64,000 nucleotides of DNA from Desulfitobacterium metallireducens DSM 15288. Lineage in GTDB: Bacteria > Bacillota > Desulfitobacteriia > Desulfitobacteriales > Desulfitobacteriaceae. The translations under genes were made by a program, and so were the position numbers. Location of the stretch: positions 1,240,001-1,304,000 of the forward strand of contig NZ_CP007032.1 of the NCBI RefSeq assembly GCF_000231405.2, given 5' to 3'. Below the pieces are notes generated by a model. It was not told the DNA's origin, made no database searches, and was given only the letters and a program-made list of their open reading frames with translations. This document shows positions 1 through 64,000 of the stretch, piece by piece. The stretch's first letter is position 1. Every line of letters begins with the position of its first letter.

Positions 1-1
1 T

Positions 2-187
2 CGCAATCAATTACAACCTGGAGACTTGGTGTTTTTCTCGACTTATGATCAGGGAGCTTCCCATGTTGGAATCTATGTCGGTGGAGGAAGTTTCGTTCAT
101 GCCTCAAACAGTGGAGTTAGAACCACAAGTTTATCGGAGAGTTACTATGCTTCCCGTTATATGGGAGCAAGAAGAGTCACAAACTAG
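2..187 (+). CDS. NlpC/P60 family cell-wall hydrolase, C-terminal fragment
   Basis: Only the last 61 codons are inside the window; the gene starts upstream, and the frame begins at base 2. The visible part carries the motif PGDLVFF followed by SHVGIYVGGG, which is the catalytic histidine region of NlpC/P60 (CHAP-like cysteine peptidase) domains. It also has FVHAS, typical of the end of this fold. Family members cleave peptide cross-links in peptidoglycan outside the cell. The catalytic cysteine and any signal peptide or cell-wall-binding repeats lie upstream and cannot be seen. A perfect terminator hairpin follows the stop directly, so this is the last gene of its transcript. Confidence 0.85.
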   Translation, partial: RNQLQPGDLVFFSTYDQGASHVGIYVGGGSFVHASNSGVRTTSLSESYYASRYMGARRVTN

Positions 188-194
188 TACAGAG

Positions 195-241
195 GGCATA
201 AAAAGAGAGTAGCAATTTTGCTACTCTCTTTTTATGCCTTT
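195..241. terminator. Bidirectional rho-independent terminator
   Basis: A perfect 21-bp inverted repeat (195-215 and 218-238) with a 2-nt spacer contains A and T runs on both flanks. It serves the hydrolase on the + strand and the uvrC/microprotein transcript arriving on the - strand. Confidence 0.9.
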
Positions 242-242
242 C

Positions 243-404
243 TCAAAGCTGACTGGGAAGCCAGGGAACTGGTTTATAGCCAGAGCACTCCCCACCGGGC
301 TCGGCAGATGTTAAATTATGAATATAAAAGTCGGTTTTAGTGCACTGCTGGGTTCGCTTAAAATAGCACTCACGGCACAGTTCCACACGATAATTAAGAA
401 TCAC
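243..404 (-). CDS. Cys-rich microprotein translationally coupled to uvrC
   Basis: This is a 53-residue protein of no family I recognise. I chose the GTG at 404 because an AGGAGG ribosome binding site lies about 8 nt upstream, inside the end of uvrC; longer versions of the frame lack such a site. The start overlaps the uvrC stop region by 11 nt, which suggests translational coupling. The protein has four cysteines in the pattern C-x2-C-x8-C-x17-C (CREC early, then QQC and GEC), plus a Pro/Trp-containing tail. That pattern would suit a small metal site, but this is inference. It ends at the bidirectional terminator. A role in DNA repair is suggested only by its position. Confidence 0.65.
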   Translation of the reverse strand: MILNYRVELCRECYFKRTQQCTKTDFYIHNLTSAEPGGECSGYKPVPWLPSQL

Positions 405-2163
405 GTTTCTTTTCCTCCTGAAAGTGCTGATAGATGATTTCGGCAATCTGAGCGGGTAAGCCTGCTTTCTGGAGCTCTTCTAAACTGGCTGTACGAACCT
501 TAGCCGTTGATTTAAAGTAGCGGAGAAGGGTTTGACGACGTTTGGGACCTACTCCAGGGATTCCATCTAATTCGGATAGGATCATATTTTTGGCGCGCTG
601 TTGGCGATGGAAGGTAATCGCGAAACGGTGAACTTCATTTTGGATGCGCTCTAATAAATGAAAGGTAGGCGAATTCTTTTCAACTATAACAGGAAGTCCT
701 TTTTCATTGAGCAAACCTGCTGTTTGGTGATGATCATTTTTTACCATACCCGCAATGGGGATATTTAACTGGAGGGAATGGAGAGCATCAAGAGCAGCAC
801 TAATTTGTCCTTTACCTCCATCGAGTAGTATCAGGTCCGGGAGGTGTGAGTTTTCTTGTTTAAGGCGGTTATAGCGGCGGGTTATAACTTGGCGCATTGC
901 TGCGGTATCGTCCATATTGGCCATCGGATAAATTTTAAACTTACGGTAGTTATGGCGATTGGGCTTACCGTCCAAAAACTGAACCATGCCAGCAACGGTG
1001 TTTGTACCCGCAGTATTTGAAATATCGAAGGATTCAATGATACGGGGAGCAGAAAGATTTAACGATTTCCCCAAATCATCTAAAGCTTGCAGGTTCTCTT
1101 CGATATGTCGCACCTCAAGTGTAATTTGGTCATGCAACGTTTTTTTAGCATTTTCCATCGCCATATGCACTAAGTCGCGTTTCTGTCCTTTTTGGGGAGC
1201 TAGGATCGGAAAGAGCCGAGATAAGAGCGTAATATCAATTGGCGGAACAAGGATTTCCTGAGGAAGGGTGATCTTGTCTGTGTAAAATTGAGCTACGAAG
1301 GAAATGAAAGCTTCTTCTGGGTTTTCAAAGAAAGGAAAAATAAAGTTGTCTCGGGATAACAACTTGCCTTGACGGAGGTAGAAGACTTGAATACAGATTT
1401 GATCTTTAGTGACAGAATAACCTAAGACATCCCGATCCACAAAATCGTTGAGGGTAATATTTTGTTTTTCACCGACTTTTCGCAAATCGGCGATTAAATC
1501 GCGATATTCTTTAGCCCTTTCAAATTCTAAGGCCTCTGCAGCATCCTGCATCTTCTGTTCGAGTTGAGTAATTATTTTATGCTGATCTCCTTTTAAAAAA
1601 GAGGTTACTTCTTTACGCATTTGTTCATAAGCACTAGATTGAATGTCTTCAATACACGGACCAAGACATTGATGAAGATGATAATAAAGACAAGGCTTGG
1701 ACGGAACATGACGACATTTGCGGAAGGGAAATAGTCGGTTTAGCAGACGAGAAGCTTCTTTAGCTGCAGTTGCATTGGGGTACGGCCCAAAGTATTTCCC
1801 GGATCCTTTTTTTACTTTTCGTGTCACCATAATTCGAGGGTGTAACTCTTCGGTTATAGCGATAAAGGGGTAAGATTTATCATCTCTTAAGAGAATATTA
1901 TATTTCGGATTATATTTTTTGATAAGATTACATTCAAGGACAAGGGCTTCAACTTCAGATTCCGTGAGAATTGTTTCAAAATCAGCGATTTGGCTGATCA
2001 TGAGTTGAGTTTTGCCATTATGAGAACCTGTAAAGTAGGAACGAACTCGATTTCGAAGAATTTTAGCTTTACCGACATAAATGATTTGTTCGGTTGCGTC
2101 TTTCATCAAATAGACTCCAGGTTTCTCAGGTAATAAACTTAATTTTTGGCGTAAAATCTCCAT
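394..2163 (-). CDS. uvrC: UvrABC system protein C (excinuclease subunit)
   Basis: UvrC makes both incisions around bulky DNA lesions after UvrA/UvrB loading. The 589-residue protein shows the expected order: an N-terminal GIY-YIG nuclease domain (GVYLMKD, IYVGKAK, near residues 13-36), four cysteines of the family near 150-170 (CRHVPSKPCLYYHLHQC), a UVR coiled coil that binds UvrB (ALEFERAKEYRDLI, about 212-226), the RNase-H-like 3-prime nuclease half (ESFDISN, LLDGGKGQ), and a C-terminal helix-hairpin-helix (GIPGVGPKRR). I start at the ATG at 2163, reading MEILRQKL, because family members begin there and AGAGGTG precedes it; the frame is open 17 codons further. It is full length, and the downstream microprotein overlaps its stop. 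Confidence 0.97.
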   Translation of the reverse strand: MEILRQKLSLLPEKPGVYLMKDATEQIIYVGKAKILRNRVRSYFTGSHNGKTQLMISQIADFETILTESEVEALVLECNLIKKYNPKYNILLRDDKSYPFIAITEELHPRIMVTRKVKKGSGKYFGPYPNATAAKEASRLLNRLFPFRKCRHVPSKPCLYYHLHQCLGPCIEDIQSSAYEQMRKEVTSFLKGDQHKIITQLEQKMQDAAEALEFERAKEYRDLIADLRKVGEKQNITLNDFVDRDVLGYSVTKDQICIQVFYLRQGKLLSRDNFIFPFFENPEEAFISFVAQFYTDKITLPQEILVPPIDITLLSRLFPILAPQKGQKRDLVHMAMENAKKTLHDQITLEVRHIEENLQALDDLGKSLNLSAPRIIESFDISNTAGTNTVAGMVQFLDGKPNRHNYRKFKIYPMANMDDTAAMRQVITRRYNRLKQENSHLPDLILLDGGKGQISAALDALHSLQLNIPIAGMVKNDHHQTAGLLNEKGLPVIVEKNSPTFHLLERIQNEVHRFAITFHRQQRAKNMILSELDGIPGVGPKRRQTLLRYFKSTAKVRTASLEELQKAGLPAQIAEIIYQHFQEEKKRDS

Positions 2164-2299
2164 TATCTCCACACACCTCTCTATCATTCTAGTGGGTGAA
2201 GTGAACGGATGCAAGTTTTAGCCTCCCCCATATCATAACGGCGGAGGTTTATTCGTATATTATTAAGAGGACACTCTAAATTGATGGGGAGGGATGATT

Positions 2300-2839
2300 A
2301 TGCCGAATTCCTGGGGACGTCCCCCGCGTAACGATATGTGGCAGGACATGCAGGCTTTGGCATTTTGGGTATTGATCATAGGTGTTGTGGGATTATTTAT
2401 CTTTCCTAATTTTTTTAAAGATGTTTATTCTCGTATAACCGATCCAACCAAAGCAGTTACCACAGATACGGGTAATTTGACAAGTGATTTGAATAGTTAC
2501 GGCTTAGAGCTAGATTCGAGCAATCTTACCCAGGATACCTCAAGCATACTTAATTCAGGATATTCTTCTAATGTGCTCACAGGACTATATGGGAATAAGA
2601 ACGAGGTTTCGACGGGTTATTGGGTTATCTTTGTGTCTGATGGAGAATTCAACCAGCTTTCAGTAACGAATGAAACCTATACTTTTCTGACCAATTTGAT
2701 TAGCAGAGATACCAAGGCTGACCTTAAAAATACAGTAATTCTTGCCGCGAATGGGCAAATACTTAAATTTACGGTGAGTGAGGAAGTTTATTCAATCATA
2801 ACCAATATGGCCGTGATTGATACTCGAACAAAAACATGA
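2300..2839 (+). CDS. Hypothetical membrane-anchored protein
   Basis: This 179-residue protein is of unknown function. A short hydrophilic N-terminus containing WGRPPRNDMW precedes one strongly hydrophobic segment (about residues 18-36, FWVLIIGVVGLFIFP). A Thr/Ser/Asn-rich linker follows (about 50-90), and then a compact C-terminal domain. This architecture suggests a single-pass protein with an extracytoplasmic domain. I prefer the second ATG (2300) over 2294 because GGAGGG at 2288-2293 leaves only a zero spacer to the first and 6 nt to the second. It is transcribed divergently from uvrC and convergently with the next gene. No family was recognised. Confidence 0.6.
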   Translation: MPNSWGRPPRNDMWQDMQALAFWVLIIGVVGLFIFPNFFKDVYSRITDPTKAVTTDTGNLTSDLNSYGLELDSSNLTQDTSSILNSGYSSNVLTGLYGNKNEVSTGYWVIFVSDGEFNQLSVTNETYTFLTNLISRDTKADLKNTVILAANGQILKFTVSEEVYSIITNMAVIDTRTKT

Positions 2840-2851
2840 TGAGATGTAGAT

Positions 2852-3295
2852 TTAGTCAAAGAGCAATTTTGCACCGGCAGCAAAGAGAATTAAGCCTAGA
2901 ATTTGCCAAGGATTCCAGGGTAAGCGTTCAACTCCGAGCCAACCAAAATGGTCGATGATGATGGCCGCACCAACTTGTCCAATAATTATAGCTGTGGTCG
3001 CATTACACACGCCGATTTTAGGAATACTGAAAGCCACTAAGCCAATAATTAGAACACTGAGAACTCCGCCAAGATAAAGATACCATGGGATTGAAACCCA
3101 GTTATATTGAATGATAGGTACGCGAAAGACGAGAACAGTGATGAAGGCCACGATAACACCGATGAGATGAACTGCAAAAGTTGCGGCTAAGAGATGCGTT
3201 TTTTGCTGAAGCACGGAATTTAAGGAACCTTGAATGGCCATCGCTATTCCCGATACAGCTGCAATAAGAAAGGGAAATGATAAAAATTTTGCCAT
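2852..3295 (-). CDS. DMT-superfamily membrane protein, YdcZ/DUF606 type
   Basis: The 147-residue protein has about five hydrophobic segments, with almost no soluble part. The N-terminal hallmark is AVSGIAMAIQGSLNSVL, as in DUF606 (YdcZ) half-size members of the drug/metabolite transporter superfamily, which probably work as dimers or pairs. The C-terminal part (VGAAIIIDHFGWLG, then PWQILGLILFAAGAKLL) also matches the family. The ATG at 3295 follows an AGGAGG site. The substrate is unknown. It stands alone on the minus strand, 12 nt from the end of the convergent neighbour. Confidence 0.8.
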   Translation of the reverse strand: MAKFLSFPFLIAAVSGIAMAIQGSLNSVLQQKTHLLAATFAVHLIGVIVAFITVLVFRVPIIQYNWVSIPWYLYLGGVLSVLIIGLVAFSIPKIGVCNATTAIIIGQVGAAIIIDHFGWLGVERLPWNPWQILGLILFAAGAKLLFD

Positions 3296-3427
3296 AAAAA
3301 ACCTCCTGCTTAATTATTTGAATGGATGGACAAGTTCTCCAACTTCGACAAGAACTAGCTTGTATTCGTTTTCATCGGAAGGGGGAAAATGAAGATGTAA
3401 AACAATTAAAAAAAGAGGTGGCGTCTC

Positions 3428-3802
3428 GTGGATATTGATTATAATCTTGTGCAACGGGCCCAGATGCTACTCACTCTTGATCACCCTCTGAGTCAAGTTA
3501 AAGATATCCTGCTTCGTGAAGGATATCCTCAAGACCAAGTTACCGAACTTATTGAAGCCACAGAAGAGGTGCTCAATTACTTAGTTCCACCTGAATATGA
3601 TGAAAATAAAGTGGGAATTGACATTCTACACCCTGGTGAAAAGGCTCAGGACAGGAAACCTTCTGTTGACATTCTGATTGATAAGACAAATGGGAGACTG
3701 AGCTTGTTGACTCCGCAGTATCAGGAAACGTGGCGAGTTGCCAATGAAGTAAGAAAGGCAATCAAAACACAAAGAGCAATTTATGGTAGTTATCTTCAGT
3801 AG
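3428..3802 (+). CDS. Hypothetical small cytoplasmic protein
   Basis: The 124-residue protein is soluble and acidic, with no recognised domain. The first half predicts helices containing LLTLDHPLSQVKDILLREGYP, which resembles a short helical recognition or UBA-like module, but I cannot assign it. The second half contains a short strand-rich piece (KPSVDILIDKTNGRLSLL) and a basic helix. Translation starts at GTG 3428 after an AGAGGTGG site. A terminator follows, so it is probably monocistronic. Confidence 0.55.
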   Translation: MDIDYNLVQRAQMLLTLDHPLSQVKDILLREGYPQDQVTELIEATEEVLNYLVPPEYDENKVGIDILHPGEKAQDRKPSVDILIDKTNGRLSLLTPQYQETWRVANEVRKAIKTQRAIYGSYLQ

Positions 3803-3823
3803 AAGTGTAACGTTCATTCTCTG

Positions 3824-3852
3824 AAACTCGGCGGAAGCCGAGTTTTCTTTTA
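3824..3852 (+). terminator. Rho-independent terminator
   Basis: A 9-bp stem, AAACTCGGC with GCCGAGTTT, has a 4-nt loop and is followed by a T-rich tail. It ends the preceding small gene. Confidence 0.85.
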
Positions 3853-3906
3853 TGGTTCTACTTTGTCACTAAGGTATATTATTTTCGTCTATGTTATAAA
3901 TTATGT

Positions 3907-3963
3907 TATAATTTTGAGAGATTAGAGGTTTAAATGCACTGCGTGGATGCGGTGCATTTTTTC
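3907..3963 (+). promoter_or_regulatory. Promoter -10 and leader hairpin (possible attenuator) before molybdopterin oxidoreductase
   Basis: A TATAAT hexamer lies at 3907-3912. Downstream, AAATGCAC (932-939 within the 3900s) pairs with GTGCATTT (952-959), followed at once by a run of Ts ending at 3962. It has the form of an intrinsic terminator located 20 nt before the gene start, so it may attenuate transcription. An in-frame ATG at 3934 lies inside this hairpin and is unlikely to be the real start. No good -35 was found. Confidence 0.45.
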
Positions 3964-3981
3964 AAAGAAAGGGTGGATCCC

Positions 3982-6021
3982 GTGGAGTTCAAGTATTCCG
4001 TTTGCCCTCATGATTGTCCAGATACTTGTGCTTGGAAAATAGAACTCAGTCAAGGTCGAATTCAAAGAATTATGGGAGATCCTTTACACCCTGTGACGCA
4101 AGGGGTGATTTGTGAAAAGGCAAAATATTATGTAGAACGGATTTATGGATCTGATCGTGTTCTTTTTCCGATGAGGAGAAGTGGACCCAAAGGAAGTGGA
4201 CAATTTGAGCGAATCTCGTGGGAAGAGGCTATGAATGAGATTACGCAGAGATGGCAAACCTTGATTGATAAACACGGAGCAGAGTGCATTTTGCCCTATT
4301 CATATGCTGGGACAGAAGGAATCATTAATAAAGCCAGCATGGACCGTCGATTTTTTAATCGGCTGGCTTCAACTCAGCTTGAAAGAACGATTTGCTCAGC
4401 GGCAGGTAGCGCCGGGTACCAAATGGCCTATGGTGCGTCTCGAGGAGTTAACCCGCTTGAAACGGTAAAAGCACGCTTTCTGCTTTTTTGGGGGATCAAT
4501 GTCCTGGAAACAAATTTGCACCAAGCCATGCTGGCGAATCGAGCCCGTCAAAACGGAGCGAAGATCGTAGTTATCGATATTCACCTAAATAAAACAGCCA
4601 AATGGGCGGACGAGTTCTATCAAATCCTTCCTGGATCAGATGGGGCCTTGGCACTGGGGTTAGCCCACGTAATCGTGCGCGATGGGGTACACGATTTAGC
4701 ATGGATCGAGAAGTATATCCAAGGCTTTAAGGAATTCAATGAGGAAATTAAGAATTATCCACCTGAGCGTGTGGCGAAAATTACGGGTTTAACCGAGGTG
4801 GAGGTTGTTAAGTTAGCGCATGAATATGGTGAGGCGCATCCCAGTTTTATTCGAATCGGCAATGGCTTTCAGCATCATGAGAACGGGGGAATGTCGACTT
4901 GGGCGATTGCTTGTTTGCCTGCTCTTACAGGAGCCTGGAAGGATCAGGGAGGCGGTCTGCTTAAATTTAATTCGGGTTATTTTCCCTTGAACAAGGATGC
5001 GGTTGAACGTCCTGATCTCTTAAAATCCTCTCCTCGAGTCGTGAACATGAACCAATTAGGAAGGGCTTTGACGAACCTGAAGCCTTCAATTTATGCTCTT
5101 TATGTTTATAATAGTAATCCGGCTGCAGTAGCCCCTGAACAAAAATTAGTTTTGGAGGGACTAGCACGGGAAGACCTCTTTACGGTGGTTCATGAGCAAG
5201 TATGGACGGATACTGCCCGTTGGGCGGATCTCGTTTTACCTGCAACAACTCATGTTGAGCATGCAGATCTTTATGTAAGTTATTGGCATGGTATTTTACA
5301 ATGGGCTGATCCAATTATTCCTCGTCAAGGGGAAAGTAAACCCAATATTGAAGTATTTCAAGAACTGGCTCAACGAATGGGATTTCAGGAGGCGTGTTTT
5401 CAGGAGACGACAGAGGATATCGCCCGCAGTGCCTTAATGACATCAGCTTTGCAGAAGCAAGGCATCGATTTAGAACGTTTAAAAGCTGAACGGTATATTC
5501 CGCTTGAAATGGAAGAACTTCCTTTTATCGACCATAAGCCAGGTACACCGAGTGGTAAGATTGAGTTATATTCTGAACGCGCTCAGGTGTTGGGACTGTC
5601 GCCGGTTCCTACCTATATTCCCCTTGTGGAAGGCCTAGAAACAGAAGACCTCGAACATCCTTTAATGTTAATTTCTCCGCCTCACCATCTTATTCTTAAT
5701 TCGACCTTCGCCCAAATCGAGAGTGTTCAAAGTCGCTGGAGAGGCCCAGAACTGGAGATTCACCCTGAAGATGCGCTTGTTCGTGGTATTCATGAAGGAG
5801 ACGAGGTTGAGGTATATAACGATCGCGGAAGTTGTCAACTCAAGGCAGTTGTTCGTAAAAGTGTTTTACGTGGTGTTGTTGTTACCCTCGGAGTATGGTG
5901 GCCACGGGATTACGAAAAAGGCATTGGAATCAATGCCTTAACGCCTAGCCGTCTGGCAGATATGGGAAATGGCGCAACCTTTTTCTCGAATAGAGTAGAA
6001 GTAAGGAAAGTATATGAATGA
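3982..6021 (+). CDS. Molybdopterin-dependent oxidoreductase (DMSO reductase superfamily)
   Basis: The 679-residue cytoplasmic protein is of the formate dehydrogenase/BisC-like type. An N-terminal Fe-S motif, CPHDCPDTC, with a later cysteine in VICEKAK, would bind one 4Fe-4S cluster. The bis-MGD-binding body follows, and a C-terminal molydopterin dinucleotide-binding domain begins near residue 560 (LMLISPPHHLILNSTF). No twin-arginine signal is present, and no electron-transfer or membrane subunit lies next to it, which resembles the stand-alone YoaE-like oxidoreductases. The substrate cannot be read from sequence. I start at GTG 3982, with AAAGGGTGG just upstream, so that the protein begins MEFKYSVCPHDC. 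The stop overlaps the next gene by 8 nt, so the two are probably co-translated. Confidence 0.88.
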   Translation: MEFKYSVCPHDCPDTCAWKIELSQGRIQRIMGDPLHPVTQGVICEKAKYYVERIYGSDRVLFPMRRSGPKGSGQFERISWEEAMNEITQRWQTLIDKHGAECILPYSYAGTEGIINKASMDRRFFNRLASTQLERTICSAAGSAGYQMAYGASRGVNPLETVKARFLLFWGINVLETNLHQAMLANRARQNGAKIVVIDIHLNKTAKWADEFYQILPGSDGALALGLAHVIVRDGVHDLAWIEKYIQGFKEFNEEIKNYPPERVAKITGLTEVEVVKLAHEYGEAHPSFIRIGNGFQHHENGGMSTWAIACLPALTGAWKDQGGGLLKFNSGYFPLNKDAVERPDLLKSSPRVVNMNQLGRALTNLKPSIYALYVYNSNPAAVAPEQKLVLEGLAREDLFTVVHEQVWTDTARWADLVLPATTHVEHADLYVSYWHGILQWADPIIPRQGESKPNIEVFQELAQRMGFQEACFQETTEDIARSALMTSALQKQGIDLERLKAERYIPLEMEELPFIDHKPGTPSGKIELYSERAQVLGLSPVPTYIPLVEGLETEDLEHPLMLISPPHHLILNSTFAQIESVQSRWRGPELEIHPEDALVRGIHEGDEVEVYNDRGSCQLKAVVRKSVLRGVVVTLGVWWPRDYEKGIGINALTPSRLADMGNGATFFSNRVEVRKVYE

Positions 6022-7258
6022 TTTAACTCTTAAAAGCCAATTTTTTAAGGCCTTTCCGGCACTGGCCCATGCACCGTTTCGGTGGTTTTGGTGCGGACAA
6101 ATTATATCGGTGATCGGAACGTGGACTCAAAATATTGGGCAAGCCTGGTTGGTTCTTGAATTGACCAATTCACCCTTTTTGCTCGGATTGGTATCAGCGA
6201 TGCAATTTCTCCCCATGCTTTTATTGTCCTTACATGCAGGGGCTTGGATAGATCGAATCTCGAAACGTCACATCATTATCTTGACGCAAACCATCTTAAT
6301 GATTTTGGCTTTTGCCTTAGCGCTATTGGTAGGTACAGGGCTGATTCGGTACTGGATGTTACTCATTTTAGCTTTGATCCTAGGGGTAGCGAATACGGTA
6401 GATGTCCCAGCTCGTCAATCCTTTGTCATTGAACTTGCGGGTAGAGAAGATCTAACGAATGCCATTGCTTTGAATTCGGCTATTTTTAACGGTGGCAGGA
6501 TAGTTGGTCCAGCCATTGCAGGAATCATCATGGGGGCTTGGGGGCCAATGTGGTGTTTTATTATTAATGGGATAAGTTTCATTGGAGTTATTGGCATTTT
6601 GAGATTTCTTCCCTCCATTCCCCAGAAAACTAAATCTGTTTCCAAACAGGGGAAAGTTTGGCCGGAAATTAAAGAAGGGTTGTCTTATATCCATAAGACG
6701 CCTACGATTTTGCTATGTATTGCGCTTTTGGGCTTTATGAGCGCAATAGCGATGAATACAAATGTACTCGTTCCTATTTTAGCTAAAATGAAGCTAAATC
6801 AGCAGGCGTTAGGGTATGGGTTGTTAATGAGTGCAATGGGATTTGGAGCACTTGTTGGCGCGTTAACAGTTGCAGTTAGAAGCGGGAGTAAGCCAAGGTG
6901 GGGAACTCTATATACAGGGGCAACTGGATTAGCCGTTTCTTCCATTTTACTCGGACTTCAGTCCAACTATGGGGCGGCAGTGATCATGCTGGTTTTCATG
7001 GGCTGGTCGATGATTACGTTCTCGGCCTCAGTCAATTCGATGATCCAATTAACCGTCGCGGATGAATTTCGAGGTAGGGTGATGAGTGTTTATTCTCTTG
7101 TCTTCGGAGGAATGACCCCTTTTGGAAGTTTATATGCAGGGACTCTAGCTCATATCTGGGGAGCGGGAGTTACATTTATCGTTAGTGGAATTCTATCGTT
7201 GTTATTTCTGGTCGGAATCGGCTTCCAATTAAAACGCCATAAGGGGGAATTAAGGTGA
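6014..7258 (+). CDS. MFS exporter, EntS/MFS_3-like
   Basis: The 414-residue protein has about 12 hydrophobic segments. Features of the EntS-like branch of the major facilitator superfamily are visible: an early FRWFWCGQIISVIGTWTQ segment, GAWIDRISKR after helix 2 (the loop 2-3 signature), DVPARQSF around residue 132, and DEFRGRVMS near residue 352. Such proteins export small hydrophobic or siderophore-type molecules using the proton gradient. It overlaps the molybdopterin oxidoreductase at its start and the phosphoesterase at its end, suggesting one transcript. The substrate is unknown. Confidence 0.9.
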   Translation: MNDLTLKSQFFKAFPALAHAPFRWFWCGQIISVIGTWTQNIGQAWLVLELTNSPFLLGLVSAMQFLPMLLLSLHAGAWIDRISKRHIIILTQTILMILAFALALLVGTGLIRYWMLLILALILGVANTVDVPARQSFVIELAGREDLTNAIALNSAIFNGGRIVGPAIAGIIMGAWGPMWCFIINGISFIGVIGILRFLPSIPQKTKSVSKQGKVWPEIKEGLSYIHKTPTILLCIALLGFMSAIAMNTNVLVPILAKMKLNQQALGYGLLMSAMGFGALVGALTVAVRSGSKPRWGTLYTGATGLAVSSILLGLQSNYGAAVIMLVFMGWSMITFSASVNSMIQLTVADEFRGRVMSVYSLVFGGMTPFGSLYAGTLAHIWGAGVTFIVSGILSLLFLVGIGFQLKRHKGELR

Positions 7259-7740
7259 TTATTGGAGTGCTCTCGGACACTCATCTTAGGACAGGACAGA
7301 CTCTTCCTACGCGAGTATGGGAGGAATTATCTAAAGTCGATCTTATAATTCACGCGGGTGATATACTAAATTCAGAAGTACTAATGGATCTTTCAAGTCT
7401 TGCCCCCGTTGAGGCTGTGCGCGGGAATTGCGATGGCTGTGAGTTGGCTAAGCTACCTGAACAAAGAATTCTGATTTGTGAGGGGAAAAGGATAGGTTTG
7501 ACTCACGGTGCATTTGGCCCAGGAAAAACAACGCCAGAACGCGCTTTTAGAGCGTTTGATAAGAGTGAAGTTGATATAATTGTCTTTGGACATAGTCATA
7601 CTCCATATTTGCAGTGGCAAGAAGGAATCTTGCTATTTAACCCAGGCTCGGCGACAGATAAGCGCCGAGAACTTAAATATTCCATGGGGTTATTGAAAAT
7701 CGAGAGCATCGGAATTGAGGCTAAGCATCTCTATTTTTAA
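7255..7740 (+). CDS. YfcE/MJ0936-type metallophosphoesterase
   Basis: This 161-residue calcineurin-like phosphodiesterase has all the metal-ligand motifs in order: SDTHL (residues 7-11), HAGDIL, RGNCDG, LTHGAFGPGK, and FGHSHTPY, followed by NPGS. Family members hydrolyse artificial phosphodiesters using two metals such as Mn; the physiological substrate is generally unknown. The GTG start overlaps the MFS stop in a GTGA arrangement, so it is translationally coupled to the exporter. Confidence 0.93.
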   Translation: MIIGVLSDTHLRTGQTLPTRVWEELSKVDLIIHAGDILNSEVLMDLSSLAPVEAVRGNCDGCELAKLPEQRILICEGKRIGLTHGAFGPGKTTPERAFRAFDKSEVDIIVFGHSHTPYLQWQEGILLFNPGSATDKRRELKYSMGLLKIESIGIEAKHLYF

Positions 7741-7765
7741 CATATAAACATTGAGGGTGGCTAAG

Positions 7766-8326
7766 ATGAAATATCGCAGAAACAAAGTAAAAAGGGAACA
7801 TGGAATCATCCAAGATGCGCTTAATTGGTTGGAGGAGCTAGGGCAATGTCCTGAAGTCACGGATATTATTCCTGGGGTAATCGAGGTAAGTCGTTCACCT
7901 GAACGGTGTATCGTCTATAAATATCCGACTCAGACGGGATGTAAATTACTTTTGAAGAGTAATGGCTCAATTCAGGAAGCCTTCGTCGTTACAAAAGAGC
8001 CAGAGATCGTCAGGGAGTGGGTCGAGCGTCATTTTCCTCCTACGATTGAGAAAGTCGAACAAGTAAGACCGGAGCATCACGCTCAAAGTGAAATTAAATC
8101 ATCGGGGAACCCGCTGAAGGACAAGTTGAACACGAGGAGACCTTATTCAGATAAAGCAACTAAATCTTCAAAAAACCGTCGCCCAGGTAATGCAGAAACC
8201 TTAAAGCTTGGAAATGTTGATCCACTGAACTTGGGGCAACTTCTTAATTCAAACACACGTCAAGCTTTACGCGCGTTACAAAAGGATTTATGTGATTCCT
8301 CAAAATTTCAACGCAAAAAGACATAA
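7766..8326 (+). CDS. Conserved hypothetical protein, possibly DUF2103
   Basis: The 186-residue protein has a conserved-looking N-terminal domain (KYRRNKVKREHGII, IIPGVIEVS, GCKLLLKSNGSIQEAFVVT) that recalls the DUF2103 predicted metal-binding family; I am recalling this from pattern, not from a search. The C-terminal 90 residues are basic and low in complexity, suggesting a disordered nucleic-acid-binding tail. ATG 7766 is chosen over an upstream TTG because GAGGGTGG lies 5 nt before it. It follows the phosphoesterase by 25 nt, and its stop lies inside a terminator stem. Confidence 0.6.
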   Translation: MKYRRNKVKREHGIIQDALNWLEELGQCPEVTDIIPGVIEVSRSPERCIVYKYPTQTGCKLLLKSNGSIQEAFVVTKEPEIVREWVERHFPPTIEKVEQVRPEHHAQSEIKSSGNPLKDKLNTRRPYSDKATKSSKNRRPGNAETLKLGNVDPLNLGQLLNSNTRQALRALQKDLCDSSKFQRKKT

Positions 8327-8349
8327 GCAAAATCGCTTATGTCTCTTTT
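8317..8349 (+). terminator. Rho-independent terminator overlapping a stop codon
   Basis: A 10-bp stem, AGACATAAGC with GCTTATGTCT, is followed by CTTTTAT. The stop codon of the upstream gene (8324-8326) is part of the 5-prime arm. Confidence 0.85.
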
Positions 8350-8380
8350 ATTTAAGTAGATTGTATTTTAGTTATTGCGC

Positions 8381-8698
8381 TTAGGACTCTGCAATTTTCT
8401 GGATTTTAAGTGAAAGTTGTCTACGTGCTAAAGTTTCAGCCACTAGTTCGCTGTTACCGAGCGTAACCCCATTGAGTCGCCACTCGCGAAAAGTTTGCCA
8501 ATATTGTTGCTCAGAAATGCGCCGGGTTAATCGTTCGGATTCTTCATCATAAGGCCAGAAAACATCAACCCACATTGTGCCTTTATTACTGAGTACGAGA
8601 ACAAAATGGACAAGTTCAGGACTGGGAGAGTCAACATCTCGCATGAGAATATGAGAACGGCCACTTGGGAAATCCGTTCGATTGTAAATCAGCTTCAT
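8381..8698 (-). CDS. Hypothetical soluble protein
   Basis: The 105-residue protein has no recognised family. The first 60 residues look strand-rich (RSHILMRDV, LVHFVLVLSNKGTMWVDVFWPYD) and the last 45 helical, ending in a basic amphipathic helix. The ATG at 8698 is preferred to the adjacent GTG, because the GGAGGATC site is 6 nt from the ATG. It is monocistronic and convergent with the preceding gene. Confidence 0.55.
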   Translation of the reverse strand: MKLIYNRTDFPSGRSHILMRDVDSPSPELVHFVLVLSNKGTMWVDVFWPYDEESERLTRRISEQQYWQTFREWRLNGVTLGNSELVAETLARRQLSLKIQKIAES

Positions 8699-8904
8699 CA
8701 CGATCCTCCTTTTAGCGTGCTCGTGAGTCTCTTACCATTCTAGTATAGCATGTGGGGAATTAAAAGACGATTCCAGAAAATAGGGTAAGATCTTCTTTGC
8801 CTATCTTATGCTTATGATTTCAAAAGGTTAAAAAAGAGTATGGAAGATTAAAAGCTGGGATAAAATAAAGGAAACGTACAACTGATGAACAAGGGGGTTT
8901 AAGA

Positions 8905-9168
8905 ATGCTTTCAGTCGTTCATACATTTAATGGCCCAGATCATGACCGACTTCTAGCCGATATCCGAGTAGGCCTAAATACAATTGAAGGTGTTGAGGGA
9001 TTCAAATTTGCTTCCATCAACGAACAAACCAATACCGATGATATTTTAGTTTTTTCAAAGTGGGAAGACAGAAGTTCTTTTGAAAACTGGGCAAATACAA
9101 TAGGAGAAAATAAAGCCTTTAAGCAAGCAACCCCTCAAATGTTCGAAGTGATTGAAGAGAAGTATTAG
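8905..9168 (+). CDS. Small ABM-like (dimeric alpha/beta barrel) protein
   Basis: The 87-residue protein resembles antibiotic-biosynthesis-monooxygenase-like folds. A short first strand (MLSVVHTFNG), a helix, and then the pattern ILVFSKWEDRSSFENWANT with a following small helix and final strand (MFEVIEEKY) give the beta-alpha-beta-beta-alpha-beta layout. Such proteins are usually dimers acting as quinol or heme-type monooxygenases or as binding proteins; no function can be given here. A GGGGG ribosome binding site precedes the ATG. It is flanked by its own terminator. Confidence 0.55.
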   Translation: MLSVVHTFNGPDHDRLLADIRVGLNTIEGVEGFKFASINEQTNTDDILVFSKWEDRSSFENWANTIGENKAFKQATPQMFEVIEEKY

Positions 9169-9172
9169 AATC

Positions 9173-9209
9173 TAAGGGAGAATTCGCAGTCAGCGAATCT
9201 CCCTTTTAA
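9173..9209 (+). terminator. Rho-independent terminator
   Basis: AAGGGAGAATTCGC pairs with GCGAATCTCCCTT (one bulge, 5-nt loop), followed by TTTAAT. Confidence 0.8.
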
Positions 9210-9359
9210 TGTACTATCTTAATAAGGAGCGAAAAGAAACGAAAAAGATCGAAAAGAGTAAAGCAATTTATTAGAAAATTAAAAAAATAAAGGGGATTTC
9301 TCTAACAATATCATTTATAATATAAGTAGACGGAAGTTGATTATAGGGGGGCCAGCATC

Positions 9360-9995
9360 ATGAGATTTCCATTACCGATCTACAATCCTGTGAAGGAATG
9401 CAATTCCTGTATTCAGCAGGAGGAAAAAGAGGTCTCGGCACATATTTTAGCCTATCAAGTTGCAAATCAACTTATCAAAAACCATTCAGGTACGATGACT
9501 ATGGATTCTAACACATTAGTAATAAACTTAAGGTCCTTGGAGGAACCACTCACGATTAATTTACACTCAGGCCAACTTAGTTATCAATCCTTAGGTGTTC
9601 CTTTGCAGCAACATTATGCTTCAGGAAAGAGGTTAACTCAAATCGTGAGTGAGATTCAGGACTATCTTGCCATACCTGAAGCAAACCAGACTTCGGATTA
9701 TGAACTTTATAGTTTATTGACAAAACTGGTTGAAATCTACCACGCCCGGTGTGGGCTGCAGATTATTACGCTGGATAATTCTGAAGAGAAGACCACTTGG
9801 GAATTGCGCTTAACAGATCAGGGCCCCGCAGGGTGGATTTACAGCGATGGAACCGCGAAAAATCGTTTTGGAGAGGTCCTTGAACTAAAGAATTGGGAAC
9901 ACCTACGGCCTGAGAAGATGGCCGCCTATGTATTCGGGTTTAATCGTTATTGTTCGAACTATCCTAGTCCACTCAAGGAATCTTTATCAAATTAA
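9360..9995 (+). CDS. Hypothetical protein with N-terminal CxxC
   Basis: The 211-residue soluble protein is of unknown family. Near the N-terminus is CNSC (about residues 14-17), which could bind metal or be redox-active, but no second CxxC accompanies it. The rest is mixed alpha/beta without recognisable motifs; a single Cys occurs in ARCGLQIITLD, and a further one in NRYCSNY. ATG follows AGGGGGGCCAGCATC. The transcript converges with the lipoprotein gene downstream. Confidence 0.55.
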   Translation: MRFPLPIYNPVKECNSCIQQEEKEVSAHILAYQVANQLIKNHSGTMTMDSNTLVINLRSLEEPLTINLHSGQLSYQSLGVPLQQHYASGKRLTQIVSEIQDYLAIPEANQTSDYELYSLLTKLVEIYHARCGLQIITLDNSEEKTTWELRLTDQGPAGWIYSDGTAKNRFGEVLELKNWEHLRPEKMAAYVFGFNRYCSNYPSPLKESLSN

Positions 9996-10030
9996 TAATT
10001 CTATCCTTTAAAGGCATAATGGATTAAAAA

Positions 10031-10070
10031 TAAATTCAGCTGGAGGTTTAATCGTTCCAGCTGAATTTTA
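10031..10070. terminator. Bidirectional terminator between convergent genes
   Basis: AAATTCAGCTGGA (10032-10044) pairs perfectly with TCCAGCTGAATTT (10056-10068), with T-rich flanks on both strands. Confidence 0.85.
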
Positions 10071-10101
10071 GTTTCTAAACTGTAATTATTTACTTTTGAA
10101 A

Positions 10102-10611
10102 TTAGAAATCCTCAGAAGTTGAAGTACGGAGCATGTTCATGAATTCATCAAAAGTAGGCTTTAGATTTGAGTCAGGTATCCCCTGTAAAGTTTGAGTTTC
10201 GTTAAGAATAACGCGTCCTTGATGAGGGCCTTCTACTTCTATTTCGATGGAATCCAGATTAAAATCTTGAACTCGCCCGTCGATGTTTAGATTAAAAACG
10301 CGACTTTGGGGAAATTGAGCTTTGAGTAATACCGTACTGTTAGCAAGGGCAGATTCATTTGGAGGATTTTCTGATGTTCTTAAATCACTAAGAATAAAGG
10401 TGGTTTCCATAAGAAGATTTTGTACGACGACTTTATTCGAATTCCATTTCAGTTGAACTGGAATGTTTTGTACTTGACCTTTGGGCGAGATTACGACGAT
10501 CGAATAATTATCATCTTGAGTTAAGCCTGGTTTACTTGCACATCCAGAAATAAAGAGGAGAAGAAGTAGCAAGAGAGCAAACCAACGATAAAATTTATGA
10601 GTTCGACTCAA
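10102..10611 (-). CDS. Hypothetical lipoprotein
   Basis: The 169-residue protein has a clear lipoprotein signal: a basic N-terminus, a run of leucines, and the lipobox LFISGC with Cys near residue 24. The mature part is strand-rich and has no recognised domain. It would be lipid-anchored on the outer face of the membrane by Lgt, which is encoded in this window. The start is TTG 10611 with AGAAGGT upstream; no better start was seen. It is divergent from the helicase gene. Confidence 0.7.
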   Translation of the reverse strand: MSRTHKFYRWFALLLLLLLFISGCASKPGLTQDDNYSIVVISPKGQVQNIPVQLKWNSNKVVVQNLLMETTFILSDLRTSENPPNESALANSTVLLKAQFPQSRVFNLNIDGRVQDFNLDSIEIEVEGPHQGRVILNETQTLQGIPDSNLKPTFDEFMNMLRTSTSEDF

Positions 10612-10800
10612 AGGAGTTACCTTCTTCCTTAGAAGTATAAATTTACACAGTTCGTCCTATTAATTCGTGATAAATTTGCGGATTCCTCTTTCAATAATTT
10701 ATTTTCTCTCTTGAGTTGCAAGTTTTCAGGACGGGAACAAGTCTTGCGTTGATTCTGAAAGGGAAACTGTGTACAATGACAAGAGGAAAGGGGAAGGAAT

Positions 10801-13581
10801 ATGCACACGGGAAAAATTGTCGCCTTAGACCTCGTAACGACCGGGTTAAATATAGAACAGGATGAAATCATTGAATATGCTGCCTGGTGTATTGAAGATG
10901 GCAAAGATCCTGTGCTTCAACATTTCTTAATTAAACCCTCTCATACTGTGCCTGATAAAATTTTAAAATTTACTGGAATTTCTGATCTTGAGCTTCAGCA
11001 GGGCTTAAATTTGCAAGAGCAGAGGGAGGAAATTCTTCAATTTTTACAAGGTGCGACCCTTGTAGGACATAATGTTCGTTTTGACCTTGATTTTTTGGAG
11101 CGTCAGCTTGGAATATCGTTAAATCAAACGGTTTGGGATACTTATATAATTGCCCAAATTTTCTTCCCTAGCATGCACTACTATCGACTCGCCGATCTAG
11201 TGAAGAAGCTTAACCTGGAAATCGATGATTCGTTTCATCGAGCCCAAACGGATGCTTGGGCTAGTTGGAAGCTACTTGAAGCATGTTGGAAGAAAGGGAT
11301 GAAATTTGATCTTGGTTTTTATACGCGGTCACTTCCGGTATTAGAAGGGCTCAATGAGCACAGCTTTTTTAAAGCATTGGAACAAGAAATCGGACGTAAA
11401 TTTCCGAGCCGGTTTATTCGGAATGGTTTGGCTTTAGCAGTATCTTTGGAGGGAGAGGGCCTTTTTTTCGAAGAACAGTCTTCAGACGGTGTACCTGATT
11501 CAGGGGACTGGATTAAATCCTGTTTTGCACCTAAAGGTCTATTAGAAAAGAAGCTTCCGGGCTATGAGAGTCGTCACGGTCAAATTAAGATGGCTCAGGC
11601 TGCCACAGAGGCCCTACAAGGAGCACATCATCTCGTTGTTGAAGCTGGAACGGGGACGGGTAAATCCTATGCCTATCTGATTCCCGCTTTGTGGTGGGCT
11701 CGGAAAACAGGTAAAAAAGTTGTTGTAGCAACCCATACCATCCCCTTACAGGAGCAACTTTATCAAAAAGATTTGCCCGTTTTAACAGATATCTTACCCT
11801 TCAAATTTCGGGGCGCTTTGCTTAAAGGGAAGGGAAACTATCTCTGCTTGAAAAAGTGGCTAACTTTTCAATCCTATCCTGCAGAATTGTCAAATCAGGA
11901 ACGTTTTGTGTTAGCCAGTATTTTAGTTTGGTTAAGTGAGACACAAACGGGAGATTGGCAGGAAATTGCGCAGGTTTACGGAGTTTCCCGTGTCTGGTCT
12001 TATATTAGTGCCGAGAATGAAAGTTGTGTTCCCCAAAAATGTCCGGAATCGGGGAATTGTTTCATGCTGAGAGCACGTAGGAAGGCTGAAGAGGCAAATG
12101 TAGTTGTTATTAATCATTCTTTGTTACTTGCTGATGTCAAAGCAGATCATAATGTTCTCCCCGAATATCACGAGTTAGTTATCGATGAAGCTCACCATCT
12201 TCATCAAGCCGCTTTAGAACAACTGGGACAAGAAGTGAGTCGTGAAAAGTTGCTGAGGATCTTGGAACAAGTTTTTCGTTCAGTGGGTTCAAGCCTTTAT
12301 GGTGGGATAAAATCGAAACAGGGGTTCTGGATCCAGATTATGCCGATGGATGTTTGGGAAAATTTTCAGAAGAAGTGGTCAGAATTACCTGAGGCCTGCG
12401 CTTCAATTTCGGAACAGGCGGAAGAACTCTTTGTATGGCTTGGACAAGTTCTTGGACAGGGACAACTGTCCCAGCGTTTGACACCCAAATCTCGTCAAGA
12501 AGCGTGGTGGAGTTACTTTTCGACCCAGATTGAAAATATGATAGGACGGTTGAATAGGCTAAGACAAGTTCTCAATTCAATGTCGCAAGTGCTAAGTGGT
12601 TTGGATATTGATGAATTAACTGAACTTGGTTATGAAATTTCAACACGTATCCGAGCTATCGAAGATCTTCAACAGTGCTTTGAACTTCTTCTTCAAATTG
12701 ATGACCCTGCACGAGTAAGTTGGATAGAGGCCAATGGACAGAGAGTGTACCTCAAAACTTCTCCCGTCGATGTCAGTGATCTGCTTCATGAAAAGCTCTT
12801 TGAACAATTGGATTCAGCAATATTAACCTCTGCAACGATTAGTATTGCTGGCTCTTTTACTCACTATCTTGCTGAGGTGGGCTTGCCCCAGAAAACTATT
12901 GCTTTGGATGTTCATTCTCCTTTTAATTATGATCAGCAAATGCAATTTCTAATTGTTAAAGATCTCGTAAATAGTAGCGTTCCAGGATTGTTCAAAATAG
13001 ATGAAGTAATTCAGTTCATAGCTGATGTAGGCCTTCGGATGAAGGGACGAACATTAGTTTTGTTAACGTCTCATCAATTATTACATCAAATCGAGGTTCC
13101 TTTAAAAACTATTTTGGAGCCAGCAGGGATTGAGGTCTTAGCTCAAGGCAAGAATAGAAGCAGAGCTTCAATTCTTGCTGAATTTATGGAGAATCCCAAG
13201 TCAATCTTGCTCGGTGCTAATAGCTTTTGGGAGGGAATTGATATCCCGGGTGAAGGCTTATCATGTGTCTTGTTGCTAAAACTTCCTTTCTGGGCTCCAA
13301 GTATGCCACTCATTGCTGCTCGGTCTGAATATTTAGAGCAAAAAGGAAAAAATTCATTTCAAGATTTTTTACTTCCTGAAGCAGTTTTGCGATTTAAACA
13401 AGGTTTTGGACGTCTCATTCGTTCAAAAACAGATCGGGGATTTGTTATTCTTTTAGATTCAAGGATAATAGAGAAGAGATATGGCAAAGTATTTCTCACT
13501 TCGTTACCGCTGCAGACTCATATTCGGGATGACCATGAACAAATACTAACCCGAATCGAACAGTGGATCAAATCTGAATAA
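10801..13581 (+). CDS. dinG: DinG-family ATP-dependent helicase with N-terminal exonuclease-like domain
   Basis: This 926-residue protein is of the Gram-positive DinG type. An N-terminal DnaQ/DEDDh-like domain (1-165) is followed by an XPD-like superfamily 2 helicase. Walker A is AGTGTGKS (282-289), the DEAH box is at 462-465, and cysteines 349, 409, 414 and 420 are placed as for a 4Fe-4S cluster. C-terminal motifs are also visible (ILTSATI, GANSFWEGIDIPGEG, QGFGRLIRSKTDRG). In the exonuclease domain, motif I reads D10-L-V12, where a catalytic Glu is expected, while motif II (HNVRFDLDFL) and motif III (HRAQTD) are intact. Helicase activity is therefore expected, but nuclease activity is doubtful. 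It probably acts in DNA repair. Confidence 0.92.
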   Translation: MHTGKIVALDLVTTGLNIEQDEIIEYAAWCIEDGKDPVLQHFLIKPSHTVPDKILKFTGISDLELQQGLNLQEQREEILQFLQGATLVGHNVRFDLDFLERQLGISLNQTVWDTYIIAQIFFPSMHYYRLADLVKKLNLEIDDSFHRAQTDAWASWKLLEACWKKGMKFDLGFYTRSLPVLEGLNEHSFFKALEQEIGRKFPSRFIRNGLALAVSLEGEGLFFEEQSSDGVPDSGDWIKSCFAPKGLLEKKLPGYESRHGQIKMAQAATEALQGAHHLVVEAGTGTGKSYAYLIPALWWARKTGKKVVVATHTIPLQEQLYQKDLPVLTDILPFKFRGALLKGKGNYLCLKKWLTFQSYPAELSNQERFVLASILVWLSETQTGDWQEIAQVYGVSRVWSYISAENESCVPQKCPESGNCFMLRARRKAEEANVVVINHSLLLADVKADHNVLPEYHELVIDEAHHLHQAALEQLGQEVSREKLLRILEQVFRSVGSSLYGGIKSKQGFWIQIMPMDVWENFQKKWSELPEACASISEQAEELFVWLGQVLGQGQLSQRLTPKSRQEAWWSYFSTQIENMIGRLNRLRQVLNSMSQVLSGLDIDELTELGYEISTRIRAIEDLQQCFELLLQIDDPARVSWIEANGQRVYLKTSPVDVSDLLHEKLFEQLDSAILTSATISIAGSFTHYLAEVGLPQKTIALDVHSPFNYDQQMQFLIVKDLVNSSVPGLFKIDEVIQFIADVGLRMKGRTLVLLTSHQLLHQIEVPLKTILEPAGIEVLAQGKNRSRASILAEFMENPKSILLGANSFWEGIDIPGEGLSCVLLLKLPFWAPSMPLIAARSEYLEQKGKNSFQDFLLPEAVLRFKQGFGRLIRSKTDRGFVILLDSRIIEKRYGKVFLTSLPLQTHIRDDHEQILTRIEQWIKSE

Positions 13582-13656
13582 CCGATCAAAGAGCTTTTAT
13601 AAATCTCAGAAAGGTGATAAACTAGAGGAAATATAAAGAGGGAGGTCATATTTTAG

Positions 13657-14298
13657 GTGAAACAGTATCCCGTTTCGCGTGATGGGTGGTCATATATTGC
13701 GGTCCTCGCTCTACTAACGATTTTAGCTTATTGGCTTAAGCCAGGATTAGCAATTTTATCGGGGATATTGCTCTTATTTGTATTATATTTTTTTAGAAAT
13801 CCGGAACGAAAGATTTCTAGCGATCCATTGACTTTAGTTTCTCCAGCGGACGGGGCTGTAATGGATGTTGAGCGCGTTTTTGAAGAACGTGTTCTTAAAG
13901 GTGAGAGCATCCGCATCCGTATTTTTCTGAGTCTTTTAAATGTTCATGTTAACCGGTCGCCGATGGAGGGAAAAGTTGTTTATCGTGCTTATCGAGAAGG
14001 AAAAATGCTCCCTGCTTTCAAAAGCCATGCCTCAGAGTTGAATGAGAAGAGCTTTATCGGAATTAAAAATGAACATCTGCATATTTTAGTCACGCAGGTT
14101 ACCGGGTTTATGGCTCGACGAATTGTGTGTTGGGCAAAAGAGGGAGATACGTTACAAAAGGGTGAACGTTTTGGACTAATCAAGTTTGGGTCTTGTACAG
14201 AAATCTTTCTTCCACCGGATGTAGAGGTTCTTGTAAGTACGGGGGATAAAGTCCGGGGCGGAGAGACCATTATTGGGAGAGTGATTTCTGATGAATAA
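13657..14298 (+). CDS. psd: Phosphatidylserine decarboxylase, short form
   Basis: This 213-residue enzyme converts phosphatidylserine to phosphatidylethanolamine. N-terminal hydrophobic helices (about residues 8-45) anchor it to the membrane. Conserved blocks include RNPERKI, SPADGAVMDV, SLLNVHVNRSPMEG and the C-terminal FGSCTEIFLP, whose Gly-Ser is the expected self-cleavage site that makes the pyruvoyl cofactor. The length fits the short Psd type of archaea and many Firmicutes. GTG start after GGGAGGT. It overlaps pssA by 8 nt, forming a two-gene phospholipid operon. Confidence 0.93.
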   Translation: MKQYPVSRDGWSYIAVLALLTILAYWLKPGLAILSGILLLFVLYFFRNPERKISSDPLTLVSPADGAVMDVERVFEERVLKGESIRIRIFLSLLNVHVNRSPMEGKVVYRAYREGKMLPAFKSHASELNEKSFIGIKNEHLHILVTQVTGFMARRIVCWAKEGDTLQKGERFGLIKFGSCTEIFLPPDVEVLVSTGDKVRGGETIIGRVISDE

Positions 14299-14818
14299 TA
14301 ACCCTATTAATATTCGAGTAATACCTAGTCTATTTACTTTAGCTAACCTTCTTTTTGGTTTTCTGGCTTTAGCATTAACTATGGATGGTAAATTTAAGCT
14401 GGCTGCAGGACTAATCATTCTTTCCACTTTAATGGATAGTATGGATGGAAAAGTAGCCCGTAAACTGTCGGTGAGCTCTGATTTCGGTTATGAACTTGAT
14501 TCTTTAAGTGATCTTGTTTCCTTTGGGGTAGCACCTGCTATTTTAACCTATAGAGCGTTATTACAAGACCAACTTGGATACTGGGGATTGGCACTTGCGG
14601 CAATTTTTGCGCTTTGTGGAGCAGTACGCTTAGCCCGTTTTAACGTTCTTCATATTAGTAATTATTTTGTAGGTGTGCCCATCACGTTTGCAGGAGGGTT
14701 TATGGCCTTAATTCTCTTGTTCCATAGCATGCTGCCATGGCCTATTTATGCCATCTGCCTAGCTATTCTTGCTTTCTTAATGGTATCTACTTTTAAGGTT
14801 CCTAAGCCTGGAGTATAG
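14291..14818 (+). CDS. pssA: CDP-diacylglycerol-serine O-phosphatidyltransferase
   Basis: The 175-residue integral membrane enzyme makes phosphatidylserine from CDP-diacylglycerol and serine, supplying the substrate of the overlapping psd product. The CDP-alcohol phosphotransferase signature is complete: DSMDGKVARK, then FGYELDSLSDLVSFG, holding the D-x2-D-G-x2-A-R-x8-G-x3-D-x3-D residues (about 49-75). About five hydrophobic segments follow. The ATG lies inside the 3-prime end of psd, indicating coupling. Confidence 0.95.
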   Translation: MNNNPINIRVIPSLFTLANLLFGFLALALTMDGKFKLAAGLIILSTLMDSMDGKVARKLSVSSDFGYELDSLSDLVSFGVAPAILTYRALLQDQLGYWGLALAAIFALCGAVRLARFNVLHISNYFVGVPITFAGGFMALILLFHSMLPWPIYAICLAILAFLMVSTFKVPKPGV

Positions 14819-14848
14819 AATTAAATTTAAATTGTTATATGTCTCTTC

Positions 14849-14892
14849 TAGCAAGCTCCGGATCACTTTATTGGTTTGGAGCTTGCTATTTT
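14849..14892 (+). terminator. Rho-independent terminator after pssA
   Basis: TAGCAAGCTCC pairs with GGAGCTTGCTA (11 bp, 18-nt loop), followed by TTTTAG. Confidence 0.75.
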
Positions 14893-14972
14893 AGAGAGAA
14901 TCTTTTCACCCCTTAACTTCTTAGGGCATATAGTAAGGCACAAAGGAGTTGCAAGCATAGGGGGATTGTTCA

Positions 14973-15326
14973 ATGGAAAATAATCAACAGGTGAATTGGG
15001 CGAACATTGGATTACGTATGGTACAGGGTTTAACAACAACGATTGATGCAGTCCGTCAGTTAGATGCTCAGGAAGCATCCTTAGTCATGCGGCTACTGGG
15101 TAAAACTTGTTCCAAAATGATGAAAGAGGGAGTAGGACATCAATTCGGAATTGCCTTGATTGAAACAAGTGCTCAATTGGCGATGAAGGAAGTACTTGTG
15201 GTTGAGGATGTTTTGAAAATTATTAGTTCAATTATTGGTCGACTCTATTTTATGGCGAGTACAGAGGAAGAAAAACAATTGGTTGCCCAACTTGAAGAAG
15301 CAGTTAAGAATTACCAAATTATATAA
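14973..15326 (+). CDS. Hypothetical small helical protein
   Basis: The 117-residue protein appears almost entirely helical, without signal peptide or clear membrane segment. Repeated amphipathic helices (GLTTTIDAVRQLDAQEASLVMRLL, VVEDVLKIISSIIGRLY) end in an acidic coiled-coil-like tail. No family recognised. A GGGGGATTG site precedes the ATG. It lies just upstream of spoVM but has its own start region, and a sporulation role is only suggested by position. Confidence 0.55.
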   Translation: MENNQQVNWANIGLRMVQGLTTTIDAVRQLDAQEASLVMRLLGKTCSKMMKEGVGHQFGIALIETSAQLAMKEVLVVEDVLKIISSIIGRLYFMASTEEEKQLVAQLEEAVKNYQII

Positions 15327-15330
15327 TAAC

Positions 15331-15357
15331 GCATAGTAACTTTGTTCAGCATAAACT
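15331..15357 (+). promoter_or_regulatory. Candidate sigma-E promoter of spoVM
   Basis: GCATAGT (15331-15337) and CATAAACT (15350-15357), spaced 12 nt, resemble the sigma-E -35 and -10 (CATACAMT-like) elements. spoVM is sigma-E-dependent in Bacillus subtilis, which fits. Spacing is slightly short. Confidence 0.45.
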
Positions 15358-15389
15358 AGGATGACAGGGTTAGAAAAGAGGTGAGCGCT

Positions 15390-15455
15390 ATGAAGGTTTA
15401 TTATGTAAGATTACCCGAATTCGTTCTGAATTTCCTGCGTAAAGTTTTTAATTAA
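15390..15455 (+). CDS. spoVM: Stage V sporulation protein SpoVM, 21 residues
   Basis: The tiny open frame encodes MKVYYVRLPEFVLNFLRKVFN. SpoVM of Bacillus subtilis is 26 residues and starts MKFYTIKLPKFLG; the shared frame is M-K-x-Y-x-(I/V)-(K/R)-L-P-x-F, including Pro9, which is needed for its membrane-curvature recognition, and basic residues near the end. SpoVM is an amphipathic helix that sits on the convex outer forespore membrane and anchors SpoIVA at the start of coat assembly. An AGAGGTG ribosome binding site lies 7 nt before the ATG. This copy is 5 residues shorter than in Bacillus. It is too short for ordinary gene callers, so it is easily missed. Confidence 0.85.
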   Translation: MKVYYVRLPEFVLNFLRKVFN

Positions 15456-15550
15456 ATTTCTCTTTATAATTTAAATTTTTTACTTACGAGATAGCATGAA
15501 ATCAACTTTCCCTCCTATAAATATAATAAAGACAAGCAAGGAGGGTGAGT

Positions 15551-16015
15551 ATGCGTCATAGTCGTTATCTCTGGTTGTTGATGATTATCATGAGTTGTTT
15601 GGTAGTTATGATTGCTTGGAAGACTCCACAAGCGGTGGTTAGTGCAATGGCCCAACCTCAATTTGCGGATACTCCACGTGTTGCAGTTCAGCGGTTTTGG
15701 GATTGCCTGGATACCCGACAATTGGAGATGGCTGATCAGTTATTGCTTAGTCAAGATCTATCACCACTTGGAGAGTATGAGGTTGAGAAATGGAAGGAGC
15801 TCGTTGAAAGGGATCCTTTCCTATCTATGAAAAAACTTGAGTTTCTAAGTTCTTCATCTCAAGAAGACATAATAATTCGGGTTTCCTGGGCTTCTCCTTT
15901 GCGTGAAAATTTATCAGCAACTTATGCAATCAAAACTCAATCCACGCCTGAAGGGTGGAAAATCACTCAAATTAAAAAGATTACGCCGCAATCCATGGCA
16001 ATCCAATTTAACTAA
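15551..16015 (+). CDS. Hypothetical exported or membrane-anchored protein
   Basis: The 154-residue protein begins with a basic stretch and a hydrophobic segment (about residues 7-23, LWLLMIIMSCLVVMIAW), then a helix-rich and strand-rich domain. The mature part (TPRVAVQRFWDCLDTRQLEMADQLL) looks like an NTF2-like or DUF4829-like fold often found in sporulation or secreted proteins; this is a guess. ATG 15551 has AGGAGG 6 nt upstream. It ends at a strong terminator. Confidence 0.6.
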   Translation: MRHSRYLWLLMIIMSCLVVMIAWKTPQAVVSAMAQPQFADTPRVAVQRFWDCLDTRQLEMADQLLLSQDLSPLGEYEVEKWKELVERDPFLSMKKLEFLSSSSQEDIIIRVSWASPLRENLSATYAIKTQSTPEGWKITQIKKITPQSMAIQFN

Positions 16016-16030
16016 GTTATTTTATGTCAT

Positions 16031-16058
16031 TAAACGCGCAGGGCGCGTTATTTTTTTA
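16031..16058 (+). terminator. Rho-independent terminator
   Basis: AACGCGC pairs with GCGCGTT around a 3-nt loop, followed by a run of Ts. Confidence 0.88.
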
Positions 16059-16203
16059 TAAAATGCTACAACGAATTTAGCGAGTTAATCTAGGTTATAT
16101 AAGCTTTTCTTTGTTGCGGTGTATATTTGATTTGCGAATAGCTCACAATGAACACAGGTTCGATAAGAACCGGAGAAATAGTGTTCAGAAAAACACACAA
16201 GAA

Positions 16204-16246
16204 TGTGTTACATGTCACATCTCTAGCTGATAATGTATGTTACACT
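16204..16246 (+). promoter_or_regulatory. CRP/FNR-type operator with promoter
   Basis: TGTGTTACATGTCACA (16204-16219) matches the TGTGA-N6-TCACA type of site at 9 of 10 positions. A -10-like TACACT (16241-16246) would put the start near 16253 and the operator centre at about -41.5, the classical class II activator position. It precedes the zinc-ribbon microprotein and the sulfite-reductase-like gene, suggesting activation by a CRP/FNR-family sensor under anaerobic or electron-acceptor control. Confidence 0.5.
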
Positions 16247-16276
16247 TAGCTCGAATTAGAAAAGGGGGTCATCCTA

Positions 16277-16423
16277 ATGGCTGAAAACAAGCAAGATAAT
16301 CTTGAATTAGAATGTGAACATTGTGGGACGACGAGTGAGCTTACTCCAGTAGTAACCTATGTGTACCAAGGTGAAGAAAAACATATCTGCACACATTGTC
16401 TGCCGATGCTTATTCATGGTTGA
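16277..16423 (+). CDS. Zinc-ribbon microprotein upstream of the sulfite-reductase-like gene
   Basis: The 48-residue protein has two CxxC pairs, CEHCG near residue 13 and CTHCL near residue 39, the classic layout of a small zinc ribbon or rubredoxin-like knuckle. An AAAGGGGG ribosome binding site lies 8 nt before the ATG. It sits 12 nt upstream of the DUF1858/sulfite-reductase-like gene and shares its promoter, so it may be a partner in metal or electron handling. No named family. Confidence 0.75.
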   Translation: MAENKQDNLELECEHCGTTSELTPVVTYVYQGEEKHICTHCLPMLIHG

Positions 16424-16435
16424 GAGGTGTAACGA

Positions 16436-17320
16436 ATGAAATTTACTTTAGATATGAAACTTAAAGATATTATGGCAGCAAACCCTAAAACAGTAGATGC
16501 AATGCAAGAAATGGGGCTTCACTGTCTCGGTTGTCCATTTTCTGTTAATGAAAGTCTTCAAAATGCGGCCCAAATGCACAATCTGGATCCAGAGAATCTT
16601 CTTGAAAAAATTAATTCAGTTGAACAAGGTGAAATGTCTGCTCAAGCGGTAGCTAATGCTCAGCCTGTAGGGGCAATATTGCAAGCCGATAAACAAACGT
16701 ATGCAATAGCACCTCATATCCCCGCGGGGGTTGCTTCACCAGATGTTTTACGCAAAATAGCGGATGTTGCAGAAAAATATAATGCGCCAGCAATTAAGGT
16801 AACTTCTGCACAGAGAATTGCTATTGTAGGCTTAAAGCCTGAAGATGTACCCAAAGCTTGGGAGGACTTGGGGATGGACCCTGGTCATGCCGTAGGACTT
16901 TGCGTACGTAGTGTCAAAGTTTGTCCAGGATCAGTTTTTTGCAAGCGCGGTCTACAGGAGACGTTAGGAATTGGGATGGAGTTGGATAAACGTTACCATG
17001 GAATGGTATTGCCTTCTAAATTTAAGATTGGGGTAGCCGGTTGTCCTAATAAGTGCACAGATTCAGCCAATGTTGACCTTGGATTAATGGGGACGAGCAA
17101 AGGATATCATTTATATGTTGGTGGCAATGGTGGGGTAAAACCGCGTCAAGGGAATCTTCTGCTCGAAAATCTCCAACCGGATCAATTAATTCCTGTAGTA
17201 GATTCTGTTATCAATTATTACAAGGAAACAGCGAAACAAAATGAAAGATTAGGACGACTTATTGATCGTATCGGAATTGATGAACTACGAGAAAGAGTTA
17301 ATCAAACGCTAAGTGCATAG
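16436..17320 (+). CDS. DUF1858-sulfite/nitrite reductase-like protein
   Basis: The 294-residue protein has two parts. Residues 1-62 form a DUF1858 (hybrid-cluster-associated) domain with the pair C30-x2-C33. Residues 80-290 resemble a single ferredoxin-like plus siroheme/4Fe-4S half of sulfite or nitrite reductases. Cluster-ligand cysteines appear as C163-x5-C169 (CPGSVFCKRG) and C203-x3-C207 (GCPNKCTDS). A complete assimilatory enzyme has two repeats, so this is a small sulfite-reductase-like type of anaerobes; whether it reduces sulfite is unknown. It is probably co-transcribed with the zinc-ribbon protein, and a terminator follows. Confidence 0.85.
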   Translation: MKFTLDMKLKDIMAANPKTVDAMQEMGLHCLGCPFSVNESLQNAAQMHNLDPENLLEKINSVEQGEMSAQAVANAQPVGAILQADKQTYAIAPHIPAGVASPDVLRKIADVAEKYNAPAIKVTSAQRIAIVGLKPEDVPKAWEDLGMDPGHAVGLCVRSVKVCPGSVFCKRGLQETLGIGMELDKRYHGMVLPSKFKIGVAGCPNKCTDSANVDLGLMGTSKGYHLYVGGNGGVKPRQGNLLLENLQPDQLIPVVDSVINYYKETAKQNERLGRLIDRIGIDELRERVNQTLSA

Positions 17321-17333
17321 AGCAAATGAATAA

Positions 17334-17371
17334 AAAATAAGCAGATGGATTATCCATCTGCTTATTTTTTT
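17334..17371. terminator. Bidirectional terminator
   Basis: AAATAAGCAGATGGA pairs with TCCATCTGCTTATTT, with A and T runs on either side. It separates the sulfite-reductase-like gene from the convergent ferredoxin gene. Confidence 0.9.
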
Positions 17372-17396
17372 CTGGCTTTGGGGTAAATGAAGAAAC

Positions 17397-17585
17397 TTAT
17401 TCGACATGAATAGCATCGACAGGACAGCCTTCGGCTGCTTCTTGTGCAGAAGCTTCAACCTCACTGGGGACAGGGGTTACATAAGCAGTCGCCAATCCAT
17501 CGTCTTCCATTTTAAAAACCTCTGGGCAAATTGAGGGACAAGCGCCGCAACCAATACAGGTATCTTTATCCACTGAAGCATTCAT
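17397..17585 (-). CDS. 4Fe-4S ferredoxin
   Basis: The 62-residue ferredoxin has one cluster motif, C10-x2-C13-x2-C16-x3-C20 split as CIGCGAC and SICPEVF, with the fourth ligand followed by the distal CPVDAI near residue 54. This is the single 4Fe-4S type common in clostridia, and a second cluster is not expected. It is a soluble low-potential electron carrier. AAGGAGG precedes the ATG. It is monocistronic, convergent with the sulfite-reductase-like gene, for which it could be an electron donor (inference). Confidence 0.93.
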   Translation of the reverse strand: MNASVDKDTCIGCGACPSICPEVFKMEDDGLATAYVTPVPSEVEASAQEAAEGCPVDAIHVE

Positions 17586-17605
17586 TGAGTAAACCTCCTT
17601 ATTTC

Positions 17606-17619
17606 ATAATCATGATTAT
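17606..17619. promoter_or_regulatory. 14-bp palindrome in the ferredoxin promoter region
   Basis: ATAATCATGATTAT is a perfect inverted repeat 20 nt upstream of the ferredoxin start. It is AT-rich like Fur-family or other metalloregulator boxes, but does not match the 7-1-7 Fur consensus exactly. It may be an operator. Confidence 0.35.
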
Positions 17620-17714
17620 TCTATCCGAGCCTAGAAAGGTTATACCTAATCAGCATAAATATGTTAGGATGAGATGAAGAGAGTCAATTACGGAGTTAAA
17701 GGGGAAAGAGAATT

Positions 17715-18218
17715 ATGCAAGATTTAGGAATTACGATTCGTATAGCCAATAATTTGGACTTAAAACAAATAACAGAAATTTATAATTGGGCTGTTGAAAA
17801 TACAGTGGCGACCTTTGATTTGGAGAACCGCACGGAAGAAAAAGCAAATGAATGGTTCCTTGTTCATCAGAACTCTTATTATCCGCTCGTGGTCGCGGAA
17901 AAAGAGGGAAAAATCTTAGGATGGGCCAGCATCTCTCCCTTTCATCCCCGTCCGGCTTATAAGGCGAGCGGAGAATTCTCAATCTATATTGCACCAAGAT
18001 CTCAGGGTTTGGGAATAGGGAAAAGACTCCTCGAGGCCCTATGCCAAATGGCGGAACAATTGGGTTATCATACACTTTTAGGGTTGATTACGGGGACCAA
18101 TGAGGTGAGTCTGGCACTTGCTGGTAAACTCGGGTTCGAGGAGACGGGTCGTTATCGAGAAGTTGGACAGAAGTTCGGACAAGTTCTTGACGTGGTTGTG
18201 GTTCAAAAAGTTTTTTAA
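17715..18218 (+). CDS. GNAT acetyltransferase, phosphinothricin/methionine-sulfone acetyltransferase-like
   Basis: The 167-residue enzyme has the GNAT core. The first strand-helix (IRIANNLDLKQITEIYNWAVENTVATFD) and LGWASISPFHPRPAYK are typical of the Pat/YncA branch, and the acetyl-CoA-binding loop is RSQGLGIGKRLLEAL (about residues 97-111). Members acetylate amino groups of small amino-acid analogues. GGGGAAAG precedes the ATG. It appears monocistronic. Confidence 0.9.
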   Translation: MQDLGITIRIANNLDLKQITEIYNWAVENTVATFDLENRTEEKANEWFLVHQNSYYPLVVAEKEGKILGWASISPFHPRPAYKASGEFSIYIAPRSQGLGIGKRLLEALCQMAEQLGYHTLLGLITGTNEVSLALAGKLGFEETGRYREVGQKFGQVLDVVVVQKVF

Positions 18219-18405
18219 AAGCTTTCTTCATAATCCTGCTTTAATTCATGGTTATTCTTAAAAAAAATAGTGCTCTTGAAATATATGGATAAAAATGAAA
18301 TAAAATAACGATCGAAATAAATTACAGAAAATACCAAAAATACGCATTTCCCTAGAGAAATTCATTATACGTCACTAGACTTAAGTTTTACTTATTTTTT
18401 ACGAT

Positions 18406-18430
18406 TTCGACATTTCTGATAACGTATAAT
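18406..18430 (+). promoter_or_regulatory. Possible 0A box and promoter upstream of spo0A
   Basis: TTCGACA (18406-18412) is the complement of TGTCGAA, the core of the Spo0A binding box, and TATAAT lies at 18425-18430. Autoregulation of spo0A through such boxes is known in Bacillus. The spacing between the two is short, so their exact roles are uncertain. The rest of the 18219-18513 gap is AT-rich without other recognisable elements. Confidence 0.45.
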
Positions 18431-18513
18431 AAAGTCGCCGGGTAGATAAAAAGACATGACGATTATTTAGACAATAGTGTCCGGTAAAAAAAATAAGGCG
18501 GGATGATGACTAA

Positions 18514-19308
18514 ATGGGGAATAAGACTAAAATCGTTGTCGCGGATGATAATCGTAATTTATGTCAAATGCTACAAGACTATCTCCAGAGCCAAGAAGAT
18601 CTTCAAGTTGTTGGGCTTGCATATAATGGAGTCGAGGCTTGGGACATGATCCAAGCTCAGGAGCCTGACTTAGTGATTCTGGATCTTGTCATGCCGAGTT
18701 TAGATGGGTTGGGTGTCCTTGAACGAATTAATGCGAGAAGTGCTACGCCAAGACCGAAAGTAATCATGTTGACTGCTTTTGGACAAGAATCATTGACTCA
18801 TCAAGCAATGATGTTAGGCGTTGACTATTTCATCCTGAAACCGTTTGATTTAGAAATCTTGGGTAAGCGTATTCGGAGCTTAACGCAAGATGGAGCTGTA
18901 AACCAGGCCTCTATTCCTTCGTCCGTATCTTCGGTTACAAATGCAGGCAGTCGTGTGAATCTTGGTGCTGAAGTAACTTCTATGATGCATCAAATTGGAA
19001 TTCCAGCTCATGTTAAAGGATATCAATATATACGAGATGCGATTCTGATGGTAGTAGAAGATGTTTCTTTGTTGGGAGCAGTCACAAAAGAACTTTATCC
19101 GGCGATTGCTAAAAAATATGATACGGCTCCAAGCAGGGTGGAACGCGGAATTCGACATGCAATTGAGCTTGCGTGGGAACGGGGCCATACTGAAACACTG
19201 AAACGAATTTTCGGATATTCCATGAATATCGAACGCCAAAAACCCACCAACTCTGAATTTGTTGCCTTGCTTGCCGATAAGTTAAGAGTAATGACGAAAG
19301 TTAGCTAA
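18514..19308 (+). CDS. spo0A: Sporulation master regulator Spo0A
   Basis: The 264-residue response regulator has a receiver domain (1-125) with the acidic pair D11-D12, the phosphorylation site in VILDLVMPSLDG (Asp about 57) and the conserved Lys in ILKPFD. A short linker leads to the DNA-binding effector domain (about 145-264). There, PAHVKGYQYIRDAI, the SRVERGIRHAIE recognition helix region and the final helices are strongly Spo0A-like. Phosphorylated Spo0A starts sporulation and represses growth-phase genes. It is alone on its transcript; a possible 0A box lies upstream and a strong terminator downstream. Confidence 0.98.
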   Translation: MGNKTKIVVADDNRNLCQMLQDYLQSQEDLQVVGLAYNGVEAWDMIQAQEPDLVILDLVMPSLDGLGVLERINARSATPRPKVIMLTAFGQESLTHQAMMLGVDYFILKPFDLEILGKRIRSLTQDGAVNQASIPSSVSSVTNAGSRVNLGAEVTSMMHQIGIPAHVKGYQYIRDAILMVVEDVSLLGAVTKELYPAIAKKYDTAPSRVERGIRHAIELAWERGHTETLKRIFGYSMNIERQKPTNSEFVALLADKLRVMTKVS

Positions 19309-19380
19309 ACCTCTCATACTCATCGTTTAATTGTTAGCATAGTGAAAAAAACTACATAGTGCTACCAATTTATGTTCTCT

Positions 19381-19430
19381 AAATCCTTTCTATCAGATCT
19401 ATATAGGTCTGATAGAAAGGATTTTTTTTT
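19381..19430 (+). terminator. Strong terminator after spo0A
   Basis: AAATCCTTTCTATCAGA pairs with TCTGATAGAAAGGATTT (17 bp, short loop), followed by nine Ts. Confidence 0.92.
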
Positions 19431-19572
19431 AAAAGAATGTCCTACTCGATTTTATTGATCAAAAAAATTTGTTTGAGTAAAAGGGTTTCAAAAAGATCTA
19501 TCGAATAAGAAAAAAGTATAAAATCCGAGATGAGAATTTAAATAAATTTGAAACAGGAGTAATCGTTGGACG

Positions 19573-21057
19573 ATGAGGGATATCTGTATTTTAAGTAGTC
19601 TAGAAAAAGTAAAATCGATCTGTGACCCATTACGGATTGAAATCTTGAAACTGTTAATCAAAAAGAGCATGACCTCAAAACAAATTGCCGACCACGTTAA
19701 ACAATCTGCTTCGAAAATTCATTATCATGTCAAAGAATTGGAAAAACACGAGATAATCATGCTTGACTATACTTTAGAGAAGAGCGGAATCCTGGAGAAA
19801 TATTATCGAGCAGTTGCAAACAATTATTATATTGATCAATCCCTAGGAGATTATTTCGAGAAGAATGAAACAAAGTCGGTCAAATTTGTTACCCAGGATA
19901 TTCTTTCTTGGCGGAGAATTCATCGGCTTAAGGTTGATACAGAAGCATTAGCTCGTAAAATAGTGAAAGATTGCTTAAAAATACAGTCTAAGGAAGTTGT
20001 TGGATTACTGGGCGGAATCAATCAAATGGATTTGGTTGAACCACTAGCAATTGAAATTCAAAGAGCTGGAGCTTACCCTTTATTATGTGTAGAGACGACA
20101 AAAATGAAGGCTAAAATGCTTGAGGAAATGGAACCTTTACTTATTCAAGAACATTTTCAGCATCTCGGAGAAACTTTACGCCCTGTAACGACATTAATCA
20201 TGCTTGAGCATATTGTGAATCCTGCTTTGGCTAAGGGCATATCGCGTGAACGCGTTGAAGTTTATCGTAAGGCCTGGGTCAATGTACGAAATGAACTTTT
20301 TGACCGAAAAGTAAAATGGGCGTTTTTTGGATATCCGACCCAAGCACTTGCTGAAGAAATGAACATTGATTTTATCCAACTTCATGACATGTTTTGGAAG
20401 GGAATTGATGTTAACTATAATGAGCTTGAATACTCGGCTCAGTATGTAGCAAGAGTCCTTGCTGAGGGAAAGAAAATTAGGATTCAATCGGAACAAGGGA
20501 CTGATTTGGAAATCTCTATAGTAGGACGACTCCCGCTAATTGATGATGGGCTTATTTCAGATGATGATATCAAAAATGGAGATACTGTTATTAATTTACC
20601 TAGCGGCGAAGTTTATATTGCTCCAGTGGAGGAATCTGTTAACGGTTTAGCCTTCTTTAATCTTGTTCATTATCAAGGAGAAGCGATTGAGGGAGTACGG
20701 CTTGAGTTCAAAAAAGGCAAAGTGATAAGGTTTTCTGCAGAAAAGAACGAATCTAAACTAAGAGAATTTTTTGACTCAGAAGATGAAGGCCGTCGCTGTC
20801 TGGGAGTGTTGGGAATTGGTCTAAATCCTTGGATCAAGGATATCGTTGGCTATCCGGTATATGATACGAAACAATTTGGAAGTATTAATTTGGCGCTCGG
20901 TGAAAATAAGATATTTGGTGGACAAAATAGTGCTTCAATTATGTGGCCAATGGTTATGAATCAGGTCAGTTTATGGGTTGATGAGATTCCTTTGATAGAA
21001 AACGAAGAGATCATTCAAAAAGACAAAATAAATTGTAAGCAAAAAATTGATCAGTAA
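19573..21057 (+). CDS. ArsR-type HTH regulator fused to a degenerate M29 aminopeptidase-like domain
   Basis: The 494-residue protein starts with a winged-helix domain (about 8-75; ICDPLRIEILKLL, then SKQIADHVKQSASKIHYHVKELE). The rest (about 120-480) follows the layout of M29 metallopeptidases: an N-terminal alpha/beta part (GINQMDLVEPLAIEI) and a C-terminal part with INLPSGEVYIAPVE. Of the metal ligands I recall for the family, Glu346 is present. The Glu in the LGE motif is replaced in C-L-G-V (409-412), the His of the HIALG motif is N439 in INLALGEN, and the final HxD is missing in QVSLWVD (464-470). I infer a transcription factor whose pseudo-peptidase domain senses a peptide or amino acid. 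It lies directly upstream of oppA in the same orientation. Confidence 0.75.
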   Translation: MRDICILSSLEKVKSICDPLRIEILKLLIKKSMTSKQIADHVKQSASKIHYHVKELEKHEIIMLDYTLEKSGILEKYYRAVANNYYIDQSLGDYFEKNETKSVKFVTQDILSWRRIHRLKVDTEALARKIVKDCLKIQSKEVVGLLGGINQMDLVEPLAIEIQRAGAYPLLCVETTKMKAKMLEEMEPLLIQEHFQHLGETLRPVTTLIMLEHIVNPALAKGISRERVEVYRKAWVNVRNELFDRKVKWAFFGYPTQALAEEMNIDFIQLHDMFWKGIDVNYNELEYSAQYVARVLAEGKKIRIQSEQGTDLEISIVGRLPLIDDGLISDDDIKNGDTVINLPSGEVYIAPVEESVNGLAFFNLVHYQGEAIEGVRLEFKKGKVIRFSAEKNESKLREFFDSEDEGRRCLGVLGIGLNPWIKDIVGYPVYDTKQFGSINLALGENKIFGGQNSASIMWPMVMNQVSLWVDEIPLIENEEIIQKDKINCKQKIDQ

Positions 21058-21104
21058 AATAAATTTTAATGGACAAATGTTTTTTTTACGTGTACACTTA
21101 AAGC

Positions 21105-21151
21105 TATAATTTTACATAAAATAGGTAATGCTGAGATTTAGTCAACATTAC
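21105..21151 (+). promoter_or_regulatory. opp promoter region with operator-like inverted repeat
   Basis: TATAAT (21105-21110) lies downstream of a GTGTACAC palindrome (21090-21097). Beyond it, GTAATGCTGA (21125-21134) pairs with TCAACATTAC (21142-21151), apart from one mismatch. Either repeat could be the binding site of the HTH-M29 regulator encoded just upstream. Confidence 0.45.
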
Positions 21152-21242
21152 TTGAAACGAGCTTAGAGGAGGTGAGAAGATAAAGCGAAAGGGACAAGTA
21201 TTATCAACTACAATAAAAACAAATTGGGGAGGAAAGAAAGGA

Positions 21243-22859
21243 ATGTTCAAAAGCAAAAAGTTAGCAACCCTAACATCGGTACTACTCGTAATAGGTTTAC
21301 TTGTAACGGGATGTGGTACGAGCAATAATCAAGCGGCTGCCCCGCAAGAGATGAAAATGAGTTGGAATCCTGGTGCTGAACCCAAAACATTGGATCCTCA
21401 AATGTCCAACGGTATACCTGAGGCCATCATGGAAATGGCACTTTTCGAAGGAATAACTCGATTAGATCAAAACAATCAACCTCAAAACGCCTTAGCAGAA
21501 GATATTAAGGTTTCTGATGATGGACTGAAGTATACCATTAAACTTAAAGATAGCAAATTTAGTAACGGAGATCCTGTAACAGCAAATGATTTCAAGGCAT
21601 CATGGATGCATGCCTTGAATCCTGAGGCAGCTGCAGAGTATGCTTATCAATTGTTCTACATTAAAAACGGTGAGGCTTATAATGCTAAAAAAGTCAAGGC
21701 TGAAGATGTAGGAATCAAGGTTGTGGATGATAAAAATCTCGAAATTACCCTTGAAAATCCGACTCCTTACTTTAAGGCTCTTCTCGCTTTCCCAACTTAT
21801 TACCCGGTTGATGAAAAAGTTGTTAAAGCAACCAAGGATTGGAATACCAAAGCTGAAACCTTTGTAGGTAATGGACCTTATAAGATGCAATCTTGGAGCC
21901 ATAATGATAAAATGGTTCTTGTGAAAAATGATAATTATTGGGATATCAAAAGTGTAAAAATCACAGAGCTGACCTTTAACCTAGTTGAAGATGCAAAAGC
22001 AGCCTTAACTGCTTTTGAAGCTGGGCAACTCGATGGAACAGACAATATTCCTGTTTCTGATATAGAGCGTTTACGTACTGCAGGAGTATTAAAAACTTCT
22101 CCTTACCTTGGTACCTATTACTATCGTTTTAATGTTACCAAGAAACCTTTTAATGATGTCAAAGTTCGTCAAGCATTAGCTTTGGCCATTGACCGTAAAA
22201 GCTTGATTGACAATGTCCTTAAAGGTGGTCAAACTCCAGCATATGCTTTCACACCAGGAGGTATTCCTGATGCACAAGCAGGGAAGGAATTCCGTACAGT
22301 TGGCGGTGACTATTTCAAAGAGGATCTTGCTAAGGCGAAACAACTGTTAGCTGAAGCAGGGTATCCAGATGGTAAGGGTTTCCCGGAAGTTAGTATTCTT
22401 TATAATACCAATGGTAATCACAACGTACTAGCCCAAGCAATCCAAGACATGTGGTCCAAAAACTTGGGAATTAAAGTAACTCTAACAGGGCAAGAATGGA
22501 AAGTTTATCAACAGTCTGAGCAATCTTTACAATACGATATTGCACGTGCAGGCTGGATTGGCGATTATATTGATCCAATGACCTTCATGGATATGATGGT
22601 AACCGATGGTGGAAATAACCAAACGGGCTTCAGCAATGCAGCCTATGATAAGGCTATTGATATAGCTAAAAAATCAGGTGACCCAACGGTTCGTATGCAA
22701 TCTATGCATGATGCCGAAAAGATTCTTATGAACGAAATGCCTGTGATGCCTATTTACTTCTATACGAACAACTTTGTTTCGAAGGATAACGTCAAAGGTT
22801 TATTACAGTCGCCGTTAGGATTTATTGACTTTAAAACTGCGTATTTAGAAAAAAAATAA
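21243..22859 (+). CDS. oppA: Oligopeptide-binding lipoprotein, family 5 solute-binding protein
   Basis: The 538-residue extracellular binding protein begins with a lipoprotein signal and the lipobox LLVTGC (Cys about 24). Family 5 features are clear: PKTLDPQMSNG near the start, ALAEDIKVSDDGLKYTIKLKD and FSNGDPVTANDFKASW for the conserved SBP_bac_5 region, then VRQALALAIDRKSLI and WIGDYIDPM. It captures peptides and hands them to OppBC. It is the first gene of a complete oppABCDF operon and follows the HTH-M29 regulator. An intercistronic hairpin separates it from oppB, which may allow excess production of the binding protein. Confidence 0.95.
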   Translation: MFKSKKLATLTSVLLVIGLLVTGCGTSNNQAAAPQEMKMSWNPGAEPKTLDPQMSNGIPEAIMEMALFEGITRLDQNNQPQNALAEDIKVSDDGLKYTIKLKDSKFSNGDPVTANDFKASWMHALNPEAAAEYAYQLFYIKNGEAYNAKKVKAEDVGIKVVDDKNLEITLENPTPYFKALLAFPTYYPVDEKVVKATKDWNTKAETFVGNGPYKMQSWSHNDKMVLVKNDNYWDIKSVKITELTFNLVEDAKAALTAFEAGQLDGTDNIPVSDIERLRTAGVLKTSPYLGTYYYRFNVTKKPFNDVKVRQALALAIDRKSLIDNVLKGGQTPAYAFTPGGIPDAQAGKEFRTVGGDYFKEDLAKAKQLLAEAGYPDGKGFPEVSILYNTNGNHNVLAQAIQDMWSKNLGIKVTLTGQEWKVYQQSEQSLQYDIARAGWIGDYIDPMTFMDMMVTDGGNNQTGFSNAAYDKAIDIAKKSGDPTVRMQSMHDAEKILMNEMPVMPIYFYTNNFVSKDNVKGLLQSPLGFIDFKTAYLEKK

Positions 22860-22897
22860 TATCGAATAACAAACCACATTACAGCCTAGAGTTTCTT

Positions 22898-22927
22898 GAA
22901 GGGGCGGGTTTCAATACTTGCCCCTTC
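22898..22927 (+). repeat. Intercistronic hairpin between oppA and oppB
   Basis: GAAGGGGC (22898-22905) pairs with GCCCCTTC (22920-22927). No real T-run follows, so it is more likely an mRNA-stabilising or partial terminator structure than a full stop. Confidence 0.55.
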
Positions 22928-22968
22928 CTTATGTGATTAATAAGGGCTATTACCAAAGGAGGAAGCTT

Positions 22969-23901
22969 ATGGTACGCTATTTAATTGGACGTATTTTATC
23001 TGCAATTTTTGTAATATGGCTAGTGCTTACCTTAACGTTTTCTTTGATGCATGCCATTCCAGGGGGGCCCTTTTCTTCAGAAAAGGTTCTCCCGTCTGCG
23101 GTTATGGCCAACATTAATGAACGTTATCACTTAAATGATCCCTTGAGCAAACAGTATTTTGACTATATTAACAACATGGCCCATTTTAATTTCGGACCTA
23201 CTTTCCGCTATGAAGGTCGTACCGTTAATGACCTGTTCCATGATGGATTGCCAAAGACACTCGCTGTCGGTTTAACTGCCACAGTTATGGCTTTAGTGGG
23301 AGGAACCTTACTGGGAGTTGTTTCGGCACTAAAACAAAATAGATGGCCTGATTATCTTGCCACGATTTTTGCAACAATTGGGGTTTCTGTACCAAGTTTT
23401 GTTATTGCAACCTTCCTGCAATTCTACGTAGGGTATAAAACTCATCTTTTTCCACCGATTGGCTGGGGTGAGCCCATTAATTTAGTTTTACCTGCTTTAG
23501 CACTGAGTGCTTACCCCATTGCGCAAATTACGCGCTTAACCCGTTCTAGTATGCTTGATGTCTTAAATCAAGACTATATTCGAACGGCACGTGCGAAAGG
23601 AATGCCAGGATATGTCATCGTTTTTCGGCACGCTTTGAGGAATGCTTTACTACCTGTAATCACTTTCTTGGGACCCTTTTTTGCCTATATTTTAACGGGT
23701 AACTTTGTAGTTGAATATGTATTCAATATTCCTGGTATTGGTCAATTCTTCGTTACGGGTATTAATAATCGGGATTATCCCGTCATTCTAGGGACAACCG
23801 TCTTATTTGCAACCCTGTTAGTTTTGTGTAATCTAATAGTTGATATTGTTTATACGTTGGTAGATCCTCGCATCAAATTAACTTCCAAGAAGGGGGCGTA
23901 A
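22969..23901 (+). CDS. oppB: Oligopeptide ABC transporter permease
   Basis: The 310-residue inner-membrane permease has six hydrophobic segments. It starts MVRYLIGRILSAIFVIW, the usual DppB/OppB opening. The EAA-like cytoplasmic loop that docks with the ATPases reads DYIRTARAKGMPGYVIVFRHALRNALLP (about 200-228). I use ATG 22969, because AAAGGAGG precedes it by 6 nt; the frame extends upstream without such a site. It pairs with OppC, 2 nt downstream. Confidence 0.96.
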   Translation: MVRYLIGRILSAIFVIWLVLTLTFSLMHAIPGGPFSSEKVLPSAVMANINERYHLNDPLSKQYFDYINNMAHFNFGPTFRYEGRTVNDLFHDGLPKTLAVGLTATVMALVGGTLLGVVSALKQNRWPDYLATIFATIGVSVPSFVIATFLQFYVGYKTHLFPPIGWGEPINLVLPALALSAYPIAQITRLTRSSMLDVLNQDYIRTARAKGMPGYVIVFRHALRNALLPVITFLGPFFAYILTGNFVVEYVFNIPGIGQFFVTGINNRDYPVILGTTVLFATLLVLCNLIVDIVYTLVDPRIKLTSKKGA

Positions 23902-23903
23902 GA

Positions 23904-24815
23904 ATGAGCTTACCGGCTGATGCCTTTTCACCATTAAAACAAAGCTTGAAGACTGATGTCATTAACCGGCCAAGCACAACCCTCTGGCAGGACGCTTGGC
24001 GGAGATTTAAAATGAACCCATTAGCCATGACTGGGTTAGTTATCCTCGTTCTATTTGTGCTTATGGCTATAATCGGTCCTTTATTCTCCAAATATGACTA
24101 TTATACAAATGACTTAATGTCGGCACGTCTTAATCCGAGTTGGGCACATCCTTTTGGGACTGATGAGCTGGGACGTGATATTTTAACAAGGGTCATGTAT
24201 GGAACACGGATTTCTCTCATTATCGGGTTTGGGTCAGTCCTTATTAATCTCACGATTGGGATCTTTTATGGGGGGATTTCAGGTTACTTTGGCGGACGAA
24301 TTGATAATTTTATGCAGCGTGTGATCGATGTAATCTATAGTGTCCCTGATCTTCTCTATGTAATCTTGCTTATGGTTACATTAGGAGGAGGCTTACAAAA
24401 TATTTTCATCGTTATGGGCTTGGTCAACTGGGTGCCAATGGCTCGTACAATACGTGGTCAGATCTTAGCGTTACGTGAGCAGGAGTTTGTGTTAGCTGCA
24501 CGAGCCTTGGGTGCAGATACCAAAAGGCTGCTAACAAAGCATCTTTTGCCCAATAGTATTGGCCAAATCATCGTAATTGCAGCACTGCAGGTTCCATCAG
24601 CTATTTTCCTGGAAGCCTTTTTAAGCTTTATTGGTTTAGGAGTTCAAGCTCCCGATGTTAGTTTAGGAATTATGGCAGCTGAGGGAAGAATGAACATCCC
24701 TTCATTCCCTTTTGCGTTAATTTTTCCAGCGATGAGCATTGCTATTTTGATGCTGGCATTTAACTTTGTAGGGGACGGTTTGCGTGATGCATTCGATCCC
24801 AAAATGCGGAAGTAA
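23904..24815 (+). CDS. oppC: Oligopeptide ABC transporter permease
   Basis: The 303-residue permease of the DppC/OppC type begins with a soluble N-terminus containing WQDAWRRFKMNPLAMTG. The characteristic HPFGTDELGRDILTRVMYGTR motif follows the first membrane segment (about residues 75-95). The EAA loop (EQEFVLAARALGADTKRLLTKHLLPN, about 192-217) contacts OppD/OppF. It forms the channel with OppB. The ATG follows oppB almost directly. Confidence 0.96.
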   Translation: MSLPADAFSPLKQSLKTDVINRPSTTLWQDAWRRFKMNPLAMTGLVILVLFVLMAIIGPLFSKYDYYTNDLMSARLNPSWAHPFGTDELGRDILTRVMYGTRISLIIGFGSVLINLTIGIFYGGISGYFGGRIDNFMQRVIDVIYSVPDLLYVILLMVTLGGGLQNIFIVMGLVNWVPMARTIRGQILALREQEFVLAARALGADTKRLLTKHLLPNSIGQIIVIAALQVPSAIFLEAFLSFIGLGVQAPDVSLGIMAAEGRMNIPSFPFALIFPAMSIAILMLAFNFVGDGLRDAFDPKMRK

Positions 24816-24829
24816 AGGAGGACGTGAAA

Positions 24830-25852
24830 TTGAAGCATCTATTAGAAGTCGATCACTTAAGCACCTCCTTCTTCACCTATGCAGGAGAAGTTAAAGCGGT
24901 ATCTGATGTGAGTTTTTATGTAGATGAAGGGGAAGCCATTGGAATTGTGGGTGAGTCTGGTAGTGGAAAATCTGTAACCGTTCAGTCCGTTATGAAGCTT
25001 ATTCCAAATCCACCTGGAAAGATAGTTAATGGCGAGATTCTTTTCCAGGGGAAGGATTTAGCGAAAGCTAGTGAAAAAGAAATGCAGAGCATTCGGGGCA
25101 AAGCCATGGGAATGATTTTTCAGGATCCAATGACTTCTTTAAACCCTGTTTTAACTATCGGTATGCAAATGACTGAAGTCCTTAAGCGCCACGAAGGTTT
25201 ATCAAATTCTGAAGCGATGCAACGAGCAGAAAAATACCTTGAAATGGTCGGCATACCCAACCCTACGGCACGTCTTAAGCAGTACCCGCATGAATTTTCG
25301 GGCGGTATGCGTCAAAGGGTAATGATTGCTATGGCTTTGCTATGTAATCCGAAGTTATTGATCGCGGACGAGCCAACGACTGCATTGGATGTAACGATAC
25401 AAGCTCAAATCTTAGAGCTGATGAAAGATCTTAAAACTAAAATCAATACTTCTATTATATTAATTACTCATGATTTGGGCGTTGTAGCTGGACTTTGTAC
25501 GCGGATTGTAGTTATGTATGGTGGTCGCGTCGTTGAGACAGGTACGGTTTATGACATCTTCCAAAATCCTAAACATCCTTATACATGGGGACTCTTAAAA
25601 AGTGTTCCGCGGCTAGATTCTGAAAGTAAGTCTAAGTTAGTCCCGATTCCGGGAACCCCGCCGGATCTACTGAATCCTCCAAAAGGATGCGGCTTTGCAG
25701 CGAGATGCCCTTATGCCATGAATGTTTGCCTTAATCAAAAACCTGAGCAAACAAAACTTAGTGAACTTCATCAAGCATCATGTTGGCTTCTTCATCCTGA
25801 TGCTCCAAAAGTCGAAGACTATAAACCAAGTAAAGGAGGGGTTAAGGGGTGA
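24830..25852 (+). CDS. oppD: Oligopeptide ABC transporter ATPase
   Basis: The 340-residue ATPase has Walker A GESGSGKS (about 43-50), the signature FSGGMRQRV and Walker B LLIADEPTTALD. The C-terminal oligopeptide-transporter extension (PGTPPDLLNPPKGCGFAARCPYA) carries the cysteines that bind an Fe-S cluster in related proteins. I choose TTG 24830, because the strong AAAGGAGG lies 8 nt before it, whereas the GTG at 24824 is only 2 nt away. It overlaps oppF by 4 nt. Confidence 0.95.
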   Translation: MKHLLEVDHLSTSFFTYAGEVKAVSDVSFYVDEGEAIGIVGESGSGKSVTVQSVMKLIPNPPGKIVNGEILFQGKDLAKASEKEMQSIRGKAMGMIFQDPMTSLNPVLTIGMQMTEVLKRHEGLSNSEAMQRAEKYLEMVGIPNPTARLKQYPHEFSGGMRQRVMIAMALLCNPKLLIADEPTTALDVTIQAQILELMKDLKTKINTSIILITHDLGVVAGLCTRIVVMYGGRVVETGTVYDIFQNPKHPYTWGLLKSVPRLDSESKSKLVPIPGTPPDLLNPPKGCGFAARCPYAMNVCLNQKPEQTKLSELHQASCWLLHPDAPKVEDYKPSKGGVKG

Positions 25853-26826
25853 ACCAAGAGGTAATTCTTAAAGTAGATAATCTCGTGAAAGAATTTCCCA
25901 TCGCGAGTGGATTGTTTTCACGTGAGAATAAAGCGGTTCACGCTGTTAATGGTATCTCTTTTCAACTTCATAAAGGAGAAACGCTTGGATTAGTTGGAGA
26001 AAGTGGTTGCGGAAAATCAACAGCTGGGCGAACCATTATCCGTCTCTATGAAGCAACTTCTGGTAAAGTGATTTATAATGGTAGAAATATTTATGAATTG
26101 AATTCTAAAGAAATGATGTCGGTTCGCCGGGACATTCAAATGATTTTCCAAGACCCTTATGCTTCTTTAGATGCAAGAATGACGGTCGGGGATATTATCG
26201 GCGAGGCCTTGGATATTCATAAACTTGCTACAGGCCAAGCTCGTACTGACCGAATTTATAATTTACTTGAAACTGTAGGTTTAAATGCTGAGCATGCAAA
26301 TCGTTTTCCTCATGAGTTTTCGGGGGGACAACGCCAGAGAATTGGAATCGCTCGCGCGTTGGCAGTGAACCCTAAAGTCATTATTTGTGATGAACCAATT
26401 TCAGCTCTTGATGTATCGATTCAAGCGCAAATTGTAAACATGTTAGAAGAATTACAGGAAAAAATGGGCTTGACCTATCTCTTCATTGCGCATGATCTTT
26501 CGATGGTTAAGCATATTTCTCATCGAATCGCTGTAATGTATCTTGGAAAGATTGTGGAATTAACGACCAGTTTTGATCTGTACAAGAATCCCTTGCATCC
26601 CTATACTCAAGCTTTACTATCAGCGATCCCAATTCCTGATCCTGAGATTGAGCTCAATCGTCATCGAATTGTTTTGCAAGGGAATGTACCGAATCCTATT
26701 AACCCTCCTTCGGGATGTTATTTCCGTACTCGTTGTCCTTATGCAGAAGCTCATTGTGCTGAAAAAATGCCAGAACTGCGGGATGCCGGGAACGGACATC
26801 TTGTTGCGTGTCATCGTGTAAAGTAA
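25849..26826 (+). CDS. oppF: Oligopeptide ABC transporter ATPase
   Basis: The 325-residue ATPase forms the heterodimer with OppD. Walker A is GESGCGKS, the signature FSGGQRQRI, Walker B VIICDEPISALD, and the C-terminal extension NPINPPSGCYFRTRCPYAEAHC has the family cysteines. GTG start in a GTGA overlap with oppD. It is the last gene of the opp operon, followed by an unusual set of alternative hairpins. Confidence 0.96.
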   Translation: MNQEVILKVDNLVKEFPIASGLFSRENKAVHAVNGISFQLHKGETLGLVGESGCGKSTAGRTIIRLYEATSGKVIYNGRNIYELNSKEMMSVRRDIQMIFQDPYASLDARMTVGDIIGEALDIHKLATGQARTDRIYNLLETVGLNAEHANRFPHEFSGGQRQRIGIARALAVNPKVIICDEPISALDVSIQAQIVNMLEELQEKMGLTYLFIAHDLSMVKHISHRIAVMYLGKIVELTTSFDLYKNPLHPYTQALLSAIPIPDPEIELNRHRIVLQGNVPNPINPPSGCYFRTRCPYAEAHCAEKMPELRDAGNGHLVACHRVK

Positions 26827-26840
26827 CGTTTACAATAGTA

Positions 26841-26897
26841 GGTATTGTATAAACAATACCGGATACTTTTTTCTATAGTATCCGGTATTGTTTTATA
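26841..26897 (+). terminator. Terminator with competing hairpins at the end of opp
   Basis: AACAATACCGGATAC (26852-26866) pairs with GTATCCGGTATTGTT (26878-26892), followed by TTATAT. The ACAATACC segment can pair instead with GGTATTGT at 26841-26848, the same 8-mer that forms the distal arm at 26883-26890. The two hairpins exclude each other, as in an antiterminator/terminator pair. Confidence 0.8.
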
Positions 26898-26981
26898 TAA
26901 ATATAACTGGGAATCCTCAAGGCAAAGTGATATTCTTGTAAGGTAACATTAAAGAACTACATTGGAGAAGGTGGAGTTAGT

Positions 26982-27674
26982 ATGATCGCCGAGGAGTCTA
27001 GACAGGGTAAGTTGATTATTATTGAAGCAGGTGATGGTAGCGGTAAAGCTACCCAAACTCTGAAACTATTCGAACGGTTACAGCAGGAGCACCTTCCCGT
27101 GAAAAAAGTAGAATTTCCGAACTATGATAGTCCTTCATCCGCGCTCGTCAAGATGTATTTAGAGGGGAATTTCGGGCGGGACCCTAATGCTGTTAATCCT
27201 TATGTTGCTTCCACGTTCTACACTGTGGATCGTTTTGCATCCTTTAAGACAGAATGGGAGATGTTTTATCGTGAGGGCGGAATTATTCTTGCTGATCGTT
27301 ACACAACCTCAAATATGGTTCATCAGGCCGCAAAAATTTCAGATCGGATACAACGTAGTCAATATTTAGATTGGCTCAAAGAATTTGAATACAAAATTTT
27401 TGAACTTCCTGAGCCTGATTTAGTGATTTTTCTGGACATGCCTCCACAATTTAGCTTGAAACTCATTGAAATTCGTAGTGCAAAATCTTTGACACCAAAA
27501 GATATTCATGAAAAATCACCGGAATATTTGAGGAAGTCCTATGGGAATGCCCTTGAAATTGCAAATATCGAAAACTGGACAAAAATTAATTGTATCAACG
27601 AGAATCAGACGATAAAATCGGTAGGGGAGATTCATCAGGAAGTCTATGAAGTAGTAAAAGCACTTTTAGACTAG
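26982..27674 (+). CDS. tmk: Thymidylate kinase
   Basis: The 230-residue P-loop kinase converts dTMP to dTDP with ATP. It has a Walker A loop (GDGSGKATQ, about residues 17-25), then KVEFPNYDSPSS, and the DRY motif (ILADRYTTSN). LVIFLDMPPQFSL is the Walker-B-like strand. The P-loop has Ala where many Tmk have Thr (GKAT instead of GKTT). The C-terminal lid differs somewhat from Bacillus Tmk, so it could be a second, divergent Tmk or a related deoxynucleoside monophosphate kinase. Single gene after the opp terminator. Confidence 0.85.
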   Translation: MIAEESRQGKLIIIEAGDGSGKATQTLKLFERLQQEHLPVKKVEFPNYDSPSSALVKMYLEGNFGRDPNAVNPYVASTFYTVDRFASFKTEWEMFYREGGIILADRYTTSNMVHQAAKISDRIQRSQYLDWLKEFEYKIFELPEPDLVIFLDMPPQFSLKLIEIRSAKSLTPKDIHEKSPEYLRKSYGNALEIANIENWTKINCINENQTIKSVGEIHQEVYEVVKALLD

Positions 27675-27703
27675 TGCAGAGATCCGTTAGAAATAAGTTT
27701 CCC

Positions 27704-27732
27704 TTGACAAACATGTTTGATTTTAGTAGAGT
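27704..27732 (+). promoter_or_regulatory. Promoter of tRNA-Arg
   Basis: TTGACA (27704-27709) and TAGAGT (27727-27732), spaced 17 nt, lie just upstream of the tRNA. Confidence 0.65.
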
Positions 27733-27753
27733 AATAGGGCAGTCTTATTTCAA

Positions 27754-27829
27754 GCGCTCGTAGCTCAGTGGATAGAGTGACGGTTTCCGAGGCCGGAGGT
27801 CGCAGGTTCAAATCCTGCCGGGCGCACCA
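27754..27829 (+). tRNA. tRNA-Arg (anticodon CCG)
   Basis: The 76-nt cloverleaf ends with an encoded CCA. The acceptor stem is GCGCTCG with CGGGCGC (one wobble), the D arm GCTC with GAGT, and the T arm GCAGG with CCTGC around TTCAAAT. The 7-nt anticodon loop TTCCGAG places CCG at positions 34-36, so it reads the CGG codon. One A-G mismatch tops the anticodon stem. Confidence 0.95.
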
Positions 27830-27842
27830 TATGATAGTTCAC

Positions 27843-27868
27843 CCCTGCTTTTGACGCAGGTTTTTTTT
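27843..27868 (+). terminator. Terminator of the tRNA gene
   Basis: CCTGC pairs with GCAGG (7-nt loop), followed by eight Ts. Confidence 0.85.
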
Positions 27869-27950
27869 ATTTGTATAATTGGTTTGTTTGACATTGTGAG
27901 ATGTCTATAATTTCTCAAACTTATCTCTTTCATGTTAAGGATGGGATGCG

Positions 27951-28829
27951 ATGAAGATTAATTTCGATAATCTCTTTTGGAGCAAGTTTCCCTGGATGAT
28001 ATTTAAAAGAGGCCTAGGGATAGTTTTGGGAGCAGTCATAGTTGCATTAAGTATTAATTCTCTAATTATCCCCAATCAGATCGCAGATGGTGGCGTGACC
28101 GGTATAGCTATTATTCTCCATTATCTTTTTAATTGGCCAATTAGTATAATGGTACTCCTATTGAATATTCCCTTATTTATGATGGGTTGGAAAATGGTTG
28201 GTCGCTCCTTTCTCATGTATAGTATTTTCGGTGTAGGCGCCCTATCCTTAGCCTTAGACCTGACAGGAAACATTCCTAGTCTGACTAATGATTCCCTTCT
28301 AGCCTCAATTTTTGGCGGGGTTATTTCGGGAATAGGGATGGGCGTGATTTTCCGCTCAAGGGGTTCACTTGGAGGAACGGATATTTTAGCCGTCTTTTTT
28401 AGTCGGACAACTCCTTTCAGTGTGGGACAAATTTTGCTCGCAATTGATGCGGTGATCTTCTTCCTCACGGCAATTCTTCTACGTCCGGAAATGGCGATGT
28501 ATGCAGTGATTTATATGTTTATCGCGACGAAAGTCATCGATCTAGTTCAAGAAGGGATGAGCCATTTTAAAAGTGTAATGGTTATTACTACTCAGCCTCA
28601 AGAGATCGCCGAGGACATCATGGCTAAGTTAGATAGGGGAGTGACCTTTTTTAAAGCTACGGGTGCTTTTTCCAGAGAAGACAAACAAGTCGTTTATTGT
28701 GTTATTTCTAGAACACAGTTATCTCAAATCAAAGAGATTATACATACACGGGATGATGAGGCGTTTTTAGCTATTTCAGAGGTTCCAGAAGTCGTAGGGG
28801 AAGGCTTTTCCTCGTGGAAAGGACATTGA
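27951..28829 (+). CDS. YitT family membrane protein (DUF161 + DUF2179)
   Basis: The 292-residue protein has five or six hydrophobic segments over the first 200 residues. It carries the YitT hallmarks NQIADGGVTGIAIILHYL and SRGSLGGTDILA. A C-terminal soluble domain of about 80 residues (DUF2179: IAEDIMAKLDRGVTFFKATGAFSREDKQVVYCV) has a GYxxx-like small-molecule-binding fold. Function of the family is unknown; transport is presumed. It stands between tRNA-Arg and the TPR protein. Confidence 0.92.
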   Translation: MKINFDNLFWSKFPWMIFKRGLGIVLGAVIVALSINSLIIPNQIADGGVTGIAIILHYLFNWPISIMVLLLNIPLFMMGWKMVGRSFLMYSIFGVGALSLALDLTGNIPSLTNDSLLASIFGGVISGIGMGVIFRSRGSLGGTDILAVFFSRTTPFSVGQILLAIDAVIFFLTAILLRPEMAMYAVIYMFIATKVIDLVQEGMSHFKSVMVITTQPQEIAEDIMAKLDRGVTFFKATGAFSREDKQVVYCVISRTQLSQIKEIIHTRDDEAFLAISEVPEVVGEGFSSWKGH

Positions 28830-28871
28830 TAGCAGGATTAAAGAGGGTTATCAAAGAGGGTGGAAGTAAAG

Positions 28872-29852
28872 ATGTCAAGACGAAAGAGGAAGCGAAATAG
28901 CAGGGTTAAGGGAATATTTTTTTTAGGAATTGTGGCTTTAGCAATCCTATTAGCACAACCAATTTTTCATTTGTTCCAAATACGTTCCGCTCAAGACCGT
29001 TTTGATATGAGTAAGACTGCCAGTGAGATCGCTTGGGTGAAAGAAAAGGCTCCTTGGTTAGTAAAAATTCCGCTCGTCGAGGATAGTGCTCTTTGGTTGT
29101 CCTTAAATCAAGGAGAAAAGGTAACAGACCAACAACTCCTAAAACATGATGATGACAAGTATCGCTTTTGGTTGCTTCAGCTCAAATTGCAACAATCACA
29201 GTTTACAGAGGCCAATCAAATTTTGCCAACAATTTCATCTTCTACGACTCAGTCTTTGAGTCAAGGCTTAATCGATATGGCTCAAGGTAACTATGATGTG
29301 GCTTATGAGCAGCTTAATGCTACATCAGATCTTAAGTTAACGAAAGAAGAAAAAGTATTAAAAAGACTAACTTTAAGTCGTAGTTTACTGGGGCGGGGAG
29401 ATCAATTGGAGGCAAAAAAAGAATGGGAAAAAGCTAAGTCTTTAGCGCCTGAACATCCTTTAGTGCTTGAGGAAGAATTTGATTTAGCCTTAATCAATGC
29501 TGATTGGAAAGAAGCAGAACATCTCTCTGCCGAAATGGAACAGTGGTCTAAGTATGATCAGAACTTTGATTTCCAGGTGAAGAAGGCGCTCCTTTATTTG
29601 GCGTTAGGAGAAACTACACAATGGGAAAACGTTTTAACAACGCTGAATCAAACTAGCAAGGGCAAGTTCTATCAGATGTATTTGTTAGGCGTACAGAAAT
29701 ACCAAGAGGGAGAATGGAAAACAGCTCAAACCATGCTCATGGAATCATTGAATGGTGAGCTTTCCACGGCTATCCGTAATGATGCAAATCAGGCTTTGAA
29801 ACAGGTTAGCGAGCGATTAAATGCGGATGTGGCCCTTCAGAAATATCAATGA
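28872..29852 (+). CDS. Membrane-anchored TPR-like protein
   Basis: The 326-residue protein has a very basic N-terminus (SRRKRKRNSRVKG), one hydrophobic segment (about 15-32) and a long helical extracytoplasmic part with TPR-like repeats (for example about 150-260, LSRSLLGRGDQLEAKKEWEKA). It is probably a scaffold on the outer membrane face; no function known. ATG 28872 has AGAGGGTGG 8 nt upstream, better than the GTG at 28860. It follows the YitT gene by 42 nt and may be cotranscribed. A dispersed hairpin follows it. Confidence 0.65.
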   Translation: MSRRKRKRNSRVKGIFFLGIVALAILLAQPIFHLFQIRSAQDRFDMSKTASEIAWVKEKAPWLVKIPLVEDSALWLSLNQGEKVTDQQLLKHDDDKYRFWLLQLKLQQSQFTEANQILPTISSSTTQSLSQGLIDMAQGNYDVAYEQLNATSDLKLTKEEKVLKRLTLSRSLLGRGDQLEAKKEWEKAKSLAPEHPLVLEEEFDLALINADWKEAEHLSAEMEQWSKYDQNFDFQVKKALLYLALGETTQWENVLTTLNQTSKGKFYQMYLLGVQKYQEGEWKTAQTMLMESLNGELSTAIRNDANQALKQVSERLNADVALQKYQ

Positions 29853-29861
29853 TTATAAGAT

Positions 29862-29914
29862 AAGGGGCCGCACACTGTGAACAATGAGTTCATGATGTAA
29901 CTGCCCCTTTGGTT
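29862..29914. repeat. Dispersed hairpin repeat, copy A
   Basis: A long imperfect hairpin with arms AAGGGGC...CACTGTGAAC and GTTCATGATG...GCCCCTT lies between two convergent genes and may act as their terminator. It shares architecture and the 10-mer ACACTGTGAA with the hairpin at 40506-40562, which marks a repeat family. Confidence 0.6.
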
Positions 29915-29919
29915 TGTAG

Positions 29920-30714
29920 TTATTGCGGTACGGGTACTTTTTCCTGGGGCGCGAGATTACTTTCGGGAGGCCAGGTGGTTTTGGCATTTTTCAATAAGTC
30001 ACTGATCGGAACGAGCTTATAATTTTTGCCTTGCAATCGATCGATGACTACCGGGAGTGCTTTAATTGTATCGGGAGCGGAGTCAGAAGCATGAAACAGA
30101 ATGATATCTCCTGGTTGGGCACCATGACCATTACGGATTCCATTCATCACGTTGTTAATGACTGCCTCAGGACCCGGGCGTTTCCAGTCTAAGGAATCGA
30201 CGCTCCATTGGATCACACGATACCCGAGCTTTTGAGAAACGCTAATCACCTTATTATCATAGGCACCGTTAGGCGGTCTAAGTAAGGAGATCTTTTGCCC
30301 AGATATCCTCTCTAGGACTTCTTGGGAGGTAAGAATCTCTTTTTGTAACTCAGTTGGACTGAGCGTGTTTAAATCAACATGACGATTTCCGTGGGAGGCA
30401 ATTTCATGCCCTTCAGCCACCATTCTCTTGACGAGATCTTCATGCTTACTTGCCCAAGGGCTGGATAAAAAGAAGGTTGCATGAATTCCTTTTTGCTTAA
30501 GAATATCCAAAATAGGCTCTGCTGTTTGTTCACCCCAGCTGATATCGAAGGTGAGTCCGATTTCTTGAGTGGTACTCTGTGCTGAATAGATAGGTTTTAG
30601 TTTTTCTGAGAAGACCGAAATAACATTATCACGATAGGTAACTAAAACGACGAGAAAGATGCCCCAAAGGATCAAATTTCTCCAGGATGGCTTTTTGAAA
30701 ATAACAAAATGCAT
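29920..30714 (-). CDS. pdaB: Polysaccharide deacetylase, PdaB-like sporulation protein
   Basis: The 264-residue membrane-anchored enzyme has one N-terminal hydrophobic segment (about 14-28) and a CE4 deacetylase domain. Motifs: TFDISWGEQ (first metal Asp; the second Asp of TFDDGP is replaced, as I recall is usual for PdaB-type proteins), SHGNRHVDL (metal histidines), RPPNGAYDN and ILFHASD. In Bacillus PdaB is needed for stable spore cortex. ATG 30714 follows AAAGGAGGGATAAGG; the open frame further upstream has no such site. Confidence 0.88.
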   Translation of the reverse strand: MHFVIFKKPSWRNLILWGIFLVVLVTYRDNVISVFSEKLKPIYSAQSTTQEIGLTFDISWGEQTAEPILDILKQKGIHATFFLSSPWASKHEDLVKRMVAEGHEIASHGNRHVDLNTLSPTELQKEILTSQEVLERISGQKISLLRPPNGAYDNKVISVSQKLGYRVIQWSVDSLDWKRPGPEAVINNVMNGIRNGHGAQPGDIILFHASDSAPDTIKALPVVIDRLQGKNYKLVPISDLLKNAKTTWPPESNLAPQEKVPVPQ

Positions 30715-30769
30715 CCTTATCCCTCCTTTGTTTAATAGATATTCAGAAGGGATAATGAACATGAAAAGA

Positions 30770-30802
30770 AAAAAGAAAGCATCGATGAGCGATGCTTTCT
30801 TA
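30770..30802 (-). terminator. Terminator on the minus strand
   Basis: AGAAAGCATCG pairs with CGATGCTTTCT (5-nt loop). On the minus strand, Ts follow, so it ends the transcript of the small membrane protein before pdaB. Confidence 0.85.
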
Positions 30803-30807
30803 TGTTT

Positions 30808-31062
30808 TTAACGACTAAAGCGCGAGGCAAAAATAAAATTCCAGAGATCAAAACGAAAGAGGAGTTTCAGAAGAAAATGTAGCAGAAAAAATCCGACGAT
30901 AATAGATACGGCAATTCTAATTAAGAAAAAGGTGATTGTAAAAACCCAGCTGAACACATGACTGAGTACTATGGCCGAGAAATAAAGGGCAAAAATTAAA
31001 AGGACAATCTTAAATGCTGTTATCCAAAGGTTGGAAGACGGAGCAGGACGATATGAGTTCAC
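30808..31062 (-). CDS. Small hypothetical membrane protein
   Basis: The 84-residue protein has two or three long hydrophobic segments (about 13-40 and 42-68) and a short basic tail. GTG start after AAGAAGGGGG. No family recognised; its terminator separates it from pdaB, so any sporulation link rests on adjacency only. Confidence 0.55.
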   Translation of the reverse strand: MNSYRPAPSSNLWITAFKIVLLIFALYFSAIVLSHVFSWVFTITFFLIRIAVSIIVGFFLLHFLLKLLFRFDLWNFIFASRFSR

Positions 31063-31198
31063 TTACCAACACCCCCTTCTTTTATCAGATTAGCATATTT
31101 CGACTTGAGTGTCTAGATTTTGATTTAAATCGTGTACAAGCTTCTTTTCGCGCCAAAATCTACTTTCCCGCATATGATGGATAAAGAAAAATTACTTT

Positions 31199-31341
31199 AG
31201 ATGGAGTAACGATCCCATCTGAAGTCTGGTTGCCCTTATCCCCGAGAGGATATGTCAGCAAGGTTGCGGAGCAGCCAAGCTTCATATATCCAGGGACTTA
31301 GCGCCACTTATCTACATTAAGGAGCCTGAGACTTAGTGGCG
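31199..31341 (+). ncRNA. Structured leader RNA of unknown class
   Basis: The 312-bp gap before the TPR gene contains nested stems. H1: AGATGG with CCATCT (31199-31220). H2: outer AAGT and CCCT with AGGG and ACTT (31222-31299), inside which ATATG (31250-31254) pairs with CATAT, then AGC-AA-GGTTGC closes on loop GGA with GCAGCC-AA-GCT (31257-31281). An alternative pairing TATCC/GGATA overlaps H2. H3: CGCCACT (31302-31308) with AGTGGCG (31335-31341). The heptamer GACTTAG occurs twice. Symmetric AA/AA internal loops suggest a folded domain. I cannot match it to SRP, T-box, c-di-GMP or other classes I know. Confidence 0.5.
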
Positions 31342-31374
31342 GTTAGTCATCGGGTTGAGCGCGGAGGGGATGTT

Positions 31375-32667
31375 ATGAATGATGATATTTTAAGGGATTG
31401 GCGAAGTCTAATGGAAAAAGGAACTGTTTTTTTAGGACAAGGTGATTATCCTAAAGCTGAGAAATATTACCTGAGAAGTTTAAAGTTAGCTAAACGTTTA
31501 GCTATACCTGTAATTTCTGCATTCAATCTCCGATTACTTTCAACATCACGAATTAAACAGGGAAAGGTTGCACTTGCCGAACGAGGATTTAAGGAAGCGC
31601 TTAAAATATGTCAACAGCTTCAAAATTATAAAGGAATGTCAGAAGCAATGGCTGGTTTAGCCAGTGTCGCTGAAGCCCAGGATAAGATGGAGGAGGCAGC
31701 TACTTGGTATGAACAAGCTATCCAAGTGTACCCGCTGAATTCACCTCGTCTACGCTTAAGTATGTTATTTAGTGACCTTGGGCAAGTGTATTCAGAGCAG
31801 GAGAACTGGGACAAGGCTCAATATACTTTTCGGAAAGCCCGTGAGTTATGTCATATCTATGGTTACCGCAAAGGAGAAGGGGAACTGAGTATTCTTCTGG
31901 CAGAAGTTTTATACCGTCAAAACAAAATTCAGTTAGCTCGTAAAGACTTGCTCCAGTCGTGTAAAATATTCTCTGAAGAAAAAGATGAGGAGTCCCTCGT
32001 TAACGCTATCCAATATTTGGCGTTTATAAATTTTGAAGAAGAGAACTTCGCTCAGGCCCGAGAAGATTGGCAAAGGGTGGTTGTTTTATATTTAAGACTT
32101 GCGCAGTGGGAGAATGTTTCAGAAAGTACATATTTTTTGGCAAAAATCTTAGAGGAATTAAGGGATTTTACAGAGGCTGTTTATTACCTCAAATTGTCTA
32201 TTGAGGTATATAAACATGAGGATTTGGGGTTGGGGCTTCGCTATCAAAATTTGGGTCAGCTTCAAGCGATGCAGAAGGATTATCAAGCGGCGTGTGCGAA
32301 TTTAAAAAAAGCGGCAGAGCTGTTTGAAAAGTATGGGGAGGAGCAAAAGTTGGGCGAAGCCTATGAAAAAATAGCCTTGTGTCTAGAACAGTTAGGAGAG
32401 ATTCAAGAGTCACAGGAGTATCACGTGAAGTCTAAAGTGTCTCATGAAAGTCATCAGTTGATTTCCTTTAGTACGAATCAACGTTTGGCCGAGTATTTTG
32501 AAAATCGTCGAAGTTACTTAAATGCTCTTCAATATTATTGGCAGTCTTTAAAAATAGCGCAGGAACTAGGAATTGAAACGATAAAAATTGAACAAGCCAT
32601 TCAACGAATATCGAAGAAGGTCCGAAAAAGGAATAAATATAGTGACAGGAATTGGAACAACATTTAG
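31375..32667 (+). CDS. TPR-repeat protein
   Basis: The 430-residue soluble protein consists of about eight tetratricopeptide repeats (for example GDYPKAEKYYLRSLKLAKRL at about 26-45, and ENWDKAQYTFRKARELC). This is the layout of Rap-like or regulatory TPR scaffolds, though no HTH is present. I start at ATG 31375, which GGAGGGG precedes by 5 nt; the frame is open 13 codons further into the leader structure. It heads a run with an unknown gene, cobO and glnA. The structured leader lies directly upstream and may regulate it. Confidence 0.75.
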   Translation: MNDDILRDWRSLMEKGTVFLGQGDYPKAEKYYLRSLKLAKRLAIPVISAFNLRLLSTSRIKQGKVALAERGFKEALKICQQLQNYKGMSEAMAGLASVAEAQDKMEEAATWYEQAIQVYPLNSPRLRLSMLFSDLGQVYSEQENWDKAQYTFRKARELCHIYGYRKGEGELSILLAEVLYRQNKIQLARKDLLQSCKIFSEEKDEESLVNAIQYLAFINFEEENFAQAREDWQRVVVLYLRLAQWENVSESTYFLAKILEELRDFTEAVYYLKLSIEVYKHEDLGLGLRYQNLGQLQAMQKDYQAACANLKKAAELFEKYGEEQKLGEAYEKIALCLEQLGEIQESQEYHVKSKVSHESHQLISFSTNQRLAEYFENRRSYLNALQYYWQSLKIAQELGIETIKIEQAIQRISKKVRKRNKYSDRNWNNI

Positions 32668-32737
32668 AAACAAGTCTAGGAATAAGAGATATTTTCATGT
32701 AAAATAAGGAAAGAGGGATAAGGGAGGGGGCTTGAGC

Positions 32738-33268
32738 ATGAGCCAAGATGATTTTCTGGTGCTTGAGTGTTTAGATGATATTTATCTTGCTTTAGAGAAA
32801 TCACTGAAAAAGATTCAGCCTGTACGCTCGATTCACCGGCTTCAATTGGAACAATGGTCGGAAGAAATTCGCAATCACAGGAGAATTTTTGAGGAAATTT
32901 CACTCCCCGCTCGGCTCGTCGTTGAACATTTAATGAGTATCCAACTTATAGCTGGCCAGGTTGGCTTGGAAACGGGTCAACTAAGTCAAGGCTTTTCAAG
33001 TATTCGAGGCATAAATATTGAACAATTTGGGATAATCAAAATAAAGTTAGGTGAATTAGAAGTCACTTGGCGAGACGAAGATTATTCTTACTATTTCTAT
33101 CCAGATAAAGTTGAATTAAGAGCGAGGGATGAAAAATCAGGAGTAAAACTCTTTTTTTCTATTGCTTTTACAAGACAAGCTGTTGAAAAATATCCAGAAC
33201 TGTTGCTGTCCCCTAAGATCGCCTATATTCATCCTCAACTTGAAAAATGGTTAAAGAAGGTGGAATAA
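32738..33268 (+). CDS. Hypothetical protein
   Basis: The 176-residue soluble protein is of unknown family. The first 90 residues look helical (VLECLDDIYLALEKSLKKIQ) and the second half strand-rich with many aromatics (TWRDEDYSYYFYPDKVELR). ATG 32738 has GGAGGGGG 7 nt upstream and is preferred to TTG 32732. The stop abuts the cobO start, suggesting co-translation. Confidence 0.55.
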   Translation: MSQDDFLVLECLDDIYLALEKSLKKIQPVRSIHRLQLEQWSEEIRNHRRIFEEISLPARLVVEHLMSIQLIAGQVGLETGQLSQGFSSIRGINIEQFGIIKIKLGELEVTWRDEDYSYYFYPDKVELRARDEKSGVKLFFSIAFTRQAVEKYPELLLSPKIAYIHPQLEKWLKKVE

Positions 33269-33802
33269 ATGGTGAAGCTTGACCAAGGTTTAGTTCAAAT
33301 TTATACTGGACCTAGTAAAGGGAAAACTACAGCAGCTTTAGGATTAGCTGTCCGAGCTGTGGGACACGGTTTTCATGTTTTTATCCTTCAGTTTATGAAA
33401 GGGATCACCAATTATGGAGAACTTACTGGCATCCAACGTTTAGCTCCTGAATGTTGCTTAGAACACTTTGGAACGGGTAAGTGGGTACATAAAGGAATGA
33501 TCACACAAGAAGATATTATAGAAGCTCAGAAAGCCTTTAATCGTGCCCGTGAGATTATGTACTCGGGTCAATGGGATATTCTAATTTTGGATGAAATTAT
33601 CAATGCAATTTGGTTCGGTCTCCTCTCAGAAGATTTAGTTTTGGAGTTACTCGAGGGAAAACCACCTCAAGTTGAATTGATCTTGACGGGGAGAAATGCG
33701 TCTCAACGTTTGATGGATAAAGCACAATTGGTGACTGAGATGGTGCAAATCAAACATCCCTTTGAACAGGGTATTAGTGCACGTAAGGGAATTGAATACT
33801 AA
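33269..33802 (+). CDS. cobO: Cob(I)yrinic acid a,c-diamide adenosyltransferase
   Basis: The 177-residue CobA/BtuR/CobO-type enzyme transfers adenosyl from ATP to the cobalt of corrinoids, which makes coenzyme B12 forms. The P-loop is GPSKGKTTAALGLAVRA (about 11-27). FILQFMKG and DILILDEIINAIWFGLL are the family blocks, and LTGRNAS is near the end. Adenosylcobalamin would serve the organism's anaerobic enzymes. It is an isolated cobalamin gene here; no cobalamin riboswitch was seen. Confidence 0.95.
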   Translation: MVKLDQGLVQIYTGPSKGKTTAALGLAVRAVGHGFHVFILQFMKGITNYGELTGIQRLAPECCLEHFGTGKWVHKGMITQEDIIEAQKAFNRAREIMYSGQWDILILDEIINAIWFGLLSEDLVLELLEGKPPQVELILTGRNASQRLMDKAQLVTEMVQIKHPFEQGISARKGIEY

Positions 33803-33834
33803 GTATTCATGGACTGGATAAGGAGTGATTATTA

Positions 33835-35163
33835 ATGGGCCAGACAAAAGAAGATGTCTTACGAGAAGCCAGCGAAAAAGGCGTCAAATTTATACGCCTT
33901 CAATTTACTGATATTTTTGGAGTTTTAAAAAATGTAGCAATTACGATTGAACAATTGGAGAAAGCCTTAGATGGAGAACTTATGTTTGATGGGTCCTCAA
34001 TTGAAGGGTTTGCACGGATTGAAGAGTCAGATATGTATTTGTATCCCGATCCGAATACTTTTCTTGTTTTTCCTTGGCGTTCGACAGATGGTGGAGTAGC
34101 TCGCCTCATTTGTGATGTCTATAATTCGGATGGAACACCCTTTGAAGGTTGCCCTCGATGTACATTGAAACGGGTAATTGCTGAGGCTCAGGAAATGGGA
34201 TATGTTTGGAATGTCGGTCCAGAATTAGAGTTTTTTTTATTCCAAACAGATGCAGAGGGAAGACCAACGACGATTACCCAAGATAAGGCTGGTTATTTTG
34301 ATATGGCGCCTATTGATCGTGGAGAAGAAGCACGGCGAGATATGGTTTTAGCCTTAGAGTATATGGGATTCGAAATTGAAGCGTCACATCATGAAGTTGC
34401 ACCAGGTCAACATGAGATTGATTTTAAGTATTCGAATGCGCTTGATATCGCTGATAAGATTGCCACTTTCCGTTTAGTGGTACGGACGATCGCTCAGAGA
34501 CATGGCTTACATGCCACGTTTATGCCTAAACCTATTTTGGGGATCGCTGGGTCTGGGATGCACACTAACCAATCGCTGTTTAAGGATGGGCGGAATGCAT
34601 TTTATGCTCAAGAAGGAAATATGCAATTATCAGAGGAAGCTTTTCACTATATTGCAGGGTTACTGAAACATGCGCGTTCTTTTGCTGCCATTACTAATCC
34701 GACTATTAACTCCTACAAAAGGTTAGTCCCTGGTTACGAAGCACCCTGTTATATAGCTTGGTCGGGAAGAAATCGGAGTCCTCTGATTCGAATTCCTGGG
34801 AAACGGGGGTCTTCAACCCGGATTGAATTAAGGAGCCCTGATCCTTCGTGTAATCCGTATCTCGCCTTAGCAGTACAACTTAAAGCGGGCCTTGATGGAA
34901 TTAAGAATCGAATGAACCCACCAGCCTCAGTCGATCTTAATATCTATGAACTGAATGCTGAACAACGAAGTGCTCATGGTATTGAATCCTTACCCGAGAG
35001 CCTTCTCGAGGCTTTACAAGAGCTTTCCAAGGATTCTGTGATCCAGGCTGCGCTAGGTCCACATATTTATAGTCGGTTCATTGAAGCGAAAAAGAAAGAA
35101 TGGGATCGTTACAATGTCACCGTTCATTCATGGGAAATTGAGGAATACCTCCAAATGTATTAA
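33835..35163 (+). CDS. glnA: Glutamine synthetase, type I
   Basis: The 442-residue enzyme makes glutamine from glutamate, ammonia and ATP. Conserved blocks: [22 protein letters not shown] (latch and early active-site region), the metal/ammonia site [22 protein letters not shown], and [21 protein letters not shown]. The length matches the short GSI-alpha type, which lacks the 25-residue insertion and the adenylylation site. It follows cobO by 32 nt. A palindrome follows the stop. Confidence 0.97.
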
Positions 35164-35165
35164 AA

Positions 35166-35198
35166 ATTGAGGAGTCTGTTTGTTGCAGACTCCTCAAT
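35166..35198. terminator. Terminator-like hairpin after glnA
   Basis: TTGAGGAGTCTG pairs with CAGACTCCTCAA (12 bp, 7-nt loop). The + strand tail lacks a true T-run, so termination may be partial. Confidence 0.6.
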
Positions 35199-35314
35199 AA
35201 TAATCCGTAATATTTTGAATTTTTCCAACTTTCCGCTAGACTTATTTGACAAGGTATGCTATCATAACATTAAGTTAGAACTAAAATTCACTTTCACATA
35301 AGGGTGGTGACGAA

Positions 35315-35521
35315 ATGTTAGCAATGACGCAAGAGCACAATTCAACTTCATTGCGAAAAACAATCCGTTTTCAGGTGGGAGATCGAGTAATGACTAGTAA
35401 CTGCCGCCTAGGTACAGTTGTTCGAGTTGATAAAGATGAATTTGGAGAGTATATTGTCGTTCGTCTCGATATTTTGGCAGGAGAATTTGCCTATGAGTAT
35501 GGAGATCTGGAAAAATTGTGA
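35315..35521 (+). CDS. Small hypothetical SH3-like barrel protein
   Basis: The 68-residue protein contains FQVGDRVMTSNCRLGTVVRVDKDEFGEYIVVRLD, a KOW/SH3-like small beta-barrel pattern, after a 20-residue N-terminal tail. No named family; such barrels often bind nucleic acid or proteins. GGGTGGTGACGAA precedes the ATG, and a terminator follows. Confidence 0.65.
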   Translation: MLAMTQEHNSTSLRKTIRFQVGDRVMTSNCRLGTVVRVDKDEFGEYIVVRLDILAGEFAYEYGDLEKL

Positions 35522-35550
35522 ATGAAAGTTGAACATTTAAACGTGAGATA

Positions 35551-35586
35551 GAAAACCTTTTGGAAGAGATTCTAAAAGGTTTTTTA
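35551..35586 (+). terminator. Rho-independent terminator
   Basis: AAAACCTTTT (35552-35561) pairs with AAAAGGTTTT (35574-35583), followed by Ts. Confidence 0.8.
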
Positions 35587-35660
35587 CTTTTCATATGAAT
35601 AAACACTAGAACAAAGGAATTCTAAAATTCGGTGCGCCATGTCTCATCTTTTAATCCGAG

Positions 35661-35668
35661 CATATACT
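35661..35668 (+). promoter_or_regulatory. Candidate sigma-E -10 element upstream of prkA
   Basis: CATATACT resembles the sigma-E -10 (CATACAMT). The -35 is poor (GTCTCAT at 35641). prkA, yhbH and spoVR are sigma-E genes in Bacillus, which supports the reading. Confidence 0.4.
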
Positions 35669-35715
35669 TTAATAATCTGCTGATTAAAGTGTGCTGAGAA
35701 AAGGAGGGCGACTAT

Positions 35716-37617
35716 ATGGAAGTTTTAGAGTGGTTAAAAAATTATAGGGATAAAGAAGCGGCGTTAACGTGGAAGGGTACTTTGGCTGATTACTTGGAAT
35801 TGGTGACACAGAACCCCCATTTGGGAATGCACTCCCATGCTCGAATTTATGACATGATTAGCCAGGCTGGAGTTGAAGAAGTCAATGGTCAAAAAAGTTA
35901 TTCCTTTTTTAACAAAGAGCTTTATGGTTTGGATAAAACGCTTGAACGACTTGTTGAAGAGTACTTTCACTCTGCAGCGAAAAGAATGGATGTCCGCAAA
36001 CGGATCCTCCTTTTGATGGGACCTGTAAGTGGAGGTAAATCGACGATTGTTACTTTGCTCAAAAGAGGGTTAGAGGATTTCACGCGTACTGACCAAGGGG
36101 CAGTTTACGCAATTGATGGCTGCCCGATGCATGAAGATCCGCTACATCTTTTACCACTTCCTTTACGTGAAGAATTTAATCAACGCTATGGAATCAAAAT
36201 TGAAGGGAATCTTTGCCCGGTTTGTCGGCTTCGCGTTGAAGAAGAATTTAAAGGACAAGTCGAAAACATGCCTGTCAAGCGAATTGTCTTCTCTGAAGAA
36301 GAGCGGGTTGGGATCGGAACCTTTACTCCTTCTGATCCTAAATCTCAGGATATTGCAGATTTAACGGGAAGTATGGACTTTTCGACGATTACGGAGTACG
36401 GTTCTGAATCCGATCCGAGGGCTTACCGTTTTGACGGAGAACTGAATAAAGCGAATCGTGGGTTGATGGAGTTCCAGGAGATGCTCAAAAGCGACGAGAA
36501 GTTCTTGTGGAATTTACTCAGCTTATCTCAGGAGGGGAATTTCAAGGCTGGCCGATTCGCTTTAATTTCTGCTGATGAGCTTGTAATCGCCCATACCAAT
36601 GAAAATGAGTATAAATCGTTTATCGCCAATAAGAAGAATGAGGCTCTCCAATCCCGAATCATCGTCATTCCAGTTTCTTATAACTTAAAGGTGAGCGCTG
36701 AGGTCAAGATCTACGAAAAGCTGATTAGGCAAAGTGATTTGCATGAGGTTCATCTTGCGCCACATTGTTTATGGACGGCTTCGGTCTTCAGCATTCTTTC
36801 ACGTCTTAAGCTCTCGAAGAAACAAGGAATGGATCTTGTTAAGAAAATGCGTCTTTATGATGGAGAAGATGTCGAAGGGTTCAATCAAAAAGATATTAAG
36901 GATTTACTCAACGAGGGTGAAGAACAAGGAGAAGGCATGAGCGGCGTAGATCCGCGTTATGTCATTAATCGTATTTCGACAGCCTTGATTCGGGATCACA
37001 AATCATGCATCAATGCCTTGGACATTTTACGGGCCTTAAAAGATGGACTTTCGCAACATACTTCGATTACCAAGGAAGAACGTGAGAATCTCACGAATTT
37101 CATTGCCCAAGCGCGTAAAGAATACGATGAAGTCGCTAAAAAGGAAGTCCAAAAAGCTTTTGTATATGCTTATGAAGAATCTGCGAAGTCTCTCTTCAAT
37201 AACTATTTGGATAATGTTGAAGCCTATTGCAATTCAAGCAAACTGTTTGATCCGATGACGGGGGAAGAACTTGATCCTGATGAGCAATTGATGCGGAGCA
37301 TTGAGGAGCAAATCGGAGTTTCAGAAAATGCTAAAAAATCGTTCCGGGAGGAAATTTTAATCCGAATTTCCATCAACGCACGTAAAGGAAAAGTGTTTCA
37401 ATATACGTCTCATGAGCGGTTAAAAGAGGCCATCGAAAAGAAGCTATTTGCAGATTTGAAAGATATTATTAAGGTAACGACGTCCGTTTCTCATCCTGAT
37501 CAGGAGCAGCTTCGTCGGATCAATGATGTCACCGATCGTTTGATACAGCAACATGAATATTGCCCTGTTTGTGCTAACGAAATTGTGAAGTATGTTGGCT
37601 CTCTCCTCAACCGTTAG
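35716..37617 (+). CDS. prkA: PrkA, AAA-type serine kinase/protease-like protein
   Basis: The 633-residue protein has an N-terminal AAA+ domain with Walker A GPVSGGKST (about 101-109), a Cys-containing insertion (LCPVCRL), and the C-terminal PrkA kinase-like domain ending in CPVCANEIVKYVGSLL. In Bacillus it is a sigma-E-dependent protein of the spore coat region, described as a Ser kinase or Lon-like protease. Strong AAAGGAGG before the ATG. It is the first gene of the prkA-yhbH-spoVR operon, which is typical of spore formers and also occurs as yeaG-yeaH-ycgB in enterobacteria. Confidence 0.96.
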   Translation: MEVLEWLKNYRDKEAALTWKGTLADYLELVTQNPHLGMHSHARIYDMISQAGVEEVNGQKSYSFFNKELYGLDKTLERLVEEYFHSAAKRMDVRKRILLLMGPVSGGKSTIVTLLKRGLEDFTRTDQGAVYAIDGCPMHEDPLHLLPLPLREEFNQRYGIKIEGNLCPVCRLRVEEEFKGQVENMPVKRIVFSEEERVGIGTFTPSDPKSQDIADLTGSMDFSTITEYGSESDPRAYRFDGELNKANRGLMEFQEMLKSDEKFLWNLLSLSQEGNFKAGRFALISADELVIAHTNENEYKSFIANKKNEALQSRIIVIPVSYNLKVSAEVKIYEKLIRQSDLHEVHLAPHCLWTASVFSILSRLKLSKKQGMDLVKKMRLYDGEDVEGFNQKDIKDLLNEGEEQGEGMSGVDPRYVINRISTALIRDHKSCINALDILRALKDGLSQHTSITKEERENLTNFIAQARKEYDEVAKKEVQKAFVYAYEESAKSLFNNYLDNVEAYCNSSKLFDPMTGEELDPDEQLMRSIEEQIGVSENAKKSFREEILIRISINARKGKVFQYTSHERLKEAIEKKLFADLKDIIKVTTSVSHPDQEQLRRINDVTDRLIQQHEYCPVCANEIVKYVGSLLNR

Positions 37618-37635
37618 AGAGAAGGATGAGATGTT

Positions 37636-38772
37636 ATGAGTGATGAGATCATTGTCAACCAGGATGACTGGAGCTTACATCGTAAAGGGTATTTTGACCA
37701 AAGCCGGCACAAAGAAAAAGTACGCGAGGCGATTAAGCAGCAACTCGGAGATCTGATTATTGACGAAAGTATTATTCTTAGTGATGGAAAAAAGACGACG
37801 AAAATTCCTATGCGTTCTCTAGAGGAATTTCGGTTCCGGTATGATTTTAATAAGAAAAACCATACCGGTCAGTCTGATAAAAAGATGTCGCCGGGTGATA
37901 TTTTAGGCCGTGAGCAATCAAAGAAATCAGGTGCGGGTAAGGGCTCGGGAGCAGGAGAAGAGCCGGGAATGGATATATATGAAGCAGAGATTTCTTATGA
38001 TGACTTGGCAGCGATCCTGTTTGAAGAATTAGCACTGCCTAATCTTGATGACAAAAAGCGTCCGTTGATTGCTCATGATAAACCTGAGTTTAATGATATT
38101 CGCAAAAAAGGTCTGATGTCCAATATTGATAAGAAACGGACTCTCATTGAAAGCATTAAACGTCAAGCCTTAAAAGGTAAAACGGAGAACTTGCGGATTA
38201 CTCCGGACGACTTGCGCTTTAAAACCTGGGAGACCCATCCTAATTTCGAGACAAATGCGGTTATCTTTGCCATGATGGATACGTCTGGATCAATGGGACA
38301 ATTCGAAAAGTATATTTCCCGTACGTTCTTCTTTTGGATGGTTCGATTTTTGCGTCAAAAATATGAGAATGTCGAGATGCGATTTTTGGCTCACCATACC
38401 GAAGCAAAGGAAGTCAGTGAAGAAGAATTTTTCACACGCGGAGAAAGTGGAGGTACACGTTGTTCCTCAGTTTATCAATTGGCGTTGGAAATGATTGAGC
38501 GTGAATATCCCCCAGAGCACTATAATATTTATCCTGTTCATTTTACAGATGGAGATAATATTGGTTCTGATAACGCAAGAGCATTGAACCTTATGCAAAA
38601 ACTTGTTGAGGTGAGCCAAGTTGTAGGATATGGAGAAATTTTACGCACTCATTATTCAAGTACATTAATGTCGACTTTAAAACGAATTACGGATCCAAAA
38701 CTTAGACTTGTGACGATCCGTGACCGAAATGAAGTCTATGGAGCACTGAAAATGGTTTTTTCCGAAGGCTAA
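37636..38772 (+). CDS. yhbH: YhbH/YeaH family protein (DUF444)
   Basis: The 378-residue protein has the DUF444 layout: an N-terminal basic part (DDWSLHRKGYFDQSRHKEKVREAI), a Gly/Ser-rich linker (about 95-115), and a C-terminal VWA-like fold with a metal-site motif MMDTSGSMG (about 213-221). SSVYQLALEMI and HFTDGDNI follow. It acts with PrkA and SpoVR, probably as a sporulation-stage partner. Starts 19 nt after prkA. Confidence 0.95.
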   Translation: MSDEIIVNQDDWSLHRKGYFDQSRHKEKVREAIKQQLGDLIIDESIILSDGKKTTKIPMRSLEEFRFRYDFNKKNHTGQSDKKMSPGDILGREQSKKSGAGKGSGAGEEPGMDIYEAEISYDDLAAILFEELALPNLDDKKRPLIAHDKPEFNDIRKKGLMSNIDKKRTLIESIKRQALKGKTENLRITPDDLRFKTWETHPNFETNAVIFAMMDTSGSMGQFEKYISRTFFFWMVRFLRQKYENVEMRFLAHHTEAKEVSEEEFFTRGESGGTRCSSVYQLALEMIEREYPPEHYNIYPVHFTDGDNIGSDNARALNLMQKLVEVSQVVGYGEILRTHYSSTLMSTLKRITDPKLRLVTIRDRNEVYGALKMVFSEG

Positions 38773-38830
38773 TCATCAATGAGGATAGGGAGAATCGGCC
38801 TTTAAAGGGGCTTCAAATCGGGGGTGGGTC

Positions 38831-40177
38831 ATGGATCACGAAATAAGGGAGTTGGGAGTATATGCCCAGAAAATCGCGGTGGTCGCGAGAGATTTAGGCT
38901 TGGATTTTTATCCAGTACATTTTGAAGTTTGTCCAGCTGAGACCCTTTATACCTTTGGGGCTTATGGTATGCCTGTTCGGTTTACGCACTGGAGTTTCGG
39001 TAAATCTTTCTATCGTTTAAAAATGCAGTATGATCTGAATTTAAGCCGAATCTATGAACTTGTTATCAATTCCAATCCATCTTATGCTTTTTTACTTGAA
39101 GGAAATAGTTTGGTTCAGAATAAACTTGTGATCGGTCATGTTTATGCTCATGTCGATTTTTTTAAACATAATCATTACTTCCAACGTACGCCACAGGATA
39201 TGGTGGAGAGAATGGGAGCCCATGCCGAACAAATTCGTAAATATGAGCTTATTCATGGTCGCGAGAAGGTTGAACAGGTTTTAGATGCCGTATTATCGAT
39301 TCAAGAACATGTGGACTTTCGTGCTCATTTAGCACAAAGAAAAGAGAAAGATTCAAGGGTTCCCTCGAAAAAATATCTCAACTCTCTATATGAAGATCTT
39401 TGGGAAGAAGAAAGCCCTCAAGAAAATTTAGAAAATAAACGTGAGCATGAAGATTTATTATTGTTTATTATGGAGCATTCTTCCATATTAGAGGAATGGG
39501 AACGCGATATTATAAGTATGATTCGTGAGGAGTCGCTCTATTTCTTCCCTCAAATTGAGACCAAAATCATTAATGAGGGATGGGCCACATTTTGGCACTC
39601 ACGGATCATGCATGAACTGGACTTATCAGACGAAGAAGTGATGGATTTTGCAATGATGCATAGTCAAGTGGTACAACCGTCACGATTATCCCTCAACCCC
39701 TATTATTTGGGAGTAAAGATATGGGAAGAGCTTGCTGAAAAAAATGATATGGAGTATTTATTTGATGTTAGAGAGACGGAAAATGACGTTTCATTTATCC
39801 GAAATCATCTCGATCGTGAATTGATCGATAAATTAAATCTCTTTAATTTTAGGAAAATAGGTGCTCATTGGCAGGTTACGGATACGGATTGGGAAAAGGT
39901 TCGGGATAACCTTGTTCAACAATTAGTAAACGGGGGACATCCCAAAATCGTGGTTACCGACGGAGATTATGAAGGTAAACGCATACTCTATCTTCGACAT
40001 GCACATGAAGGGATGGATCTCGATATCGTTTATCTGGAAAAGACCCTCCTCCTCGTGCAAAAACTCTGGGGAAGAATTGCCGTGTTGGAGACGGTGATCG
40101 ATGGTAAAAAGGTTCTTTTTGAATGCCAAAATGGGTCAGTTTCTCGTAAACATCTTTCACGTCAAGCAAATGAGTAA
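38831..40177 (+). CDS. spoVR: Stage V sporulation protein R
   Basis: The 448-residue SpoVR protein is needed for cortex formation in Bacillus. Family blocks: DFYPVHFEVCPAETLYTFGAYGMPVRFTHWSFG near residue 25-57, HFFKHNHYF-like HVDFFKHNHYFQRT (about 109-122), and the conserved NEGWATFWHSRIMH (about 249-262) and NPYYLGVKIWE. It is the last gene of the operon. The stop is followed by a long non-coding region. Confidence 0.96.
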   Translation: MDHEIRELGVYAQKIAVVARDLGLDFYPVHFEVCPAETLYTFGAYGMPVRFTHWSFGKSFYRLKMQYDLNLSRIYELVINSNPSYAFLLEGNSLVQNKLVIGHVYAHVDFFKHNHYFQRTPQDMVERMGAHAEQIRKYELIHGREKVEQVLDAVLSIQEHVDFRAHLAQRKEKDSRVPSKKYLNSLYEDLWEEESPQENLENKREHEDLLLFIMEHSSILEEWERDIISMIREESLYFFPQIETKIINEGWATFWHSRIMHELDLSDEEVMDFAMMHSQVVQPSRLSLNPYYLGVKIWEELAEKNDMEYLFDVRETENDVSFIRNHLDRELIDKLNLFNFRKIGAHWQVTDTDWEKVRDNLVQQLVNGGHPKIVVTDGDYEGKRILYLRHAHEGMDLDIVYLEKTLLLVQKLWGRIAVLETVIDGKKVLFECQNGSVSRKHLSRQANE

Positions 40178-40280
40178 CTTAGGGTCGTGTAACATCTCCC
40201 CGTCGAGTTATAAGTCGACTAAGCCTTGAGTTTCGAACTCAACTCTAAGCCAAGTCTCCTATATCGTACATCCATTTACT

Positions 40281-40440
40281 TAGCGCTCCAGGGCAAGTGT
40301 ACAGGTTCTGAGGAAACTCTGCCTGGACAGCGACTTCAGCGGGGCAGAGCACATGGACGTGCTCTGCCGCCAAGTGAGCCAGGGATGGCGATTTTGGCGG
40401 CGATGTGTGCCACGGAGGGCAAAACACGAGACGCCCTCTC
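40281..40440 (+). ncRNA. Putative CsrA-binding (CsrA-sponge-like) structured RNA
   Basis: In the 412-bp gap after spoVR I see four hairpins. H1: CGCT-CCAGG-CA with TG-CCTGG-AGCG (40284-40332). H2: GGCAGAGCAC (40343-40352), loop ATGGAC, GTGCTCTGCC (40359-40368). H3: outer CCGCC-AAG with TTT-GGCGG, inner GCC, loop AGGGAT, GGC (40378-40389). H4: GTGT-GCC, loop ACGGAG, GGC and ACAC (40405-40427). H2, H3 and H4 each present a hexaloop A-N-G-G-A-N closed by C-G. H2 includes the full consensus ACANGGANGU. This is the hallmark of CsrA/RsmA sites. GAGGGC (40415-40420) can pair instead with GCCCTC (40433-40438). Upstream, 40195-40245 holds further short hairpins; no clear promoter was seen. Confidence 0.6.
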
Positions 40441-40505
40441 TAAAAGTTAAGTTTATGGCTTGGTTTGGTCGGCGAACGCCTCGCCTGAATGGATAATAAA
40501 CCTAC

Positions 40506-40562
40506 AAAAGGCTGCTACACTGTGAAACTAAGAGATTCATTGTGCAACAGCCCGTTTTATTT
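40506..40562 (+). terminator. Terminator and dispersed hairpin repeat, copy B
   Basis: GGCTGCTACACTGTGAA pairs imperfectly (about 13 of 17) with TTCATTGTGCAACAGCC around a loop near 40528-40535, followed by CGTTTTATTTTA. It probably ends the spoVR/RNA transcript. It is related to the hairpin at 29862-29914. Confidence 0.7.
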
Positions 40563-40589
40563 TAGCGAAAAATAGAAAGAGGGAGCAGT

Positions 40590-41201
40590 TTGGAAAATAT
40601 ATTTTCACAATTGGGTCAATTCGTAGTAAACTTGATTTCGAGTATGGGATATTTCGGTGTGTTTTTGGCAATGGCTATTGAAAGTGCGTGTATTCCTTTA
40701 CCCAGTGAGATTATCCTACCTTTTACAGGGTATATGGTTTATACAGGCCATTTTCAATTTTGGCCAGCAACAATTGCGGCTACTACGGGCAATCTTTTTG
40801 GCGGCTTAGTAGCTTATTTTGTCGGAGTATGGGGAGGACGCCCTTTCATCAAACGGTATGGCCATTTCATTTTTATTAAAGAAAAGGAACTCGCTTGGAC
40901 CGATCGACTATTTCGGAGGCATGGAGAAGTAACTGTTCTTTTGGGACGTATACTACCTGTTGTCCGGACGTTTATTTCTTTACCTGCGGGTATTGCCAGA
41001 ATGAATCCTGTAAAAGTGGTCATTTATACTATACTGGGTGCTTTCCCTTGGTGTATGCTATTAATTATGGTTGGGGAAAAACTAGGAGAAAATTGGAATG
41101 CATTAAAACCCTTGTTTCATCGCGTTGATCTCGTCGTGGGAGTGCTCATCTTGGCAGGTGTCTTGTATTGGTTGAGCCACCGGAAGCGCCGTAGACGCTA
41201 A
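40590..41201 (+). CDS. DedA family membrane protein
   Basis: The 203-residue protein has the DedA/VTT architecture: membrane-embedded segments with ESACIPLPSEIILPFTGYM (about 31-49) and GRILPVVRTFISLPAGIARMNP (about 120-141), which contain the acidic and Arg residues needed for function. Members flip undecaprenyl phosphate or phosphatidylethanolamine. TTG start after GAGGGAG. A second DedA gene follows after 57 nt, so the two may form a tandem unit. Confidence 0.9.
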   Translation: MENIFSQLGQFVVNLISSMGYFGVFLAMAIESACIPLPSEIILPFTGYMVYTGHFQFWPATIAATTGNLFGGLVAYFVGVWGGRPFIKRYGHFIFIKEKELAWTDRLFRRHGEVTVLLGRILPVVRTFISLPAGIARMNPVKVVIYTILGAFPWCMLLIMVGEKLGENWNALKPLFHRVDLVVGVLILAGVLYWLSHRKRRRR

Positions 41202-41258
41202 CGAACGAATCAAGAGCGACATTAAGATAAAAAAAATTAATCAGAGGGGACGTAGTAT

Positions 41259-41876
41259 ATGTACGGGCTGGAGCAATATTTGCTGAGTATGATCTATCAT
41301 TATCGTTATTGGGGACTTTTTACGGTCCTCTCCTTTGGGATGATTGGAGTTCCCGTACCGGATGAGTTTATTATGGCCTTTAGTGGCTTTCAAACATCGA
41401 TCGGCCATATGAATTTTGTAAAGACTTTATTCTTTGCTTCTTTAGGTAGTTTTGTCGGCATGAATTTAAGCTATTGGATTGGCCGAAGTTTAGGAATTCC
41501 CTTTTTACATCGAATTGCGCCTTTTCTACATATGAATGAAAATAAGATTAGAAGAGCAGAAGGTTGGTTTCAAAGATTTGGAGATCGGCTTATTGTTATT
41601 GGTTATTTCTTTCCTGGATTTCGGCATTTTGTGGCCTACTTTTCAGGGATGAGCGAGCTGAATTATGCTCGTTATACCATCTTATCGGGAATAGGCGCTT
41701 TACTTTGGTCTACAACTTTTATAACCCTGGGCAACCTTCTAGGAACTCATTGGCAAGGTATTATTGCTTTACTTCACCGCTACTTATCTCGTGGGGGGAT
41801 TATACTGGCTCTTTTTGTGGGTATTATCTATCTTTATACGAGTAATCGGAATAAAGCAAAGACGCATGAAGAATAA
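41259..41876 (+). CDS. DedA family membrane protein, second copy
   Basis: The 205-residue DedA paralogue has GMIGVPVPDEFIMAFSGF (about 27-44) and GYFFPGFRHFVAYFSGMSELNY (about 111-132). The first motif has Asp-Glu where the neighbour has Ser-Glu, so the copies are diverged. About five hydrophobic segments; a lipid-carrier recycling role is possible. Ribosome binding site AGAGGGG before the ATG. Confidence 0.9.
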   Translation: MYGLEQYLLSMIYHYRYWGLFTVLSFGMIGVPVPDEFIMAFSGFQTSIGHMNFVKTLFFASLGSFVGMNLSYWIGRSLGIPFLHRIAPFLHMNENKIRRAEGWFQRFGDRLIVIGYFFPGFRHFVAYFSGMSELNYARYTILSGIGALLWSTTFITLGNLLGTHWQGIIALLHRYLSRGGIILALFVGIIYLYTSNRNKAKTHEE

Positions 41877-41954
41877 GTTAAATTTTTTAGAAAAGTGGTA
41901 AAAGAAGGGGAAAGTGGTTATAATCAAATTGAATTAGATTGAGGAGGGATTGTT

Positions 41955-42461
41955 TTGGCAAGTCAGGACGTTAATGCAAAGAATCCAATTGTAACGATTG
42001 AAATGGAAAATGGACAAAAAATTAAGATTGAACTTTATCCGGAAATTGCCCCGGAAACCGTTAAGAATTTTATCTCACTAGTTAGCAAAGGATTCTATGA
42101 TGGGGTTATTTTTCATCGCGTAATCCCTGGTTTTATGATCCAAGGTGGGGATCCTTCAGGTAATGGTACTGGTGGACCAGGTTATAGTATTAAAGGTGAG
42201 TTCACAGCAAATGGCTTTGAAAATAACCTCAAGCATGATCGGGGTGTAATTTCAATGGCTAGGACAGCTAATCCTAATTCGGCGGGTTCACAATTTTTCC
42301 TTATGGTTGCGAATTCTCCTCACCTTGATGGGCAATATGCATCCTTTGGAAAAGTGATTGAAGGAATGGAAGAAGTCGATCGAATCGTGAATGTGAAGCG
42401 CGATTATCGAGACAAGCCTAATGAGGACCAACGGATGAGTAAGGTTACGGTCGAAGAATAG
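41955..42461 (+). CDS. ppiB: Cyclophilin-type peptidyl-prolyl isomerase
   Basis: The 168-residue cytoplasmic cyclophilin isomerises Xaa-Pro bonds. The catalytic block FHRVIPGFMIQGGDPSGNGTGGPGY (about 53-77) includes the active-site Arg; SAGSQFFLM and HLDGQYASFGKV complete the fold. No signal peptide. TTG start with GAGGAGG upstream. A terminator follows. Confidence 0.95.
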   Translation: MASQDVNAKNPIVTIEMENGQKIKIELYPEIAPETVKNFISLVSKGFYDGVIFHRVIPGFMIQGGDPSGNGTGGPGYSIKGEFTANGFENNLKHDRGVISMARTANPNSAGSQFFLMVANSPHLDGQYASFGKVIEGMEEVDRIVNVKRDYRDKPNEDQRMSKVTVEE

Positions 42462-42485
42462 CTTATCAAATTCGAAAAAGTACTT

Positions 42486-42514
42486 AAAAGAAGGGATTAA
42501 GCCCCTTCTTTTTG
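42486..42514 (+). terminator. Rho-independent terminator
   Basis: AAAGAAGGG pairs with CCCTTCTTT (7-nt loop), followed by a short T-run. Confidence 0.82.
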
Positions 42515-42576
42515 GTATATTTAAGAGTATGGAAGAACATGTCTTAAAGTGAAAATGGTCCATCAGGAGGAATTAT

Positions 42577-43449
42577 ATGTTGGATCTAATGCGTATTTTT
42601 GTACAGGTTGTTGAGGAAGGAAGTTATACTTTAGTTGCTCGTCACCTGGGAGTGAGCCAGCCCGCTATTTCTAATCATATGCGTTCCTTAGAAGAGAAAC
42701 TTGAAGTAAAAGTTTTCCAAAGGCAGGGTAAAGGTTTTGTCCTGACGCAGGAGGGTGAGGTGTTTTACCGACACTCCAAGCGTATTTTGGAAGAGTGGAA
42801 TCAGCTTAAGAACAATCTCGAAGAAACTCGAATAGAGGAGAGTGGCAAAGTCCATATTGGTGCCTCGCATATTCCTGGTGAATATCTATTGCCATATAAC
42901 TTAGCGGTGTTTCAAAAGGACTATCAGAAAATTAGTTTTAAGTTAAGTATAGGGGATAGTTTAGAAATGGCCGATAAAGTGTTTTCCCAAGACATTGACT
43001 TTGCGGTGGTTGGGTCTAATTTTAATACCGATAAATTAAATTCTGTTTTCTGGAGGCAGGATCAGATTAAACTGGTCGTCGCTGTGGATCATCCGTTGAA
43101 TCAGCTTGAAGTGATTCATGCCCAGGATCTTCAAGATTATGCAATGGTTCTGCGTGAGAGCGGGTCAGGTCACCGTTGTGCGCTTGAAGAGGGTTTACTT
43201 AACTTAAACTTGCATCTTGAGGATTTTAAGATCAGTTTAGAAGCAGGCAGTACGGAAACCGTTAAGAATGCTATTCGAGCAGGTCTGGATTACTCCTTTA
43301 TCTCGACGAATGCCTTGCAATCGTATGATAATGCCTTAGTGGCAAGAGATGTCGAGGGGTTGGAAATAAAAAGAGGGTTTTATATTATCACTCGTCGTGA
43401 TAAGCACTTAAGTAAGCCTGCTCGGCTTTGCTATGAGTTCTTAAAATAA
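42577..43449 (+). CDS. LysR-family transcriptional regulator
   Basis: The 290-residue regulator has an N-terminal winged HTH (FVQVVEEGSYTLVARHLGVSQPAISNHMRSLEEKLEVKVFQR, about residues 8-50) and a substrate-binding effector domain. The latter opens with KVHIGASHIPGEYLLP, recalling CysL/CbbR-like proteins. The effector is unknown. It is followed after 19 nt by the DnaA-like ATPase gene and may share its transcript. AGGAGG precedes the ATG. Confidence 0.92.
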   Translation: MLDLMRIFVQVVEEGSYTLVARHLGVSQPAISNHMRSLEEKLEVKVFQRQGKGFVLTQEGEVFYRHSKRILEEWNQLKNNLEETRIEESGKVHIGASHIPGEYLLPYNLAVFQKDYQKISFKLSIGDSLEMADKVFSQDIDFAVVGSNFNTDKLNSVFWRQDQIKLVVAVDHPLNQLEVIHAQDLQDYAMVLRESGSGHRCALEEGLLNLNLHLEDFKISLEAGSTETVKNAIRAGLDYSFISTNALQSYDNALVARDVEGLEIKRGFYIITRRDKHLSKPARLCYEFLK

Positions 43450-43468
43450 TTGAGGGAGGAGTTCAGTA

Positions 43469-44455
43469 TTGGAACTATTAATCTCTCATTTTAACCGTTT
43501 AGCTGCGGATACGTTGCAAAACTATGATTTGGAAAAGGCCCAGCCGGTAACCCTAATTTATGGTCCTCCAGGTGTTGGCAAGACAGAGTTGCTGAGAAAA
43601 GTGTATCATCAGCATAAAAATTCTCAGGTTTTGTTAATTGATGCACTGACGTTTAGCCAGAAGTATGTGTTGGCTGTTCAGGAGGGTTCTCTTAATGAGT
43701 TTCGTATCTACCTGAGAAACCTTAAACTTATCATATTGGATCGATTTGAAGCACTCAAGGGAAAAAAGCATACTTTGGAGGAATTTCTTCATACTCTCGA
43801 TGACTTGGTCAGTCAGGACGGAAAAATTCTGGTAAGCTTCCAAGGAGAGCCACAAGAGTTAAGCTTTATGAGTATCAAATTATCGTCCCGTTTATTGGGA
43901 GGAATGACGCTCCCTATTTTTACTCCTTCTCACGATGAATTAGCCGATTTTGCGAATCGTTACGCTCGTTCTCATTTTTTGAATTTACCGGAAGAAGTCC
44001 TGCAGAGTATTGCTGACCAAACTTCAAATTTAAGTGAAGTTCAGAAAATGATTCAAGATTTTAGAGTGTTTTCTAGAAATAACGTAGAAAATAAGACGGA
44101 TGAATTTAATAAGAGTTATTGGGGAGATTTCTTAAAAGCCCAAAAAGATAGAAACGAAGTGGAATTAACACCCGATAATATCCTTCGTATCATTAGTGAG
44201 CTAACGGGTGTTTTGTCCCAGGATATTAAGGGTAATTCCCGCGCTAAAGATTTGCTGACAGCACGTAAGTTTGCAGTTTATGCCATTCGAAAACTTAATG
44301 GTTGGTCTTATCCGGAACTAGGAGAATATTTTCAGAAGGCGCATAGTGTAATGATAAAGTCATATCGTCAATTTGAGCAAATGATGAAAGAAGATCCGGA
44401 TTGGAGAAATAAGTTCGAAATTTTACGAACGTATTTTATTCAAGATAAGGGGTGA
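43469..44455 (+). CDS. DnaA-like AAA+ ATPase with DnaA domain IV
   Basis: The 328-residue protein has Walker A GPPGVGKT (32-39) and a Walker-B-like strand KLIILDRFEAL (about 86-96) with a single Asp, where DnaA has Asp-Asp. The C-terminal region (about 235-325) resembles the DnaA origin-binding domain: LTARKFAVYAIRKLNG, WSYPELGEYF and KAHSVMIKSY, which follow the DnaA signature around R-D-H-S/T-T-V. Domains I and II are absent. It is thus a second DnaA-like protein, or a Hda/DnaA hybrid, and not the canonical initiator. TTG start after GAGGGAGGAG. It lies between LysR and pfkA genes. Confidence 0.75.
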   Translation: MELLISHFNRLAADTLQNYDLEKAQPVTLIYGPPGVGKTELLRKVYHQHKNSQVLLIDALTFSQKYVLAVQEGSLNEFRIYLRNLKLIILDRFEALKGKKHTLEEFLHTLDDLVSQDGKILVSFQGEPQELSFMSIKLSSRLLGGMTLPIFTPSHDELADFANRYARSHFLNLPEEVLQSIADQTSNLSEVQKMIQDFRVFSRNNVENKTDEFNKSYWGDFLKAQKDRNEVELTPDNILRIISELTGVLSQDIKGNSRAKDLLTARKFAVYAIRKLNGWSYPELGEYFQKAHSVMIKSYRQFEQMMKEDPDWRNKFEILRTYFIQDKG

Positions 44456-44459
44456 TTTC

Positions 44460-45431
44460 TTGAAGAACGAAGTTCAGAGCATTGCTGTCTTGACGAGCGG
44501 AGGAGATGCTCCAGGGATGAATGCAGCGATTAGAGCAGTGGTTCGAAAGGGAATCTATCATGGTCTCAAGGTGTTCGGAATCGAGAGAGGGTATGAGGGA
44601 CTGATTCATGGCATGTTTCGTGAGATGAATCTAGGTACAGTCGCCGATATTGTGCATCGTGGGGGAACCATGTTAATGACGGCACGTTCTCAGGAAATGC
44701 TTACGCCAGAAGGACAGAAAAAAGCGGCTGAACAATTGCACCATAGAGGGATTGATGCTTTGGTTGTGATTGGTGGTGATGGCTCTTTTCGGGGCGCACA
44801 AACGTTATCAGTTCAAAGTATTCCCGTGATTGGGATCCCTGCAACGATCGACAACGATATTCCTGGAACGGAGTTAACGATTGGCTTTGATACAGCTGTA
44901 AATACGGTCATTGAGTCTGTGAGTAAAATTCGAGATACGGCGACTTCTCACGAGCGAACCTTCCTTGTTGAAGTGATGGGAAGAAAATCTGGAAGTATCG
45001 CACTTCAGGCAGGACTGGCCTGTGGAGCGGAATCAATTATTGTACCAGAAATTGAAGCTGACTTGGATGAGGTAAGCTCCAAGCTCTTACGAGGCCATCA
45101 GCGCGGAAAAAACCATAGTATTATCCTTGTTGCTGAAGGAGCCGGTAGCGCTTATAAAATCGGGGAGGAGCTTCGGCTCAGGACAGGGTTTGATACACGA
45201 GTGACTATTCTCGGGCATATTCAGCGTGGAGGGAATCCGACGGCTCTTGATGTGGTCACGGCTTCAGAAATGGGAGCCTGTGCGGTTGATCTATTACGGG
45301 CAGGAAAAAGTGATCAAATGACGGCTCGAATTCATCAGCAGGTGATTGGATTACCCCTGGAAGTTGCATATGGACCCGGTAAACCTTTTAATCAATCTTT
45401 ATATGACTTGGCTAATCAGCTCGCAATTTAA
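44460..45431 (+). CDS. pfkA: ATP-dependent 6-phosphofructokinase
   Basis: The 323-residue enzyme phosphorylates fructose 6-phosphate, the committed step of glycolysis. Conserved blocks: LTSGGDAPGMNAAIRAVV (about 11-28), VIGGDGSFRGA (Gly at the position that marks ATP use), GIPATIDNDIPGTELTIGFDTA (catalytic Asp), and VEVMGRKSG. It follows the DnaA-like gene by 4 nt, suggesting shared translation. TTG start with AAGGGGTG. No pyruvate kinase gene follows, unlike in many Firmicutes. Confidence 0.97.
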   Translation: MKNEVQSIAVLTSGGDAPGMNAAIRAVVRKGIYHGLKVFGIERGYEGLIHGMFREMNLGTVADIVHRGGTMLMTARSQEMLTPEGQKKAAEQLHHRGIDALVVIGGDGSFRGAQTLSVQSIPVIGIPATIDNDIPGTELTIGFDTAVNTVIESVSKIRDTATSHERTFLVEVMGRKSGSIALQAGLACGAESIIVPEIEADLDEVSSKLLRGHQRGKNHSIILVAEGAGSAYKIGEELRLRTGFDTRVTILGHIQRGGNPTALDVVTASEMGACAVDLLRAGKSDQMTARIHQQVIGLPLEVAYGPGKPFNQSLYDLANQLAI

Positions 45432-45457
45432 CGAGAAAATGAGAAGCATAACGAAAT

Positions 45458-45496
45458 TAAAGCGTGCCCCATACAAAGATGGCACGTTTATTATTT
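45458..45496 (+). terminator. Terminator after pfkA
   Basis: AAGCGTGCC pairs with GGCACGTTT (12-nt loop), followed by ATTATTTT. Confidence 0.75.
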
Positions 45497-45551
45497 TAAG
45501 AAGGAATTTGGTTGGATTAGGTCGAATTCATGCTTCTAAGAGGTGAGACGC

Positions 45552-47654
45552 TTGAAGCGTATTTTTGCCCTAGATATAGGTACAAGAATGGTTATGGGCT
45601 TAGTTATGGTTAAAGAAGAAGAAGGATACAAAATCTTAGCAAGTGCCCAAACAGAGCACAGGCAAAGAGCCATGTATGATGGCCAGGTGCATGATATCGA
45701 AGAAGTAGCTCGTGCTGTACTAAGAGTTAAAGTAGAGTTGGAACAGAAAATCAATGAACCTTTGCAGTCTGTGTCCGTTGCTGCAGCTGGAAGGGCGCTA
45801 AAAACAGTCGTCACATCGTATGAACGGCGTGAGTTCTTTCCGGTGGTCTGGGAGCGGGAAGATGTTGTAAGTCTTGAAATGGAAGCTGTTCAAAAAGCAC
45901 TTCGTGAAATCGATGGTCTTGAAGAAATGGGAGCCTATCACTGTGTAGGCTATTCAACGATTGAAAACCTTTTAGAAGGACAAAAGATTTCAAACTTGGT
46001 TGGGCAGCGTGGCAAGATTGCCGAAATTAAAGTGATTACGACTTTTCTACCAAGGACAGTTGTTGATGGCTTGTTAGCAGTTATTCAGCAAGCAGGGCTT
46101 CGAATGGAGAGCTTGACTCTAGAGCCGATTGCCGCGGGTCAGGCTGCAATTCCGCCGGATATGCGCCGTATGAACTTAGCTTTAGTGGATATCGGTGCGG
46201 GTACGGCGGATATCGCACTCACGAAGCAGGGAACGTTTTATGCCTATGGTATGGTACCCATGGCTGGGGATGAAGTTACTGAACAACTCTGTCAAACGTA
46301 TTTGCTAGATTTTCAGATGGGGGAGATCCTAAAACGAAACTTAGATGATAGTGAGAAATTAAATTTCATAAATTTCTTAGGTGAAAAAACAGAGCTCTCA
46401 AAATGTGAAATTTTAGAATGTATTTCTCCTGTTGTTCAAGAACTAGCGGACAAAATTGTTGCCGAAATAATGCGATTGAATGAGACTGTTCCCCAAGCTG
46501 TTATTTTGATTGGGGGAGGAAGTTTAACTCCACTGTTACGTGAAATGATAGCAGAGAAGATCAAGCTGCCTTTAGGACGTGTTGGAATACAGATTCGCGA
46601 AAGAATCGGGCGAGTTTTGGGGGAGCAAGGGGCTAAGGGGCCAGACGTTATTACGCCGATTGGGATCGGAATTTCGGCTTTAGAGGAGCTTGGACTTCGT
46701 TATTATGAAGTGGGAGTAAATAAAACACCGGTATCGATTTTAGAGCTTCAACAGACCACTATGGCTGACGCCTTGTTATCTGCAGGAATATCCCCTAAAA
46801 CGCTCTTAGGGAGACCCGGAGTGGCCTTAACCTTTGAAGTCAATGGTGAAGTTAAACTCGTGAAGGGTACTTTGGGAGAAAATGCGCAGTATTTTGTCAA
46901 CGAGCAACGCGTTAGCTTGGATTCTGTGATAGCTCCTAATGATCAGATTACATTTGTTCCAGGAGTTTCAGGAGAAGCGGCTCATGTTCGTTTAGAAGAC
47001 GTTTTTCCGGATGATCAAGTAAAATATATTAGTGTTAATGAAGAACCCTTTCTCTTCACACCTCATTTTTATGTTGATGGACAAGATCTTTCTGCTGATT
47101 GTGAAATTTTCGATGGGTGGAAAATTGAATATCATCCAAATCAAACCTTGACCGATCTTTTAAAGGAATTGAAAGTTCCTCCCGAAAATTCATGGCTAGT
47201 CCATTATAAAGTCAGTGGCCAGGAGCAAGAATATCGGGCAGAGCGAGAAATCTTAGTCAATGGCCAGCTAGTTGAGGAAGATTGCCGGATTCAAGCGCAG
47301 GATAAAATCGAAATTCGAGAACCTAAGCTTAAAATTGCGGATTTAAAACTACAGGCGAGTCCGATGGCTTTTCAAATTAACGGTGAAGAAATAGCGTATC
47401 CGCCACAGATTCTTAGAGTCTTTTCGCGTGGACAAATCTTAGAGCTTGAGGATCTTGTGACAGAAGGAATGGCGATTCGGGTTGAGGGATATGAGCATTC
47501 TCCGATACTTTCGGATATTCTACCTTATATTACCATACCCGAACCGCTTGGAGCGGGGGAAACGCTAACAATTCGCGTGAATGGGCTTCCCGGCGAATTT
47601 ACTACCTTGCTGCAAAGGGGAGACCGGATTGAGATTGGATGGAGTATCCCATAA
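45552..47654 (+). CDS. FtsA/PilM-like actin-fold protein with large C-terminal extension
   Basis: The 700-residue protein starts as an actin-like ATPase: FALDIGTRMVMGLVM (phosphate 1 loop, about 5-19), an FtsA-like SHS2/1C region (VSVAAAGRALKTV), NLALVDIGAGTADIALTKQG (about 210-229) and VILIGGGSLTPLL. From about 395 the extension contains several repeats of V-N-G/E-x...D-x-I-x-(I/F) form (YFVNEQRVSLD, EILVNGQLVEED, TIRVNGLPGEF...GDRIEIGW), which look like beta-grasp modules. It lacks the C-terminal amphipathic helix of FtsA. TTG 45552 is preferred, because AGAGGTG lies 6 nt upstream and the GTG at 45543 is inside that site. A role in division or cell shape is inferred. Confidence 0.75.
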   Translation: MKRIFALDIGTRMVMGLVMVKEEEGYKILASAQTEHRQRAMYDGQVHDIEEVARAVLRVKVELEQKINEPLQSVSVAAAGRALKTVVTSYERREFFPVVWEREDVVSLEMEAVQKALREIDGLEEMGAYHCVGYSTIENLLEGQKISNLVGQRGKIAEIKVITTFLPRTVVDGLLAVIQQAGLRMESLTLEPIAAGQAAIPPDMRRMNLALVDIGAGTADIALTKQGTFYAYGMVPMAGDEVTEQLCQTYLLDFQMGEILKRNLDDSEKLNFINFLGEKTELSKCEILECISPVVQELADKIVAEIMRLNETVPQAVILIGGGSLTPLLREMIAEKIKLPLGRVGIQIRERIGRVLGEQGAKGPDVITPIGIGISALEELGLRYYEVGVNKTPVSILELQQTTMADALLSAGISPKTLLGRPGVALTFEVNGEVKLVKGTLGENAQYFVNEQRVSLDSVIAPNDQITFVPGVSGEAAHVRLEDVFPDDQVKYISVNEEPFLFTPHFYVDGQDLSADCEIFDGWKIEYHPNQTLTDLLKELKVPPENSWLVHYKVSGQEQEYRAEREILVNGQLVEEDCRIQAQDKIEIREPKLKIADLKLQASPMAFQINGEEIAYPPQILRVFSRGQILELEDLVTEGMAIRVEGYEHSPILSDILPYITIPEPLGAGETLTIRVNGLPGEFTTLLQRGDRIEIGWSIP

Positions 47655-47737
47655 AATACCGATTTTTAATCGTGCCTAGTTTTATCTTTTGGATTTTCAG
47701 TGTATAGTGTATAATAAAGTGAGCATATAAAGAAAAT

Positions 47738-47779
47738 ATAAAAAAACCCCATCAATGATGGGGAAGGGGCCTATGGCCC
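47738..47779 (-). terminator. Minus-strand terminator with adjacent hairpin and no obvious gene
   Basis: CCCCATC (47747-47753) pairs with GATGGGG, and on the minus strand it is followed by a T-run from the A-run at 47741-47746. A second hairpin, GGGCC (47767-47771) with GGCCC (47775-47779), precedes it. No protein gene on the minus strand is supported upstream, so this may end an antisense or small RNA from the 47780-47930 interval. Confidence 0.55.
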
Positions 47780-47892
47780 GTGTGGAAAAGGGTAGAGGAG
47801 TGTTTAAAATTAGTATAGACGCTAAAATATCTCTTGTCAGAACTTTTCCGCCAACAGTATATTTTTCCCGCTGAGTGGTTGATTTAGTAGTC

Positions 47893-47920
47893 TTGACATT
47901 CTTAAAATTGTCCATAGAAT
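47893..47920 (+). promoter_or_regulatory. Promoter of the small membrane-anchored protein gene
   Basis: TTGACA (47893-47898) and TAGAAT (47915-47920) are spaced 16 nt. The ribosome binding site AGGAGGTG lies just downstream, giving a very short leader. The rest of the 47655-47938 gap holds the minus-strand hairpins and an extra TATAAT at 47710. Confidence 0.6.
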
Positions 47921-47938
47921 AGAATAGGAGGTGTCTTT

Positions 47939-48142
47939 ATGAGCATATTTCATTGGATTGTCGGCCTAGGTGCCCTTGGTGTCTTCTTTTTTACAGGTTA
48001 TATGGATCATTGGTGTGCTAAATCAAAGTCTTCAAATTACTACGAAGAAAAGAAAACTCCAACAGGAAAAGGATTCAGAGCGGCGAACATTCCCGATTCG
48101 TCAGAATATGATCAGTTCTATTCCGGTTTAAATGTACGATAA
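47939..48142 (+). CDS. Small hypothetical membrane-anchored protein
   Basis: The 67-residue protein has a hydrophobic N-terminus (about 4-20, FHWIVGLGALGVFFFTGY) and a hydrophilic, Lys/Ser-rich tail. One cysteine follows the hydrophobic segment, but the surrounding HWCA is not a lipobox. Strong AGGAGGTG before the ATG, and its own promoter and terminator. Confidence 0.6.
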   Translation: MSIFHWIVGLGALGVFFFTGYMDHWCAKSKSSNYYEEKKTPTGKGFRAANIPDSSEYDQFYSGLNVR

Positions 48143-48154
48143 GAGAGCTGAAAT

Positions 48155-48192
48155 ACTAAAAGGCTTGATGAAATATCAAGCCTTTTAGTTAT
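48155..48192 (+). terminator. Rho-independent terminator
   Basis: CTAAAAGGCTTGAT pairs perfectly with ATCAAGCCTTTTAG around a 5-nt loop, followed by TTATTGG. Confidence 0.85.
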
Positions 48193-48225
48193 TGGTACAT
48201 AAAAAGGAATTAGCGGGAGGGTATT

Positions 48226-49062
48226 ATGCATCAATATTGGTTTTTCATTGGAGATTTCCCAATTCGAGCTTACGGAACTCTATTTGCATTAGCTTTCATA
48301 TTAGGGGTAGGAGTAACGGTCTATTTTGCGAAGGTCGAGGGAAAACAGGACTGGATCGACCCTTTTTTGGATTTAGCTCCATTGCTCTTAATTGGTGGAA
48401 TCATCGGCGCTCGGATTTGGCAAGTCTTTTTCTTTGAGTGGGGTTACTACAGTAAAAATCCTCAAGAAATTCTTGCAGTTTGGCATGGGGGGTTATCGAT
48501 TCAAGGTGGAGTTGTAGGCGCGCTTTTAATTGGGGGCTGGTATGCTTGGAAAAAGAAGCTTCCCTTTTGGGAATTAGCAGATTTAGCTGCACCCGGACTT
48601 ATTTTAGCTCAAAGCATTGGGCGTGATGCGAACTTAATGAATGGGGATGCTTTTGGCGGGCCGACTGGAGGCGACTTTGGGATTATCTATCCCGCAGGTA
48701 CAATCGCGAGAGAAACCTTCGGAATGCAACCGCTTTGGCCGGCAGAGGTATGGGAAGGACAGTTTGATATTATTCTTTTTGCCCTTTTACTCATCCTAAA
48801 AACAAGAACGAAGAAATGGCCTTCCGGTTTTATCTTCCTCGTTTACGTTGCTGGATATAATGCGGTTCGCTTCTTTTTAGAGAACCTTCGGGGAGACAGT
48901 ACTCGTTATCTTTTTAATTGGACGGCTGCACATTGGAGTAGTGCTCTCACGGTTGCTTTGGCGCTAATTCTTATCGCATGGCGGTTTAAAGTAAGTAAGA
49001 CCCAATCTATAGATCAACGGGATAAGGGCCTTGAAACTGAAGAAAAAGTTAAGATCGAATAG
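48226..49062 (+). CDS. lgt: Prolipoprotein diacylglyceryl transferase
   Basis: The 278-residue membrane enzyme attaches diacylglycerol to the lipobox cysteine of prelipoproteins (such as OppA and the lipoproteins encoded here). Features: GIIGARIWQVFFFEW, the catalytic-His block AVWHGGLSIQGGVVG (about 85-99), and the Lgt signature GRDANLMNGDAFGGPTG (about 130-146; here Asp-Ala-Asn in place of the usual Gly-Asn). About seven hydrophobic segments; the tail is charged. The ATG follows GGGAGGG. Confidence 0.95.
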   Translation: MHQYWFFIGDFPIRAYGTLFALAFILGVGVTVYFAKVEGKQDWIDPFLDLAPLLLIGGIIGARIWQVFFFEWGYYSKNPQEILAVWHGGLSIQGGVVGALLIGGWYAWKKKLPFWELADLAAPGLILAQSIGRDANLMNGDAFGGPTGGDFGIIYPAGTIARETFGMQPLWPAEVWEGQFDIILFALLLILKTRTKKWPSGFIFLVYVAGYNAVRFFLENLRGDSTRYLFNWTAAHWSSALTVALALILIAWRFKVSKTQSIDQRDKGLETEEKVKIE

Positions 49063-49089
49063 GAATAGGATTAATCAGCAAAACTTCTA

Positions 49090-49126
49090 TAAGGGTCACA
49101 CTTTTAATTAAAGTGAGACCCTTATT
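49090..49126. terminator. Terminator between lgt and the convergent FmdE-like gene
   Basis: AAGGGTCACACTTT pairs with AAAGTGAGACCCTT apart from one mismatch. Confidence 0.7.
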
Positions 49127-49159
49127 CGTGGTATTAGTTCTATAGACAAACGTGAATTT

Positions 49160-49615
49160 TCAGCCTTTAGTGAGTACTCCGGGAACCCGCTCGAGTGAAC
49201 AAAAGTCCTCTTCGTCGGTGGTCAAAATGAGTTGGATCATTTCTAGATTTCTGTTTTGCTTTTCTCTTGGAGAAAGAGGTCCCGGATGAGAGGAATCAAG
49301 GCGTTTCATCAGAGCGGAGTTTACGCTTATTTTAAGAAGTTCTTGGGTGCCTGCAAAATGAAACCAGTAAATGGGTTGGTGCGTATCTTCAATCATGAGT
49401 GCTTTTCGACCGATTGTCGCTTTATTAATAATCTGGAAGGCGTCTAAGGCACAAGAGCGAGACTCAGCCTTAATTAAAAGTTCGGAGTCTGATGTTGGGC
49501 GGATTCCCATTTCTTTTTGAGCGAGGACAGCAACACGGTATCCTATCGCGATTCCTGGACAGGTATGTCCATGAAAATCAGTCACTTGCTCCCAGGGAGT
49601 TTTTTCTACACACAT
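49160..49615 (-). CDS. FmdE-like protein (formylmethanofuran dehydrogenase subunit E family)
   Basis: The 151-residue protein has the FmdE N-terminal motif DFHGHTCPGIAIGYRVAVLA (about 13-32), with the His and Cys metal ligands, then AESRSCALDAFQIINKATIG. The zinc ribbon found at the C-terminus of many FmdE proteins is missing. Such proteins occur in bacteria without methanofuran, often near molybdenum genes; function is unknown. ATG after GGAGG. Ends at 49160, convergent with lgt. Confidence 0.88.
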   Translation of the reverse strand: MCVEKTPWEQVTDFHGHTCPGIAIGYRVAVLAQKEMGIRPTSDSELLIKAESRSCALDAFQIINKATIGRKALMIEDTHQPIYWFHFAGTQELLKISVNSALMKRLDSSHPGPLSPREKQNRNLEMIQLILTTDEEDFCSLERVPGVLTKG

Positions 49616-49707
49616 AACTTTTCCTCCTCAATTTCCACTTATACCTTATTTTAGCGCTTTATGTATGAAAATTAAAGAGTTATCAAAAGTTGTGCGTATC
49701 TCCTGGC

Positions 49708-50076
49708 CTACCGTTTAAGAATTGCCCCAATGACTCCTCCAATAGCACTCCATACGAGGGAGATTACTGTTTTCTCACCAATCCCTAGCCAAGCAGGAGA
49801 ACTGGAAATGAGGATAGCCGATACAAGAAGTAAGAAAAGGATAAAGCCTACGCCTACTGCAAGACCGTAGTAAAGTCCTTTAGTTCCGGACTGATAAGAA
49901 GTTAAAGCTGCGCCGAAGAAGACACTAATTCCATAAATAATACGGAGTGATAATTCGGATTCAGGTATTCGTGTAAAAGTAAGAATGAGGCTGAAAAGTA
50001 GGGAGAGAATTAAGGCAAAGAGGGCTGAGATTAAGATTCCCTTAACGACAAGACTCAGTTTAAAGGACTTAGGCAT
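49708..50076 (-). CDS. TIGR04086-like membrane protein
   Basis: The 122-residue protein has four hydrophobic segments, with the family-like pattern VVKGILISALFALILSLLFSLIL, LRIIYGISVFFGAALTSYQSG..GLYYGLAVG and WSAIGGVIGAIL at the end. ATG 50076 has AAAGGAGG 8 nt upstream; the frame stays open for 52 more codons, but these run into the divergent panB promoter region. Function unknown; this family is widespread in clostridia. Confidence 0.75.
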   Translation of the reverse strand: MPKSFKLSLVVKGILISALFALILSLLFSLILTFTRIPESELSLRIIYGISVFFGAALTSYQSGTKGLYYGLAVGVGFILFLLLVSAILISSSPAWLGIGEKTVISLVWSAIGGVIGAILKR

Positions 50077-50156
50077 ATTAGCATTCCTCCTTTGGCTAGT
50101 AGAATTTATGCTCAAAGTTCGGAGAGTATTCTTTATCTGTCTATTCTGATTTGTGG

Positions 50157-50162
50157 TATAAT
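50157..50162 (+). promoter_or_regulatory. -10 element of panB
   Basis: TATAAT lies 40 nt before the panB start in the divergent region; no convincing -35 was found. Confidence 0.4.
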
Positions 50163-50202
50163 AATCCAAAACTTTATTGTTTGTGACGGAGGAAGATATA
50201 AG

Positions 50203-51042
50203 ATGAGAAAGACTGTACCTTATTTTTTTCAAATGAAAGCTGAACAGGAAAGAATAGCTATGTTAACCGCTTATGATTACCCAATGGCACATTGGGCGGA
50301 AGAAGCAAATGTAGACATGATCCTAGTCGGTGATTCCTTAGGAATGGTTGTTCTTGGTTATGACTCGACCGTTCCCGTAACGATGGCAGATATGATTCAC
50401 CATACGAAAGCAGTACGTCGGGGAGCACCTGAGACCTTTGTCGTCGTTGATATGCCCTTCATGAGTTATCCTACTGTCGATATAGCCTTAAGCAATGCTG
50501 GCCGGTTAATTCAAGAAGGAGGCGCTGATGCAGTTAAGTTAGAAGGTGGAGAGAGCTATGCCCCTATAATTAAAGCGATAACACAGGCAGGAATACCTGT
50601 AGTGGGGCATATTGGTTTAACACCGCAAACAGCCACCCAGCTTGGGGGATTCAAAGTTCAAGGCCGCGATTTTGAGACTGCAAAGCAATTGATGTGTGAC
50701 GCACATGCCTTAGAGGAAGCAGGGGTTATGGGAATTACTTTAGAAGCAATACCAGCAGAAGTTGCTAAAAGAATTACACAAGAAGTTACAGTTCCCACAA
50801 TCGGTATAGGTGCAGGTAAAGAATGTGATGGACAAGTTCTTGTGATTCATGACATGCTGGGGATGTTCGACCGCTTCAAACCTAAATTCGTTAAGACCTA
50901 TGCGGATATAAAATCCATAGCTGTTGATGGCATCCGTCAATATGTAACAGAGGTTAAGGGACAAAGCTTCCCTGGAAGTGAACATGAATTCTCAATGTCA
51001 AAAGAAGTTGTAGAGAAGCTTTACGGCCAAGAGCAAAATTAA
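50203..51042 (+). CDS. panB: 3-methyl-2-oxobutanoate hydroxymethyltransferase
   Basis: The 279-residue TIM-barrel enzyme adds the hydroxymethyl group from methylene-tetrahydrofolate to alpha-ketoisovalerate, the first step of pantothenate synthesis. Blocks: MLTAYDYPMAHWAEEANVDMILVGDSLGMV (metal Asp about residue 44), DAVKLEGG, HIGLTPQT, and IPTIGIGAG-like VPTIGIGAGKECDGQVLV. I start at ATG 50203 with GGAGG upstream. panC and panD are not adjacent. Confidence 0.96.
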   Translation: MRKTVPYFFQMKAEQERIAMLTAYDYPMAHWAEEANVDMILVGDSLGMVVLGYDSTVPVTMADMIHHTKAVRRGAPETFVVVDMPFMSYPTVDIALSNAGRLIQEGGADAVKLEGGESYAPIIKAITQAGIPVVGHIGLTPQTATQLGGFKVQGRDFETAKQLMCDAHALEEAGVMGITLEAIPAEVAKRITQEVTVPTIGIGAGKECDGQVLVIHDMLGMFDRFKPKFVKTYADIKSIAVDGIRQYVTEVKGQSFPGSEHEFSMSKEVVEKLYGQEQN

Positions 51043-51124
51043 ATATGAATTATATCTGTGAAATTTGTTTATAATAGAAAAATCGAAAAATAATATTCCC
51101 TGTACGAATAAATTTTCTTAGGGG

Positions 51125-51571
51125 ATGAGGCTTCTGAAATTAAGCGAGAAAACGCATGAAAAATTCATTCGCTTTTTTGAAAAAATGTCTAAGTTTCATG
51201 AAGGTCAAGAGTTTGAATTAGCTTACTCCGAAATTCAGCGTGAAACAGGGACAGCGAGTACTACTCTAAAACGGGCTCTTCAAACTCTAGAAGCTGAAGG
51301 ATGGCTTGAAATTAAGCCTGGTCGTAATACCCGCTATGGACGATTTCAAGTTGTTTTAGTCCAAAAGTCAATTGAGAATGTTCAAGATGCTGAACTTCCG
51401 GTTATGTCAGAAGTGACTCCACCAGAATCACTTCCTAATCCTCAGGAGGAGATTCGTGATTTATACTATCAAGTGGAAAATTTAAGGCGGAGAATTCGTA
51501 CACAAGAAATGACAATTGCTTTACTCCAGGAACGTTTAGCAGAGGTTGAGGATAAACTATATAAAAGATAA
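51125..51571 (+). CDS. Winged-helix DNA-binding protein with C-terminal coiled coil
   Basis: The 148-residue protein has an N-terminal wHTH (about 8-75: FELAYSEIQRETGTASTTLKRALQTLEAEGWLEIKPGRNTRYGRFQVV) and a linker rich in Pro. A coiled coil (about 105-148, EIRDLYYQVENLRRRIRTQEMTIALLQERLAEVEDKL) probably forms a dimer. No family or target known. The ATG at 51125 has a poor ribosome binding site (AGGGG directly next to it), so the start is uncertain. The 6S RNA lies just downstream. Confidence 0.65.
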   Translation: MRLLKLSEKTHEKFIRFFEKMSKFHEGQEFELAYSEIQRETGTASTTLKRALQTLEAEGWLEIKPGRNTRYGRFQVVLVQKSIENVQDAELPVMSEVTPPESLPNPQEEIRDLYYQVENLRRRIRTQEMTIALLQERLAEVEDKLYKR

Positions 51572-51613
51572 AATTACCACTCATTTTAACAAGAAATTTT
51601 TAATTAATCGTGC

Positions 51614-51619
51614 TATAAT
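51614..51619 (+). promoter_or_regulatory. -10 element of the 6S RNA gene
   Basis: TATAAT lies 7-10 nt before the proposed 5-prime end of the 6S RNA. Confidence 0.55.
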
Positions 51620-51625
51620 ATCAAC

Positions 51626-51797
51626 AGAACCTGCGTTGTTCGTAAGATTTTCTTGGTTTTGATCCTATTTATGTTTAGGGAACCGGAATGATCCGTTCAG
51701 TACGTCAAGCCCTTTTAGAGGGACGGCGGAAAGGCTGATCCAGGTACCCACCTGCGAGAGCAGGGTCAGAAACCTGGAGTTTTACGGCAAGGCGGGG
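51626..51797 (+). ncRNA. ssrS: 6S RNA
   Basis: The 330-bp gap between the wHTH gene and the phosphatase gene holds an RNA with a long closing stem: CCTGC-G-TTG-T-TCGTA (51630-51644) with TACGG-CAA-G-GCGGG (51783-51796). The single bulged U and the sequences TGTTCG and CGGCA correspond exactly to those of the closing stem of Escherichia coli 6S RNA. Inside are the hairpins GAA-CGGA with TCCG-TTC, CCCT with AGGG, and CCAGGT with ACCTGG around CCTGC and GCAGG. 6S RNA mimics an open promoter and sequesters RNA polymerase. A terminator follows. Confidence 0.78.
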
Positions 51798-51827
51798 ATG
51801 GTAGGGAGTTTATCCCTACCATTTTTA
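51798..51827 (+). terminator. Terminator of 6S RNA
   Basis: ATGGTAGGGA pairs with TCCCTACCAT (5-nt loop), followed by TTTT. Confidence 0.9.
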
Positions 51828-51901
51828 ACATTTAGATAAAAAGTCGCTTTTTGGCCTTGTACTAACTTATAAATTTTTGAGGATGAGAGTGAGAATAGGG
51901 T

Positions 51902-52525
51902 ATGACAAGGGTAATTTTAACTCGACATGGAGAAACCCAATGGAATCTTGAAGGTCGTGTTCAAGGAGCAATGGATTCACCCTTAACAGATAAGGGAATT
52001 TGGCAAGCTCAAGTTTTAGCGAATCGTTTACATGACGAAGGTATATCTGTTATCTATTCTAGTGATTTGCCTAGAGCAATAGCGACGGCTGATGAAATTC
52101 GTAAGATGTTAAATTTACCTGAAGTTGTTATAGAAACGGCGATGCGGGAGTTATCTTTTGGAGATTGGGAAGGGCAAGAATGGACAGACCTGAGACAATC
52201 TTACCCAGAGCTTTTTGAACTTTGGGAACAGAGCCCTGATCAAGTTCGGATTCCTAGGGGAGAAAGTATGCAACAGGTTACTGAGCGAGCCTGGAGCTTT
52301 TTTTCTAACTTACCGACCAAACATCCTGAGCAAACCATATGTATTGTTACTCATGGAATGACCCTCCAACTTCTGGTTAAAAAAGCTCTAGGAATCGGCA
52401 TTGAGGATTGGATAAACGTACCTTGGCAGTATAATACGGCTGTTAATATTTTGGATCTTACACCAGAGGGGAAAGTTATCCCCGTATTAATTGCCGATCA
52501 TAAGCATTTGGAAATTGAAAAATGA
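51902..52525 (+). CDS. Histidine phosphatase family protein (phosphoglycerate mutase-like)
   Basis: The 207-residue protein has the catalytic motif LTRHGETQWNLEGRVQG (about 6-22), the phosphoacceptor His in RHG, and a second His in IVTHGMTLQLLVKKAL (about 148-163). FGDWEGQ (about 88-94) is typical. It could be a broad phosphatase, a cofactor-dependent phosphoglycerate mutase, or a CobC-like phosphatase; the sequence alone does not decide. Terminator downstream. Confidence 0.9.
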   Translation: MTRVILTRHGETQWNLEGRVQGAMDSPLTDKGIWQAQVLANRLHDEGISVIYSSDLPRAIATADEIRKMLNLPEVVIETAMRELSFGDWEGQEWTDLRQSYPELFELWEQSPDQVRIPRGESMQQVTERAWSFFSNLPTKHPEQTICIVTHGMTLQLLVKKALGIGIEDWINVPWQYNTAVNILDLTPEGKVIPVLIADHKHLEIEK

Positions 52526-52552
52526 TTTGGCTTCATATGTAAATCAAAGATT

Positions 52553-52599
52553 AAAGCCGATAAAGAATTATGAATATATTCTTTATCGGCTTTATTTTT
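52553..52599 (+). terminator. Rho-independent terminator
   Basis: AAAGCCGATAAAGAAT pairs perfectly with ATTCTTTATCGGCTTT, followed by TATTTTTG. Confidence 0.88.
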
Positions 52600-52637
52600 G
52601 TATAATGTAAACAGGGACAGTCTTTATCCTATGATGT

Positions 52638-53663
52638 TTAGCTAGTACTGTTACTTTGCCAATCCGCGTCAAACTTCTGGACCAATTTTTCAGTTGCTAA
52701 AGGAGACGGAACAGTGATGGACATTTCATGGTTAATCACAAAAGTATAATGCGTCCATCCAGCGCTTGAGAAGATAAAACTCTTTCCGTCAAAAATGCCC
52801 ACATTGACACCCAGGGGTTGATTGTCCTTCTTCTGATAGAAACGAACTTGAACTCCTGCTGTCTTTAATTTTTCTAAAACACCAGGGGTTGATTTTGCAT
52901 TTTCATCAAGTATAACTCGAACATCAAGTCCTTTAGAAGCAGCGTCGATAAGGGATTGTAGTGTGTCTTGATCCGTGAGTTCTGTTAGTTCAGCCCAAAT
53001 ACTATGCTCACTCGAGGTAATTTGTGCAGAGATCTGTTGCTTGATATTCGCATTTGTAGCAGGAGTAATATTATCATCGTTAAGCGTGGTTGTTTTAGGA
53101 ACATCAAGAGTCAAAGTCGTCGTAAATTCCCAGTCTCGATTATAGACATTGGCTAATTTCCAGGCTGATTTACCATTAAGGATTATGGCCATGTTAGCAG
53201 CATTCCAGCTCTCACTATCCCAATAGTTTGAGTAAATAATGGCTTGGCTAGAATCAACAATGAGGAGTTTTAAACGATTATACTGGCCTTTGCGCGCAGG
53301 GTAGAATTGAGCAGAAACTTGATTGTTTTTAAATTCGGTTAAGGTTGCTTTATTGGAAGAGTGAAATTGATCCATTAAAACACGAACGTCAAGTCCGCTT
53401 TTGGATTTAGCAATCAGTAACTGGGACAGCCTTTGATCAGTAAATAAGCCCTGTTCCACATAAATTGTTTTTTTAGCATTTGTTATTAAATCTACAGTTT
53501 GGTTATAAATTACATCATTTGTCAATAGAACCGAATCCGCTGACAAATTTGAAACAGGCACATCCTTCTTTTTTAATAGCTGATGGTAATCAAAAGAGCA
53601 CCCGGTAAGTATTAGAGGAATACATATAAAAACTAGAAAGATATTCCTGAATTTCCTAAACAT
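52638..53663 (-). CDS. Phospholipase-D-like lipoprotein with degenerate catalytic motifs
   Basis: The 341-residue protein has a lipoprotein signal (lipobox LILTGC, Cys22) and two PLD-like halves. The first has YVEQGLFTDQRLSQLLIAKSKSGLDVRVLMDQFHSSN, and its HKD position reads R130-L-K132-x4-D137, lacking the His. The second half (SIWAELTELTDQDTLQSLIDAASKGLDVRVILDENAKS) has GVNVGIFDG where H-x-K-x4-D is expected. It therefore looks like a catalytically dead PLD-fold protein on the cell surface, perhaps binding nucleic acid or lipid. It diverges from the M28 peptidase gene. Confidence 0.7.
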   Translation of the reverse strand: MFRKFRNIFLVFICIPLILTGCSFDYHQLLKKKDVPVSNLSADSVLLTNDVIYNQTVDLITNAKKTIYVEQGLFTDQRLSQLLIAKSKSGLDVRVLMDQFHSSNKATLTEFKNNQVSAQFYPARKGQYNRLKLLIVDSSQAIIYSNYWDSESWNAANMAIILNGKSAWKLANVYNRDWEFTTTLTLDVPKTTTLNDDNITPATNANIKQQISAQITSSEHSIWAELTELTDQDTLQSLIDAASKGLDVRVILDENAKSTPGVLEKLKTAGVQVRFYQKKDNQPLGVNVGIFDGKSFIFSSAGWTHYTFVINHEMSITVPSPLATEKLVQKFDADWQSNSTS

Positions 53664-53802
53664 ATTTATTTTATCCTTTTCTTTTCTAAGGTATTGTTGA
53701 CAACATTATATCATAGAACTTAAGTATTTAAAAAATTGGTCTATTCGTTGAGCGCCGTTCATAAAAATTGGCAAGTGCAGTAAAGAAAAGGAGAACGAAC
53801 GG

Positions 53803-56094
53803 ATGAGGGGAATGAAGATCATCATCTTATTCTGGATCACGCTTTTTTTTCTGTTGACTGGAAATTCTGCTACTGAGGCTCAACCTCAACCTCAGCCACA
53901 GCAGCAAGAACTAAGATTCTCTGCAGAAAAGGCCTACGAACATGCCCAGTATTTAACTGATAAAATTGGTCCGCGACCGGCTGGAAGTAAGGGAGAAGAA
54001 AAAGCGGCCCAATATATTTATTATATTCTTGAACAAGCGGGATGGAAGGTTAAAGAACAACCATTCAGTAAAGTTGTTGTTCAACACAATCCACTTGAAC
54101 CTGAAAATAATCTGCAAGTGATTAATAGCCGGAATATTATTGCAGAACTCCCAGGACAAAATCCAGAGACTGTGATTTTAGGAGCGCATTATGATTCTGC
54201 TGATACTTCAGCTCCTGGAGCATTGGATAATGCCTCTGGGGTAGGAGTTCTCTTGGAAGTGGCTAAGGTTTTAGCAAGTAGCTCACAGCAAGAATCATAT
54301 CAGTTGATCTTTTTTGGGGCAGAAGAAGCAGGCTTGGTGGGGTCCGAGTATTTTGTTACACAAGCTGACCTTTCAGCTGTTCGTTGGATGGTAAATTTAG
54401 ATATGGTAGGAACCCCTTTGGAAATTGATGTAGCCGGGAAAACTTCTGCTCCTCCTGAGCTAGTTAAACAGGTAGCCAACGTTGTTAAAAATGAAAGCAT
54501 CCCTTTTCATCTGAGCCGAGATTTCTTGGTGATGACTCGGGAAGGAAGTCAAGGGGGCAACAGTGATTTCAGCCCATTTTTAGATCGTGGAATTCCGGCA
54601 GTTGGGTTCGGAATTTCAGGGCGGCCTAATGGCTTTTATCATCGTCCTGAAGATCTAATGGGGGGAGTATCTCTACAGGAAATAGATCAAATTGGACAGC
54701 TCATTCTCGTGATGCTCAAATCTGTTCATCCCTCGTCGATAGGTTCTCAAACGTGGGATACTTCTTATCTAACATTCCAACTGGGTTCCCAGGTCTTCAT
54801 TTTATCCTCCTTGGGGTTACGCATCCTCTTTCTCCTTGTTTTCTTCTTCACAGGCTACCTCTTTATCCGGCTTTTCAGGGGTAAATATCGAACAAATTCG
54901 AGTGCCTGGATTAAGTATTTCATAGGGGCTTTAACGATGACTGCTCTATCGCTAGTTGTAGTGGGTCTCAGCGGTGTTGGTGAGCTCTTATGGCAAAAGC
55001 TAAAAGGAGTGGAAATTCTGTGGTATGCTCATCCAGATCTATTTATACTATCTCGACTGATATTCATTCTGTGTCTTGTTTTTTTGGCAGTCGGGATTAT
55101 TAGAAAGATTCCCTTCGCTCAATCTAGTAATTTTTATTGGTTAGTGGCAACAGGAAGCATGCTTTTGGTCACGACCTTTTTAGCTCTTTATCGGCTCGAT
55201 TTGGCTTTTCCTTTCTTGTTTTGGTTATTATGTTTAGACCTCCTTTACTTATGGCCGAATATAATTTTGGCTTTAGGAGCACCTTATTTTATATATCATA
55301 TCCATTGGGAGCTTCTAAATTCCCAACAATGGGTTAGTTTTTATGAAATAGCTCATCGTTATGTGCTAATTTTTATACTTCTTTATGCAGGATTATTATT
55401 GCCTGTTCTCTTTTCAGTCCTGTTTTGCGTGTTAAGAAAACCCAAATTTATAAAGCCAATTTTAAAAGCAACTCGGCTTCCGATAATAATTTTCCTCGTT
55501 GCCGACTTACTTTTCCTCGGCTTAGTTCCCAGTTATTCACAGACCTACCCTCAGATTCTTCGTATTCAAAAGGAATGGACAGGAAATGAAACGGCTCAGT
55601 ATCATATGAGTTCATCTGATTTTATTCCAAATGACCTTGCTAAAGAACTAGGCCAAGTTCACAGCAAAAATATCTATTTTCCGGCACAAGGGGATAAACC
55701 TCCCATGAACTTAGAAGGGGTAATCCAGGATAAAGGAGGTCGTTCTTTTAGTTTAACGTTGAAGATGAACTACGTTCGCGAACCCTACAGGGTGAAAATT
55801 AAAATTCGAAGTCCTCATTCTTTCCGAATAACTCAGATCGATGATTTTTTGCCGATGAGCAAACTCCCTCGTAAAGTAAAATTAGAGGGTATAGAAAAAT
55901 CGGGTCAGTATGAACTTATCCTTGAGCGAACTCCGCCACATAAGTCTATACTTCAAGCATCAATAGAAGGAGAAGGCAAGATTCAAGTTACGGTTGAAGT
56001 GATTTTCGCTGATTTGAAACCCAGTTTAACGTTAGAAAAACACAATTTGTCAATCGATTATTTAGAAAGCTATCGCTCAGAATTTGAATTTTAA
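53803..56094 (+). CDS. M28 metallopeptidase with C-terminal membrane domain
   Basis: The 763-residue protein has an N-terminal signal-like segment (about 4-20), a Pro/Gln-rich linker and a zinc aminopeptidase domain. The M28 ligands are visible: H129 (GAHYDS), D142 (LDNASG), E174-E175 (FGAEEAGLVGSEYF), D200 (VNLDMVG) and a final His in FYHRPEDLMGG. Residues 320-600 contain about nine hydrophobic segments, and a C-terminal soluble domain follows. It resembles membrane-anchored M28 proteins such as Fxna/ER metallopeptidases and is likely to trim peptides outside the cell. Ribosome binding site AAAGGAG. Confidence 0.88.
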   Translation: MRGMKIIILFWITLFFLLTGNSATEAQPQPQPQQQELRFSAEKAYEHAQYLTDKIGPRPAGSKGEEKAAQYIYYILEQAGWKVKEQPFSKVVVQHNPLEPENNLQVINSRNIIAELPGQNPETVILGAHYDSADTSAPGALDNASGVGVLLEVAKVLASSSQQESYQLIFFGAEEAGLVGSEYFVTQADLSAVRWMVNLDMVGTPLEIDVAGKTSAPPELVKQVANVVKNESIPFHLSRDFLVMTREGSQGGNSDFSPFLDRGIPAVGFGISGRPNGFYHRPEDLMGGVSLQEIDQIGQLILVMLKSVHPSSIGSQTWDTSYLTFQLGSQVFILSSLGLRILFLLVFFFTGYLFIRLFRGKYRTNSSAWIKYFIGALTMTALSLVVVGLSGVGELLWQKLKGVEILWYAHPDLFILSRLIFILCLVFLAVGIIRKIPFAQSSNFYWLVATGSMLLVTTFLALYRLDLAFPFLFWLLCLDLLYLWPNIILALGAPYFIYHIHWELLNSQQWVSFYEIAHRYVLIFILLYAGLLLPVLFSVLFCVLRKPKFIKPILKATRLPIIIFLVADLLFLGLVPSYSQTYPQILRIQKEWTGNETAQYHMSSSDFIPNDLAKELGQVHSKNIYFPAQGDKPPMNLEGVIQDKGGRSFSLTLKMNYVREPYRVKIKIRSPHSFRITQIDDFLPMSKLPRKVKLEGIEKSGQYELILERTPPHKSILQASIEGEGKIQVTVEVIFADLKPSLTLEKHNLSIDYLESYRSEFEF

Positions 56095-56163
56095 CTGGAA
56101 AATTTTCCGTCAGTATAGATTAAGAAAGAGAACAAAAAATAAGATTAGAGGAGGTTGATACAA

Positions 56164-56403
56164 ATGTACAAGAAAATAGCTGTTGAAGAAGGACTTTCCA
56201 ATGTTGTTCAAGCTTTACACGCATCGGGATTTCATACGACTTCTCTGGAAGAGGATGACTTAAAGAATGTCCGCGCTGTTGTTGTCAAGGGTGATGGTAC
56301 GGATATTTTAGCATCCCCAGTAAATCTGCATGTACCGATCGTGAACGCTTCAGGAAGAAGTGCTGAGGAAGTTGTCGAAGTTTTAAGGGATAGGCTGTCC
56401 TAG
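56164..56403 (+). CDS. YkuS/UPF0180 family protein
   Basis: The 79-residue protein fits the UPF0180 family (YkuS of Bacillus subtilis): MYKKIAVEEGLSNVVQALHASGFHTTSLE, then VRAVVVKGDGTDI and VNASGRSAEEVVEVLRDRL. Function is unknown. ATG 56164 has GGAGG 9 nt upstream; the TTG at 56155 is less likely. Terminator follows. Confidence 0.85.
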   Translation: MYKKIAVEEGLSNVVQALHASGFHTTSLEEDDLKNVRAVVVKGDGTDILASPVNLHVPIVNASGRSAEEVVEVLRDRLS

Positions 56404-56414
56404 TTTTTTCAAGT

Positions 56415-56448
56415 TAACGGCGTGTATTTAAACAACACGCCGTTTTTA
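56415..56448 (+). terminator. Rho-independent terminator
   Basis: AACGGCGTGT pairs with ACACGCCGTT (9-nt loop), followed by TTTAATGG. Confidence 0.88.
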
Positions 56449-56572
56449 ATGGTTACATATGTGACGGATTGGATATGATTACCATATATTACGATAGAGA
56501 CTTCTTTATCGTTTGAATTGTTTGGAAATCAGTCTGCTAGTCAATAGCTTTCTTATGAAAGGAGAGATCAGA

Positions 56573-56740
56573 ATGGGTTTTGGGTTCATTCCTTTCGGTC
56601 TTGGCCTCGGTGTAGGTTTTGGCCTAGGAGCTTTAACTTCTCCAGGTAGATATCCTTACCCTTATCCAGGATATTATGGGTATGGATATCCCCCTATGCC
56701 GTATGGAGGGTATTCTTATCGTTATCCTTATGGTTATTAG
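56573..56740 (+). CDS. Gly/Tyr/Pro-rich small protein (spore coat-like)
   Basis: The 55-residue protein has a hydrophobic Gly-rich front (GFGFIPFGLGLGVGFGLGAL) and a tail of Pro-Tyr and Gly-Tyr repeats (YPYPYPGYYGYGYP, then YPYGY at the end). This recalls small coat or exosporium proteins of spores. ATG 56573 has AAAGGAGAG upstream; upstream codons in the frame are not part of it. Function is inferred only. Confidence 0.7.
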   Translation: MGFGFIPFGLGLGVGFGLGALTSPGRYPYPYPGYYGYGYPPMPYGGYSYRYPYGY

Positions 56741-56773
56741 TAAAAAAGAGAAGAATAGCATAAAACAGTTAAG

Positions 56774-56800
56774 AAAAGGGAAGCAGAGGCTTCCCTTTCC
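56774..56800 (+). terminator. Terminator-like hairpin
   Basis: AAAGGGAAGC pairs with GCTTCCCTTT (4-nt loop); only a weak T-rich tail follows. Confidence 0.55.
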
Positions 56801-56858
56801 TTAAGGTTCAGAGTATATTTGATAAGGAAACTTATATCATCGAAAGCGAGGATCAGAC

Positions 56859-58136
56859 TTGAGCGAGGTAAAGGTGTACTTAACCCAGAATAGACGTAAA
56901 CGATTAGAACAAGGGCATCCTTGGATCTATAAAAGTGAGATAGCTAAAATAGAGGGCGAGCCAAGCGATGAACAGGATTGTGTGGATGTTTTAAACCATG
57001 CAGGGTATTTTTTAGCGCAGGGCTTATATAACCCAAATTCACAAATCGCTGTTCGTATTCTATCGTATCATCCTGAAGAGATTAATCCTGCCTGGTTTTA
57101 TGAAAGAGTAAATAAGGCTTGGCAAAGGAGAAAATGGTTATTGCCTGATGTAACCTCCTGCCGTGTTATTTATGGCGAAGCTGATTTTTTACCAGGTGTT
57201 ATTGTCGATAAATATGAAGATGTTTTAGTGGTGCAAATCGTATTCCGTGGAATGGATCTGCGGAGAGAGTGGTTGTTTCAAGCGCTGAGAGACGTATTTC
57301 AGCCCCTGGGAATATATGAACGGAGCGATGTCGCGGTTCGTGAACTCGAGGGTTTAGAACAACGCACAGGCTTTGTCGGTGAACCGTTCGATACGGTCGT
57401 TACAGTAGAAGAGAATGGAATTAAACTTACGGTAGATGTTGCTGAAGGTCAAAAGACTGGGTACTTCTTCGATCAGCGTGAAAATCGTGCTTCGTTGCAA
57501 CCCTTAATGAAGGGATGGGGAGAGCGGAGAGGAGTTCAGATTAAGGAGTTCGTCCCTTATGATAAAAAAGGGAAGGAAATTAAAAATCCTTTCTGGGATG
57601 GAGCAGAAGTTCTCGATTGTTTTTCGCATACAGGCTCCTTTATGCTTCATGCATGTCACTATGGGGCTAAAAAAGTAACCTGTGTTGATATCTCCGAACG
57701 GGCGATAGAGATGGCTCACCATAATGCCTTGCAAAATGGTTTCTTGCACCGGACAGATTTTGTCGAGGCCAATGTTTTCGATTATTTAAGAGAGCAGGTA
57801 AAGGAAGAAAAATCATGGGATATCGTAATTCTTGATCCTCCTGCATTCGCTAAGAGCCGCAAGACCTTACCCGGGGCTATACGCGGTTATAAAGAAATTA
57901 ACCTTCAAGGTTTAAAACTTGTGAGACCCGGAGGAATTTTGGTGACCGCCTCTTGTTCTTATCATCTGAGCGAAGAGGATTTCATGAATATGATTTCTAA
58001 GGCAGCGGTCGATGCTAAAAAAGTCCTCCGCCTTATTGAATTCCGCAGAGCAGGAAAGGATCATCCGATCTTGTTAGGAAGTCCAGAGACAAATTATTTG
58101 AAATTCGCAATTTTTGAAGTTTTTGATCGTTCGTAA
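56859..58136 (+). CDS. rlmI: Class I rRNA methyltransferase (RlmI/PUA-type)
   Basis: The 425-residue SAM-dependent methyltransferase has an N-terminal PUA domain (RKRLEQGHPWIYKSEIAK), a central EEHEY-like region, YFFDQRENR (about 206-214) and SAM motif I VLDCFSHTGSFMLHA (about 249-263). The catalytic motif is VILDPPAFAKSRKTLPG (about 322-338). It modifies 5-methylcytosine in 23S rRNA in the RlmI family; the exact site here is unproven. TTG start after GCGAGGATC. Confidence 0.88.
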   Translation: MSEVKVYLTQNRRKRLEQGHPWIYKSEIAKIEGEPSDEQDCVDVLNHAGYFLAQGLYNPNSQIAVRILSYHPEEINPAWFYERVNKAWQRRKWLLPDVTSCRVIYGEADFLPGVIVDKYEDVLVVQIVFRGMDLRREWLFQALRDVFQPLGIYERSDVAVRELEGLEQRTGFVGEPFDTVVTVEENGIKLTVDVAEGQKTGYFFDQRENRASLQPLMKGWGERRGVQIKEFVPYDKKGKEIKNPFWDGAEVLDCFSHTGSFMLHACHYGAKKVTCVDISERAIEMAHHNALQNGFLHRTDFVEANVFDYLREQVKEEKSWDIVILDPPAFAKSRKTLPGAIRGYKEINLQGLKLVRPGGILVTASCSYHLSEEDFMNMISKAAVDAKKVLRLIEFRRAGKDHPILLGSPETNYLKFAIFEVFDRS

Positions 58137-58158
58137 TTATCAGAATGAAGCAAATATC

Positions 58159-58187
58159 TTTGCAAAAAAGAATGTGAGGAATATAAT
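58159..58187 (+). promoter_or_regulatory. Promoter of the Fur-family gene
   Basis: TTTGCA (58159-58164) and TATAAT (58182-58187) are separated by 17 nt. The region is AT-rich, but I see no clear Fur box. Confidence 0.6.
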
Positions 58188-58219
58188 AAAGATAACTTGA
58201 GATTTGAGGAGGTAGGAAT

Positions 58220-58666
58220 ATGGCAGATGAACAATATGAGATTATTTGTGATCGGCTACGGGATAATTCCTATAAATTAACTCCTCAGCGTCAAACCATT
58301 TTAAGGACTTTCTTAGACAATGCGGATCGACATTTGAGTGCGGAAGATGTATATTCACTCGTTAAGCACGAATATCCCGATATGGGATTGGCAACCGTGT
58401 ATCGTACGTTAGACTTATTGGCTGAGCTGGGGATCTTGCAAAAGAATGATTTCGGTGATGGTCGTAGTCGCTATGAATTTGCGCGTAAGGATTTACATCA
58501 TCATCACCATTTGATTTGTTTAAATTGCGGGGAAGTTTCAGAGTTTGATGACGATCTCTTGGAATCGTTAGAAGCTGTAATATTAAAACGAAATCATTTT
58601 AAAGTTGTCGATCATAATCTCAAATTTCTTGGATATTGCCGGAAATGTCAAAGCACGTTGGAATAG
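58220..58666 (+). CDS. fur: Fur-family metalloregulator
   Basis: The 148-residue regulator has the winged helix (LTPQRQTILRTFLDNADRHLSAEDVY, about 18-43, and GLATVYRTLDLLAELGIL), and the metal-binding tail has HHHHHLICLNCGEVSEFDDDL and GYCRKCQSTLE. The CxxC pairs hold structural zinc, and the His-rich hinge carries regulatory metal. It is most like Fur, but PerR or Zur cannot be excluded by eye. Terminator overlaps the stop region. Confidence 0.9.
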   Translation: MADEQYEIICDRLRDNSYKLTPQRQTILRTFLDNADRHLSAEDVYSLVKHEYPDMGLATVYRTLDLLAELGILQKNDFGDGRSRYEFARKDLHHHHHLICLNCGEVSEFDDDLLESLEAVILKRNHFKVVDHNLKFLGYCRKCQSTLE

Positions 58667-58679
58667 ACGTGCTTTTTTG
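58650..58679 (+). terminator. Terminator overlapping the end of the Fur-family gene
   Basis: AAGCACGT (58651-58658) pairs with ACGTGCTT (58667-58674), followed by a T-run. Its 5-prime arm is coding. Confidence 0.82.
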
Positions 58680-58765
58680 CTGGAATTAAGCGCAATTTAA
58701 ATAAAGGGAATATATACCAAAAGGCGAATCTCTTTTACTATAATATGGTAAAGGAGCGACGCCCT

Positions 58766-59923
58766 ATGTTTCCTCTAACAACCCCTCGGAAAGTTTCTTG
58801 GCAAAGAAAATCTTCCTGGATCACTCGATTCGAAAATTGGAGTCTGAATTTTTCTGGGAACTTGGAAAAGGCAATCAGAAATTGGCTACAGCTCCTTGAG
58901 AATGAATCCAGTCGACCTCAACTTCAAATTGTCGAAAATCTTATTGATCATGCTGTCTTTCAAGAAGCTAGGGATTATCTCGAAAAATTCATCGGTCAAG
59001 ATGATAGTCAAGATGCTGAGCTTTATTATTTGCAAGCTCGTTGCTTTGTTGCTCAAGGTCTGTTAAATGAAGCGGCAGACGGGATTAAGAAGGCTTTAGA
59101 TAGGGAGCCGTACAATGCTGCTTTTTTAGAACTTCAAGCCGATATCGTATTAGAGCAAGGAGATTGGGAAGCGGCTATTGAAGTTTTGAATAAGGCGATT
59201 CGGACTAATCCTCAAAATACGGATATGCTTTTCCGGCTGGGTACTATCTATACATTCCATGGAGATCACCTTGAAGCTTTACGTTGTTATCAAGGATGCT
59301 GTGAAATAAAACCTCGACGAGCAGAATATTGGGAAATGAAAGCGGAGAGTCATCTGCAATTAAAGCAGATGGCGCAAGCAGCAGTCAGTTTTGATCGAGC
59401 ACTTCGTTATGGTGTTAATCCGGATATTGTTGCTCGTTTAGCCTATTGCTATGTACAACTAAATGAGTTAAAGAAAGGCATTCATTATTTCAAAATGGTG
59501 TTGAAGTATGAACCCGATCATTATGATACGCTTTGTAATTTAGCGGCTGTTTATCAAAATATGGGTCAGTCTCTAGACGCTTTACATTTTCAAGAAAAAG
59601 CGTATTCTCTCTGTAAAAGTGATCCTATTTTGCTGAACAATATGGCCTACACATTGGTTCAACTAGGTAGGTCGCGTAAGGCAACGGAATATTATCATGA
59701 GGCATTAAAACTCACTCAGGAAAATCCGTTAATTCTTTATAATTTGGCAGTGTGTCATGCTCAAAAAGGGAATTGGGAAGCGGGTATAGGTACTTTGGAG
59801 CTTTTACTTCAAATTGAGCCAGAACATACTGAAGGATGGGCCTTACTTGGCAATATTTATGAACAGCGTTCAGAATATGAGCAGGCTATTGACTGTTTCA
59901 ACCGAGCTTTGAAATTAGCTTAA
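58766..59923 (+). CDS. TPR-repeat protein
   Basis: The 385-residue soluble protein has about nine tetratricopeptide repeats from residue 80 onward (AELYYLQARCFVAQGLLNEAADGIKKALDREP, GDWEAAIEVLNKAIRTNP, and EYEQAIDCFNRALKLA at the end). It is a scaffold of unknown partner. ATG 58766 has AAAGGAG 9 nt upstream. The frame's earlier ATG at 58745 lies within the -10 (TATAAT 58739-58744) and start-site region, so it is unlikely. Confidence 0.82.
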   Translation: MFPLTTPRKVSWQRKSSWITRFENWSLNFSGNLEKAIRNWLQLLENESSRPQLQIVENLIDHAVFQEARDYLEKFIGQDDSQDAELYYLQARCFVAQGLLNEAADGIKKALDREPYNAAFLELQADIVLEQGDWEAAIEVLNKAIRTNPQNTDMLFRLGTIYTFHGDHLEALRCYQGCCEIKPRRAEYWEMKAESHLQLKQMAQAAVSFDRALRYGVNPDIVARLAYCYVQLNELKKGIHYFKMVLKYEPDHYDTLCNLAAVYQNMGQSLDALHFQEKAYSLCKSDPILLNNMAYTLVQLGRSRKATEYYHEALKLTQENPLILYNLAVCHAQKGNWEAGIGTLELLLQIEPEHTEGWALLGNIYEQRSEYEQAIDCFNRALKLA

Positions 59924-59937
59924 ATCAGCTTACTTTT

Positions 59938-59988
59938 GGAGTGCTTTTCTTCTTTAATTTTGGTAGTGAAGGAAAGCACTTTGTTTTT
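59938..59988 (+). terminator. Rho-independent terminator
   Basis: AGTGCTTT(T)CTTC pairs with GAAGGAAAGCACT (one wobble), followed by TTGTTTTTG. Confidence 0.8.
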
Positions 59989-60106
59989 GCGCGCTAATCG
60001 TTTCCTTTTCCTGTCGGAAATGATAAAATAGAATACGTAAGCTTGAAATAATAAAAAGAAAATAAAGATAATTCAAAAAGTTTTAAAAGTGCGAGGTGAG
60101 ACGATC

Positions 60107-60673
60107 TTGGGTTTTGATATTGATAAAATTGAACAAGCTGTCTCTATGATTCTGGAGGCAATAGGTGAGGATCCAGAACGAGAAGGGTTACGTGATACGC
60201 CGAAACGTGTAGCTCGTATGTATGCTGAAGTTTTCGCAGGATTACACGAGGATCCCAGCCAACATTTAAAAGTTCAATTTTCAGAAGACCACGAAGAGAT
60301 GGTTCTTGTGAAAGATATTCCTGTATATTCTATGTGTGAACACCATCTTGTTCCGTTTTACGGTAAAGCGCATGTCGCTTATATTCCACGAAAAGGAAAA
60401 GTGACAGGACTTTCGAAATTAGCAAGAGTCGTTGAGGGATTTGCAAAACGACCGCAACTGCAAGAACGACTAACCTCCCAGATTGCCGATTCAATTATGA
60501 ATATGCTAGAACCAAGAGGTGTTTTAGTTGTCATCGAAGCTGAGCATATGTGTATGACCATGCGGGGAGTTAAAAAACCAGGTTCGAGCACCATTACTTC
60601 GGCAGTTCGGGGGATATTCAAAACAAGTCCAGTCACGCGTTCAGAAGCTTTTTCTTTAATTGAACATAAATAG
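60107..60673 (+). CDS. folE: GTP cyclohydrolase I
   Basis: The 188-residue enzyme makes 7,8-dihydroneopterin triphosphate from GTP, the first step of folate synthesis. Zinc and active-site motifs: [23 protein letters not shown] (about 70-92), [17 protein letters not shown] and SAVRGIF. TTG 60107 has GAGGTGA 7 nt upstream, preferred to GTG 60089. It begins a three-gene run with a DUF4264 gene and surE. Confidence 0.96.
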
Positions 60674-60714
60674 GATATACTAGGGTTAGCTAACGTCTGA
60701 GAAGAGGGAAATTA

Positions 60715-60888
60715 ATGGAACAAGAAAAAGGGAAACTAGAATTAGTTGCGACACAACGGATTCAGGCCCATCCAGAAATGTATAAGGTTGTGGATTTTCT
60801 CAACAAAAATTTAAAAGAACATCATTTAATGTTTGGATTAACCAAGAAAGAAGAAAGTATGGTCATTTCCATCTATGAAGTTGAATAA
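60715..60888 (+). CDS. YpmA-like DUF4264 protein
   Basis: The 57-residue protein, not resolved by ordinary gene length limits, resembles YpmA of Bacillus subtilis. The shared core is YKVVDFLNKNLKEHHLMFGLTK, followed by VISIYEVE at the end. AGAGGGAAATTA precedes the ATG. It lies 41 nt after folE and 22 nt before surE, so it is probably cotranscribed. Function unknown. Confidence 0.85.
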   Translation: MEQEKGKLELVATQRIQAHPEMYKVVDFLNKNLKEHHLMFGLTKKEESMVISIYEVE

Positions 60889-60910
60889 CGATGCAACAAT
60901 GAGGTCGAAA

Positions 60911-61642
60911 ATGCATATTTTACTGACTAATGATGATGGCCTTTTTGCTAAAGGATTGCAAACCCTTTGGCAGGTTTTGGCTGAGGATGATTCCTTTGAG
61001 ATATCTGCAGTTGCACCAGAAAGTCAGAAATCGGCAACAGGGCACTCAATCACTCTTGCAGAGCCGATTTTCGTCACGGAATATCAAAAGAAGGGCCAAA
61101 AAGGGTTTGCAGTCCGTGGCAATCCTGCTGACTGTGTGAAACTTGCGCTTCAAGGAGAGATCATAGCGAGACCTGATCTTGTTATTTCAGGAATCAATAA
61201 TGGGCCCAATCTCGGAACTGATGTTTTTTATTCAGGAACGGTTTCAGCTGCGATGGAAGGTGTTTTATTAGGTGTTCCTGCGATAGCCGTGTCATTGGCA
61301 AGTTTTGCCGAAGATAATTTCGAAGATGCGGCACATTTTGTTCGTCATTTTTTAAGCCAAAAGAACTTCACTGAGGTTGGACTTCTTAATATTAATATTC
61401 CAGCTCTTCCGAAGAAAGATTGGAAGGGAATTAAATATACGAAGTTAGGTAAGGCTGTTTATCAAAATGTCTTTGAGCATCGCTTAGACCCCCGTGGTCG
61501 GTCATATTTCTGGCAAGCTGGTTCTTTGTCGCCAGAAACCGATCCGGAAACTGATCTTTATGCTATTCAAAAAGAATATGTCTCGATAACGCCGATGCAT
61601 TCTGATCTTACAGATTATCGTAAACTCAACAATATGACTTAA
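60911..61642 (+). CDS. surE: 5'/3'-nucleotidase SurE
   Basis: The 243-residue metal-dependent phosphatase removes phosphate from nucleoside monophosphates. Metal site LTNDDGLFAKG (about 4-14, D8-D9), SGINNGPNLGTDVFYSGTVSAAMEG (about 91-115), and VRGNPADCVKLAL complete the family. ATG 60911 is chosen, because the family begins MHILLTNDDG and GAGGTCGAAA precedes it. A strong convergent terminator follows. Confidence 0.95.
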   Translation: MHILLTNDDGLFAKGLQTLWQVLAEDDSFEISAVAPESQKSATGHSITLAEPIFVTEYQKKGQKGFAVRGNPADCVKLALQGEIIARPDLVISGINNGPNLGTDVFYSGTVSAAMEGVLLGVPAIAVSLASFAEDNFEDAAHFVRHFLSQKNFTEVGLLNINIPALPKKDWKGIKYTKLGKAVYQNVFEHRLDPRGRSYFWQAGSLSPETDPETDLYAIQKEYVSITPMHSDLTDYRKLNNMT

Positions 61643-61644
61643 AA

Positions 61645-61680
61645 GAAGAAGGAGTACTGTTTTACAGTACTCCTTCCTTC
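61645..61680. terminator. Bidirectional terminator between surE and the SASP gene
   Basis: AAGGAGTACTGT (61649-61660) pairs perfectly with ACAGTACTCCTT (61664-61675) around a 3-nt loop. Confidence 0.9.
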
Positions 61681-61689
61681 GCTTCAGTT

Positions 61690-61911
61690 TTATAAACCGC
61701 TTTTGAGGCTTTCTTCAGCTCTTCGAATCATGGCTTTGACCATGCTCCCACCAATTCGCCCTCCAACATGTCCGCATTCTCTGGAGGTCATGTTAGCCCA
61801 ACCTTGAGATTGTATTTTCTCGGTTAGACCTAATTCAGAAGCTACCTCGTATTTGAATTCGTCCAAAACAGATTGGGGCAAAATGCCAGAATTTTGATTT
61901 TTACGACTCAT
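61690..61911 (-). CDS. Alpha/beta-type small acid-soluble spore protein
   Basis: The 73-residue SASP coats spore DNA and is a germination amino-acid store. Both conserved blocks are present: LDEFKYEVASELGL (about 17-30), with the germination protease cleavage region, and GHVGGRIGGSMVKAMIRRAEES near the C-terminus, which binds DNA. I take ATG 61911 (MSRKNQNSG), the usual family start; GTG 61923 is open but has no proper spacing. A sigma-G promoter is expected, but I could not place one. Confidence 0.93.
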   Translation of the reverse strand: MSRKNQNSGILPQSVLDEFKYEVASELGLTEKIQSQGWANMTSRECGHVGGRIGGSMVKAMIRRAEESLKSGL

Positions 61912-62031
61912 TTTATGAAGCACTTCCTTTCCTCTGTTTTTTGGAACATTTTTATTTTAACCAAAAGCGGTTCTATTATGGTACAAAAAATCTGGGGATT
62001 TTGATGCTAAATGTTATTGGAGGAAGATGTC

Positions 62032-62289
62032 ATGATTATTGGAGTATTTTTGTTTTACTTCCTACTCTTTATATTTGTTTTTTCTTCTCCAGAAAAATGG
62101 AAGCAAAAAGATAAGCGCCTTAATCGTCTTTTTGTTTTTCCCGCACTTGTTGCATTACTTATGACTTTACTTACAGTAGTAAAAGTCTTTTTCATTTATA
62201 AGATTTTTATCCTTCTTTTTGCAGGATTTACACTTCTGTTAGGTTACTGGCAATGGGGGAATCAGTTTAAAAACTGGTGGAATCATTAG
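62032..62289 (+). CDS. Small hypothetical membrane protein
   Basis: The 85-residue protein has three hydrophobic segments (about 3-18, 33-52 and 55-72) and a Trp-rich end (GYWQWGNQFKNWW). ATG 62032 has TTGGAGG upstream; the frame's earlier start has none. Its stop overlaps the convergent spoVB stop by 3 nt. No family recognised. Confidence 0.6.
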   Translation: MIIGVFLFYFLLFIFVFSSPEKWKQKDKRLNRLFVFPALVALLMTLLTVVKVFFIYKIFILLFAGFTLLLGYWQWGNQFKNWWNH

Positions 62290-63818
62290 GAAGAAATATA
62301 TTTACCTATCCAGGGTAATCTCCGCAGATCCGCAAGTGTTATTCCGCCATTCAAAAGCAGGATGGTTAAATAACAGCCTAAGCCTAAGAAAATTTGAATT
62401 AAAATAATCCAAGGTTGGGTAAAAATACTTAACAACCGAAAGAGGAACATCATGGCAATTCCTGCGCTGAGGGGTTGGAGGAGAAAACGGGGCATGTCTA
62501 TCATCATTCCTGTATATCGAATGAGAGCGCCAAGATTTAGAAGAGCCATGATGATGTATCCGACGACATAGGCCGCAGCTGTGCCATTCAGTCCCCACGT
62601 GGCTTGCGCAGTTAAGTAATATAGAATCGGAATGCGAAGCAGAGCAGAGATAATGGAATGAAATACGGGGAGATAAAATTTACCAAGTCCCTGAAGAATG
62701 CCTGTGGTGGTCTGTTGGAGATAAGAAAAGATTCCTCCTAAGGCAAGAATCCTAAGGATGGGAGCGACACTTGCACTCTTGAAGAATGCGGTTAAAGGGA
62801 TCGCAAAATAAAAGAGAATGAGCAAACAGGGAATACCGATAAGGATCGTTAAACGGATGGCCTCAGAACTCCGTGCTTTAACGACTTGGTATTGATTGCG
62901 AGCGGAGGCTTCAGAAATCGCAGGGACCAATGAAGTCGCTAAGGCGAAAGTAAACACGCTAGGAAAGGAGAATAAGGTAAAGGCTGCTCCTCCGAGTTGT
63001 CCAAATAATGTTGTGGCTTCACGAGCTGTGTATCCTGCGATCTGTAAGCGCTGGGGGATAAGCATCGCATCGAGCGAGGATAATCCTGTGGAGATGAGGC
63101 GTCCTGCGGTAACTGGAGAAGATAAAGTAAAAAGCTCTTTGAGAATATGAACCGAATGGGTCGGGGGTTCAGATTTCGAGAGTTTTATTTTTTTTACCCG
63201 ATATAGAATAGAAATAATGATTAGCCCCATCAATTCCCCGGCCAGCATACCAAGGGCTAAGCCAGCGGCAGCCCATTCTGCACCACGGGGAGATAGAAAT
63301 AAGGCTGACGAAAAACCGACACCGACGCGAACGATTTGTTCACAGATCTGGCTTAGTGCTGTTGGCATCATGTTTTGGACTCCTTGGAAATAGCCGCGAA
63401 ACGCTGAAGAAATTGAAACGATAAAAATTGCAGGGGTACAGACAAGAAAGACTCTCAAAACGCGAGGGTCAGGGAAGAGTCGGTGAGCAAGATAGGGAGA
63501 AAGATAATAAAGGGACAATGCCACGATTCCGCCCGATATCGTTAAAAAGGTAAGAGCTAACCGAAAAATGTGTTGGGCCCGGGCTACTCGGTTCAGAGAG
63601 AGAGCCTCTGAAATCATTTTTGAAACGGCAATGGGAATTCCGGCAGTGGTGAGAACAAGCGCCATCATGTAAACAGGAAAGACCATATTGAATAATCCAT
63701 AGGCCTCTCCACCGATATGGGTCATGATGAGATATTGGTAAACAAAACCTAAAATACGGTTAAGGAGATTGGCGGCAAACAAAATTGCTGCACCATAGAC
63801 GAAAGTGCGTTTGACCAT
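62286..63818 (-). CDS. spoVB: Stage V sporulation protein B / polysaccharide flippase family
   Basis: The 510-residue membrane protein has about 14 hydrophobic segments of the MVF/MATE-like polysaccharide-export superfamily. The N-terminus (FVYGAAILFAANLLNRILGFVYQYLIMTHIGGEAYGLFNMVFPVY) is SpoVB-like, followed by TTAGIPIAVSKMISEA and the repeated middle-half motif. SpoVB is needed for cortex synthesis, probably flipping lipid-linked precursors. GGAGGG precedes the ATG. The last 180 bp of the window upstream hold no other gene I can support. Confidence 0.9.
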   Translation of the reverse strand: MVKRTFVYGAAILFAANLLNRILGFVYQYLIMTHIGGEAYGLFNMVFPVYMMALVLTTAGIPIAVSKMISEALSLNRVARAQHIFRLALTFLTISGGIVALSLYYLSPYLAHRLFPDPRVLRVFLVCTPAIFIVSISSAFRGYFQGVQNMMPTALSQICEQIVRVGVGFSSALFLSPRGAEWAAAGLALGMLAGELMGLIIISILYRVKKIKLSKSEPPTHSVHILKELFTLSSPVTAGRLISTGLSSLDAMLIPQRLQIAGYTAREATTLFGQLGGAAFTLFSFPSVFTFALATSLVPAISEASARNQYQVVKARSSEAIRLTILIGIPCLLILFYFAIPLTAFFKSASVAPILRILALGGIFSYLQQTTTGILQGLGKFYLPVFHSIISALLRIPILYYLTAQATWGLNGTAAAYVVGYIIMALLNLGALIRYTGMMIDMPRFLLQPLSAGIAMMFLFRLLSIFTQPWIILIQIFLGLGCYLTILLLNGGITLADLRRLPWIGKYISS

Positions 63819-64000
63819 TTATTCCCTCCATTTTTTGGGCCTGACTATGTATAAATTTATGCCTGGAAAGGAAAATCCATGACAAGAGAAAATTCTTGCA
63901 AAGGAAAGAGCGCAAACAGGATTTTAAGATAAAGATGGAGAAATACTCTTTACAATTATCCATAGATAACGGATATTTTGGTAAAGATTAGGGCATTCTA

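Follow-up and report, generated by a model that had tools for sequence, protein, structure and literature searches.

A decayed TwoAYGGAY-like repeat with paired GGA hairpins downstream of spoVR in Desulfitobacterium metallireducens, a candidate CsrA platform

The intergenic interval 40281-40440, which follows spoVR in the window (the whole stretch of DNA analysed, 64 kb in length), is very probably a decayed copy of a TwoAYGGAY-like dispersed repeat. The element consists of a pair of GGA hairpins with covarying stems, is present in many copies, and has sharp boundaries and inverted-repeat-like ends. We propose, with a probability of about one in two, that the GGA pair of this decayed repeat is a landing platform for CsrA and that transcribed copies of the repeat titrate CsrA.

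The spoVR-dedA interval and its hairpins

The features of the locus are collected in Table 1. The product of spoVR, a name which we take from the gene order after prkA and yhbH, retrieved relatives at 63-73% identity; the downstream gene is presumably dedA, as recognised from its ORF product. The terminator-like hairpin upstream of dedA has a loop larger than the terminator scan allows and is absent from the scan output. Elsewhere in the window, a 6S RNA lies at 51625-51802, above the Rfam threshold.

Table 1. Features of the spoVR-dedA region, in window coordinates
Feature	Position	Strand	Description
spoVR	38831..40177	+	448-aa ORF; closes the prkA-yhbH-spoVR operon
Repeat block A	40180..40294	+	arm of a second subfamily of the same dispersed repeats; begins right after the spoVR stop
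Hairpin 1	40343..40368	+	10-bp stem; hexaloop ATGGAC 40353-40358; includes ACATGGACGT at 40351-40360
Hairpin 2	40369..40398	+	outer stem GCCAA/TTGGC, tandem G.A, inner 3-bp GCC/GGC, hexaloop AGGGAT 40381-40386
Hairpin 3 region	40405..40439	+	4-bp stem; loop ACGGAG 40412-40417; what is left of a second module
Repeat 3' arm, GGTCGGCGAACGCCTCGCCTGAATGGATAA	40450..40500	+	shared with L016 and L017 at 84-92% identity, and found in L012 too
Terminator-like hairpin and T-run	40510..40563	+	upstream of dedA; read by eye, folded
DedA-family membrane protein gene	40590..41201	+	203-aa ORF

The three consecutive ANGGAN hexaloop hairpins of the preliminary description are confirmed at 40343-40420, each loop being closed by C-G. 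When 40281-40440 was shuffled 5000 times with its dinucleotide composition preserved, no shuffle gave three such hairpins and only two gave two; on both strands of the window there is a single further C-G-closed ANGGAN hairpin (41645). The repeated hairpins are remarkable. The ACANGGAYGT string by itself is not, with about half an occurrence (0.52) expected per window by chance, and it was dropped as evidence.

The fold of the interval is very stable (z -3.1). Loops 1 and 2 have a predicted closing-pair probability of 0.997 and loop 3 of 0.088, since GGAGGGC (40414-40420) pairs with GCCCTCT (40433-40439). The competing GAGGGC/GCCCTC helix, initially suggested as a possible mask of the third site, is therefore the predicted dominant fold, so that two GGA loops are predicted to be exposed at the locus and the third to be masked. 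Compared to the double-module copy L012, the window copy carries a 24-nt deletion in the second module that removes its first hairpin, and therefore the third hairpin remains as a remnant, probably a non-functional one; a T-to-G difference from L012 strengthens the masking helix. The 5' side of the window copy is formed by block A, which belongs to the other subfamily. Two modules in tandem are found in L012 and L023 (the regions of 2446268 and 2895707 on G000:C1); L023 retains four GGA loops and L012 appears to hold an inverted segment inside.

A TwoAYGGAY-like element

The one meaningful match in a cmscan of the window is TwoAYGGAY (RF01731, Rfam clan CL00106), at 40343-40401 with 30.6 bits, where the curated gathering threshold is 43 bits. 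The best copy in the genome scores 37.3 bits and none reaches 43, while relatives score up to 87. Loop 1 (ATGGAC) fits AYGGAY and loop 2 (AGGGAT) has a G at the Y position; ANGGAY loops occur in many relatives as well. The window copy retains little of the external closing stem, which most of the genome's other copies possess. We call the window copy TwoAYGGAY-like because it falls short of the RF01731 threshold and its closing stem is lost. Its second hairpin bears a tandem G.A (GA-GCC..GGC-GA) which, together with the inner stem, is nearly invariant among 19 copies. As to other known RNAs or riboswitches, the mir-638 and OppA matches are due to chance, which leaves the sub-threshold TwoAYGGAY.

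GGA is kept in loop 2 of 73/73 relatives and in loop 1 of 71/73, while the stems covary, the pattern for which the preliminary description had proposed to look: 283 two-sided cells against 64 in shuffles (0.488 versus 0.134), figures which lean towards structure as the 73 relatives were fitted to the model. Among this genome's own copies 78 two-sided cells were counted, against 28 in shuffles (0.469 versus 0.182). The stems of hairpin 1 are diverse, with 28 different 7-nt arms. In five of the 19 copies (L042, L043, L045, L046 and L024(-)) loop 1 reads ACGAC or ACGAT and has lost its GGA, the stem and loop 2 being intact.

The TwoAYGGAY motif was found by Weinberg et al. in 2010 (PMC2864571), and a motif-annotation paper of 2014 predicted it, as a hypothesis only, to be a CsrA-binding sRNA in Clostridia (PMC4333381). 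The core of the CsrA-sponge idea is thus prior art, and the initial remark that no RNA sponge is known in Firmicutes has to be corrected by reference to the sponge predicted there. We found no test of this prediction of RNA control for Firmicutes CsrA in the literature examined.

Relation to CsrA

The proposal presupposed a csrA gene, and the genome encodes one (PF02599, 82.2 bits), adjoining the flagellin gene and an ORF which we take, by recognition, to be fliW. The flagellin leader bears the same CAAGGATG hexaloop as the repeat. In this leader (L001), a GGC-AAGGAU-GCC hairpin at -35 is accompanied by AAGGAGG at the ribosome site, which resembles the CsrA arrangement of B. subtilis hag. Among the relatives, 71/73 contain CANGGANG, 56 of them twice, and in 49 of these 56 the two GGAs of the pair have a spacing of 24 nt. 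The first hairpin of nine relatives contains the exact RUACARGGAUGU, reportedly the CsrA consensus from E. coli SELEX work. CsrA can bridge two sites separated by 10-63 nt and does so best at more than 18 nt (PMC7652899), and in the flaA mRNA of C. jejuni it is titrated by a neighbouring pair of GGA hexaloops spaced by 21 nt (PMC4894983).

In a set of 398 Firmicutes, csrA is present in 47/49 RF01731-positive genomes versus 241/349 others, the two csrA-less exceptions being draft genomes of 92-94% completeness. All 49 RF01731-positive genomes have flagellin, and within flagellin-positive genomes the csrA association drops to p=0.025; the co-occurrence is partly a motility effect. RF01731 presence or absence is itself an incomplete measure, as R1, a covariance model built from 19 hairpin pairs of this genome, found 18-74 copies in genomes that RF01731 missed. 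By R1, csrA-less genomes of the organism's own family hold 0-2 copies versus 2-74 in most csrA-bearing ones: G020 and G033, without csrA and flagellin, hold 2 and 1, respectively, while G001 and G002, without csrA and with flagellin, hold none. A rank test of copies against csrA gives p=0.0006, on hand-chosen genomes and with no phylogenetic correction. G036 has three csrA matches and no repeat copy. Three or four csrA matches are found in each of G016, G019, G028, G029, G030 and G036, several of them on one contig within a few kb.

Binding of CsrA by the paired loops is plausible because csrA and fliW are encoded, the flagellin leader has the same loop, the spacing of the GGAs is 24 nt and csrA is present in all but two of the 49 positive genomes. 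Judged from these sequence features, CsrA is the likeliest partner of the paired GGA loops, and the hairpin pair is probably a genuine CsrA platform when transcribed.

The element as a dispersed repeat

The interval, used as a query, gave 23 further matches in the genome. R1 finds 30 matches at E<=1 and 28 at E<0.01 in the 3.18-Mb genome, and scores the hairpin 1 region of the window at 67 bits (E 1.4e-14). Desulfitobacterium-like relatives hold 74 (G004), 59 (G035), 48 (G003) and 18 (G005) matches, and most other Desulfosporosinus-like relatives tested hold 2-14. Block A has 84-87% identical counterparts at about ten other places of the genome; of 11 A-block loci checked, five have their own ANGGAN hexaloop hairpins beside the block and one (L029) has an AGGAC pentaloop hairpin there. 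The copies of the 3' arm in L016, L017 and L012 each lie beside a hairpin pair of their own.

The copies fold into long, imperfectly paired hairpins that are capped by the GGA pair. A unit measures about 200-300 bp, and up to about 580 bp where two units are joined, as in some head-to-head copies whose similarity ends at the inverted repeats TTGAGAATGTCTCTGGGG ... CCCCAGACACATGCTC, beyond which the flanks are unrelated. In G004, eleven near-identical units share the ends CCCAAGGATTTTGCTTT ... AAAGCAAAATCCTGGAGA and have unrelated right flanks. The terminal inverted repeats are TTGAGAATGTCTCTGGGG / CCCCAGACACATGCTC in the composite copies and CCCAAGGATTTTGCTTT / AAAGCAAAATCCTGGAG in G004. The dispersed copies, with their sharp boundaries and unrelated flanks, occupy many different, unrelated intergenic regions. 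No target-site duplication is obvious by eye at the ends of the composite copies, and the G004 unit has no match in the plasmid and phage collections. Taken as sequences, the dispersed copies look like a mobile or REP/MITE-like element, a character of this repeat of which we found no report in the literature examined.

This picture raises the alternative that the element is a mobile or REP/MITE-like DNA repeat without any CsrA role, the GGA loops and the tandem G.A serving as recognition marks for mobility. Its hairpin would then be kept because hairpins of single-stranded DNA are recognised for mobility, as in REP/RAYT and IS200/IS605 elements. Such an element would agree with dispersed copies that are nearly identical but differ in their right flanks and have inverted-repeat-like ends, with composite units bounded by inverted repeats, with random orientation and with the fact that no conserved promoter was seen, and also with the mismatches in the stems. 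G.U versus A.C counts are 18 versus 42 in the core of the relatives, 54 versus 45 and 19 versus 43 in the outer arms, and, counted as distinct states in young copies, 14 versus 15; the one place where G.U is ahead of A.C is the core of the copies in this genome (16 versus 9). In a helix under selection as RNA, G.U would be expected to outnumber A.C, and the absence of such an excess suggests spread at the DNA level; alternatively, long stable stems may tolerate single mismatches of either kind. On the GGA strand, A.G mismatches far exceed C.T (164 versus 28, about sixfold), and the GGA strand is therefore the strand that folds; sheared G.A works in DNA too. Over G000, G003, G004 and the relatives, the structure of the stems seems to be kept strand-specifically, yet not in an RNA-typical way. 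A repeat with no CsrA role does not readily account for a loop that is CsrA's own hexaloop and recurs in the flagellin leader of this genome, for a 24-nt spacing that suits a CsrA dimer, and for the csrA co-occurrence, which survives the flagellin control, if weakly (p=0.025). We consider this alternative possible, though doubtful.

Transcription and the spoVR context

A consensus scan (sigma-70 only for promoters) found neither a promoter nor a terminator near the hairpins, and the upstream flanks of young copies, inspected by eye, are partly conserved without a shared promoter. Relative to co-directional neighbours, the GGA strand is sense in 18 cases and antisense in 31 (p=0.085, with crude ORF calling); the orientation of the repeat is random or leans antisense, and many copies are antisense to both neighbouring genes. 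In the window, the copy would be transcribed by read-through from spoVR alone, as far as the terminator-like hairpin.

A long hairpin at a 3' end could merely protect or terminate the mRNA, as a REP-like stabiliser with incidental GGA loops. The very stable fold and the intergenic position at the 3' end of spoVR agree with this, but a stabiliser has no need of the loop identity that is kept over distant Firmicutes, nor would one be expected where copies are antisense to both neighbours, which makes the explanation improbable.

The preliminary description saw in the element an independent sRNA of the CsrB/RsmZ type or a spoVR 3' UTR linking CsrA to sporulation. The CsrA-type hairpin pairs of that reading stand; a dedicated sRNA or a 3' UTR evolved for this purpose is quite improbable, since the co-directional position behind spoVR, the terminator-like hairpin downstream, the three GGA hairpins and a different three-hairpin AGGAC array downstream of spoVR in a distant relative (L032) are outweighed by the lack of a detected promoter, the non-conserved flanks of near-identical copies, their dispersal over unrelated intergenic regions and the decay of the window copy (a deletion and a masked third loop). 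A sporulation-specific role, in particular, is unsupported because the spoVR-dedA gaps of two relatives that keep the gene order (L030 and L031) have no such element. In the array of L032 (Bacillota MAG SKS1.bin106, positions 4640-4740), a 37-nt unit containing a 7-bp hairpin with an AGGAC loop occurs three times in tandem and is followed by GCC-ATGGAT-GGC; the array is compact, presents several GGA loops, differs from the dispersed repeat and lies near the contig end.

Proposed role of the repeat

CsrA control in Firmicutes is thought to be exerted by the FliW protein, and we know of no CsrB-type sRNA in the Firmicutes that have CsrA and FliW. In the explanation that we favour, a transcribed CsrA platform carried by a dispersed repeat, the tip of the GGA strand would be a TwoAYGGAY-type ANGGAN hairpin pair offering two sites to one CsrA dimer. 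A copy transcribed on the GGA strand, in the window by read-through from spoVR, would expose two loops that capture CsrA and keep it away from targets like the flagellin mRNA. Many weakly transcribed copies could together guarantee a minimum number of CsrA binding sites. The copies would have spread as DNA and the position downstream of spoVR would be accidental. That the resulting CsrA sponge is physiologically relevant can be put forward only tentatively, and the further step, that transposition of a high-copy repeat, with 74 modules or more in the richest genome, built a dispersed CsrA sponge in CsrA-FliW Firmicutes, seems rather unlikely at present.

If the proposal is correct, the free CsrA pool, flagellin and perhaps other genes depend on the load of a mobile repeat, and removing a single copy would have no visible effect. 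The orphan TwoAYGGAY motif now has both its complete architecture and its genomic setting described, and the 2014 CsrA prediction becomes testable in the culturable Desulfitobacterium and Desulfosporosinus.

Comparison with known systems

With TwoAYGGAY the element shares two adjacent A-N-GGA-N hexaloop hairpins, the tandem G.A and the external stem. The window copy differs in its score (30.6 versus 43 bits), its lost closing stem, its remnant third hairpin and a loop 2 that is AGGGAT, not AYGGAY, and the family here forms the apex of a repeat that is scattered through each genome in tens of copies. REP/REPIN elements and bacterial MITEs are likewise dispersed imperfect palindromes with inverted units and inverted-repeat-like ends; the conserved CsrA-type loops set the present repeat apart from them. 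CsrB/RsmZ of Gammaproteobacteria have similarly repeated GGA hexaloops spaced for CsrA dimers, but they are single-locus, promoter-driven, terminator-ended RNAs with many loops, whereas the repeat has two loops per unit, many units and no promoter seen. The flaA leader of C. jejuni and the hag leader of B. subtilis also combine GGA hexaloops about 20 nt apart with the presence of FliW, and mRNA-borne titration of CsrA is known for the former (PMC4894983); unlike these, the repeat lies outside the flagellin leader, which has its own site.
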